DNA from: Tubiluchus corallicola
Taxonomy: Eukaryota; Priapulida; Priapulimorpha; Priapulimorphida; Tubiluchidae
NCBI GenBank assembly: GCA_030141605.1
Contig: JAQGDQ010000385.1
Coordinates: forward strand, 1-64,000
Direction of reading: 5' to 3'
Length of the DNA: 64,000 bases
The translations under genes and the position numbers were made by a program. Below, one piece after another: positions 1 through 64,000 of this stretch. Under the pieces are notes generated by a model. The model saw only the letters and a program-made list of their open reading frames with translations, searched no databases and was not told where the DNA came from. Every line of letters begins with the position of its first letter. The first letter of the stretch is position 1.

Positions 1-5964
<5,964 letters not shown>

Positions 5965-8018
5965 TTTTATGAAAGCATATTTCTCCAAATTCTCCTGAAC
6001 AATGCGCATCGCGAGGACTGCCCCCCAGACCACGGTATTTGCTACTGCTAGTGTACTAAAGACTAAAGACTAAAAAGCCATTTACAATTCAGTAGTTCAA
6101 TGGGAGACATAGATATAGACATAAACATTTTTACTGGCCCTGGTATACATGAAATTTACCGTTGCACTTTGCGTAGACTAGTTATGAAGCAATTAGCACA
6201 ACAAGTCTGCAATGAAATTCAACTGAATATATAAATCTAAATGTTATAATTAAAATAAAGCTTTAAAATTTGAAAGGTATTATTTTAGAGTGTTTTGTCG
6301 CTACTAAATCGAAGTGGGAAGAAGTCGAAAATTAAAGCAATTTGTTCCTGAAAAGGGTACATTTAATTTTACTTTGTGTGAAAGAAACATAAATTCTTCA
6401 TGTAGAGGATAAAAGTTGTCTACCATAATCTTCAGTAACATAATTACCATAGAACAGCACGATTAAGAAAGCGATGGACAATATTGTACAGGGTGTGGTA
6501 TAAGTTACATAAGTTAACATTTTGCTAGAGAGCATGAGGGTAGAAAATCTATAAGTAACAGTATATATAGAAGAATTTATTGCTTCAACACATTAAATGC
6601 TGAATCAACAGAGAATCTTTGCATCTCACATCAATAGGGGTGCCCAATGCCACATGAACGCATTGTTTCAAATCGTATTGGATTTGCAACTTTTTTGAAC
6701 CTGAATCGAAATAAAATTCAGTTTTAAAGATTTTCAAATAAATTTTCGATCCACTAATAAAAATTCTGCATAATTAAAGGTGGGCATTCTCTATATTCGA
6801 AGCAAATCTGGTTCAGATTTGTTTGCCACGCATTAAAAAAATGAAGAACTAATAATAGCAATTTTTAAAGCATAATTAATTGTAGCATGAGAGGGCACAA
6901 AAGAGTATTCTACAGCCATAGCAATTAATCAAGGCCACTTACATGAGAGAGAAAAAATCAACTACTCTACAAGAATTGTTCACAAAATGAAATACAGAAT
7001 AATACAAGGTGGATTGAAAAGACAAGAAGAAATATAAGCGGTCGCATTATGGATAAAAAAGGATCAAAAAAAGTTCAAGTGAGGACATGGATTCACGTTT
7101 ATTACTGGCGCATAAAACTGATAATCGCGCACATCAATAAAAAGCAAAAAAGCTGCTAGGCTTTTAACAAATTGTAACTTTTAGCTGTTATGCAGAAAAG
7201 GACTTCGTAACCTTCAATTTAACGAATACCATTAAATTCAAATACAGAGCGTACTATATTATAGTCGAACTACAGATGAAAACGACTGATTTTGCTTATT
7301 TTTCCATTTGTGCCCTTTTTCTTGAGCAATTTTGACAAAACCAATTTACATGATATCGACGATCCGCTTGAGCATTGAATTGTTCACCACCCAGCTGAGT
7401 TTATTGTGTTATTTTTTGTCTGATTTTTCCAAAGTGGAAGCTTTAAATTTGCCAGTATCGATACAGGATCTCATACAGCTGAAGTAAACTTGGATCATGT
7501 AATTTTAATTTGTGTTGTGATCATGTCTAATTGTCGTGACCACGTAATTTAATTAGTTATTTTAATTCACATTCTAGTTCTTATTAAGTTTTTGTTAGTT
7601 CTCATTTGATAGCTTTTTTATTTGTTGCATAGGTGTTTCTATTTCAATTTTGCTTCTTTGTCTGGGTATCCTACTCACACTAACTCGTGTTTTTGCCATA
7701 ACACCTGAATGTATTTGTGCAATCGAAATTTGAAAATCTCATTGGATAATGAATAAAGGTGCTACTGCGTCGAGCAGTCCTGCAGTCCAGTTTATAATTT
7801 TGAAAATAAGCGAAGAGGGGCACCAACCAGCGCATTTTCATCGTTTATTTAATTTAAACATCAATAGGTGGCGCTCAATACACCGACACGTCATTTTTCG
7901 TTCGTAGTCTGACTTACAATGAAAGTTCTATAGAAAATTAAATTTTATCTTTATAGTTTTTACTTAATTGAAGTTATTGCATGTATGAATAACGTATTGC
8001 AAGACTGCATGATAAAAA
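5965..8018. promoter_or_regulatory. Shared 5' spacer of divergent SARNP and BET1
   Basis: The two genes start head to head about 2.05 kb apart, so both promoters should lie here. I see no TATA box at a convincing position and no coding sequence. A short stretch beginning at about 6775 (TTAA then AGGTGGGCATTC) resembles the left end of the TTAA-flanked element at 35286-36024, but no partner end was found. Confidence 0.4.
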
Positions 8019-10831
8019 ATGCGTCGTGGCTATCCAGGTATTAAATTTCCGGTAGGCCCGCGCTTAGCTTCAGTGTGTTTATTAACTTAACTATAGTATA
8101 GTATAAATTATATGAGTACTAATTTAACTGTAGTACCGCGTACCAAATGCTAATATCGTATATGCAGATTGTAAATATAGCTCATAAATTGGCATTTACA
8201 TGAGTAGCAAAAATAAGATTCACCAACGTGTGACACTGTTCTCATTGGGTATCCTGAATCCTGATCGTTAAGATTCAGAATTACTGAAGAAATTCAAGTC
8301 ATTTTGTAATTGCAAATGATAACAGTTCTGGCTACGTTCAGCTGTTTTGCAGTATTATCTTGACAAAAATGTTCAATTATTGCACCCTATAAAGAGCTGG
8401 CTTTCATAAGTCACGAAAGTTATGTTTTTGTAGTTACATGTACATGTACAGAATACTGGGCTACTTCTATACGGATTAATAAGCTAAAATTAGTCATCAA
8501 TTTCAATTCAGTTTTATTTGCACAAATACATACAATGTACATTGGCAAAGCAAGATAATACACGTTAAATGCTACAAAAACGCAAAAAAATTACAATAGG
8601 CAATACAAAAATTACAATCAGTAAAGTCAATTCAACGTCGAGATCACTTCAAGTGTGGGCGCAGTCATTGTGAATGAAAAATAGAGTGATCTGATTACTG
8701 TGCAGTATAAGTAGTTAGTGTGCTAGGTGCTTGAGCCAACTTCTTTTGCAGGTACAGTTACTATAACAATCCAAAACATTAAACGAAAATTATTATTACT
8801 ATTTTTGCTTTTTGATGAATCCTGTAATTATATAATGAAAATCGGTAACCATATCTTTGAGCAATTAAATTATTTTTTGCCATTGGTTTGGGATGCCCAA
8901 TTCAGTGATAGTTCTGGTTCGTAATTTTGTGCCCGAAGAAACCCTATGCTAATGTACAGTATTATGGACCTAACTTCATGCGAATAAATTTTGTTAAGCA
9001 TACCTCTTAGAATTATTTTTTATTAATAGTGCCTTCTGACGAGGTAACTTTGAGGATCATTCAGTAAAAACATGATCAGAAGTTACAGTATAAGTCTTAT
9101 TACAGTTATGTTTTCAGCCAATGGTGATATGTATGAGGAAGAAAATGAGAAGCTAGTTGACCATCTTGCTGGAAAGGTCAGCGCTCTGAAGGATGTGAGT
9201 TGATGTTTGTTTTAAACCTAAGTTGATATGTATGATTAAGTTCTATATACATGCTATCATGTTAACAAGCCACAGTTCAAAAGGGTGACTTGCACATAGT
9301 TTGACATTTCATATTGAATTAGTTCAATTTGCAGATGTGTAAGTTGAATTGCTAGGCTAGTTTTTTAAATAACCTAGTAAAATCATTGCTTTTGTGCACA
9401 ATCAATGCAAGCTAAGCAGTGCTGACTGCGATCAGTTACTAAATTGATTACCACTTTTCCAATTCTGAGGCTTATCTAGAGGTTTTCTTTTGATCTAATA
9501 CAGAAACCCTTTTTTGCAATTGTTTAATAAAAACTCAGAGTGTTTTTCTGAATGTTTTTCCATTTTATTGTAGAAGTGGCTTTCATGGCACGTCCTTTGC
9601 ATAAAACTTTTATTTCTGTAATAAGCAGTGGAACTAAGCAGAAAAGTTACTTCACTGTATCTACTGAGCTAAACAACGACTGTTTATGAATGGTACCATT
9701 TGGAGTGAATGTCAAATCCAGGCAGCTACACGCCACTCTCATAAAGCGCAGCTATCCTCTCAGCCATGACCCCGGCCCGCCATGCTTAGTTAGATCCCAA
9801 CCAGTTAGATGCTAATTAGATCTAAATAAAACTTGAATAGTGTCAAAATTGAGCTAATCTTACAAAACTACCACATAACTCAAATCAATCACTAATGTAT
9901 TTAATACTAAGCATATTGTCATCTTTAGGGTAGATCCTTGTCTTTGTTTTGGATAGAAACTTTGCCAGTAAGAAGTGTCATCGGAATAAATTTGCTAAAA
10001 TATTGTTACAGCTAGTTATTGTTAAATTTATCTTACATTTTCTTTCAGTTGTCTATTGATATTGGCCATGAAGTGCGTTCAGGAAACAAAATGCTGTCAG
10101 AAATGGTGTGTAACGAAGTATTAAACCAATTTTTGTAGTTCTGTATGTCTAATATTGAAGTGGTGTCAAATTTTTAATGTTTTTATAAATATCCATATAG
10201 GCTAGCATTTCCTACATTGAGATTGTTTGCTTGTAGACCCGCTCAGAAGTTTACTAACATGTACTAAGGGTATACTGTGTACTGAATACGCAATTCAAGA
10301 TATTTGCATTCTCTGCTTTGTAATGATGAGGTTTGCTACTCATCATAAATGTTACTAATGTTCTGAAATATTGTGGGAAACATATAGGCCTACTCAAAGC
10401 ATTGTGCAAAGATATAAATACATTGTGAAGCAGCACTTGACATGAAAATGTAATATTAGATTTCTTATTTGTATGGCTATATTCTAATGCACTTATATTG
10501 ATGCAATATACAGTTGAACTACTGTTTATATTGATTTCAATTTGTCGTAATTGAAGAATTGATACTGGCATCGGCCATGTGTGTAGCTGCTTTGCAGTCT
10601 CTTCAGTAGTTGCTATATTGTTGGTGATTAAATAAAAAAGCAAAATCACTTGTCTGTTTATTTTTGTAGGACAGTGACTTTGACAGCACTGGAGGATTTC
10701 TTGGTTCCACCATGGGGCGTCTAACAAAAATGTCCAAAGCTGGTCACAATAAATTTATGTGTTATCTTATCATTTTCGCACTTTTTGTTTTCTTTGTTTT
10801 ATATTATGTAATAAAGTACTCTAAAGGATAG
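8019..10831 (+). CDS. BET1: BET1, Qc-SNARE of ER-to-Golgi transport
   Basis: Four exons: 8019-8037, 9118-9194, 10049-10105 and 10670-10831, giving 104 residues (human BET1 is 118). The 19-nt first coding exon reads MRRGYP plus one base and completes alanine with exon 2; it matches the MRR- start of the family. Residues 11-75 are the SNARE region (EEENEKLVDHLAGKV, LSIDIGHEV, DSDFDSTGGFLGSTMGRL). Residues 82-100 are a single C-terminal membrane anchor (CYLIIFALFVFFVLYYVIK), as expected for a tail-anchored SNARE. BET1 pairs with syntaxin-5, GOSR2/membrin and SEC22/YKT6 on COPII vesicles and cis-Golgi (family knowledge). Oddity: the position aligned with the zero-layer glutamine of human BET1 is Gly44. 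An AATAAA at 11224-11229 could serve as poly(A) signal. Identification is strong. Confidence 0.95.
8503..8561 (-). mobile_element. LINE 3'-end-like repeat, copy 2
   Basis: Matches 5579-5616. On the minus strand it reads TTGCCAATGTACATTGTATG then GCAAATAAAACTGAATTG, a LINE-like 3' terminus with polyadenylation signal. It lies in BET1 intron 1. Confidence 0.5.
9711..9785 (-). repeat. tRNA-like SINE head or degraded tRNA
   Basis: The minus strand has an A-box-like TGGCTGAGAGGATAGCTGCG and, about 35 bases on, a B-box-like CTGCCTGGATTTGAC, as in tRNA-Leu/Ser-derived SINEs. The cloverleaf is not intact, so a functional tRNA is unlikely. It lies in BET1 intron 2. Confidence 0.45.
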
Positions 10832-11605
10832 CTTTTACTTTGGTTGCAAACTTGTAATATTTTGTAAGTACTCATTTGTAAGTGTACATTTGTAGTCAAT
10901 GTATAATACGTTTAATAATTATAATGTTCATATTTATTAATCTTGATTGTTAATGTTGCTTTGGTTGTTGGTTATTTGACTATGAACCCAACAGACATAC
11001 AATAACTTTGTAACTGAAGTATTTCATCAAGAGTTTTATCTTTTAAAGCAAGCAGAAAAAAATTGCTCAAAAAATATTGCAAACTTGAACTAAATTAGAA
11101 GTTAAAAATTAAAGCCTTGCATAACAAATTGATTACAAAAATTTCATGGAAGTGATATGAAAATTAAACTTGTTTGTGCTTAGTATGTTTAATGATGGGT
11201 AGTTTATAATTTAGTCGCACAGCAATAAAACAAATTACAACGGCCGTGTCAGTTGCGCAAAAAATAAATAACATCGACTTGAATTTGTAATGATAAAATA
11301 AGTAGTTATTGAAAGAAAGTTGTTTTCAAGAAATGATTTGGCTAGGAACCTAAATATGTAATATAATTAGAAAATGAAAACAAAGATATCGGTACAAAAA
11401 ACAGTTAATGTTTCTCCCAAGGATTTCAAACTCACGTTCTTTAATGTCACTGGATTGCCTGTCATTATCAGAATGTAGAATAATTTAACTCAATATAAAA
11501 ATCGTAGAAATAAAAAGTTATACTAAGCAAAGTGCATGCATTTTGTATACTTTGCTGTAAGAGCGGTTGTTTTGAAGCCGTTTAGGTGCGGTTAAACGGC
11601 GGCCT
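10832..11605. other. BET1 3' UTR and spacer
   Basis: AT-rich sequence with a candidate AATAAA at 11224-11229. Nothing else is recognised. Confidence 0.4.
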
Positions 11606-13043
11606 CTACCGTTTCCAGTAGGCACTTTTGTTGCAAGCCTTTCTCTTTCTAATAATGTCAATTTTTTCCCTTTTGTTTTTTCTTCCAGTTTTTTGATTTT
11701 CCTTTGTCATCTGTATATCTAGATCGATTCCATATTTCTTTCTTAGCCGCGTCAGTTTCGATATGCGCTCTCTTAACTCAATCAGTTTATCAATATGGTC
11801 ACTAAGGAAATAATCTGCAGCTGTCGTCGTTTCTCCCAGTATTTCTATACCCATCTTGCACAATAGCAGAGGCTGCTTCCTCTTCAATATAACAGACCGG
11901 ACAGGCCATATCTAATTTAAATTTATTTCTGTAATTTGTTTTTACTGCAATCACATTAAGTTTCCACTCTGTTGTCTCACAGGCAGTCTTCTCATCACAC
12001 TCTTCTAAGTATTTCATTGTTTTTTTCCAATGTCCCACTCTATTTTTTAGAAATCGTAATTTTGTTTTTTCGTCAATAGCCGTCAATGATTCTTTTAATT
12101 TTGTTTTTTCGTCAATAGCCGTCAATGATTCTTTTAATTTTGTTTTTTCGTCAATAACCTGCAATGATTCTCAAATCGCCCTCTTAACTTCTTTTTTCCA
12201 TCTGTCTGTCCAACTACAAAGCACTTTACCTTTTTGCACACTCAACACTTTTTTGCATCTCTGTCATTCGACGATAGGTATAAAGATCTTAGCCATATCA
12301 ATTGCTTATAATGCACTCGTTGTTTCATTGGCCAAATTCCACAAATCAGTAACATGCCACAGTAATTTGTACTTATTCTTTGTTTCAACATTCCACATAT
12401 AATTTCCTTTTGCCAATATTCTACTTTTCACATTTATTTTCACTTAGTGTTTCCCATACTTCCATATTTGTTAATAAAGTAGTAGTAGTCATTTTTTCAT
12501 AAACTAATAATCTGATTTTCATATATTGATCTCCTACTTCAAATCTATCACCCCAACTCGTAATTTCCCTTTTCATGTAACCAATTTTCTCACTTCTTTT
12601 TTCTATACTCATATCATGGGTTCCTTTTTCTGTAATATAATCACCCAAATACCTGTAATGGTTTACATTTCTCCCTCTTTTACATGTAATTCTTCACACT
12701 TCTTTTCTTCATTTTTTCGTTTACTAGGATTTAATTGTATGTATTGCGACTTTTACACACAGAAAGTAAATTTTTTAATTCTTCCATTCTTCTACAGCTC
12801 TTTATTGCGTCGTTATTATTTCCCATACTCAATATATCGTCTACATAGATTCGAGCATCTATGCTTACATCGCTGTCAAACTGTACAGCACTCCTTTCAC
12901 TTATTTTGTTTATTTTATCAGTACTAGAGCAACACATAATTGGGCCCCACACTGTTCCTTGTTTTACTGTTCCCCCAGCCTTAAACTTTTCCGTTATTCC
13001 AACTGGTATGACAATTTTTACTGTCGCCTGTTCATTTAACTAT
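11606..13043 (-). mobile_element. Decayed LINE: RT palm, thumb and C-terminal zinc-knuckle region
   Basis: Successive minus-strand frames, broken by frameshifts, give GGTVKQGTVWGP (RT motif B) and IYVDDILSM (motif C) near 12850-12990, then GDYITEKGTHDMSIEKRSEK and KIRLLVYEKM at 12421-12648, then KLNVIAVKTNYRNKF, CPVC and EEE at about 11880-11970. The last resembles the CPxCxEEEDTTEH knuckle that ends some non-LTR elements, but its HxxxC half is lost. Just before it the frame carries a 39-bp unit repeated in tandem (12071-12163). The element is non-functional. Confidence 0.75.
12071..12163 (-). repeat. 39-bp tandem repeat in frame inside the decayed LINE
   Basis: Units begin at 12071, 12110 and 12149 (the last partial). 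Each adds 13 codons (LKESLTAIDEKTK). Confidence 0.9.
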
Positions 13044-13257
13044 TATTCATTTATATATTACTGCTAGTACTGCTATAGTACAATATAAGAAATTATTGTT
13101 AAATGATGCAGACTTTTATATCTACCTTCATTTAGATAAATATGAGCATAATGCTGCTAGTCTTTGTCATTTTTGTAGTCATTTTCATCATTTCATATTG
13201 TACCTGGCAAAATCGCCACAGCATTTTTGGACATACTACTCAAAATTACGCTGTTGT

Positions 13258-13490
13258 TCAATTTACTACTAGTACGTCGGCAAATGTCCTGTAACAACAG
13301 GCGTTTAAATTTGTTGACTTAATCAGATTCCAAGCAATCGATAGGGGCTCGTCTTCACTGATATTCGGCATCTTCTTGGATAGCAGTTGTCTCCGTCTTT
13401 TCAAAATTAATTCTTCTATGTAACACAACGCTTTTGGTGTGGAATATTTTACTCCCAGCAGCGCTCTCACAACTTTGTTATATAGCACCT
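13258..13490 (-). mobile_element. Second LINE fragment, post-RT region
   Basis: The minus strand encodes AHEVLYNKVVRALLGVKYST then ALCYIEELILKRRRQLLSKK, a pattern seen after the RT domain of non-LTR elements. A post-RT piece should not lie upstream of the RT palm at 12850-12990 in the same element, so it probably belongs to a different copy or family. Confidence 0.6.
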
Positions 13491-13834
13491 CGTGTGCTCC
13501 AAAATTTGATGTTAACCAAGTCAGCGCACTCAGTTAACCAAATAAAACGTCCTCCGACACTTGCAGCCGAGCTCAATCTCCACTTCGTGCGCCATTTCGT
13601 TACGCATTCTAATGAAATCAACGCATATGGCAGCGTACATGAGCCCAGCCATGGGACTGGCCCAGCTGGCTGTTGTAATTGCACTTTGACCGATTAGGAA
13701 GACCCGAGCAGGTCGTGCTGTACGCCTTTACTTACATTTTGTTTTGTACATACTTGTTATCTTGTCCTTGAGGCGTTTCTCGCTGTTTTACGTGAAAACT
13801 GAAGCTAAAAGTTGAAGCTATTCAGTGCGTCAGC

Positions 13835-16800
13835 ATGGGGAAAATTAATGGTAAGCACTGGAAAATTTATTTTATAATAGAAACTTTATTGCTACTTTTA
13901 TGAGTGAGGGTGCAAAATATGTATGTTTTTCGATGCATTAGTTGCTAAAACAGAAAAAGAAGTTGATAAATGTAACCTGGAAGCTCGAGCAAACTGCGTA
14001 TTGTCGCAAATGCTTTTTACATTTTGCTAATTTTAACCATATAGTACTAGTAGGGTCACAAGACAGAGCTAGAAAAGTCTAACTAATAATTGTTGTCTAT
14101 TGATTTTAGGACATTAATGTTCTAGTTGCATTTTGCATTAATAATAATATCTATTAATTTTATATCTTTATGCTTTTTATAGCTGGTACAGTGGTGGAGG
14201 TCAAAGGTGATGAGATGACTAGGTATGCTGGTTTGTTGACTTATTCTGTATAGGTAGTATATTTTGTTGCAAGGGAGTAGGACATTGGCAATAATTGTTA
14301 TGTAGTTTCTTTTTGATGTGCAAACCCACATTTAATAAAATTTTGATACCAAATTTGAAAGACAAGAAATGTAAAAAAGTTATGATACAGCTTAGTTTAG
14401 AACCTAGGACTTTCTTACAAGGCTGATGCCTTAGTCAACTCAGTTACTACACATTTACTGAGATGAACATAAATTTAATTAAAACAGTTGAGTAAATTAG
14501 CATTTCTGAGGCAAAATGCAAGCTGTACGGTCTATAAATTGAAATTAGAATTTATGTAAATATTCAATCTTCATTTTGAGGCATGGATTTTACTAAATGT
14601 TTTTTGCCGTGCAGATTGCACATAGCAGTATATTTTCTGGTGTTTCTCACTTTTTTAGGATCATTTGGGAGTTAATAAAAGAAAGATTGATTTTACCATT
14701 TTTGGATGTTGATATCAAATCTTATGACTTGTGTATTCAAAACAGAGATGCAACTAATGACCAAGGTTGGTTATAATGATCTTATTCTTTAACTTAAGTT
14801 ATATTTGAAAAAATAATGAAAACAACTTTTAATTTGCTTTTCACTGTACAGGTAGTAGTCATCTTATGATCTATGCGACTTATGACTGTTCGATTTTACA
14901 ACCCGACCACTTAACTTAATTAGTTAATTATGCAAAACTGGCTATAACTCATATTTATTTCTATTTTTTTAAACAAATTAACTTTAAATCCGTATTTTTT
15001 CGATAAATTCATTGTAGGCGCGCCGCCACATTTGGTGCGACTACACACACAACATCTTGCCTGTAGGGTATACTGCTTTAATATATGGGTCTGACTTGTG
15101 TCCAGTAGTTTGTCTTATGACCAATTAGCCAGGACATATTGTGGTCGTAAGTTGATGACAACCTGTATTGTAAGTGAAAAACTGGCATCAGTTGATTATA
15201 AACAAGTATGAGTTTTTACCTTTGCAAAGGTGGTTATGTTTTCATTCTGTTTGTTTGTCTACTATTGTGTTAGCAAAATTATGCAAAAACTACTTTCCAA
15301 AAATTTCCACAAGGCTCTACAGAGGGGTGGGACATGGGACGGGAATAACCCACTAAGTTTTTGGATCATCCAAGAAAAATGGGAAGCAAACAACTGTCAT
15401 TTTCAGCTCTTTCTTTGCAAAACTTATGAACACCATGAACAGTAATTGTTTGTGCACCAGTTTTTGAGGTGTTTGGAAAGAAAAGTTCTGAGCTCTTTGA
15501 AGTGAAGAGAAACTAGACTCCTCAATGAGGTGGGTCTCTTTTATTAATAGCTCCACAAGTTATAATTTTGAACAGAGTAGTTCAAATTCATTTATGATTT
15601 TTAGTAAGAAAACTAAAGGATGAAAACTTGCTGCAACATTACCCATATACTCTGTCTAAAAACTATACTTATAAGCACGGTTTTTATGTAAATACAGCGT
15701 ATGTATTCCCTATTGAAGAGTAAAGAAATTTTAACATGCACTATGTAGAAGGTTCATGCGTTAGTGATTATAATCCTATTTAATGTTAGCTAGAGCAGAT
15801 GCCACATTGATTTATTTTTTCATTAAAAGAGTCAGATGGATGTGTTAGATAATGCTTGGCTTTGGAGGAATTCTGCACTTTACTGTGAGTTATTGTAGTT
15901 TTACACGTTTTGATGATATGACTACAACATCTGAAATGCCATTTTTGTTTTAGTCACAGTTGATTGTGCTTACGCTATTGCTAAGTATAACGTCGGTATA
16001 AAATGTGCTACCATTACACCAGATGAGCATAGAGTAAAAGGTGGGTGTGTAACTTTTAAAGGTATTTTAAAGTAAAGACATTGTATTTCTTATGTTGGTA
16101 CTTTTTTACATGTTACCCATTAATTAGATCAGTAATGGTGACCTGTGAAACCTGTCTTGTTAAACTTTGTGATGAAAAAATGTTTTTCTAGTTCATTTCA
16201 TTAGCTGCACTGCCATTTAATCATGAATGTTCACATGTAGACTAACTCTACCTATTCAGAAATTCGTTTTTTGCAGAATTTAATTTGAAGAAGATGTGGC
16301 GGTCCCCTAATGGAACAATAAGGAACATACTAGGAGGGACTGTTTTTCGAGAAGCTATAATTTGCAAAAATGTTCCTCGATTAGTTCCAGGCTGGGTCAA
16401 GCCAATTGTGATAGGTCGACATGCGTATGGTGACCAGGTAACTTAATTGTTGTGGTTAGATATTATTCTTTTATGTCTGCACGTATCAAAGTTGTTGTCT
16501 GAACAGTTTACATATCTGAGAGTTAAATATACGTTATTGCAATAGGGAGCCCCTGCTTCTTCCTTAGATCTATGCGCTATTGCATTTTCACTTTTGGGCT
16601 GACCTATACTTGGTTCCACCCCAGAGGACTACATAGATCAGTTTCAGCCTTGTTTCCTTACATGTGTGTATATCCACTCCCTCAGGGTAAAAAACAGCCT
16701 TGCTTGTTAAACTTTTACTTGTGCTTGGGGGGCTTTAGCAAGTTCAAGATACATATTATGGGACAAGAATCTCTCTCTTTGTAGTTAAACAGCATACATA

Positions 16801-19800
16801 ATTTTAGCATGCATAATCATGCTTAATACTGTTACATAATGTTTAATATTGACATTCAGCTTTGCGGGATTACTTGTTGCTAGCAGTGGCCCAGTATTGT
16901 TGAGCCCTTAGTTTTAGACTGTATTTCGTAGACTGCTGAGCCATTTTTGTATTCGTAAAGTCCTCATGGCTGCATATTATTACCAATTGGTTTAGATCTC
17001 AGTCGTTTAAAATAATGGAATTTTGATCTAGTATCCTGTACAATGCATAGTCCTGTTCTTCCAATATAACTGTCCGATATAGCTAATAGCTGCACAACTA
17101 TGTAATTACACATGTTTCACTATTATATTTGTGTAGCAATATTTAAAATTTTTGAAACAGTTTGTTTTTTATTAGTACAAAGCAACTGATTTTGTTGTAC
17201 CCGGACCAGGTAAATTAGAAATCACTTTCACACCAGAATCAGGGAAGGATATTGTGAAGTATACCATTCATGACTTTGACGGAGCTGGTGTAGCACTTGG
17301 CATGTTTAATACTGATAAGGTAGTCAAAATTTGGCTATTGACATTACAATTTTAATTTTTTATCATTCTTTTTTAAATTTTGTTCTTCATATTTACATGT
17401 TGCCTAGTGTTAAAATGATTATACAGGGTGTCCATAAAGTCTGGGTACATAGTAAAAACAAATACTTTTTAAAAAACAATTTTATTCAATTTTGATGTTG
17501 ATAAATAATATTTTCAACATGATTTCCATCATTTTCAATGCATAATTTGATGCGTTTTACAAAATTCATGTGAACTCGATGGAGTACTGCCTGTTTCTTT
17601 AAACTTCTTGACCAATTTCCCGACGGCAGTAAAACAAATAGGTTGACGATTAGGGTGTCGAAGGTTAAATTCTTCCGCAATTTTACGATAAGACCATCCT
17701 TCTCGTCCACTTAAGAGTACCAAATTGATTCTTTCTTCCTTAGACAAAGCCATTTTCTTTCTGAGGAGAAAAAATAAAAACAAATAAATAAATAGTAAAA
17801 TCCCCCATGTACCCAGACTTTATGGAGTGGTCCCATTTTAATCTTGGAAATTATTTTATAGTCATTTAGTCATGATGCTACTTGGTCTCAATAGTATTAT
17901 TTGCCATTAAAATCACAAAGAGGTCATTTATTGTATAGTGTGTTTATTGTAAGTACTGAGTAAACATGCATCTGATGTGCCCAGATAGGTTATCTTAGTC
18001 TACTTTGTTTCAAACTTACCTAATCTGAAGATTCCGTGCAGATGAGGAGCATGTATGGTAAAAACGAAAAGATAAATTGTAAACTACCGTGAAATGTAAT
18101 GAGCAGTAGACAGAGGTGTGTAAACCCAATATTAAAACATTTGTAAAATGTTAGACTGAAACATAACTTGAATTTTATGATATCATAAGTGTTACTGGTT
18201 AGTAAGTTACAGCATGTATGAATAATATGGTTGTTACCACTGTATTTTCAGTTATAATACTACAAAGTGTTACTGGTTAGTAAGTTACAGCATGTATGAA
18301 TAATATGGTTGTTACCACTTGTATTTTCAGTTATAATTCTACAAATTATATTTTTTCCATTTTAGTCCATCACAGAATTTGCCCACAGTTCATTCCAGTA
18401 TGCTCTGCAGAAAGGTTGGCCTCTCTACATGAGCACAAAGAACACGATACTAAAGCAGTACGATGGCAGATTTCGAGACATCTTCCAAGAGATATATGAA
18501 AGGTACCCCAATGTTGTCTTTAATATAGAAAAGTTCTTTGATATATAGGTTTCACTTTGAAATTTTAATTTTCTGTAAAATCTGTAATTGTAAAATTTTG
18601 GCTTTGCTGGCCTAATCTCAATTTTGCAAATAGCATTGTAATACCCATTTTGTTACCTAATGAATTAACATAGTAACATAGTCACCTCAAAACTTCGATT
18701 GCAAAGTCTTACTTAAAATGTCACTTCTCCAAGTCTTCACAGATGCAGTCTTTTGTGATGGTTTGTTTTAATTTAAATATTTCTTGACAACAGCATGGCT
18801 TCAGTTGTTTGACAGTGCACTTTGCTGTCGTTAAGCCTTGCTGTTTCATGTGTTCACAAGTTGTGTAATGGCATTGGCAGGTGGTGGTGGTGGTGGTGGT
18901 GGTGGTAATGGTGGTGGTGGTGGTGGTGATGATATTGATGATGACCATAATGATAATATCTGCAGAAGAACTTTTAGATTACTAACTAACAGAAACTGTA
19001 ATACTTCTATTTTTTGTTATATGATTTCAATAAACTAAACAGGTATCATAACAATTAATACGACTCTCTAGGTCAGAGGTTCCCAACCTTTTGTTGACGG
19101 TGACCCCTTTCCAGAACCCTGCATCATGTCGCGACCCCACGAAGAACATAATCACATGTTATACTATTAAACATCTTTATCGTTTGCATTTATTAATTTT
19201 AAGTTACTAATCAACAAATTATTGAACAATGGGTAATTGTTTCATTAATTAATTAATGTAATGCGTCTGTTTTGCAATGCGTGGCTCAACGCCATTCAGC
19301 GCAACAATCATGTCCGATTCTATTTCAAGCCGACAAGGGCATTAGTGCGAGAAACCTCATTTCACTTTCCAGAACAAAATTATGTAATGAGAGACTGAGG
19401 AAACAAGACCAATTTATTTAATTTTTATGGAAACGGGATTTTTTAAAAGTAGTTTTTGGCTAAAAATTAGCCCGCGTCCCCACGAAAAGTGCTTTGCGAC
19501 TTCAACTGGGACCGCAACCCCAAGGTTGGGAACCCATGCTCTAAGTAATACCCATTGCTTAGAGAAATGTGCTGACACTATTAGAGTTATCTGATATGTC
19601 GTGGCTGTAAAACTCATTTTGCACGATAATTTCTTTTTAGAGATTACAAAGCCAAGTTTGAAGCTGCAGGTATATGGTATGAGCACAGGCTTATAGATGA
19701 CATGGTTGCACAAGCACTAAAATCAGAAGGTGGATTTGTTTGGGCTTGTAAAAACTATGATGGTGACGTACAATCTGATAATGTTGCTCAAGGTGCGAAC

Positions 19801-22306
19801 TGACTATCTTGTATTGATAGTAGTTTCCTTCTTGTAATCATTTCTTATTTTTGCTTGAGAATTTCTGTAACTTGAAGAGATTGTGGATCAGTAGAATATT
19901 TTTGACATTCTAGATGTCTCAATTTTAATTTGATGAAATAAGCAAGATTAAAATTATGAAAACAAAGTCATTTGTGGTCTACTAACATTTTGATGCACTT
20001 GCACAACACTTTTCTTCCACTTGCTAGTATTAATCGCATGGGCATAATGATGTTAGCTTTGCTGGACAAGTGACCATCTTAAACACTTAGAATGAACTTG
20101 TTTAATGATATTTAATTTATTTGTAAATAAGTATGGTATGAAATTTGTAAAAAGGAATATTTTGAGCCATATTACTAATTATAATACATAATTATAATGG
20201 AAGCAACATGCATGACACTGTCGGTATGGATAACAATTACATTTGTATGCAGCCATGTGACTTCTTGTGTTGTGCTTAATGCCAGTAAACAGCTTTCTTT
20301 TTAAACCCATTATCTATTAACGTAAGACATTACTCAACAAGATTTAACGAATTTTGTATTAAGTATTGCAGGACTGACGCGGCAAGGCACTTCATCACTA
20401 ACACTGGCCCTAGACTTTGGAATAACATAAACGAATACATAAAAAATTCTTTATCTATAAATAACTTCAAAAGAAATTTTAAAAATGAAATCTTTTCTAA
20501 TTATACAGAATAAATCAATTTGATTAATTACACTGCTGTCCCTGTCGTAATCCATTGTGTTGCTGGCTATGTCAATTTTTACATTTCTATAGTTCATGTT
20601 ACTTCATACAGATACCATCACACCTTTCTTCTTCTTTCTATTCTCTATTAACCTTTCCTTCTACTCCTTTACTGCTCTTTTCTATTACACTTAGTCCACA
20701 TTCATTTGGGGTACTCTAAACAAGTAAATACACGGGTCATTTGCGGCTTGGCATCTTGTACACATAATAATAAATATATTATTAAATACTTTTATGTACA
20801 ATGCTGTAATGATCATTGTGGATATATTTAATAAATAAATAAAAATAAAAATAAATAAATAAATAAATAACAAACTCACAAATAACAAATTGTGAGATAT
20901 CCATATGCAACAACTTGTATGATGTACTGCAGAGCAAAAAGAGGAGAGTGAATGTATTACTGAGTTTTGAAGAACTGACTCTAAGATTAGAACAGGCAAA
21001 ACCAACATACCAGTTTCAAGATATTTATTACGAGAAAGTTATGCCTATTACACACTGATTAGTTTAGTTTACCATTTTTAATTGTGCACAGGGTATGGGT
21101 CTCTTGGCATGATGACTAGTGTACTTGTATGTCCTGATGGGAAGACTGTTGAAGCTGAAGCTGCTCACGGAACTGTTACCAGACACTACCGTGTTCATCA
21201 ACAAGGAAAGGAAACATCAACTAATCCTATTGGTACGTACTTAGTTAATTATCTCTCTCATTCTCAGTTTTTTCTTTTCACTTGTGTCACGTCGTATTTT
21301 GTATTACATTATTATCTTCATCATTTACAGCTTCCATATTTGCTTGGACGAGAGGGCTGGCACACCGAGGAAAGCTTGATAACAACCAAGAGCTAATTGA
21401 TTTTGCTCAAGCTCTAGAAGCTGTCTGCATAGAAACAATAGAGAGTGGGTTCATGACGAAGGACTTAGCTCTTTGTATTAAAGGTTCATTGAATAAGTGA
21501 GTGGTATTTACTTTTAATAAGTTTCTGACAGAAATGGTGGCAAAAGCTAGAAATAAATGTGCCAAAGCACTCTGTGTCCTCTGTGCCCTGGTAGATCATT
21601 TTAACGCGTTTATTTTAAGATAATGGTATGTTCACTTAAAGTACTAGCATTTTCCTTATAAGCAAGCTATCTGGTACCTAAGTAAAGACTTCTTTTTGTG
21701 ATGCATCTAGTATTTTTAGTTCTCAAGCTCCATAACGAAATTGAAGTGTTTTTATAAGTTACTAAACAAGTACTAGCCCACTGATTAGTGTGTCTTATTC
21801 TGGGTGTGGGTGAGCACAGCAATAGATTAGCTTAACAAGCAGTTTCTGGAGTAGAATATATCTGCATTTATAAGGACCCACATTCAATGGCACATTTTCT
21901 AAACATATGTGGGAGAGGAGGTCCCAGTTTGCAAAATCACAAATCAGTCTGGTTGATATAGTTGTTTCAATGTTTAATGTCTATGTCTGGAATCAGTTTT
22001 CTTATAAACCAGTCAGTACTGCACGTAGATTGATCTAGCGAGATAATCGTGGAGAGGGTACGAACTTCTGTCTCGGTCGTCTGAGTGTAGTATGTCACAC
22101 CTCCCCAGGTGTGAATGTAATTTGATTTTGCAGTGCATCATTCAGAACTTGCTAGTTTAATTACTGCAACCAACTAATGGGTATGTTTGTAATTGGCACT
22201 TGTCTTTCTATTTACAAACAGAGTGCAAAGAGAGGATTACGTGAACACGTTTGATTTCATGGACAAGCTAGCCGAAAATCTACAAGCTAAACTGAAACAC
22301 AAATGA
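13835..22306 (+). CDS. IDH1: NADP-dependent isocitrate dehydrogenase, cytosolic type
   Basis: Eleven exons: 13835-13850, 14183-14222, 14659-14765, 15954-16040, 16277-16437, 17176-17319, 18366-18502, 19641-19792, 21092-21232, 21331-21496 and 22222-22306. They give 411 residues (human IDH1 has 414). The enzyme makes 2-oxoglutarate, CO2 and NADPH from isocitrate as a homodimer. Seen: [25 protein letters not shown]-like [37 protein letters not shown] with Arg131 equivalent to human Arg132, [44 protein letters not shown] and [12 protein letters not shown]. There is no N-terminal mitochondrial presequence, and the C-terminus is LKHK rather than the peroxisomal AKL/SKL of many IDH1 proteins, so cytosol is inferred. 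Introns 3, 6, 7 and 8 hold different transposable elements. Confidence 0.96.
14392..14455 (-). repeat. tRNA-like SINE fragment
   Basis: The minus strand reads GTAACTGAGTTGACTAAGGC, ATCAGCCTTGTAAG and AAGTCCTAGGTTC. The order and spacing match the D arm, anticodon arm (TGT) and T arm of a tRNA-Thr-like sequence, but pairing is degraded. It lies in IDH intron 2. Confidence 0.55.
14849..15165. mobile_element. pogo/Tigger-like MITE with TA duplication
   Basis: The ends are CAGGTAGTAGTCATCTTATG and, on the other strand, CAGGTTGTCATCAACTTACG. They are imperfect inverted repeats flanked by TA on both sides (14847-14848, 15166-15167). Length is 317 bases with no transposase. It sits in IDH intron 3. 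Confidence 0.75.
17424..17834 (-). mobile_element. Mariner-like element, internally deleted
   Basis: Terminal inverted repeats read GGGTGTCCATAAAGTCTGGG on the left and, reverse-complemented, GGGACCACTCCATAAAGTCT on the right. On the minus strand the N-terminal helix-turn-helix part of a transposase starts at about 17753 ([20 protein letters not shown], then [18 protein letters not shown]). After about 60 residues it passes straight to what looks like the transposase C-terminus ([20 protein letters not shown]). The catalytic middle is absent, so the copy can move only in trans, if at all. It lies in IDH intron 6. Confidence 0.85.
18187..18344 (+). repeat. 78-bp tandem duplication before IDH exon 7
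   Basis: GTGTTACTGGTTAGTAAGTT and all that follows recurs 78 bases later with very few changes. Each unit includes a TATTTTCAG acceptor-like site. Exon 7 starts 22 bases after the second copy. Confidence 0.95.
18880..18930 (+). repeat. (GGT)n microsatellite
   Basis: Nearly pure GGT with one AAT interruption, in IDH intron 7. Confidence 0.97.
19074..19538. mobile_element. hAT-type MITE with 8-bp target-site duplication
   Basis: The left end is CAGAGGTTCCCAACCTTTTG; the right end reverse-complemented is CATGGGTTCCCAACCTTGGG. It is flanked by CTCTAGGT (19066-19073) and CTCTAAGT (19539-19546), an 8-bp duplication with one difference, as expected for hAT. Length is 465 bases with no transposase. 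It sits in IDH intron 7 and ends about 100 bases before exon 8. Confidence 0.88.
20363..20870 (+). mobile_element. LINE 3' end with (AAATA)n tail
   Basis: A plus-strand frame gives the C-terminus of an RT ([20 protein letters not shown], then [15 protein letters not shown] and a stop near 20513). A 3' UTR and an AAATA/AAAT-rich tail follow at 20832-20870. It is 5'-truncated and lies in IDH intron 8, in the sense orientation. Confidence 0.8.
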
Positions 22307-25300
22307 CTATCATATAGCAAATTGTAGGCAAGAATAGTAATAATTGTATGCCTTTTTTATCAAAATGTTGGTTCTTAGACATTTTCACGTTTTCACCAAT
22401 ATTTTTAAATGTGTCGTCTTTTTAGGCATTTTCAAGTTTTTACCAATAGTGCACTAAGTACATAGTTTTTACCAATAGTGCACTAAGTACTCAGTGTCCT
22501 GTGTACTTATATAAAAGTGCAAAAAATTAGGCTTGCTACAGTGGTTTCTCTGCAATGCCAAACAATGCGAGCTTAATGATGAATTGTTAATTGACAGCAG
22601 TGTAAGATATTTTGAAGCTCAAATAGAACGTGCCTCAAGGTTTTCATTTGCAGTGCCTTATAATTTTTTTAATCTTTGTTTTAATATTTTTTTAGAAAAA
22701 TTGTTGTAAAAATGTATAGTCAACATGATGGCAGCACAGTTGGATTTTAGTCAAATTGTCATATATTTCAACAAAACAAGCAAAACAGAATTAAGGCAGT
22801 AAGGATGATTTGTAAGCCTATACTATAGTGTTCAATTTTCTAGTGATCAATTTTAAATTTTTAGAAATAAATACAGTTATTGTCTCCACTTACTTAGTCC
22901 CTTTTAACATATTTGCATCTAACAGTAGATATACATGTACTCTGAGGCATGCATTTAAATGCATGAAAACATTTAAAAGGATGAACGATTTTAGCTCTAG
23001 TGTCATTTCATTAATTTTCTATGACTCTTGAAAATTCCTCTTCTCCCTGTTTGATTTTAATTGGTTTTTAAAATTTTTTACGTGTTCAAGTGTTATTTTA
23101 TTTAGCACGAAAACTTTTAGTAAATTGCTAGTATAAGTAATTTCATAGGCCTACAACCGAATATTGTAATTAAAGTGACTGCCCCCTCTAAATTTAACAC
23201 ATTACAGTACCTTTTTCATATGCTGGTAAAGCTCAGAGCATTCCAACTTCCATCTTTCATTATCAATGATCAACATTCACAATTTATTATGTACTTTGGT
23301 TATGCTATCACTGTGTGATTAAAATTTGCCAATGCAATCTAATGGAATCTGTACATTAGTTTCAAATTTTGGTGCCTTGATACACGTGTATCTTAGTAGA
23401 AATCCATTAATATGCAGAGTCACCTGGAAAGCAATATCAGAATCATTTTCATGATAAGAATGGTAATAAAAGATTTTATATGTTACAAACACTTGTGTAT
23501 ATATGCATTTAAATAATATACAAAATGCAATAAAATATTTATAAAGAAACACATACAATGATTTTTATCACATTAGGTCGACTATATAATACCATATTTC
23601 TTATTCCAAGAGCTTGCTAACTTACAGATATTAACAAGTCGACCTTACCATTCCTCATTTGTGGAATGTAGAACTGTATTATAAAGCACATACAATTTGT
23701 TCAAACACTATACTGAACAGAAAACAAGAAACTGTTGATAAATGTGTGTTATAATTAGTTAACCTAATTACAGTAAACATGTAGCATGAAAGGAAATCAT
23801 GCTACTTGTAATCGAACTTTCACTGCGGTTTTCATTTACAAGAGGCAACACTCAATCATTCCACTGGCAATGTCAATATTTATTGATAAACAGCCCTCTA
23901 AACAAAATTCCATTTACGCCACATTTTCTTGCAAGTGTGTTAGCAGTATGTATCTATGACATGAAAGCAACGATGCAATTTGTCTGTTAAGATATTTTCA
24001 ATTCAAATGACTTGCCAATTGGTGGAACGCAGCAGGACAGATGTGCTTCTGGAAATTTACACCAAATCGTTTGAAACAAGTGATGCCCTTATTACTTGCT
24101 GATTAAGAACAGAATGACATTAATGCTACAGAAACATCTTATGGTGCACACACCATGGGAAGCAATGTAGAACAAATACAAGTAACATGAACAATTTATA
24201 CCAAATTATTTGAAAGAAGTGATGCCCTGATTGTTTGCTGATTAAGAACGGAATGACATTAACACTACAGGAACATCTTATGGTGCACATACCATAGGAA
24301 GCAATATATAACAAATACAAGTAACATGAACAAGCATTACTTAACTTAACACTAAATACAAAAATAGCTTCATTTAATACAAAAAAGAAGCAGCAAAAGC
24401 AATCAATGTTTATACAACATTTCTATGATGGTATGAATAAATGCACATGAGTAAACATTACCAAAAAAATGTTATAAAATTAATTTTTAATCTTATTTAC
24501 AAAAGTCCTGTGTAAAAATATCAAGATGAAAACTAGTGAGAACGTATCTACCTGTACATGATTTACAAAATGAGAAGATAAATTACAGTAATATGTCTCA
24601 CCTGTAAAGAGTAGCTAAGGCAAGGATATGTGAATATTTTTAGGAGCACATCAGAACTCACTTGCAAAGAAATAGAAATATCTGTTAAATAGAGTTGACT
24701 CTATTTACCACCAACGTTAATTCTAAAGAAATCGATTACTGTAACTGTATCTCAAAGATTCAGCTGTACATCAACTAAAGATATTTGTCTACGAAGCTGG
24801 AGATAATTTTAACGTTTAATGTTTATCTTTGTCTAACTTTACTTTAACTGGCAAGCTATAACAAACAGTTTGTATTTGACCTATTCGAGATGTATGATTC
24901 TAAAATGCTATGCTACACGAGTCTTCTGTTTTATTAACACATTCAGTTCATAAGTGCTAGTTAAAACTGCCTACTTGATCTTCACAAAATTTTGAAAATC
25001 TTTATTCAATTTGTTACCAGTCTTTATAGTCGACTGCCCCATTACTGGCTAAGAACTAATACAAAAAGGAAACACTCGGCCAGATCAAAAGGTCAAATAC
25101 CATAGGTATCTTAAGTCAATCCAGAAACTTATGTAAATTTAAAAATTTGAATGTTTTTAAATATACTGGTGTGAAGTCTCGCCATATCTGAAACCCAAGA
25201 AAGCTATTTTAATAAATAGATTTTTCAGTTCAATGTGTAATGCACTGTAACCCTTATCCATAGAGGGGTTTTATAGTACGTGCCTGATGTCATTTATCCA

Positions 25301-25425
25301 CTATACCTTCTGAAAAGGAGAATACTGCTCAATATTTAATGTTTTAAAAGTAAGGCTTTGGCACAATTTCTACAGAAACCATAATTACAAATAAATTCAA
25401 GCGAATTAAAACTTAAGATGGTAAT
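22307..25425. other. Convergent 3' spacer between IDH and PKMYT1
   Basis: Holds both 3' UTRs. AATAAA at 22866-22871 (plus) is a candidate for IDH; TTTATT at 25001-25006 and TTTAAT at 25335-25340 (AATAAA and ATTAAA on the minus strand) are candidates for PKMYT1. It also holds a 29-bp repeat at 22435-22490 (AGTTTTTACCAATAGTGCAC twice) and the 139-bp duplication listed separately. No gene is seen. Confidence 0.5.
24056..24333. repeat. 139-bp tandem duplication
   Basis: TTTACACCAAATCGTTTGAA at 24056 corresponds to TTTATACCAAATTATTTGAA at 24195, and similarity continues through ATCTTATGGTGCACA to AAGTAACATGAACAA. The copies differ by scattered substitutions. Confidence 0.93.
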
Positions 25426-28400
25426 TCAGACATCCTCATCAGACAATTCTGCTGCTTCAAATACACGCATCAGGTTTTTTGGACCAATGTTCAATCTGTC
25501 TGGTACAACATCTTCTGGAAGACTGTCTGTGGCACTTTCATACGAACTCTCTAGGGCAGTACGGCACAAGTTCAACCGGGGATAATTAGGAGATAATCTA
25601 AAATGAATAATAAATTAATCCTGTGTACAAAGCAGGTACTGATAGTTTGAAATAGCAACACATAAATGACAATTTGCAAGTCAGCATTTCGCTAAAACTG
25701 TTACAGGTTTGTCACTCTACAATTTACTGTAACGCTACAGCCCAACAACTTACAGCATCTTTTTAATTACATATTACTCAAACAGTTTTCTCAAATTTGG
25801 AAGATGACGATCATAATGATGAGCTTATAACTTAGATAAAAACAAATGCTGAGCCTTCAAAGTTGCTTAAGGAGATTATGGTACCTTACACAGATAAAAT
25901 TATTCTACTTACCTACTCCTTGAGGAATGCTTAGCAGAGTAAGACTTTGGAGGCGTAGAAAACATTGAAAGATCTCTATGCAAAAATTGTGGAGCGGAAT
26001 TTAAACAGCTTCTGAAAAGACAAGATAAACGAATAACTGATGAGTAAAAACAACCAGTCACATCCTTATATACTAAACAACCAAGTTTGTAAATTGAATG
26101 AGTAAACTTTATCACTCTAAAAATGGAAGTACATGAACGTGAATATTTACTTACGATACATCATCAAAAGTTGCAATATAGCTTTCACTAGATGATGATC
26201 CTGAGTAAAGCATGCCAAGTGAATTACGTGATGCATTTAAATGATCGTGGAATACATCGTCTACAAAAAAAAATAAACTTAACTTTTGTTTACTAACTTA
26301 CAATTTACTTAACAATTTCAAATAATTACACATTATTCATATAACAATTTTAAATAATTACATATTATTATTACATAGGAGAACAGCTGAATGTTCATTA
26401 TGTGTACTTGGCTAAAGAAATAAAGTAGTGGTAAGCCTCATTATTAAACAGTCAGATCTAAAGTAACATAGAGTTTCGGTCAAAGCAAAGCCTCGATTTG
26501 ATTTTGATTTCGAAATTCTAACTTTAACAAAAACTTTGTTACATTCCTACCAGAAATGCTTATGATGCAATTGCACAAACATACCATCAGAATAACTGGT
26601 ATCCCACCCGGAAGTGAGGCGGCTATGCTGTTCTTGACGATGAGGAGTATGTGCTCCAGGTTTAATACCGAACAATCGTTGAATGGCTGCAACTAACAGA
26701 TTCCATAATCCAGTTATAAACAGGAGAAATGTTCTTGCCAAGTTTTTAAATTTCAACAGCTAAAACAAAAAAAGAATAAATGTATTATTAACTTTCAATT
26801 TGCTCACTCAAAAAATAATAGCGTGATGAACTCGCTAGCAGCTGCAGCTACAGTCTGGTCACACGACCTTTGCTTTCTAAAGATTTAAACAGTCTATCCT
26901 TTTTGCATAGAATGAATCAGAACAACTCAAATACAACCATGGTCAAGCTGAGATAATGAACTAAAAAGAAGTGGCAGGCTACAGGCCTACCTTATAAGGA
27001 ATTTAAATATGCAATTGCAATCAAAGGCAGTTTAAAGAATGGGCGAACACTCGCTGGCTTAAGCAGATATTTATCAGCAAAAAGGGCCATCATTTATGTT
27101 AAATAAGACAAAACATTTGCTACTAGTAAGCTTGAGTCATTGCTCTTGGTGTATTGCCGTAGAGCAATTAATTTTGGGAGAATCAAATCTTAGATCATTA
27201 GTATTTTGCCAACATTTGGTCCTGCTACAAGATATTAATAAATAAGTGCATAAACCGACTTAGTGAAAAGTTGAATGGAGTTTTTCATGTCATTTAGCAA
27301 AGCTTAACTGTCCCAGTACAGCAAGCAATCGGCAATTACATCACTACTATAACATAACACATACCTAATAGGCATGGCATGATTATAGTTAATTTAGATG
27401 AACATAATTATAGCCAAACACATTTTCATATGGTTATATTTTTATATAAAAATAATGTGAAAATAAAAACGAAAATAAAATTAGCATTAAACTGAGGTAT
27501 TTTACAGTAATTCCCAATTAATTTTATAATTGAAATGTAAAGTATGCAAATCATTATTTTTACCCATTTATAGGGCAGCACAAACATTATGCAGTTGAAC
27601 GGCATAATAAGCAGCAAACACTTAAAACAATCAAAATTTCTCATTGTTATTAAATGCCACACAAAACTATGCTGTTTGCCCTAGCAATTAAACAAATAAG
27701 ACCAAAGCCAAATGCATAAAAACATTCACCTCAGCTTTTATAATTTGGCTAGTTTCAGTTTCAACACTTAGAATGTTGAAATTAGAGGTGGAAGTGGTTA
27801 AACCATTTAACTGATTGGGTATTTATTTCCGATTACTGATTATTTTTTCAGCTGCCGATGTAAATTATTCCAATACCATCCTCAATTTATTTTTTTGAAA
27901 ATCCACGAAGATTGCAAGACGTAGGTAGCTGTCATGCAGTAATAACAAGTAATATTGTTTACCATTGTGTAGTAAATAAGTGCAATGGCATTGCTGTTTA
28001 GATGTGAAGGTTTCACTTAAGGATCAACAGGCGATTTTCACGCACATCCGCTTTCTTACAAAATAACAGAAAACGACACGATAGATCAGTTTTGAAAATA
28101 AGAAATTGCATTTATCCTACTTATAAAAAATTAATGTACAAAAAGGCTGAATTATCACCACTCTTAGCCTTATGTTATTAAAAGTGGTGTACTTCAGTAT
28201 TTTCTTCATTATAAGTTGTACTGTTTTGAGCTAAAAAATAAATTACTAGTAATAAGAATGCCATATATTTTGTTTTCAAGTATCTTACCACATATTTGCA
28301 CTAACAAAACAGAGTTCTCATCACAGCATAGTAATGAATGTTGACCCGACCGGTGTAAATGTCCTACTTTTATTCATTAAAGCTCTTGTAAAAATAATAG

Positions 28401-31400
28401 CATTAAACTTACTGCAAACTTAAGTCTTATCATCCAATATTAACACTGGGCAGCAAAAGTAAATGCCGGATGCTCAAAAAATTAAAAAAATAAACAAGTG
28501 AGTGTTAAATTGAAACTTTCATAAGAAAAACCGAAACAAACTTACTATCTGCTTGACCGCAAGCTGCCTGTTTCGTAGAGAAACATGTTTCTGTACAAAT
28601 GCATATGATAAAATGTCATCTATCGATGGTCGACGAATGTAATCGGGAAACATCATCAGTCGAATAAGTTTAGCCAACTCTGGTGACAAGTCTGAAAATT
28701 ATAAATGACTAAATATATAGAAGCAAAATTATATTAGCAACAAAACACACAAATGCTCATGAAATTCTACCAATTTATGTATGAACATAACAGTTTCTAA
28801 TTTTGGTTTCAAAAATTCTAGATATAACATATAAATTAAAATTTGTCTCAGTAATACAAAAAGTAATTGTGATATTTAAATCTAGTAATGAAAGTAATAA
28901 ATCTAGTAACTGAAAAAATCTAGCATTATCACATTAAAAGTTTCTCCAAGAAACAAAAAGCAGAATGTTTTCAATAATTTAACTTTTAATGGTTACTTAA
29001 CCACGCAATCATGCAAATGTGTGTAGTTGGAATTTAGTATTAATGTTGAAACAAATATAATTTGATAAAGAAACATTAAGATATGTCTGCATAACTGAAT
29101 ACTTTACCACTGTGTTATTGAAAAGCATCAAAACTGAGCTCTTTTACCTTTCACTAAATAATCTGGAATGTTTCCTTCTCGTAAGTGATGCCATGGATCT
29201 TCTCCTCTAGGCAGGTCCAAGTCAGAAGCTAATTCCAAAATAGTTATACCCAAACTGAAAAAATAATGCATTAACCAGTTGTGCAATCAGCTAGTTAAAC
29301 CAATCAGCTTATAAAATTAAAGACATGTTACTAACTGATAGAAGGCAGGCACCGATAAAAAAGAAATAAAAACATCAACGTGGAAATCAAGTTTTGGCTT
29401 AAATACTTTTACCTAAAAATTGATAAAAAACAAAATTATTTTAACTATGGCATTACCTAAACACATCTGCATGCTTCCCAAACTTTCCATCCATCAACTC
29501 GGGTGCCAGATATTTTGGATCACCCTCTACAGCATCTGATAAATCTCCCTAAAAACAATGACTTACAATTAATTACCTTTTTTACACAATATTAGAACAA
29601 AGTATGTAACTGACTGTTGTTGCAATCTCTAAACTGAATATTTAATGACCAAACAACTCACACCTTCAAGTTCCTATGTAATTAACAATTCTTTATTCAC
29701 TCACTATCCAAAATGCAATTTAAAACATTTTTAAAAGTATTAATTAATGAGTACTGTTATATTGTTACATACATTCATATACTTTTAAGGCATGTGAGGT
29801 ATAAAAACTTAAAAAAATATTTGAAACCTTATCAACATATTTTTCCACTTAACGACAACAATTACCACTCAAAATATCATATTTGCTGAACTTAACTGTA
29901 GTACTTCAAATACGATTTTACAGACAACAAACTACCAAGCCTGTTGAACTACAAAATTGTAGAAACACACTGACATAACATTCACAAGATCTGTAAACTT
30001 AAGTACGACTCCTTGGCAAAAAGTATAGAAATATTGTACCTTTTTTAAATCCAAAACAAGTCCAAAATCTCCCAACTTACAAATGCCGTCTTGAGAAATA
30101 AATATATTCTCAGGTTTCACATCCATATGGATAAGGTCATGATCATGAAGATGCTTCAGCGCCTAAAACAAATAACAAATTATGATTATTGCTACAAAGG
30201 CAACAATTAGGACACCTTATCAAAAGAAAAGTAAATTATTGCGTCAAATTGCACAGGAATAGTTAAGGAACATGGGTAAAGGAATTTAATAAATTAAGAG
30301 TGTGTTTTTATCTCAATATAAAGTTTTCTGAGCTGCAAAAAGTCCTGACTTGAAACTTTGAAATTATCAGTACATTAAACCACTTTAGTCACTTGTAAGC
30401 AAATAGCTAAACTAACCAGATGAATATATGAATTTTCAATTTTGAAACTACTCAACACAATTTTATTTGATGTGGATCTGCATTTAGCAGAGGCATCCTA
30501 TAAAAGAATGGCCAAACAAGTAATAGCATTCAAATGTATTTTAATAGATACTTACATCTCTAAGTGGTCGCAAGAAAGGTGCAAATCATTGTCCCACAAC
30601 GCTAAGTCAGTTATTATTTTCTACATTTCAGTTTGCTTCGAAACTTTGTATTGCAATTCACACAAACTAGTGTCTGAGTGGGTGAAACTAACAGTTTTTG
30701 GTTACAGTTTACAGTTTAATGGACAAACAAGTTGTATTGCTACTAACAGGTAATAATTTTTGTTTTAAAAACCATTTCCAAAAGAAATAATTATACATTG
30801 CACGCAGTTTCAAAATTCAAAATTTATAGATGAAAATTCGTGGAACTAATTTAGTTATTTGTAATTCTAGTATCATTATTTGTTTTTCATTTACGGATCA
30901 TTAGTCCTAGGATCTCATTGACAAGAAAGAGACGGATGGCCCGTGAGAGTATGAAATAAAGTGAATTGCACATAAATAACCATAAATGTGCAGTTTTGTG
31001 TTATTTTAAACATTATATTAATGAGCACAACAGAAGAGATCTTCGAGCTACACACAAGAATGCAGCAAAATATAACTATGAACACACAACTAAGATATAT
31101 ACATGTACGCTATCACAAAATGTATTGAACAGTTTCGTGTACCAAGATAACATTGTTTTTGATAGTCAACTAATTTTCTTGAAATCAATTTTTGGATGGC
31201 ATAGAATCTGACCAAACACGTTTCTACATGCAGTCACACATACCATAAGCAAATCCACAGTGTAATTCCAAATAAGCTGCTCGGGAATATCATGATTTTG
31301 ATCAGCAAAATCACTCAAGCTGTAAATATGAGTATTATTTATTATACATAAATATAATAGAAGTATGTATATATATATATATACATATATTGTTACTGTT

Positions 31401-34169
31401 ATTGTTACACTGTACATCAACTAATATAAAAAGCAAAACAGCTCTTGCAGCTTAAATTGGTTTCCAGGCACATTTTTTCTAAAAAAAAACGATAAGGTGT
31501 ACAGTACACCTTTTACTTGAAGAAAATGAGAAACAGGAGCTCGGATAAGTCTAACACTATGTTAAAACTCTACAAGCACATCAGAAAAAATGCTCAAGTT
31601 AGCTTTAGCAAACCATGAACAGTAAAGAAGCATACAAACACTTCTTTAAAACATACCACAATACAAGGTTGGGATGAATTTTGTTAAACGGCAAGCGAAA
31701 ATCAGATTACTGTTTACTGGCTGAATATATTAAATAGAGTAAACTATGTGGCAGTATCAGATTTCCAAAAATAAATTTATGAGGTGATAAGAGCTGTACT
31801 CAGACCCTGAAAACAAATTAATTAACTTTTTGTGACACAATAAAATATGAAATTATACAGCCTCACGTGATATCATGAAAAAGACAAACAAAAATAAATT
31901 TCAAAATACTATTCTAAAAGCACATAGTTATGATTAAAAAAAAATTAACAAAATATATTGATCAATACCAAGCTGCTGCAAATACCCAATATCTGAAACA
32001 CAACTTTTTAGTTTTATCATTAACTGAAACTTGAATCAAAGCATGAAAACAGCATGATCCAAAGAGGGAATAACTGTTTAACCATTAAAGTATTTTATGA
32101 GTAATATAACATGCAGCCAATATTGAACACCAAATTGCAAAAGCTATTTTGAAAAGCCAAGAAATAATATAATGAAATGCTTTTTCAATTATTTTGAAGC
32201 TAAAATACTTTACCTGATTTGGCATAATTCAATTTGTAAATACAAGTGTTGCCTCTCTTCCCACGCTTTAAAAAATTCCACACAATTTGGATGCTTTGGC
32301 AAAACTTCATGCTTCTGTACTTCTTCTAGCTTACGCAGCCTGTAAAATTTACAAAGTATTGATGCTAGCTTGCAAGCTGAGATTAGTATTAGCTGATGTA
32401 ATAACAATAATAATATTCACATCTTAATTTCACCTGTCTGATTCACCCCGAAACTTTTGTTGACACTTTTTCACCGCATAATATTTTCCATCTTCTTTAC
32501 TTTGCACTTTGTAAACCTAAATTGTACAAAAATGGGATATTAAATCCAACACGAGTTTATAAAAATAACTGTAAAAAAAGTGTTAAGCTAAAGTCACAAA
32601 TAGCAGACAAAATAAATACAACAGTTTTTGCCATAATGCAAGCTATCAAACATCAAGTATCAACAACAATAGTTTATGAACTACTGGATAATAAATCTGC
32701 AAAATTCTACTTACATGCCCAAAAGAACCTTCTCCTATTTTGCTTATAATTTCAAAACACTGCTCAAAGTAAAGTTGTCGACTCTCTTCATTGTAATGAG
32801 GACTTGAAATATCTTCATTTGCGTTAAGGTTGAAAACAATGCAAATCGGGACTTAGCTGTGATCCTGCACCCATCAGGTACCGTTATATAATGTACATGT
32901 TGTGGCTATCTCAACTACATTCTAACGCCACATCCTTTCTTAACGAGGCAAATAACTGGAGGGAGTATGACAGACAAATTTTTCCAAAGGCAATGTTGAT
33001 GAATGTCACACATCTATTTAGTAGCCAAGCACTGAAACGCTTAACTTGAGTTGCCAAGCACATTATTATGACGGCTTGGCTGATCTCTACAATGAATTAA
33101 GTTAATGTAAAAAGTAAATTCTGTAAAAGCAAAGCAAAAAGATCAAATATTGTGTAAAAGTTAGGCAGACACTAAATGTAAATTTGACTAGTTAGGTAAC
33201 TTGTAAAGGTTACATTATATTATAAAAATGTATACTGAATATAGCTCCAACATTTGACTCGCTACATTTAACTACTTATAGCTGCTTTGTTCTGTTATCC
33301 TCACTCTCAATGCCCCATTACATAACTGAGATGACATTTTTTTTCATTCTGAAGGATACTGTGAGAGCTACTTCTGAATGACACTGCTCTGGCTTTCAAT
33401 GAATTACTACGACTGTTACTGAATACGCGACTTATAGGAGGAGCACTTTTCACTGGCGGCTTTGGAGGTAGTGCATCTCGTGGAGTTCGACGTTCCTAAA
33501 ATTTTTCAAACATATGTTTAATTTCAAAGTGTTGTACCATTACATAAAATGTGATAAGTAAAGTTTATATAATACTTCGAAATCTCCCAAACAGTACTTC
33601 GAATTTTAATCCATAATAGCAGCAACATATAAGTATAACAAATATACAGCTATATTTCCTGTTGTTTAAGGTTGTCAAATCATAAGGAAAGAGTTGTCTA
33701 CATGTCAAGTCAACATCACAAAAATTATACTGAAATATCAGATTCCCAGAAATTACTTTGCTATTAAATGAGTTCTTATTTTTCTAATATTTAGTTTTCA
33801 GTTTTTTATTCATATTTTGATTAACACATATTTTGATAAAAAACTGATTTTTTAATCTCAAGAGCCGGGGTTACAGGGGTGGTAAGTATTGATTATATTT
33901 TTTACTCTTTACAATATGTCATTCCTTGGTTTGCATTTTCTTGGGGTTATTATAAATATAAAGAATTTACTTGGTCCACAAGATCATTGTAGAATGCACT
34001 ACAAGAAGGTGCTTACTTTCAGCTTATAGATACAGAATCAGTACATATTCTGATTTTAATTTATAATTTAAGTAATAAAATTATACTCTAATCATACCTT
34101 TTTCGTAGAAAACAAGCGCTCTTCAGTAAAAAACTTTGGTTTGGGTATAGGAGTTTTCAATGTAGCCAT
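25426..34169 (-). CDS. PKMYT1: PKMYT1 (Myt1), membrane-associated Cdk1-inhibitory kinase
   Basis: Fourteen exons: 34169-34098, 33495-33360, 32812-32715, 32516-32434, 32339-32214, 31319-31244, 30162-30040, 29548-29457, 29254-29148, 28691-28546, 26759-26585, 26260-26155, 26011-25913 and 25597-25426. They give 536 residues (human 499). Glycine loop GEGSFG at 96-101, ATP lysine in YAVKKC (Lys118), catalytic [10 protein letters not shown] (Asp211), KLGDFG (Asp229) and [12 protein letters not shown]. These are Wee1/Myt1-type, and the hydrophobic segment [16 protein letters not shown] at 363-378 after the kinase domain marks Myt1 rather than Wee1. The C-terminus ([20 protein letters not shown]) parallels the human RNLLSLFEDTL cyclin-binding region. 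The family phosphorylates Cdk1 Thr14/Tyr15 at ER/Golgi membranes and holds G2. Intron 2 appears to be U12-type. Confidence 0.95.
32813..33359 (-). other. Putative U12-type (minor spliceosome) intron, PKMYT1 intron 2
   Basis: The donor reads GTATCCTTC, eight of nine bases of the U12 consensus. The last 20 bases of the intron read CAACCTTAACGCAAATGAAG, with CCTTAAC placing the branch adenosine about 12 bases before the exon and no pyrimidine tract. The phases of exons 2 and 3 close exactly with these borders. Confidence 0.85.
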
Positions 34170-35285
34170 CTTAATTTTTTTATAACAACACTCAAAACAA
34201 TTGGTATGCTGAAGTGTCAGTTCTAGTAAACGTACAAAAATTTCCCACTTAATATGAGTTTTTTGACTTTTTCGATAAAAGATAGTAGCAGCAAAATCTT
34301 TGCAGAATCATGCTTACCACCCACCATCTTTATCAACACAGATATTTTATGTAAGTGACGCACCACCCAAGGATAAGATTTAGAATTCAACTCCCGCGGG
34401 CCTTGAATAAAGGCTTACTATCTCCATAAGCTTCCTTGGTCTCCCTAAAACATACATAATCCAATGTTGTTGTTTATGTTAACAAATTGACAAACGGACA
34501 CATTATTGGCAATATGTATTTTATGTGCAGTCATCTGAAATCTATTCTAAAACAGTAGTTATGTTAATTCAAATAAATCGAAATTAACACTCTTAAGAGA
34601 TCTATGTAAGTGGAATTCTTGTTTGTGCTGTGTATAAGTATCAGCCACTGGTGGTTAATCTTAAGTAGTGTTTGAAGTTCAAACTATCAGTAAAACTTCC
34701 TATACTATCCGTTAGTTGCCGATCTAATGCACACCAGCTGTAATTTTAAATTCTAAATGGCCATGACAACAAAAATTATCTTGCTATACATGGTTAGAAA
34801 CTAATATAGAAAATTATAAAGATCTAAAAGAACAATTATAATGTATGGCGCACATTAGACTGGACGTTCAGTATCACCAAACTTGATGATAATTACAAAA
34901 TTAAGGATATTGATAAATTAATTAATAACAGCATGCAGCTCTATAACTATATTATAACATATAAATAACATGTTTGTAATAAGCACTTTGTAAAATTCTT
35001 AACTTTCTAACTCAGTACTTCCAAGTTCTAGTGAGCCAGCAGTTTAATAGCTTGAATTAAAAACCAGTTTTGCAAAATTTGATTTCACTTGATCATTCAT
35101 GACTAATTCGAAAAATAGGCAATCTTTTGAATAAACCTATGAACAATGGTAGCAAAACAATGAATCAATGTATCATCTCTGTGGCATAGACAAGAACTGT
35201 ACCTTCAAGGCCACAATAAACGACCTGTATAAATTAACGTTTTAGAGTGATAATGCTAAGGTGTGCAGTGCCAATGTGCAATTAA
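34170..35285. promoter_or_regulatory. PKMYT1 upstream region (divergent spacer, part 1)
   Basis: PKMYT1 and MFAP1 start head to head 2.5 kb apart. This AT-rich part should contain the PKMYT1 promoter. No clear box or coding sequence is seen. Confidence 0.35.
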
Positions 35286-36024
35286 GGTTGAGCATCGACC
35301 CAGTTTGTTTCGTTTGAATTCTATTCATACTTAAAACTATAAATTCGAATAATTGAGCACTTCAACAACATACTTTCTTTGTGTTTAAAACGCTTTAAAC
35401 ATCATGCAGCTAGTACAATTTTGGTGCGATCTTTGTGCTTAGTTTTCAAATAAATCATTAGTGTTTTTATTACAGAGGCAAACTATGTAATAGTGTTACA
35501 GGGGCGAAATGTTACTTATTTTCAACCGGTCCTCTAGATTGTGATGGTCCCGTCCATATGAATGCATTGCATAGTGACATTGAATACCAGATACAAAACT
35601 GTCTCTATGCGATGGCCGGCATTCAGGCAGGCAAATGAACATGTGTTTTTACCATAATGGCACCGGCACCTATTGTGTAGACACAGCCAGCATGAAATAC
35701 GCAGGACAAGTTTACTGGCAAATGTATTTCAACAAATCTCTGTCTAACTTTATTGACTTCTCGCCATCCTGGCATTGAATCGGGACTATTTAGCCTCTGA
35801 AATACACTGAAGCAAACGGATTAGGGGACCCAACAGTCAGACCCATTGGCAGCGAGGACCCAGCATTATTACAGTATGCACGATCTTTGTGAAACTGCTT
35901 TTTATTGGCAGTTTGAAAACTAATTTGAATGTCTTTCAAACTCAATTAGAGTGCGATTCGAAATCAAAACATTGAAATTCCGTTCAATTCGAACTCGCTT
36001 TCTGGTAGACAATGCTCATCATCC
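35286..36024. mobile_element. Possible TTAA-flanked DNA element (Kolobok/piggyBac-type MITE)
   Basis: TTAA occurs at 35282-35285 and 36025-36028. The inner ends are GGTTGAGCATCGACC and, reverse-complemented, GGATGATGAGCATTGTC, related but imperfect. Both ends carry runs of TTCGAAT-like motifs. No transposase is visible. The family assignment is inference. Confidence 0.5.
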
Positions 36025-36028
36025 TTAA

Positions 36029-36649
36029 TGTGCACTAAACACTAAACAGCATGCTAATTATTGCGACACAATTTTCTCTCGCAAGAAATGATCACTTATT
36101 GCAATGTCGTTTCAAAGTAACAGCCTAGTAAAACCGAACAAACAAGACTAAGGCTTAGCCTGGCAATCTTGGCATTAATAGTTGTTTGCTGAACGTTCTC
36201 ACACCCACGACTTTAAAGTGTTTTCAGGAAAATGTTTTATTATATTTAACATGAATTTTATTATGGGTCACATGTTCGTACAGACCTCCTTTATAAAAAA
36301 ATCAATAAACTTTTTCATCTCCCTATGCAGTATGCAGACAGTCGGACAATGTGTAGCCCAGGTCCTAGTAAAGTCTCAGGGCTCAATTGCCTAAATTTTT
36401 TTGACAGTCGATCTTGTCGTGCACATATATAGCTTCAATTAGCTTGTATTACGAGGCAGTGCGTTTAATTCGGGAAGAAATCAAGTCACGCGAGAGAACG
36501 CTAATATGGCAGTGGTTTCTGAAAAGTTGTAGTGTTTTTTACATTGTGCATAAAAATAAAATAATCATTCATTTATGTACCTTCACAGTACTGCGGATTT
36601 AAAATCGTTTCAGAAGAATCAATAGGCAAAATTTATTTAGCTAAACAAA
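36029..36649. promoter_or_regulatory. MFAP1 upstream region (divergent spacer, part 2)
   Basis: Leads to the MFAP1 start codon. No distinct core promoter element or additional gene is recognised. Confidence 0.35.
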
Positions 36650-39600
36650 ATGAATCAACTTCCCGCAGGACCGATTCCAATACAATCAACTGCTGGTGCA
36701 ATTGGAATCAAAAATGAAAAAGGTAATACTAATAATATTATTATCAATGATTAACTAAATTACTTTCAGTGTTTCGTTGAAAAGTGTTCATTTACCAATC
36801 CGCATGTCGGCAACACAAAAGAACATGCTGTATTACACAGGGCGATTATAAATGATATGTTTCAAAGCTACTTTTAAAAAATTAATTAACATAAAAATAA
36901 TAATAATATAAATGACTTTATGACACAACATTTTAAAATTGTGTTTGTTTAAACGTTACCCACCTCAGATTTACTCAGAAAATTACACACATTTTTGGGG
37001 GGATGAACAAATTAGAATCCCCAATTTAAGTAATTTGGTGTGAAATAAAGTCCTCTAACAATGAATTCCTCCTGGGTATGTTTTACAGACCACCAAATGC
37101 GCCATCTGCTGTTTGGGAAGCTATTACATATTCCTTTAACAGCAAAATCTGATAATATTTCACATGTAATTATACATGGAGATTTCAACAATAATGGGGA
37201 GGTGGAGCTACGGTCGTTCATGGAAGAACATGTTAACACGCTTTTCTCACTTAACGATCCATAAAACGTTTAAAGGAAGACCAGACGATTGTTTATACTC
37301 AATCTTAATTTAATCTACTGTATAAAATATACAGTTTTTGCCTATAAAAGTTAACAAGTGTTGCTTATATTTGAATAATTAGCTTAGAAAGTTAATTAAC
37401 GGCAACCGAACACAGCTATTGCTTACGTCAGAAACTAACCACAGTTTGTGCAATCGCAGGCATCTTCCTTTGCGCATCATGCACATTTGCATAGGTGTTA
37501 CAGTACTGTTCAAACGTGACAAAAATGCGCCTCTGCCAATCTTAGTAGATTCACTGAGCCGCGTGTAGCTTTGAAAGTTTAATGAAATTTGAGTATCCGA
37601 GGTAATTATTATTTACATAATATTTATTAAAATGTTGTAATATCATACTCTTTGACTTTGTCAGTCTTCATTCCCAGTCTTTATGTATTTAGAGTATTAA
37701 AAATGTTTTTACTAAGTTTACTTGATGAACATTTGAAAAGTTTTTTTAGTAACAAAACATTTTAATTCCTGTTAGTGGGAGCCACACAACGTGACAAAAC
37801 AATGGCAGTAACTATTGATGTTGGGCATGGCAAGTTGATCGGTTAATATAATTTTATATTATCATATCAACTCGCCTTTGTCAATTATGCTTATTGTGTT
37901 TGGTTTGCAGGTCAATTGTCTATGCAGAAAGTGAAAGTAAACCGTTATGTATCTGGAAAAAGACCAGAATATGCTGGAACTTCTTCTAGTGACGAGGATG
38001 AGGAAGCTGCAGATTTTATTGTACAACAATCGTTACAACACACATCAGCAGCAGGAGATGATGATGATGAAGATAATAACCAGGAACCAGAACAAATAAC
38101 TGATCCTCGTCTGAGAAGATTGAAACAATTACAAGAAAACAAAGAAGAGAGGTAACACAGATTTATAATATCTACATATTTCTTATCCTAATTTTGGATA
38201 TGTTGCTCATTTGTGCAATTACCCATTCTAATCATTCTTTCAAGTTACTTGTTTCTATGATTGATTGATCGTAAGTAGTTTCTAATCTCCATGAGAGTGC
38301 TGCGTTACTTATGTGTTTAATTGCAGTGGAAACGTACTATTATGCTTGCAATATGCAGCATGTTACATGGTTTTGTGTACATAGCTAAACATGGTTCCTG
38401 CACAGTATTCTCATAATAGCTGATTTAAGTGTAACAAATTTAGTCAAAGTGGTTACTAAATTGAGCATCATGCAATGTAGTTGCTTTTTTGTTTCATTTT
38501 TTGAACATAAATGAAAGTGTTTGTGAAAATCAGAAGATTGATTTTAGTTTGGTTGAGTTTATCTCTCCATGAATCTAGTCTAATTTTTATGTAGAAGGTT
38601 TAGGGCTTTGAGAAAGTAGTCAGTACATTGTGAATCCCCTTCCTTCTTGGAGTTTGAAGAAGACTGTTGCAGAATCTTTAAAAAGAGATCTGAGGCACAA
38701 GAATTTCTGTAAAATAAATAACAGGTCTCAGAACGTCAATCCGTGTCACGAGTAATAAAAATTTAGAAGAGCCAAGAAAAATTATTTAATTAATCATCAG
38801 GTTATGGCAATTAATGTAATCATTTGGGTTTGATATCATTAGTAGTACTAGGCGTGATGTGCCAACAACCATATTCCCTTTATTATATTGAAAAATCAAC
38901 GCGTATCTGTGGCTGAGATGAGACTAGCCGTAAAGCGCTGCTGATGGCCACTGTAGGAACTGTATACTGCTTACGGTTTCCTATTCATTACTTGATATAT
39001 TTTTTCTTTTACAGGTATGAGCGTCATAGAAACATCCACCGTCCAGAGGTTTTGGCTGAAGGTGATTCAGACGATGAAAGAGATGAAAGAACAGTGCACA
39101 GATATAGACCAGATGAAGAAGAGAGTAGTTCTGAAGATGAAGAACTTGATGAAGAGGTGAGCTTGAAGCTTAGAAGTTAAACAATTATTTGTAAATTATG
39201 TGAACCAGTGATCTTTCTCTCTCTCTCTCTCTTTTAATTTTTTAATATTAAAGTGCTTACAGTTGTCGTTGAACTGAGCAGAATAGTGATCACGGCATAT
39301 TAGAGACTGAAGTTAAGCAGCTTTGAGCCTGGGCAATAGATGGATGTCTACCAGGTTCATTTATGGTGTCTGTTTCTGGTTATTTTTTCCTTTAAGGGAA
39401 AACTTCTGTTGGTTCACTGTCTCACTTATTTGTAGGATTAACCTCGATGATGAGCCATACTGCTGTGTTGGATCCAGGTTTGTAGTGTAAGAAACAGTCG
39501 CCAGTTATTCTTTTCTTGTCATGTACATTTTTCGCATTCTTGTATTTTTCTTTTATAGGAAATTGAGCAACGCCGGCGTTTGCTGAGGGAGAAAGCAAAA

Positions 39601-42600
39601 GAAAAGGTTAAGGAGAAAGAAGAAGTGAGTAATAATTGATGAGATCTTAATTACTAAATACTAGTAACTGATAATTTGCTTACGAAATATTCAATAGTTC
39701 TTTTAAATTTCCCACTGACTATTTTAATTTGCTTCATAAACAAACTTGCTTATTGGCACTGCTTCCACAGCACCCTAGCTTTTAGAAGAAGATAAACTGG
39801 TGATCAGGTAACTTTGTTAAGCCATGTGAGCTAATCTATAGTCACCTGACACCACTACCTGCTGGCCAGTGAGTTGAGATTGTACGAGGTTGAAAAGTCC
39901 TAACGACCACATAAAGTCCTGCAATGACTCCAGACCATCTCATTTTTAGTATAAGTCTTATAGTTTTTGTAGTTCACTAAGTAGTCTTCTTCTACACTTT
40001 AGCTTTGTGTTTGATTCAACTTCATGCATAGAGCTCTGCATTTTGTATAATAATTATTATTATTTCTTTTATTTCTTATTTATGAAAGTTAAAGATAGTT
40101 GCCCGTAATACCTTTTTGTTGATTTTATTTTTGGTTTGATATGCTGAACCCGTGTTTAATATTGCATTCAAAGAAAAAAATCTAAATTGCTGCGTAATAC
40201 AGTAAACATTTTGATGCAGAGGATTCAGATATATATTTTTCCTTGTTTTAAATCTGTTGTGTGTGTTGCACAACTTGCTTATTTTATTTTATTCTATCAG
40301 AATGCTTTTCTAATAAAATTTTTCCAATAGGAGATTATGGATGTAGAAGAGGAACTATCTGGAGAAGAAAGTGCAGAGGAATCAAGTGAATATGAAGAAT
40401 ATAGCGATTCTGAAGACGAATCTGCACCAAGATTGAAGCCTGTATTTGTGCGCAAGTAGGTAGAAGTCTGTCATGTTTGGTCATATGCAATATGCAGTAT
40501 GCTATACATTTCTTTTTTATCTTGTAGCATATTCAGATGTGCTGTCTTCAACTATTTATAACCATTAATTCACTAATTGTTGAAAAATTTTTATTCATCT
40601 GTGCTTAATTACACTGTATACAACTAAAAACTAACTTTACATATCTTAAAAATAAATCATGTAGAATGTAGAAAAATTTTCACCTTATTTATGAAAGTTT
40701 CACTTTCTTGTAATACGTTTTAGGGACAAGGGACTTTCATCTTCCTGATGTAATTTGCAGCTCGATTCATTTATTATATTAATTAATTTATTTATTCTAT
40801 TAATTTATTCTTTGTCTCGCAGGAGAGATAGGATAACTATCCAAGAAAAAGAAAAAGAAGCACAGCGTCAGAGAGAATTGGCTTTGGAAGCAAAAAGAAT
40901 GGCGGACGAGCGACGGAGGCAGACTATTAGAGTATGCATTTATGCTGTGCATCTTGGCCCCATATATAAAGTTGTATAAGAGACATGTAGTTTTCTGTTC
41001 TGAAATACTAGTTTTTCTATGTTGTGAATAATTTCTCTTAGATACTATTTTTACTTCCCATAAATACTATGCTACTCATTTTACCTACTGAAATACCAGC
41101 AAGAATTTGTACCACTGAGCAATGAGCATTATATTCTATGAAGTGCTAAAAAGCTTCTGTTGAAATGACCAGGTACACGATTAACATGTTGCACTTACCA
41201 TTCTTTTATTGCTTACAATAGATGGTTGAAGAAGATGCCCGCAAGGAACTAATGCAACAAGAAGGATTGAAAAATGAAGCAGATTTGATCATTACAGATG
41301 ATGAAAATGATGAGGCAGAATATGAATCCTGGAAAGTTAGAGAATTGAAGCGTATAAAACGAGATAAAGAAGAACGAGAGGCGTAAGACAATTATTCATC
41401 ACATTGTTAATTGCTTTGTGTATTAGTACATAACTTTCTTTTCTATTGTAGATATGTATTATTTCTCAGCTTTTCCATTTAACTTCAGCATTTTTTTTAG
41501 TTTTGTATGACCTTGCAATCACCTTGTGACAGTGACCTGTAAAATCTGTTTTGTTAATTTGCCAGGCTCGAAAGGGAAAAGTTAGAAGTTGAGAGAATGC
41601 ACAACATGACCGAAGAGGAAAGGCGTGCAGAACTGAGGAATAATCCAAAACAGATAACAAACAAAGCTCCAAAAGGAAAATACAAGTTCTTGCAAAAATA
41701 TTTCCACAGGGGTGCATTCTACTTGGTATGTATTACTGCCTAAAATATCTATAATACATAGATTTCTTCTCTGAATTGTGCGAACATTGTCGACCACACC
41801 TTGCTGACTTCAATTCTTGTTACAATTTAAGTTCTTTAATCTTTGTCAGTTTAGTTAGATGCCATTTATGTTATTAGGTTCAGAACAAATTTTGGATAAT
41901 GTTTATAGCTAGCTAGTTTATAGCTTTATAATGTTAATAATGCTAAGTGTTTGTGACCATTATGTGACAGGCTGTATTTAGTTAAATGGTGTAAAGCAGG
42001 ACAGTGCACTAAATTATTATTTTGTGTTATTTGTAGGGTGGAGAAGATACTGTATATAAGAGGGATTTCTCAGCACCTACATTAGAAGACCACTTTGATA
42101 AAACAATACTGCCTAAGGTTATGCAGGTAAATAAATTTTTTGTTCTAGCATTTTCTGAACAGCCGGTCCATTCTGTGTGTTAGTCAAAATGTTTCTCATA
42201 TTGGCTAACCTTAATGGCCTAATGCTGTGCTACATCAACGTGCAATCTGTGCAGTAAGATATTATAAAGATCCCCATGTCTGTTATTGTGTTGAGCTCGC
42301 ACTTTCATTGTGAACAGTAGAATAAGTTGTTCATCAGTCAACTAGTTCTGAAAAGTTGTTAATTTTTTGCAGACATGTGTACCTAAAAAACAGTTAAAGT
42401 GGAACTTGTAAGCACACTTTTTTGAGACTGGTGCTTTTTAATGCGTGCTACTGTTCAGTAACAATTTTATCACAAAAGAGTAAACTTATAATGCTTAAAC
42501 TCTATTATTTCTAAGTTTAAGGCAGAATTTTATGCAATAAATTCCTGTATAAGATCGCCCCACAAGTTGTTTTTCTAAATCACTACTGTGATTCATTCAT

Positions 42601-43833
42601 GACGATGTTTGCTGCTGACTAGTAGAGTGTTTTGCTTGGGTGTGCCTGAGCATTGATGTCTGCGTGGGTGGAAACACGTGGGTTTTTATTTAAATAGCTG
42701 TGCAGGCACAGTATAACTGATTATTTCAGCACGGGCTTTGTCACCTAATAACTAAATCTACACTCTGACTATCTTAATAAAACACTATTTATATAAAAAG
42801 TATTTTTATTAAAAATTAAACTTTGAAAAGTCGCATAATTATTTATTTTGCAAACAAAAGAGTATTTTTTTTAAAAAATGGCGGTAATTGTGTTATCTGC
42901 TTCACATTAAGCTACACCATGGCTTTATTCAAGGAGCTATCAAAAGTTTGTAAAGTAGGAGAACAGATCAGTTGCTACGGTGATGAGTTAAATATTGCTG
43001 AGGTTTAGCAAAAGGGCTTCAGCTGGGTCATTCAAGCTAAAGTGTTGGCAAACTGGTTCTTTTCCTATCTGAATCATCCTGCTTGCCTCATTGTGACTTG
43101 TGAGAAGTTGCAATTACATCAGTACTTGCTGCTGAGCTGACTCACCAACACCTCTGCATGGTTTTGCTATACATAACATTGTTTTATAGACACGATTCAT
43201 ACATTAACCGCTACAGTCCACCGTGATCTTTTTTGCCCTTGGTGAATGGTGCCCATTTGCCCATTGTTTTAGAAGTCACGCTCGTTATATGCAGGGCAAG
43301 TACAATCATGGGGTCAGAAAATACCCTCGTAATTAGCAAGATCTCGTAATATCAGGGCTCGCTGAAAGCGGGACTTTGAAATTTCCTCGTAGTAGTCAAA
43401 ACCTCGTTATAAGTGGATTATGCTGTACTGAGATCTTTAGAAAACATAATTATAATAAAGTTGCAAATTGAAAAAGATGTAATTCGTCAATTCAAAGTTA
43501 GAAAAATGACTGCCACAATACAGAAGATCTTCTTATTAAAATATACCTTAGTTTTGCATTGTATGATCTTCAACTGTACAAATGAAATGTAAAGGGAAAA
43601 CTTAATCAGGGTTACTTGAATTGGGATGTTTTTCTTTTATCTAGGTGAAAAACTTTGGACGCTCTGGTCGAACTAAATACACACATCTTGTAGATCAAGA
43701 CACCACACAATTTGACTCACCATGGGCCGCTGAAACTACACAAAATATAAAGTTTCAAACTAGTCATTCTGGTGGTATGAAACAATCTTTTGAACGTCCG
43801 TCAGCAATAAAGAAAAAAGTTTCTGACACTTGA
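36650..43833 (+). CDS. MFAP1: MFAP1 (spliceosomal B-complex protein, Spp381-related)
   Basis: Ten exons: 36650-36722, 37911-38151, 39015-39156, 39559-39624, 40331-40455, 40823-40931, 41222-41382, 41566-41725, 42037-42126 and 43645-43833, giving 451 residues (human 439). Conserved blocks follow family order: [48 protein letters not shown], acidic [117 protein letters not shown] and [20 protein letters not shown]. It is a highly charged, partly helical protein. Despite its name it works in the nucleus in pre-mRNA splicing (family knowledge). ATTAAA at 44514-44519 is a possible poly(A) signal. Introns contain a LINE endonuclease remnant and a 5S-like sequence. Confidence 0.96.
37010..37300 (+). 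mobile_element. LINE endonuclease-domain remnant
   Basis: Across frames the plus strand gives a GVFYRPPN-like start ([10 protein letters not shown] / CFTDHQ) and then [20 protein letters not shown]. This matches the ...GDFN... block of apurinic-type endonucleases of non-LTR elements. It lies in MFAP1 intron 1. Confidence 0.6.
38630..38756 (+). mobile_element. Possible LINE C-terminal remnant
   Basis: An open stretch ends [26 protein letters not shown]..., similar in style to the xWNSLPxxxxxxxSFKRxL region that ends many LINE proteins. It lies in MFAP1 intron 2 and the match is weak. Confidence 0.3.
39255..39375 (+). repeat. 5S rRNA-like sequence (5S-derived SINE or pseudogene)
   Basis: The run GATCACGG, then CTGAAGTTAAGCAGCTTTGA, GCCTGGGCA, ATGGATG and ACCAGGTTCA follows the order of the internal promoter of 5S rRNA (box A, intermediate element, box C). 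The 5' part is divergent and spacing in box C is altered, so it is not a functional 5S gene. It lies in MFAP1 intron 3. Confidence 0.5.
43268..43430 (-). mobile_element. pogo/Tigger-like element end with repeated TAACGAGG motifs
   Basis: Reading the minus strand from 43430: CAGTACAGCATAATCCACTT, then TATAACGAGG, TACGAGG, TTACGAG, TTACGAGG and TATAACGAG at intervals. The far end was not found. It lies in MFAP1 intron 9, shortly before exon 10. Confidence 0.45.
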
Positions 43834-46703
43834 ACTTGGTAGCAAACATTCAGCACATGAATTTAACATCTTCTTTGCTTTCAATTTTGCAGCTTTGTAT
43901 AAACTGTAAAGCCTGCTAAAATTCTTTCTTTTGGAAAATTGTACCTGGCATACCTCATGAATGTGTAGTTCTTTGATACTAACCTCATGGGTGTGAAAAA
44001 CATCTTGCCCTGCTATAAGTGACTGATATCTGTTAACAAATGGATCGTCTTTATTCTTATAACTAACTGGTAATTTGTTTTAGGATGCTAAAAACTGTAA
44101 AAAAATGTTGTGTAAATATAATTTGTGGTGCAGTTAGGCTTGATAAACCTTGTTTGTCAGGCAAAAAGATTGTTTTGATTTCTGTAAAGGGTAAACTTTT
44201 CAAAAAAATTGACAAAACGACAGGCATGGTGTTAGTTCTTTAACACTGTAATACACAAAAGAAGAAATACTCTTAAAATTATAGTACCGATCACTCTTTT
44301 ATCGATTGATTCAATAGACCTTTTCTACTGGGACATTTCTGCTGACCCATTCTGTGCTATTACCTCTTAACTACATTAGCTCTGTACCTACTTTGATATC
44401 CCTTTATTGTTTTATTTTATACACCTAAGACGAATTTACATAATATGATGTAACTACTCACTGCTGTGCAAACTAGAATGTGGAAACATTCTTAACTTGT
44501 GTAATTATATGCTATTAAATGCAGATAACGATGTGTATAGGATTTACATAATATAGAATATTTTACAAAAATTTGTTATAAGTTCGTTTTTTTTCTAGAG
44601 TTATTTCGTTCTTCGTAATCAGGAAAAAAGTAAAGCCATTTCTTTTCTTAATAATTCCGTTCACTTTCCAAGTCAAATGTGATTGGAATCATTAAAATAA
44701 TTATGTAATGCCTTAGCTAATGTAAAGTACTTGAAGTCATTATATTAGTGGCTTTAAATATTCTAGCTAGATATTAGTTTGGTAAGATGATATATAGCTG
44801 CCTACCTGACTGTTTGAACCTTTAGCAGTGCCACCAAAAACTACGGCATTAGTGTCTGGCTGCCATTCTAATAGCAAGCCAACATCGATATTTGAATAAT
44901 ATAAAATCATTTCGCAGCATTTGCTAAACATTCTGTAGTGTTACTATGTAATGCTTTTTCCTATCAGTAGCTGTTACCAAGTCATGCTTAATATGCTACT
45001 GCGAGCACCGTTTTGTGTGTCACCATCTACTTAAATTCATAATGAATTAACAAAACACAGGGTATCTTTAATTATGCAATGATAAAATTATGATTTGGGG
45101 GCAATCCGCAAACTGGCTCAGTAATGGCATCTGACGTACTGATTTTGTAACTTGTCGTATGATTCTGGCTAAGTAACCAAACCTTGTTAGAACACCTAAT
45201 TATTTTGGCAAAACAAAATGTCTATATTTGCATAGACATGTATTTATTAATGTGCCTTGTTATAATGCCAAAGTCGCTATAACGCTGACTTTTTTGCAGT
45301 CCTTTTATCCCTGTACAAGGTATAAAGAGGTTTGACTTTATTCAATAATTTGACTAATCGACTTGAAAGACCAACTGACTTAAATGAATTTACTTGTAAC
45401 TGCATCGTGACTGCTGGTTGCTTGATAATTACATGAGAAGTGCTTGCGCAGCTTAATGCCGAGTCATTTTTATTTGATATTTCATTGCAGAACTAAGGTG
45501 CTAGTTGAAATTTCAACCATATCTGTGGTGTTAGGTGCTTCTCCACTGTAAGTCCATTGTAATTTATATACTGATTGACTAGTTAGCTAGTGGTTTAATT
45601 ATTGTTACTCAATGCTGAGCAAGTCAGTTGGTCTAACTTAATTACATTACGCTTACGTCAGTTACAGCCTTAGGCTTCTGGTGAGCTGTAATATGAATTT
45701 ATTATGAAATGAAGACTAGTTTTTGTAAGCTGTATTAGATCGAGAATTCAGACATGTGTCTGCTTTTTCGCCAAGTTGACTTTTCAGGAATCCTATAATG
45801 TAGCCAGCAACCCATGAAGCCACATTAGTGTTACATCGGCGTGTACATCTGGAGAAAAAAGACACCAGCAACGTGAATTACGTCATGATCACATGATAGC
45901 AGTTAGAACTGTGATTGGATGCTAGCTCTGTGACCTTTTGCGGCCCTTCGCCATTTTGGCCCCGAAGCTGCGTCATTTTGACTTATCCGAGATCAGTAAT
46001 TCTTGAAAATAAAGCTGCTTGTTAAAAAAAGCTACAGCAACTTGACTGTTTTTACCAGGCATCGTTTTGTTATCATTACTCATTGTGCGGCTGCATCGCG
46101 TACCATTGCATTGGGCAGGTGGAATTCGTTGTGTATTCTACAAATCACGCGATGTGTAAGTAAATAATTGTCATGTGTTAATACTGTAACCGGGCGCCTC
46201 TAAACTGTGCCAGGGCGCTTGTAGGCCAGAGCTGAGTATTATTAGAAAGTAAGGCCAGGACGAAGAATTAGAGCTTTTGACAGTGTTATGCTTTGCTCCC
46301 ATACAAGCTAATAATATTAGAAATGTTGTTACAGATAACCGTCACGTTAAAATGTTTATTTTACTTTTAGATGCTAATGTCCAGTAATGATGTAAATGTT
46401 GAGCACAGTTTTTTTATACGAAAGATTGCTCCTACTAAGTAGCACGAATATTTTAAATTTAAAGCAAGTATTTTGACACTACCATTTCCTTTTGTATGTC
46501 AGTGATATCCAATTCCACTGAAACATTCAGCTTGTAATATGTTTGCTGATGAGTCATTAGTGCTGTCCCGTTACCATGAGCTTGTAGGGAAGAGCCCAAT
46601 GTTGTACAGTTACTAACAACAGACTGGGTCTTAAAAGCAACCTGGGCGTCCTTCACTTACTAGGTCGGCCCATTATTTACTAAGGGAGCTTTGGCGACTC
46701 ATA
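43834..46703. other. Spacer between MFAP1 and ZFP64
   Basis: Contains the MFAP1 3' UTR, a dispersed MITE copy (45177-45345), and from about 45.9 kb a less AT-rich stretch (for example GCGGCCCTTCGCCATTTTGG) that could hold the ZFP64 promoter or a 5' UTR exon. AATAAA at about 46008 could end an unseen transcript. No coding sequence is recognised. Confidence 0.35.
45177..45345 (-). mobile_element. MITE-like dispersed element, copy B
   Basis: The minus strand starts AAAGTCAAACCTCTTTATAC, then GACTGCAAAAAAGT and GACTTTGGCATTATAACAAG, in the same order as copies A and C. The opposite end (AACCAAACCTTGTTAG...) is a weak inverted match. Confidence 0.65.
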
Positions 46704-49700
46704 ATGATCATTTACCGAAACAGGCCCCACGTTAGATTAAAACCATCTGAAACCGGGTCAAATATCAAAAGAGTCGAAAACTCTGACGGTACTGCACTTC
46801 TGATGGGTATGTTTATTGATTTCTAAGAAAAATGCCTGTTTTTGTTAACTTTATCAGTGCTTAGATTTAGGGAAATGATTGCCACAGCAAGTATTGCTTC
46901 ATAGTTCATCAGCTGTCTCGATGTTATTTCCACCTGTTTCATGTAATTCAGGCCCCTATGTGTAATAAAATTATTTAAATTTTCCTATGTAAAACCATCT
47001 AACTTTCTAAAACCATCCGTTATTTTAGTGTTCTGGCTATTATTTGTCGTATGCAAATCCATCATCCAGTTCTGAAAGTGGATCAACAGGATATCCCTTT
47101 TGTCTTCAGGCAATCAGCAGTTTCCACCGTTTTTCACCCATGTTAGTCACAAAATTTATACCCCTGTTGTATAGTACTTCTGCTTGAGCAAGAAAGCAAA
47201 ATGCTCTAATCTGCAGCCACCTATGACAGTACATAGATCTGGATAACAATATCTATTTCCTGACATCACTTTTATTTATGTATCACAACGTGCAGCATTT
47301 ACCTAGAAGTAGGCTATATTTCTACTGCTCAGTAATTATAATGACATGTCAGGGGAGATCTTTTGATATTTAGTAGAAAATTCTAGAGGTAGCATCAGGA
47401 GTTTTCCATGACAATTTTTACAGCATTTTTTATCCAGCTAACTGGCCCACTTTTTACCCACCCGCCTTAGCCCACCAGGCATTGCCCAAATACTGTTGAC
47501 CGTTATGCATTGCAGATATAGAAATTACAGAAATAAGTACAAATTATTCTATAAAATTCACCTGACAATGGTAAAATCCATCCATTAGTTGTGATCAAAT
47601 CCACAGAAGGAAGAGATCAAACTTGGAAAACTGGTGAAAATGTGTTACAGTTTTAGTGACTTTTAGTTGCATCTCACAAATTACAGAAGTGCTGAAAAGT
47701 GGGACTCTCAAAATAACAAAGGGGTTTGGGGTTGAGAACTGCAGATTCTCCTTTAACTAGTGACGGCTAGAGTCCTTGAATTTTGATGCTGTTTGAAAGT
47801 CTTTTAGAAATTTAAATTACCATTTCATTTATATAAGAAAAATGTGGATAACTAAATCTCATGAATAAACTAAATTGTGTTATTGGTATTAATTTTCAAT
47901 GGATAATTATTGGTATTAATTTTTAACAGATAAACAAGCAGAAAAGGATATTCACATCTGTGGAACATGCAAAGTTCAGTTTAATGATGTTCAATTGTTT
48001 ATCTTACATAAGAGAGAAAATTGCTTAGGAGTTACGCAAGACAAATCAGCAAAGGTAATTAACTAGAAAAATACGTTTTCACCGATTTGTACTTTATAAA
48101 TGTAGATTCATATAATGCACTAAAGATTTCTTCTCCATAATCCTATCTGTGAACCATTTAAAATAAGCACAAGCAAAACAACTATAGATTAGCCGTGTAT
48201 CAAAGTATTTTTGCACCGGATAACCTCCTTATTCTGCATCCGTTATACTTTCTACAAAGACTACAATGACTTTGCGACATTGACTTTGTGACTTTGATAC
48301 AATTTGTACAGCACGTTGTGTATATGTCAAATTTACATGAAAATTGTCTTTTAGAACCAAGAAACTAATTCAAAAAATGAATCAGCTATGCCAGATATGG
48401 CTGCTGCAGTTACTCCTGTATCAGTTGCTAAGAATAATTATACTTCCGGAAAGCAATCTGTTCATGGTAAAGTACTTCATCCACAGTCTGCGTCTGGTCA
48501 GCTGTTGACTGCATTAGAGGTAAGTTACTTCTGTTATTCTGTGGTAATCGATAATCTTATTCATCGTGCTATTGTTAACCATTTAATTCCTATAAAAGTA
48601 AATTAAAATCTTTGCATTATTTCTTTGGCAAATTTCATCTTCTTGTATTTTTGTGTATCGTATAGTTTATGTGTTGTGGAAATCTTGCACAAATCATAGG
48701 CCTATGTAAAAACATGTAGCAGCCACTGTGAGCCATCTTGCCAATGCACAGTGACGTCATTCCATAGCATTCATATGAATTCTTCATTTTTTTAAAAAAA
48801 CTTGTTTTAACTGAAGCTGATCTAACTAGCTGCACTGTCTAATAAATGTAGTCATTTTAGTTCATGATAATTTTATTCAAACTGTCACAAATCTAATACG
48901 TGAGCATGTATCAGAAACAAAAGTAAAGAGTTAAGTGGTACATATTGTTGTGTTTTTGCTATCTGCAGTTTAATCTTTTGACTAAATTGGTTTGCTGTTA
49001 GTTCTTCACATTTTTAGTTCATATAAAAATTTAAAAAAATTTGTTTTTGTCTTTTATAGATAATGTCTGTTGACAACAATGATCTGAATAAAGGGACAGC
49101 AAAGGAAAATTTTCATGCTACTGTTCCGGAAATGCTGTCTTGTAAGTCAAACACTCGGGGCTTTCTCTTAAGTTAATACAAGAGCGCATAAGACAACATT
49201 ATAAGTTTCTTATGTTTGCTTTTATATCATGTGGGGGGTACGTATTTTTGTACATATCTCTATAATTAGAAGGCTTGAAAAAGACTGACAGGAACCCATC
49301 ATAAGTTCATAGAGTGTATGTAAAGCTACTGAAGTTAGCATTTGGTGAAACTTAAGTGCTGTGTGCTAGTTAATTTTTAGGCAAATGCTTCTTGTAAACA
49401 TTCACGAAAGAAATTACTTCGTTTTTTCTTAGCGGGATCATTAGTATTATTACCAGAAGCATCGCAGTCTGGAATAAAAGGCATTAAGCCTAAAGGTGAG
49501 TTTTAAAATTATTTGTTACAAAAATAATTTAGTTCATATAAATCAATAAATATGCATTATTTTTAACTGCTGAAACTTAATAGTACTTAATAAACATGTT
49601 TTTTATGCTAGGTGTATGTGACTTAACAATTTATTATAAATAATGCTGAGCACACTGTAAAAGAGACACTTGTGTGGAACTCATTAAGTTTTATTGATAA

Positions 49701-52700
49701 CAATGTCATTATTAGTGCTGAACAAAATAGATATTTTCAAATGTATACACAAAAAAATTCAGAAATTCTGCTTAATGTGCTGCATTTTGATTGCCATTTT
49801 TCTCAGACCTTTGTAATTATACTTGCTAACTAAGTGTATACTTCCATTTTACTGTAAAATATTACAAGTATTTATATTATTGAGATAATTTTTTTCTGAT
49901 TTTTGCAACAAACGCCATAGAAACTGCAACAGTGGCACCAAGAGAGAAGGTTTTTCGGTGTCCTGAGCAAGGTTGTAATTTCATCACGGCATTCAATAAA
50001 GACCTTGTACGTCATCACAGAACTCATACAGGTGAAAAGCCTTTCTCTTGCGGGCTATGTGGAAGAAAGTTTTCACGGTAAATAAACTTTTATTAATTAG
50101 ATAGAAAATAAATAAAAATGTTTTAGTCATACTGCCAGCTTTGCATAATAATGTAATCCCAGGTGTAATCTTAGCAGTCACAGGTGTACTCTTTTGCCAT
50201 CGTAGGCATTTTCCTCAGAAAACTACAAAGGCTGTGGACATGTTAGATGATAAGATACCAAGAGCAGTTAGTGAAATTTGATGATGAGTCAACGTTTTTA
50301 TTAGTTGTATTAATTTAGTCCGTAAGCAAAATGTTGTAGCAAAATTTGTCACCGTACCGTGATTATTAAATAAATATTGACTGGATATTCACTGGAAACC
50401 TATCATGCTGGTTAGTCAGGAAAAGTGGTTAGCATAACTCAAGTACAGTGGCCGCCGCTTATTGTGGACACCTCGGGCCAGCAGTGTATGTCCATATTAA
50501 GCGAAGTGACCCATGAAGACCCTTCTCCTTCATTAAAAAAGGCAAAAAACTGTCTGTATCAACTCGTCTCCTGTTTTATTGAAAAAAAGAAGTCAGACGA
50601 GTTTGTTTGGCAGGAAACTTTTCTCTCAACCTTGAACGGAAGGAAGTTATCACCGTTTCGAAGCTCTCAAGGCCACGGCAAACGGCGAACTGACTGATGC
50701 AATGACTTACACAGGCAGCAGAGCGGGAAGCTCTTTTCAATCACGCGCGCAGGCCGTGGTTGGCACGGCTGGTTCACGTGCCAAGAATGTTCGCTGTCCA
50801 TATTAAGCGGCGGTTGTCCATATTAACCGGCGGATTTTATTAGGGGAAAATTCCGTCCCTCGCGAGTTGTCCACAATAACCGGCTGTCCACAATAACCGT
50901 GTCCATAATAAGCGGCGGCCACTGTAATGGAAAAAGGTTTGAATACTTATAAATCTACTTCTCATATTTTATAGGTACTGTCTTCCAAATCTCTGTTTCT
51001 TTAGAAAATGTTTTGTCTTAAGGGAGAATTTTTTTCTCGTTCTTTCTTGGGTTTGTGTTTAATCTTCTCTGAGACTAAAGTTTGTTTTTAGTCATTATTT
51101 ATGTCACAGATGTTGAACTATACATTTGCAACTGAACAGCTGTGAAAACAAGTTAACGTTACTGAAGTATGAAGAGTATTTTAAAACTGTAGTAGAATGC
51201 TGGAATGCTGATCAGTGCAATTTAGGATTGAGTTTTAATATAAAACGCTTGCACAATAATTGACAATGCTACAATAATTCATTAATTAAGTTGAAAACTG
51301 AGCTGGTATTCTAGTCAAAGTTCAATTGTTGATGTATTTAGTGTCAATGTATTTATTTTCATAATTTTGTGCTTTTCTTAATTCCAGGTCTGACAAACTG
51401 AAAATACACATGAGGTATCATGATGGAAGTAAACCATACACCTGTAATGAATGTAAGCATGTTGTAACAGATTTTATTTCTTCTTTTATTGTGACCATTT
51501 GTCAGTTTTAGGAGTTAAATTTAAAATAATTTGATTGATAGTAGTAGCGACAACAATATAAAAAATAAAAATAGTTTTCAGTTCAAGTTGGATTTAGATT
51601 AATAACTCAAACTTAAGTTTTCCTGATTGGAACAGGTGCTTATTTAGCTGTCTTCCACGTATAACTTATTTGGAAGCTTCCATGTCGCATAACAAGGTTC
51701 ATCTTAGGTGAGATGTTTTTAAATAAATTTAGTGAATTAACAAAGTTTGATTTCGTACAGCAGAGGTGGATTATCCATTAGGCATACCGTGCATGTGCTA
51801 TTGGCCATGAAGCTTTAGTGGCCACCAGACTGTAGGCCAAATTGAGTAGTAAATTGTAGCAAAAAGTAAATAACTCAGTGTGAGTAGTTTATATTTTCTA
51901 ATTGGTCATAATGTATTGTTGCTGTTTTTGAGATATCGTTAACTAATAAATTTACATGCATTTGTTTCTTTCAGGTTCTTATTCATGCGTAGATAATGGA
52001 AGTTTAAAGAAACACATGAGAATTCATACAGGAGAAAGACCTTTCAAGTAATCATAATTTTTCATTCTGAATCCTAGTTATTGAAAGAGTAATGAGTTAT
52101 TCACTTTAATTAGCTTTTGCTTTTATTTTTTTATAGTTGCAATTGCACAAATTCTCTGGTTTCTTATTATTTAAACTATTGTCACTAATGCACATTTGCT
52201 GTTTAGTTTTAAATAATCATCTCATCGATTGCAAAAATGAGCCATGAGTCACTAGGTGCCAATCAACGTTCCTCACCTGTAAATCTGTATACCTGATTTT
52301 ATCACTAGAAAGTGAATAATAAACTAGAAAGAAATTTTTAAATGAATGAGAAATCACAATCATTGTGCAATAAAAGTCACTGAATTGAAGGAGAGTTTGC
52401 AAATATTTGATTTTTTTATTATTTTCCAAGTTACTTGCTTAGAGTTGGAAAAAATTCTTGTTTATGTAAACTAATTTGTAAATTGTAAAAAATTTTCTAA
52501 AAACTATAAAGTGTCTGTGTATCAAAGCATCGTGTTACAAGTGTGTGCACGCAGTAGCATTAGCTGGCGGATCAATTTACCTTTACTACTTCAAATCTGC
52601 CGTAACCATAAAGAAAATTTTTTAGACTTTACAAGTTAATTAAGTGAAGCTAGCAATTGCTACAAGTCTGCAACTCAATGAGATCTTGTGAGAGATTGCA

Positions 52701-55700
52701 TTTCTCTTCTTAATGGATGAAAAAATTACTCGGAAACCACAATGTAGCGTAACCGAAAAGTTCATCCTCTCCAAATGTTTTACTGTACTCATCTAACAGC
52801 ATTAATTAAGAAATCTTGGTAACTCTGGCAGTTTATCTTTTAGACAAATTTTGACGTATTATTAAAATTCTGGTTTCTTAAAATTAGATTATTTCAATGA
52901 TTGTCATTTACTGTCAGAAGTATGATTTGAACACGCTGTTACAATTTCGCTTTTTGCATGCTCACGATAATGTCTTGTGTGTAAACATAGTCACGTAACT
53001 GTCAGGTGTGTAGTTTGCCACAGTGATTTTGTTTACACATGAAAATAGAATGGAAGTGAAACTGTAACAGGGTGTATTTCTTGGCCCATCTTATCCTGCA
53101 GATCTTTAACAGGTACTAATTGTAAGTATGCTGTTCTGTTATTTTTTATTATTTCAAAAGCCATTTTTATAATAGTGCTGGTATGTCTAAGGTAGAGTGA
53201 TGATGTTAAGTGATAATACTTGTAATACTGTTTATCTCATCATCTTCCGATGGTCGAATGCAATGTAATAAAAATAAATGTTAAAGACAGAATATTTGCC
53301 ACCATTATTTATTCTGACAGTATTATGCGTACTCATCCTTCCTCAGTGGTGTTTTTATGGCTGTTATGCCTTGCATTTGGGTATTTAGCTTCATTTTCTA
53401 AGCTAGAAAACAAAGCATTAAATGGTATAAGCACATTTTGGGCCAATCGTTCTAACAATGTCAGCTAAAAATGTGATTTTAGTTGTTGTTAGTGTAGATA
53501 CTGTTTACATAATACACGCTTAAATCACCTAGGTTTAATGATGTAAAATAAAAAACATTGAAATAAACCATCAATGCTAATGGAATGAGGCTTGCAAATT
53601 TGGCTTGGTTGAACAGAGATGGCAACCGTTATGAGGTTATTTTTGTTGTGTTCTGGTGCTAACAGAATCATTACAACTACGTTGTTTTTAGGTGCCAAAT
53701 GTGTTCCTATACCTGCCGCAACTCTGGTCAACTGACTGTACATCTTCGAACTCATACGGGAGACTGCCCATTCATGTGCACACACTGTCCATCTAAATTC
53801 AAAATCAAGTCAGATCTGAAACGGCACCTGCGAAGCCATACTAAAGAGAAGCCATTTAAATGTCCACACTGTAATTACTCTTGTGCTGTTAAAGGTAAGA
53901 AAGCAATATGTTTTCATTTCTCATGAAGGATGTAGTTTTAGTGATCAATTTTTACAGTGATTACGATTATTATTGCAGCATATTCAGTATGTCTAGCGAT
54001 CGGTCCTCTTGTTTGCACGTTTTATCTAGCACCACATAAACTTCTAACAGTGAATTTAGTTCTCCACATTAAAGTCAAGTCAAGCTTCACACCAGCTGTC
54101 TGTTGTTGCATGAATTGGATGCATGTGTAACTCCTATAGAGGTTTAGGTGCATGATTGACTGATTTTAAAATATTTGAAGCTTTTCTTGACCAACATGAA
54201 AGGTGGTTATTGTCTGATAGGAAATACTTGGAGAAATATTTAAAAAAAATGAAAAATTAAATATCAGGTGGAAATTTTTAAATTTTAGTAAACCAATCAA
54301 ATGGATTGCTCTGTATTTTTATTTCTTACCATTCAGCCTTGGTTTTAACTGTAGCAGGTAAGTTATTTTACTGTATATAATTGCATTTGTATTTGTTTAT
54401 TTGCCATTAACATTGTTTTTGCTTTTTTAGGAAACCTGAATAGCCATATTAAATTGAATCACAGTGCTGCAGAATTACATAATTGTAAAGACTGTGAATT
54501 TCAAACACCGTCACGCAAGGTACTTCGACATCACGTGAGGAATACACATACGAAATCATACGAACTCTGGTGCACAGACTGTGAACACGGCTGTTCAACA
54601 CCTCATCAGTTAAAACTTCATTCCAGAGTGCATTCTCAAGAAAAACCGTACAAATGCATAGAGTGTGGCTACGCGACTAAGCATCCGGGCAATCTCAGAG
54701 CTCACAAGAAGAAACGTCATGAAAATGTTGACAAACCAGAGGTGGAAGCTGCAGAGAAACCAAAGAAAAGCTTACCAGCTATGGTTGCTAAGGAGTATGT
54801 TTGCAGTATATGCAACAGTGACTTTGTCAGAGAAGATTCATTGCGTAGTCACATGAGATTCCATAGGGAGTTACAGTTGCAAGCTGAGCAGTCGTCGACT
54901 AATGCAGCCCTTACAGTCCTTCAAATGACTCAGTCAGTTTCTTCTAAAACCACTGCTAAGGGAAACTGCAGTTCTGGCGGTACCAACTTGTTGAATAATA
55001 TTGACCATCGACACCGTAGCAGGCAAACATCTCATCAGCAAGCTATGGCCAATGCAGCTGCCTTTGCTGAAAATCATCAAAATCTTGCTGTGGAACACAA
55101 TCGACAAAACTTGGAGGCAGAACGGCAACCTGTAAGACATTCAGCTTTTGCACCTCCAACGAGTATAAGCCACATACAGGTTTCAAACTGTAATTATGTA
55201 CCACAGCCTCCTATAACAATTAATGAAGGTGGTCAGCACTTTTCTGACTCTAATGATGTTCGCATTTTATTCAAAGATGGAAGTGAGGCTTTTTCTGGCA
55301 GACCTATTACACGGCTGATTACAGGTGATATTAATCAAGTTATTCCAACTTTAGTGACGCAGCCTGGTACTTTAAGAACGGTAGACAGCCAAACTTTTAT
55401 ACTTCATACAGCCGACAGTAATCCAGTTACGCTAGAGGTGCCTAGTTATCCCGGAATGAGTAATCACGGCATGGTCCAAGTTATAAGTGAATCAACGAAT
55501 GTAATTTTGCCAAAAATTGTTGTCTCCAATCAACCCGAACAGGTAGTTTATCAGTTTGGACCTCCACAAGGTGAAAATGTGTTACATGCCATTCCATTTC
55601 ATGCAAGTTTTCATGGGGATGGTGTGTTGGCTTCTTCTGTACAACTTGAGAACGGTGCACTACATATAGCTGATTCAGACCTACAGTCGGGTACTAGCCA

Positions 55701-55782
55701 AAATGTTAATTCTCAAGCAAATGAAGTTATTTCTTCAGTAGTGAAAGGGCAGACGGGAAATTCACTTGCTGGGAGTAGTTAG
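46704..55782 (+). CDS. ZFP64: ZFP64-like C2H2 zinc-finger transcription factor
   Basis: Ten exons: 46704-46806, 47930-48054, 48355-48519, 49060-49141, 49433-49495, 49921-50077, 51388-51452, 51975-52047, 53692-53894 and 54431-55782, giving 795 residues. Exon 2 encodes DIHICGTCKVQFND with a distal H and C, the diagnostic N-terminal C2HC-like motif of ZFP64 (human PDIHICGICKQQFNN). Ten C2H2 fingers follow, from FRCPEQGCNFITAFNKD in exon 6 to YVCSICNSDFVREDSLRSHM in the last exon, with TGEKPF-type linkers early and longer linkers later. The long last exon ends in a Gln/Ser/Val-rich low-complexity tail (about 320 residues), as in human ZFP64 (681 residues). Likely a nuclear DNA-binding regulator. 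The start is the weakest point: exon 1 (DGTALLMG before the finger) fits the human start region, but an upstream ATG exon cannot be excluded. Confidence 0.9.
47881..47934 (+). repeat. 27-bp tandem duplication at the ZFP64 exon 2 acceptor
   Basis: TATTGGTATTAATTTT occurs at 47881 and 47908. The second copy carries the used acceptor AACAG; the first reads AATGG at that place. Confidence 0.9.
50446..50924. mobile_element. pogo/Tigger-like MITE with strong terminal inverted repeats
   Basis: The ends are CAGTGGCCGCCGCTTATTGT and, on the other strand, CAGTGGCCGCCGCTTATTAT, one mismatch over about 26 bases, flanked by TA (50444-50445, 50925-50926). The inside repeats TGTCCATATTAAGCG and TGTCCACAATAACCGG variants several times near both ends. 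It is markedly more GC-rich than its surroundings. A 90-codon open stretch inside shows no recognised domain. It lies in ZFP64 intron 6. Confidence 0.88.
51773..51850 (+). mobile_element. Possible single hAT element end
   Basis: CAGAGGTGGATTATCCATTA resembles a hAT terminus, but no partner end or 8-bp duplication was found. Confidence 0.2.
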
Positions 55783-56796
55783 TACAAATCTGATAAAGTG
55801 AAGAGTCTCTTTTGAAGTGTATTGCTTTCATGGCAGACTCTGTTGGAGTTTTGCATTTCAGCAGCTCACTGGGTATGTCAAGGACTACTGGGACTTTACA
55901 CCTGCTCCAATAGCACATCTAAGTGAGTGAATGCCAGAATGTGCCATGCATATACAAGTTATTCTTAGCTATCACCAAAATCACCTTGGCAGATCGGTGT
56001 GTTGCTTTGCACAAAGTGTAATGTGCTTGAAAAATGGATAAATTTTGGACTGTGGTGTATTCAATACTGCAGTTATTCATATGCTGTAGCGACTTTGGCT
56101 CTCCTATGTCCGTGGTGAATGGCTCTTTGATCATATACGTAACACATATGATCCTGATGACACATGGCTGGCTTTTTTAGCAGTTGATTCTACATTTGGA
56201 GCAGTATAGAGCTTTTTCAAATGCACTTGTTAAGGACAAGGTTGCACACTATGCAGAAAAGAGAGAAATGAATTCAAGTTCTTCAACACATACCATCTAC
56301 AATGCTACCCATAAAATTAATGGTGAAATTGTTTCACATAAAATAAATGTGGATTTTTATATGCTTTTGAATGAGAAAAATTATTTATGCAGGCCTGTGA
56401 TTTTTTTCCTTCCCTTTCTTTATATTAGAAATCATTCTAATTCTGTGAAAATGGGACGTAGGAGAAGTTTATTTAAAATTGGGTTTAGTAAAATCGTAAA
56501 AGGTGCTTGGAGCTAATGTAGTACCTCACTTTAGCAGTTATTTTCTTTGAATTCTGCTTACTGTCAGTATGCTTAATTGTATAACTGTCTTATTACAATT
56601 GTACTGCATTGTTAAGAATTTTTATTCCTGTAAGTCACTCAGTGGTCTGCTGTTACAGTACATGAGATGAGAACAGCTTGCTTTTTATAGGATCTAGTGT
56701 AGCTTTATCATGTTTTTGTTGCTTAGTTTAGTTATGCTATCATAAACGGTTGTGATTTTCATATTGTTGTATGGAAACCCTGGGCTTTCAAATAAA
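55783..56796 (+). other. ZFP64 3' UTR with poly(A) signal
   Basis: AATAAA at 56791-56796, about 1 kb after the stop, is the first canonical signal on the plus strand and is followed by a T-rich stretch. Short open stretches here have no domain. Confidence 0.6.
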
Positions 56797-56912
56797 GTTT
56801 ATATAAGCATTTTTTCATTAATTAATAATTACTAATAGTTATTATAGTTATAATTATACTAATATACCTCCAAGGTGCAAGGCATAATTTGCTTTTTAAT
56901 GTTATAACATTA

Positions 56913-57062
56913 CAGTCAAACCTCCTGTATTTTTGGCAGGACAAAATGATATATATATATTATATATTTCTCAAACATGTATGTACCTCATTATAATGCC
57001 AAACTCACTTAATGCCAACTTTTCTCTGCATTCCCAAAGTATGTGGTATAAAGAGAACTGAC
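56913..57062 (-). mobile_element. MITE-like dispersed element, copy C (complete, TA-flanked)
   Basis: The left end is CAGTCAAACCTCCTGTAT; the right end reverse-complemented is AGTCAGTTCTCTTTATACC. TA flanks both sides. The interior, minus strand, carries AAAAGTTGGCATTAAGTGAG and GGCATTATAATGAGG, shared with copies A and B. Confidence 0.7.
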
Positions 57063-57104
57063 TAATAAATTATTTTGTTAACAGAATTATAATAATAACA
57101 AATA

Positions 57105-57124
57105 TAATAATAATAATAATAATG

Positions 57125-57219
<95 letters not shown>

Positions 57220-57243
57220 CATTATTATTATTATTATTATTAC
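57105..57243. repeat. (AAT)n followed by (ATT)n, self-complementary microsatellite
   Basis: About 60 bases of AAT units run directly into about 70 bases of ATT units near 57168, so the tract can fold into a long hairpin. Single G (57124) and C (57220) interruptions are present. Confidence 0.97.
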
Positions 57244-57299
57244 TATGATCATCAACATCATTAATATTATCATGATTGTTAGAGACCAAATAACATTAT

Positions 57300-58083
57300 A
57301 GGCCTATAATTGTATATGTAAGTGTAATTATAAAGAAAAACGAATGACAGGCCTTAACACAAATGCTGCATTTCTCTCCCGTTTGCTTCTCAGCGTGGAA
57401 TATTCCAAGGGAAAAAATGATTGTTCTTATTCAGGCGACGAATGACAACGCTTTGTGCTCATGCAGTGGGCAATGAAACTTATTTAACAACTGCCTTGAA
57501 ATTAGTCTGCCTGTGGTAATGACGTGTGATGGAGTTCATTGCCGTTATATATATGACCTGCAGTGTGAAGCGAAATGACTTTTCTGCTCTGTCTAATAAC
57601 CAACTCTCGGCCATGTTCCGATTTGTAATTGAAACACTTTAGGGTAGTTCTCTATTAACTCTGTCAATAATATGCCATCTCTTTTCTATTTCCCGTCTGG
57701 TTCCGCTCGTTTTATGTTAGACGTGATCTGAAATTCATAAAGACATTGTACGAACGCAGTTGCTTTGATACACACAATCGAAGTTAAGTGGTTGATACAC
57801 TGAGCGCAAGTATTATTAACTGGTGAACCGTGCCGCGTGTTATTTTCACGTTTTAAAATGACGGCGGCTTAACAGGAATAAAGATGAAAATCATGCAACC
57901 GACATTTTGTAGAAATGTTTCGCAAACTTCGATAATATTACATGTAATTGTTGATAGGTATAAAAAGTTACCTATGCAGCATGCTAAATATAAGTATAAT
58001 TTTCTATTTTACCCGTATACATAATACAATGTATTGTATATCTAGACAATAATACAATGCCTATACTTCGTGTCACACGGTAA
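57300..58083. other. Intergenic, nothing recognised
   Basis: AT-rich sequence with no open frame of note, no recognisable RNA gene and no clear repeat. Confidence 0.4.
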
Positions 58084-58091
58084 CCTGTACG

Positions 58092-58328
58092 CAGGGCCTA
58101 TTTCAAGGGGGGAAGTGGGGATACTTTCCCGGGGCCTCACCCTCTAGGTGGGCCTCGCGTCAAGGTAACATTTTTTTGCTTTATGTGAACCTACCGCCTT
58201 CTCTCTCTCTCTCTCTCTCTCTCCCTCTCTCTCTCGGCGCCCGCCCCGGTGCTTTGCCACCCCCCCCCCCCCATGGGGCATCACACGCCCCACTTTCCCG
58301 GGCCTCGCCTAGGCTGAAATAGGCCCTG
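58092..58328. mobile_element. hAT-type MITE with perfect 8-bp target-site duplication
   Basis: Perfect 14-bp terminal inverted repeats CAGGGCCTATTTCA / TGAAATAGGCCCTG, flanked on both sides by CCTGTACG (58084-58091 and 58329-58336). Length is 237 bases. The interior has a (CT)n tract and a run of at least 12 C residues, and is far more GC-rich than the surroundings. Confidence 0.93.
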
Positions 58329-58336
58329 CCTGTACG

Positions 58337-59700
58337 TTGCAGTATAGAGCCCTAATAAAATTGACATGCACCTCGCACTACACAGGCCTAACTACAGGTC
58401 TAGGCCTTAATGTCCTTTGTCTACTTGATGCCGCATGCATTATGCCTTGATATAACAGACTCCATGTCTCATACATTCTCTCATATTGTACAACTACATC
58501 AGCCTCAAAACTAAACCAAAATACAACCCAAACATTTTAGTGTAGCTGAAAATCGACGTAGAACAGTGTCAACGTAATTATAACTAAAATTTGTAGTATT
58601 CGTACAGATCATTGCATTCTACAGATTCTTAGAAATTTCGTTTTGCAGTGAATAAATTGTTGAGTTAGCAGGCCAGTTGAAGCCATTAATTTAGTGATAA
58701 CCGCGTTAAACAAGGCAAACTATAGTTGCAGCCATTCACGTTTTGTATACAGATGTCTGACGTTATTGTAATACATAGTCTAGTACTAGAGATCATCTTG
58801 TTGCGACATGGGAGTTTTCCAGGGACAGCTTGGGGTAGTATTTCTTCATAGATGTCATGATGTGGCAGAAAATTATCAGTGTCGCAAGATTAATGAGTGG
58901 CGTATCAAATAATTTCTTGCAATAATCACAGAGAAGAAGCATTCCATTACGAAATGGATTTTATCATTTGCTGCGTATGTGTTTGCGTTTGTATGTATGT
59001 GTATGTATCATTGTATGCGTTTCAACAGTGACTTGTGTTTTTTCATGCTCTTCTGAAGAGCCTATCTTTTATCACAGGAATAACAAGCAAAACCAGACTA
59101 AAACGATAACCAAAGACCTATGATAATTTGAGCAAGACATGACACCTTACCAAGCTACATTTAGTTGTCACTTCACACTGAGTACATTGAAACGATGACA
59201 TTTTCACTACTTCTAAATGGATATTTTGTAATCTTATATTCTCAAACTTACATTCGAAAGTATAGTATTTCGATTTTTGGTTCGCCTTGCATAGATAAAA
59301 CATGATTCGGTGATTTCGGAATTCAAAAGCTAGCGCTGCCATGTTCAAGCGACGACCTCTTAATTACCTTTGCGGTTGTAACTACAAAAGACCTAGACTT
59401 GGAATAGATTATTATGTTTTAGCCCGGAAAAGGACATCAGACCTGGAATAGATTATTACGTTTTAGCTCGGATAAGGATATCATTTCACCTTTCACTGCA
59501 GCAGAACCTGTGGTATAAGAGTGTAATAAGACAATGTTGAAAAACGTGTTATGATTTTTGAATTTGATAGAAAATGACGCGTAAGAAAGATCATTTGTGG
59601 CCAGAGCAAGAAACTGTTGTTATTGGGCATCGTTTGACGCATGGGGAAATGGGCTCAAGCCTAACTATGGGTAGAAATTTAAAAATGCAGAGAAACATGG
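58337..59700. other. Intergenic, nothing recognised
   Basis: A stretch at 59573-59700 starts with ATGACGCGTAAGAAAGATC and stays open for about 40 codons, but it shows no recognisable domain. No other gene or repeat is seen. Confidence 0.3.
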
Positions 59701-59705
59701 TAGTA

Positions 59706-59736
59706 CATATATTATATATATAGTATACTACTATAC

Positions 59737-59777
<41 letters not shown>

Positions 59778-59822
59778 GCGTGTGCGTGTGCGTGTGCGTG
59801 CGTGCGTGTGTGTGTGTGTGTA
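59706..59822. repeat. (TA)n and (TG)n microsatellite
   Basis: TA-rich sequence to about 59740, then TG/CG-alternating sequence to 59821. Confidence 0.97.
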
Positions 59823-62800
59823 GCAAGAAAACCATGCTGGTTAGAGGTTGATGATCTTATATAAGTTGAATGCTGCTTGCTAAGACACTATAAACAGTTT
59901 GTTCATCAAACCGCGCTACTGCTGGTAACTGGGCAGGATGGACAAGTTTGTATCGTAAAATGACAGTACACGCTGCAAATTAGCGATGCCTTTTCGTAGG
60001 CAATTTGGCACTTTGCAAGCCAGAATTTAACAAAAACCTTTGGTTGGGCCTACTACAAACTTAAAAGTGGTTGTGCGCCTTGTGGCGAGACCGGATTTAC
60101 CTCATTTTGAAAGGAACGTCTAAGTTGAGACATTAAGATCAGTAGAGATGTACCGACCACGTTCACATGCGCACACAGCTTCCCATAACGCGAGAAATAG
60201 GTCGGTTCTAGCACGGCAAACGATGCAAACAAACCCACCTAATTACTAGCAAGGGGTAACGATGCTTAACTTTGTACACACATGCCGTGACTACTCAGTT
60301 TACACCTTGCCATGAACATAAAATGTCAGTAATTTTGTGCACGGTTTATTTTGTAAGTTTTTTAACTATCTGTCAGTGACCACACTTCTCTTCGCAGGTT
60401 TTCATCTATATATAGAATAGGCAGATTGCATCTTCCAACAGCGCTCACCACGAACTTACACGATAATAGTTGCATATATCCCAGAGGTCAAAGGTCACCG
60501 ACTACATGTAGTTGTCATCACTGGACCATCTTTTTGCTACATCAAATGTAGCACATACAAAGTTTGTCATTCTTATGCTAATTTCTGCTCACGGTCCTAA
60601 GAATTCATAACCTGTATACATGTGCACTTTTCATCACATTTTTTGAACTTCGACAAAAAAACTATCTTCTAGTCGAAATAGGCCATAGCAGAAGCTCCTA
60701 ACCTGTCTGCTGGTGTTCCACTTCAATAAATATTTGAACAATTTTGTCCGAAATCTTAAAAATAACAGCGTGCCGGTGGCACAGAAAAGAAACAGGATTT
60801 TTATCGGATAATAAGAAAATATTATATAGTTTCGTTGACCCAGGTAATATTTTTCAAAACCAGTGTACAATAACATTGTTCGAGGTCTTAAAACCGTCAT
60901 GTCAATAATCGGTATATCTGGCCCTAAAAATAATTGTTTATCTAAGTGTAATGTGCATACTTTCGAACGTGTGTGAAATCTGCAAGCATAGAGGCTTTGC
61001 AGGGATCACTGAACTGCTGACCAACAACTTTATTTGAATGAGAAAAATTATGTTTTCTGTCTTCAAAGATGAATTGCCTAACCTCATTCATCTGTGACAA
61101 AGTTCCTTCAAGCCTTATTATGGGGCAAAATTAATCTACCTTCTTACTTTGTACATGTTTTTGCGTAGCTTACTTACTGGAAGGAGTTTAGTTAGTCTAA
61201 TATTGTAAGGTTCGATCTTATAATTAAAAATGTGTACCCAAAATATAATAAACTTAAAGCAGAAATGTGTTTAGTATAGACGAGCTGTGATCAATCCTTC
61301 TTTACATGTGCCTTTGTAAAGGTGTTCGCAGATGTGATAACACTAACGCATAAAAAAATCATGTGCAATAAACGCTGGTTATACAACATAAATATCGCTA
61401 ATAATGCTTTTGCCTGCATTATTTCATGTGAAGATTATAAATTTTTAAAAGCTTTCTCATGTATTATGCAACAGTTTCAATGCGTTGATGTCCCGTCTCC
61501 TGTAACCAAGTTACTGTTACCCTAATAACACCTTTCAATTGAGTTATTAAACATTATTATTCATAAATGTACGGCATATGTCGAGCATTTAATGTAGTTG
61601 ATTAAATTTTAAACGCGCTGGCACGCTTTGTATGCTTAATCATGCAGACAGATGCATATAGCTGTCGCTGAGATTTATGTAAGGGTTGTATAACACGTGT
61701 GCATATTATAAGCTAATAAGCTATTGCTGCTGCCGTGAGTAGCTTCACTATAAAAACGATAAACGCATAGTATCACTCCCGCCGCGGCGTGAAAATGCTT
61801 TAGTGTTAAATATTAAGCCCAAACTTTCCCTTGTTAATACATAATATGATTACATGCTACACGTGTCAGTTTCTTATCTTCGTTTCTTTGCAGATAATTA
61901 TGTGCATGTGCTCTCAGTTTCATTGCTATTGTGGATAATATATAGATATTGTAATACGTAATGAATTGGTCAAACAACAAATAGTTAGAGCTTAAATAAC
62001 GATAAAGCAGTTAATCATCATAATAGTCCTCTATTAAATGAGTAATATAATAAACAAATTATAAAGAAGATTTGGCCTAATAAAATTTGCTTTGAGTGTT
62101 CACAAATTGACTGTTTTGTGTAACGCAGGGCAGTATAAAACATGCTATCTGTTTCGATATCATGTAAAGAATACTAAAGTACAATGTTGGTTCATTGGTA
62201 GTTCATAGCATCACAATAAGTCTTTATGTATACACAGCAATGGGACCATATGTATCAGCGAACTTACGCCTACATAAAACTATAATTATGTGCTATTAAC
62301 TTTGTGGGGTACAGTGCTTAATTTTGAAGATTTCCAGCACGGTCTTGGATGTAATGTAATCGTATTCACTATAGCCGCAAATTAATCACTATTCGATGTA
62401 GCAAGGCAGCTTCCCAGTAAAATTACATCAGAGATGAGTTGATGAGATGACATTTTCTTCTTAGTGGCTACAGTTTCGGGATAATTACCGAGAAGATTCA
62501 AGGTTTTGTAGTTTTGCAATATGAAGCCTGCAGAAGTGTTTTAGTTTAAGGACTGTTCATACTGCGAACTTAAAACATTTGTTAGTTTATATTTTGATCG
62601 CCAGGAATCATTCAAAAACAGCTCCAAGAAAGTTTCATTCCACGAAGTTTATTACGGGTACCAATTAGGCCTTAGAAGATATTGTCACGTTTTCAACTCT
62701 TCCACAGATCAAATGAAACGAGAATTAAGTAAATTCCTTAATCAGAGTTTTATTACGATGCTATTTAATGTGGAACCCCTGGCAGCTTGCAAAGATAAAC

Positions 62801-63180
62801 CCAGCAATGTCATTGAAACGTTGGTAAATGTTAAAAGGCAATTTAGTTACTAAAATAGTGTTGACTTTAGCTTTTTTGTAATCTAAACGCGCACTAAAAT
62901 CACTCATCCTTTTTACTTGCAATTAAAATATTGATACTTATGGCTAAGTTACCCGTAAAATTATAGGCTGAGCTATGAAGTAGCTTGATTGACAAACACT
63001 TCGGGTAAAACACAATGAACATATTTACTTAACATAAAATTATTTGATGCGGCACGACAGTTTTAAGATTATACAATCCGTTTTACTTCCTAAATTTCCT
63101 TTGTGAAGCGAATAAAACTTTTAAAAAGTTGCAGCAATGGGGTTAAGGAAAGGCAACCTTAATGGCTGTATTGTTCATGA
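59823..63180. other. Intergenic, nothing recognised
   Basis: Long AT-rich stretch. Open frames are short and without domains, no splice-linked exons of a known family were found, and no tRNA or rRNA is seen. Confidence 0.35.
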
Positions 63181-63315
63181 ATATACATAACGTACGTATA
63201 AAAACATATACATATAAACATATATGCTTATGTTCATACATACATACATATATATATGTATGTATGTATGAACATAAGCATATATGTTTATATGTATATG
63301 TTTTTATACGTACGT

Positions 63316-63324
<9 letters not shown>
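63181..63324. repeat. Perfect 144-bp palindrome (72-bp arms, no spacer)
   Basis: Every base of 63181-63252 pairs with 63324-63253. The arms include CATAACGTACGTATAAAAAC and TATGCTTATGTTCATACATA, so this is not simple TA repeat. A (TA)n run follows to about 63354. Confidence 0.97.

Positions 63325-63354
<30 letters not shown>
63325..63354. repeat. (TA)n microsatellite
   Basis: Pure TA directly after the palindrome. Confidence 0.97.
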
Positions 63355-63357
<3 letters not shown>

Positions 63358-63784
63358 GCTGCACCTTTCCAGTCTGATGTAATATTACAATGCTACGCGT
63401 ATGCTTATAACCATAATAAGAATGTCAAATTCATTGTGTCACGTACAAAATTTATGTAATCGTACATGATAAATTCACCATCAATGTAATCAATTGTAAT
63501 TTGACAATTGATATTGTTAAAAATATTATATGAAATTTTTATTCAAGCGTGTGGCGCGGCGGGCTTGCGCTGTTTCAGCTATAATCGCCATTTAGTACGT
63601 ATACGCGATTTTATTATCCATTTCTCATAAATGAGGATGATCGACCATTCATGAATTACCAACAATTAGCAGGTGCAGGAATCCATTGATTAAAATACAC
63701 GGAATCATACCGTTAATTGCTGCTTTCGTGCAGTTAATGAAGTTAATGTTTTGCTTCTTCAACATCAAACGAAGCGCTGAAAAA

Positions 63785-63848
63785 TTATTGGACAAATCAG
63801 GATTCGAACTTCAATTCGTGTACGTGCTCCATTGCTGAGAAGGCGGTA
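63785..63848 (-). repeat. tRNA-like sequence (SINE or degraded tRNA)
   Basis: The minus strand reads TTCTCAGCAATGGAGCACGT (A-box-like), then GAAGTTCGAATCCTG (good B box). The acceptor stem does not pair convincingly. Confidence 0.4.
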
Positions 63849-64000
63849 TGCATGATATTTATCAAGACAACATTGTACTGCACTGGGGAAATAACTGAGT
63901 TTCTTGGCCATACTATACCGAAAATTATTAGCAGCAGTTTAAAAAATAATAATTGTGATTATGAAATCAAGCATTAATAATAATTGTTAATGTTGTGTAA

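Follow-up and report, generated by a model that had tools for sequence, protein, structure and literature searches.

In U12-type introns the donor is recognized by U11 and the branch site by U12, and both recognition steps are well established. PKMYT1, the kinase whose gene is considered here, is a brake on cell division.

U12-type introns are rare. According to a published survey, they are retained by many animal groups (PMC10639083), and many animals have a small number of them. Minor-intron loss is reported in the survey for tardigrades, two mites, chironomid midges and two copepods, and in another paper for C. elegans (PMC2831892). Most animals in Table 2 of a third source have GT-AG as their most frequent U12 subtype (PMC7367187). 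In the survey, minor introns are biased against phase 0 (about 22% are in this phase) and are mentioned as proposed regulators of proliferation. The survey attributes the gene biases mostly to gene age and gives no support for cell-cycle control as a general cause of minor-intron persistence (PMC10639083).

An earlier note on the DNA studied here had proposed a U12-type intron in PKMYT1. We analyzed this intron together with the other introns of the window, i.e., the whole 64-kb stretch of DNA. No account of the intron turned up in a literature search on PKMYT1 and minor splicing, with supplements and intron databases outside the scope of the search. One paper that matches both subjects (PMC10112910) is unrelated to it.

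The gene and its second intron

The features required for the argument are as follows.

26585..34169, minus strand: PKMYT1 gene model, 11 exons from the ATG at 34169, 3' end tentative
33360..33495, minus strand: exon 2, upstream of the focal intron
32813..33359, minus strand: intron 2, the focal intron, probably U12-type (GT-AG), 547 nt, phase 1
33351..33359, minus strand: 5' splice site GTATCCTTC, 8/9 match to RTATCCTTT
32823..32829, minus strand: putative branch-site core CCTTAAC, second A at 32824
32813..32814, minus strand: 3' splice site AG, context ATGAAG/ATA
32715..32812, minus strand: exon 3, start of the kinase domain
33307..33309, minus strand: in-frame stop on intron retention, giving an 86-residue product without the kinase domain

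The 11-exon model yields an open protein with a Pfam Pkinase domain at residues 89-336 (E 5.5e-50). The end of exon 11 at 26585 is tentative; a GTATGT donor then comes. Six solved sequences have E < 1e-60 to the spliced protein, and all of them are PKMYT1. The best one is human PKMYT1 (E 5.8e-81 for the whole protein against the human chain), which aligns with residues 55 to 333 and shows one 1-residue gap over the junction of the focal intron. The 148-residue N-terminal part is also closer to PKMYT1 (1.2e-31) than to Wee1 (1.8e-14), the query being approximate, with one residue extra. A C-terminal membrane anchor was looked for, and a hydrophobic 16-residue stretch in exon 11 was noticed by reading. 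The gene name given in the earlier note agrees with these comparisons, the stretch before the kinase domain included, and they support the gene as a PKMYT1 orthologue whose predicted kinase is nearest to PKMYT1 among solved kinases. A protein scan of prokaryote genomes returned 10 distant kinase loci (L001-L010), which are unused in the argument; the scan of viral contigs found none.

The borders of intron 2 proposed in the earlier note are exact by sequence. Read on the minus strand from 33359 to 32813, the intron begins with GTATCCTTCAG and ends with CAACCTTAACGCAAATGAAG. Its donor stands in the context ACA/GTATCCTTC and has T, C and C at positions +4..+6. The branch-like core was found where it had been placed, about 12 bases before the acceptor (32829..32823), with 11 nt left between the branch A and the intron end. 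The core is exact, and the full 9-mer AACCTTAAC matches TTCCTTRAC at 7/9 positions: AA stands upstream of the core where the consensus has TT. The form TCCTTAAC does not occur at this intron. The exons close across the junction in phase 1 (A/AT), again as the note had it. Stops occur in each of its three frames (14, 10 and 12), and its length of 547 nt is not divisible by three; its removal is therefore required.

Comparison with other introns and with chance

The comparison set consists of 27 modelled introns: eight in the gene of NADP isocitrate dehydrogenase (IDH), nine in MFAP1 and ten in PKMYT1. The set stops at exon 11 in PKMYT1, begins after the upstream exons in IDH and includes no intron of the zinc-finger gene. 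The scoring of donor and branch suggested in the earlier note was carried out with plain match counts, not with intronIC matrices. The consensus strings were RTATCCTTT for the U12 donor, TTCCTTRAC for the branch site, and the U2 donor consensus. Forms close to the two U12 strings, ATATCCTT and TCCTTAAC, appear in PMC2831892.

All 27 introns are GT-AG. The focal donor, with 8/9 to the U12 consensus and 2/7 to the U2 consensus, has both the highest U12 and the lowest U2 donor score of the set. The motif CCTTRAC is found 8-20 nt before the AG in the focal intron and in none of the 26 others. The intron classes cannot be told apart by a plain 9-mer branch match: 7/9 is also reached by three of the 26 others (MFAP1 introns 2, 5 and 9), where one of the 9-mers lies 25 nt from the intron end and the two others 3 and 7 nt from it. 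The base at -3 is A in the focal intron (acceptor AAG) and C or T in all the others (YAG).

The earlier note had also described the pyrimidine tract as missing. The pyrimidine fraction at -20..-4 is low (0.47 versus a mean of 0.68 in the 26 others), but one of the 26 is equally low, and the longest pyrimidine run, 5, is ordinary (3 to 11 in the other introns). The absence of the tract is thus a weak mark of the U12 type here.

The other nine modelled introns of PKMYT1 are U2-type in look, and the focal one is a coding intron. The earlier remark that every other intron looks U2-type was checked on the 26 other introns of the three genes, none of which reaches 8/9 at the donor or has CCTTRAC 8-20 nt before the AG. 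The second-best U12 donor belongs to MFAP1 intron 6 (40932..41221; GTATGCATT, 7/9). This donor has G at +5 and there is no CCTTRAC near the AG; the intron is most likely U2-type, judging by these letters.

The window also contains other elements. IDH intron 4 (17320..18365) holds a segment, 17431..17826, with perfect 20-nt inverted ends. It includes a 94-codon open frame on the minus strand (17538..17819), helix-turn-helix-like by eye, for which a Pfam search gave no match; the segment is perhaps a truncated DNA transposon. In the same intron, 18187..18319 contains two identical 55-nt copies whose starts are 78 nt apart. On the minus strand at 884..2413 a reverse transcriptase extends across two reading frames with Pfam RVT_1 in each; this is probably a LINE-like element. 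At 12734..13039 RVT_1 matches more weakly, under the family cut-off.

Motif frequency alone was rejected as a basis for significance, as the window counts are at chance level. RTATCCTTY was observed three times (2.25 expected), CCTTRAC ten times (11.3 expected), and TCCTTAAC plus AG twice (1.5 expected), never at the focal intron. The window has a single donor-branch-AG pair within 3 kb; of 150 shuffled windows, 39 have at least one. The two remaining RTATCCTTY matches were taken as chance: the one at 17252 is antisense to an IDH exon, and the one at 47951 has no CCTTRAC plus AG 60-3000 nt downstream. The signals of the focal intron carry meaning because both sit at the ends of an intron demanded by homology.

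Intron class and border choice

Judging from sequence, we give a probability of roughly 0.93 that PKMYT1 intron 2 belongs to the GT-AG subtype of U12-type introns and is excised by the minor spliceosome. Points against this reading are the 7/9 branch match, the AAG acceptor and the chance-level frequency of each signal in the window. U11 would read the donor ATCCTT, U12 would pair with the branch core CCTTAAC, and the acceptor would be the AG that closes the 11 nt past the branch A. We infer that the species has a minor spliceosome (U11/U12/U4atac/U6atac) and splices this intron with it. A search of the 64-kb window against Rfam, which covers this window alone, gave no match at the gathering score.

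The same borders could belong to a U2-type intron processed by the major spliceosome, with a donor and 3' end that resemble U12 signals by chance. The GT-AG ends are common to both classes and U2 signals are degenerate; the low pyrimidine fraction and the 7/9 branch match also have counterparts among the other introns (1/26 and 3/26). The T, C and C at +4..+6 of the donor and its U2 score, the lowest of 27, argue against this reading, as does the AAG acceptor beside 26 YAG ones. Under a donor matrix of the 26 other introns, ATCCTT at +3..+8 has a probability of 2.3e-4, and a match of at least 6/7 to ATCCTTT, a looser test, 2.0e-3. Among 52000 shuffled intron ends, the exact branch core CCTTRAC came up 45 times at 8-20 nt before the AG. 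Both signals together would arise in a U2 intron with a chance of about 2e-7 to 2e-6. Combined with a prior near 0.3%, which is the minor-intron density in vertebrates according to PMC10639083 and may not be that of this species, this favours U12 over U2 by a factor of hundreds to thousands. The factor is rough: it relies on few introns, assumes independence and concerns motifs picked after being seen. A chance resemblance at these borders is very unlikely.

Another explanation is that the real borders are nearby U2-type sites, with the U12-like signals playing no part in splicing. A list of the GT donors in the open stretch (33435 and lower positions) and of the AGs between 32960 and 32715 yielded 38 frame-preserving pairs, made from 13 donors and 21 AGs. 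Two of them, 33326/32786 and 33321/32784, come close: their proteins exceed that of the U12 reading by just 2 and 3 residues. Still, both lose at least ISSPHYNE, a stretch whose counterpart in the human alignment is LQSPGYD with the residues after it. Of the 38 pairs, 33359/32813 is the only one in which ISSPHYN stays, spaced much as in the human protein. For the AGs at 32852 and lower positions the pyrimidine fraction ranges from 0.41 to 0.65. The most U2-like of them, 32763 (0.65, GAG) and 32760 (0.53, CAG), hold up against some of the real acceptors in the window, but as acceptors they would lead to an even larger loss from the aligned stretch. Displaced U2-type borders seem very unlikely.

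Three acceptor-like AGs lie within the intron itself, at 33121, 32956 and 32939, with pyrimidine fractions of 0.82, 0.76 and 0.71. They were ruled out as U2-type acceptors of exon 3: they cannot open this exon because the stop at 32855 closes its frame. Should minor splicing fail, these AGs might serve as cryptic splice sites.

Retention and comparison with known U12-type introns

If the probable U12-type intron were retained, 17 residues would be added, and the stop would follow as the 18th codon after the final complete codon of exon 2. This stop is 595 nt upstream of the end of exon 3, and more junctions lie downstream. According to PMC8329584, RNAs with unspliced U12-type introns undergo nuclear retention and degradation, or nonsense-mediated decay. 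It may be supposed that the intron couples PKMYT1 protein output to minor-spliceosome capacity in this lineage, and that low capacity loosens the Cdk1 brake, speeding or deregulating mitotic entry; we consider this quite improbable. Control of G2/M via minor splicing, suggested in the earlier note, is speculation.

The catalogue of animal minor introns gains one position, in a core cell-cycle gene. The PKMYT1 case would be one more data point, of greater use if the position were shared across animals.

The closest counterpart of the gene is human PKMYT1, the orthologous kinase. The intron is an ordinary addition to the known U12-type class, as far as its sequence can tell. Its phase fits the phase bias of minor introns, which is a weak indication. 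It differs from the animal U12-type introns in two details, the branch without the two upstream T and the acceptor AAG. It is like the U12-type GT-AG introns of animals in its donor, its branch core, the short distance from branch to AG and phase 1, and also in being single among the U2-like introns of its gene.
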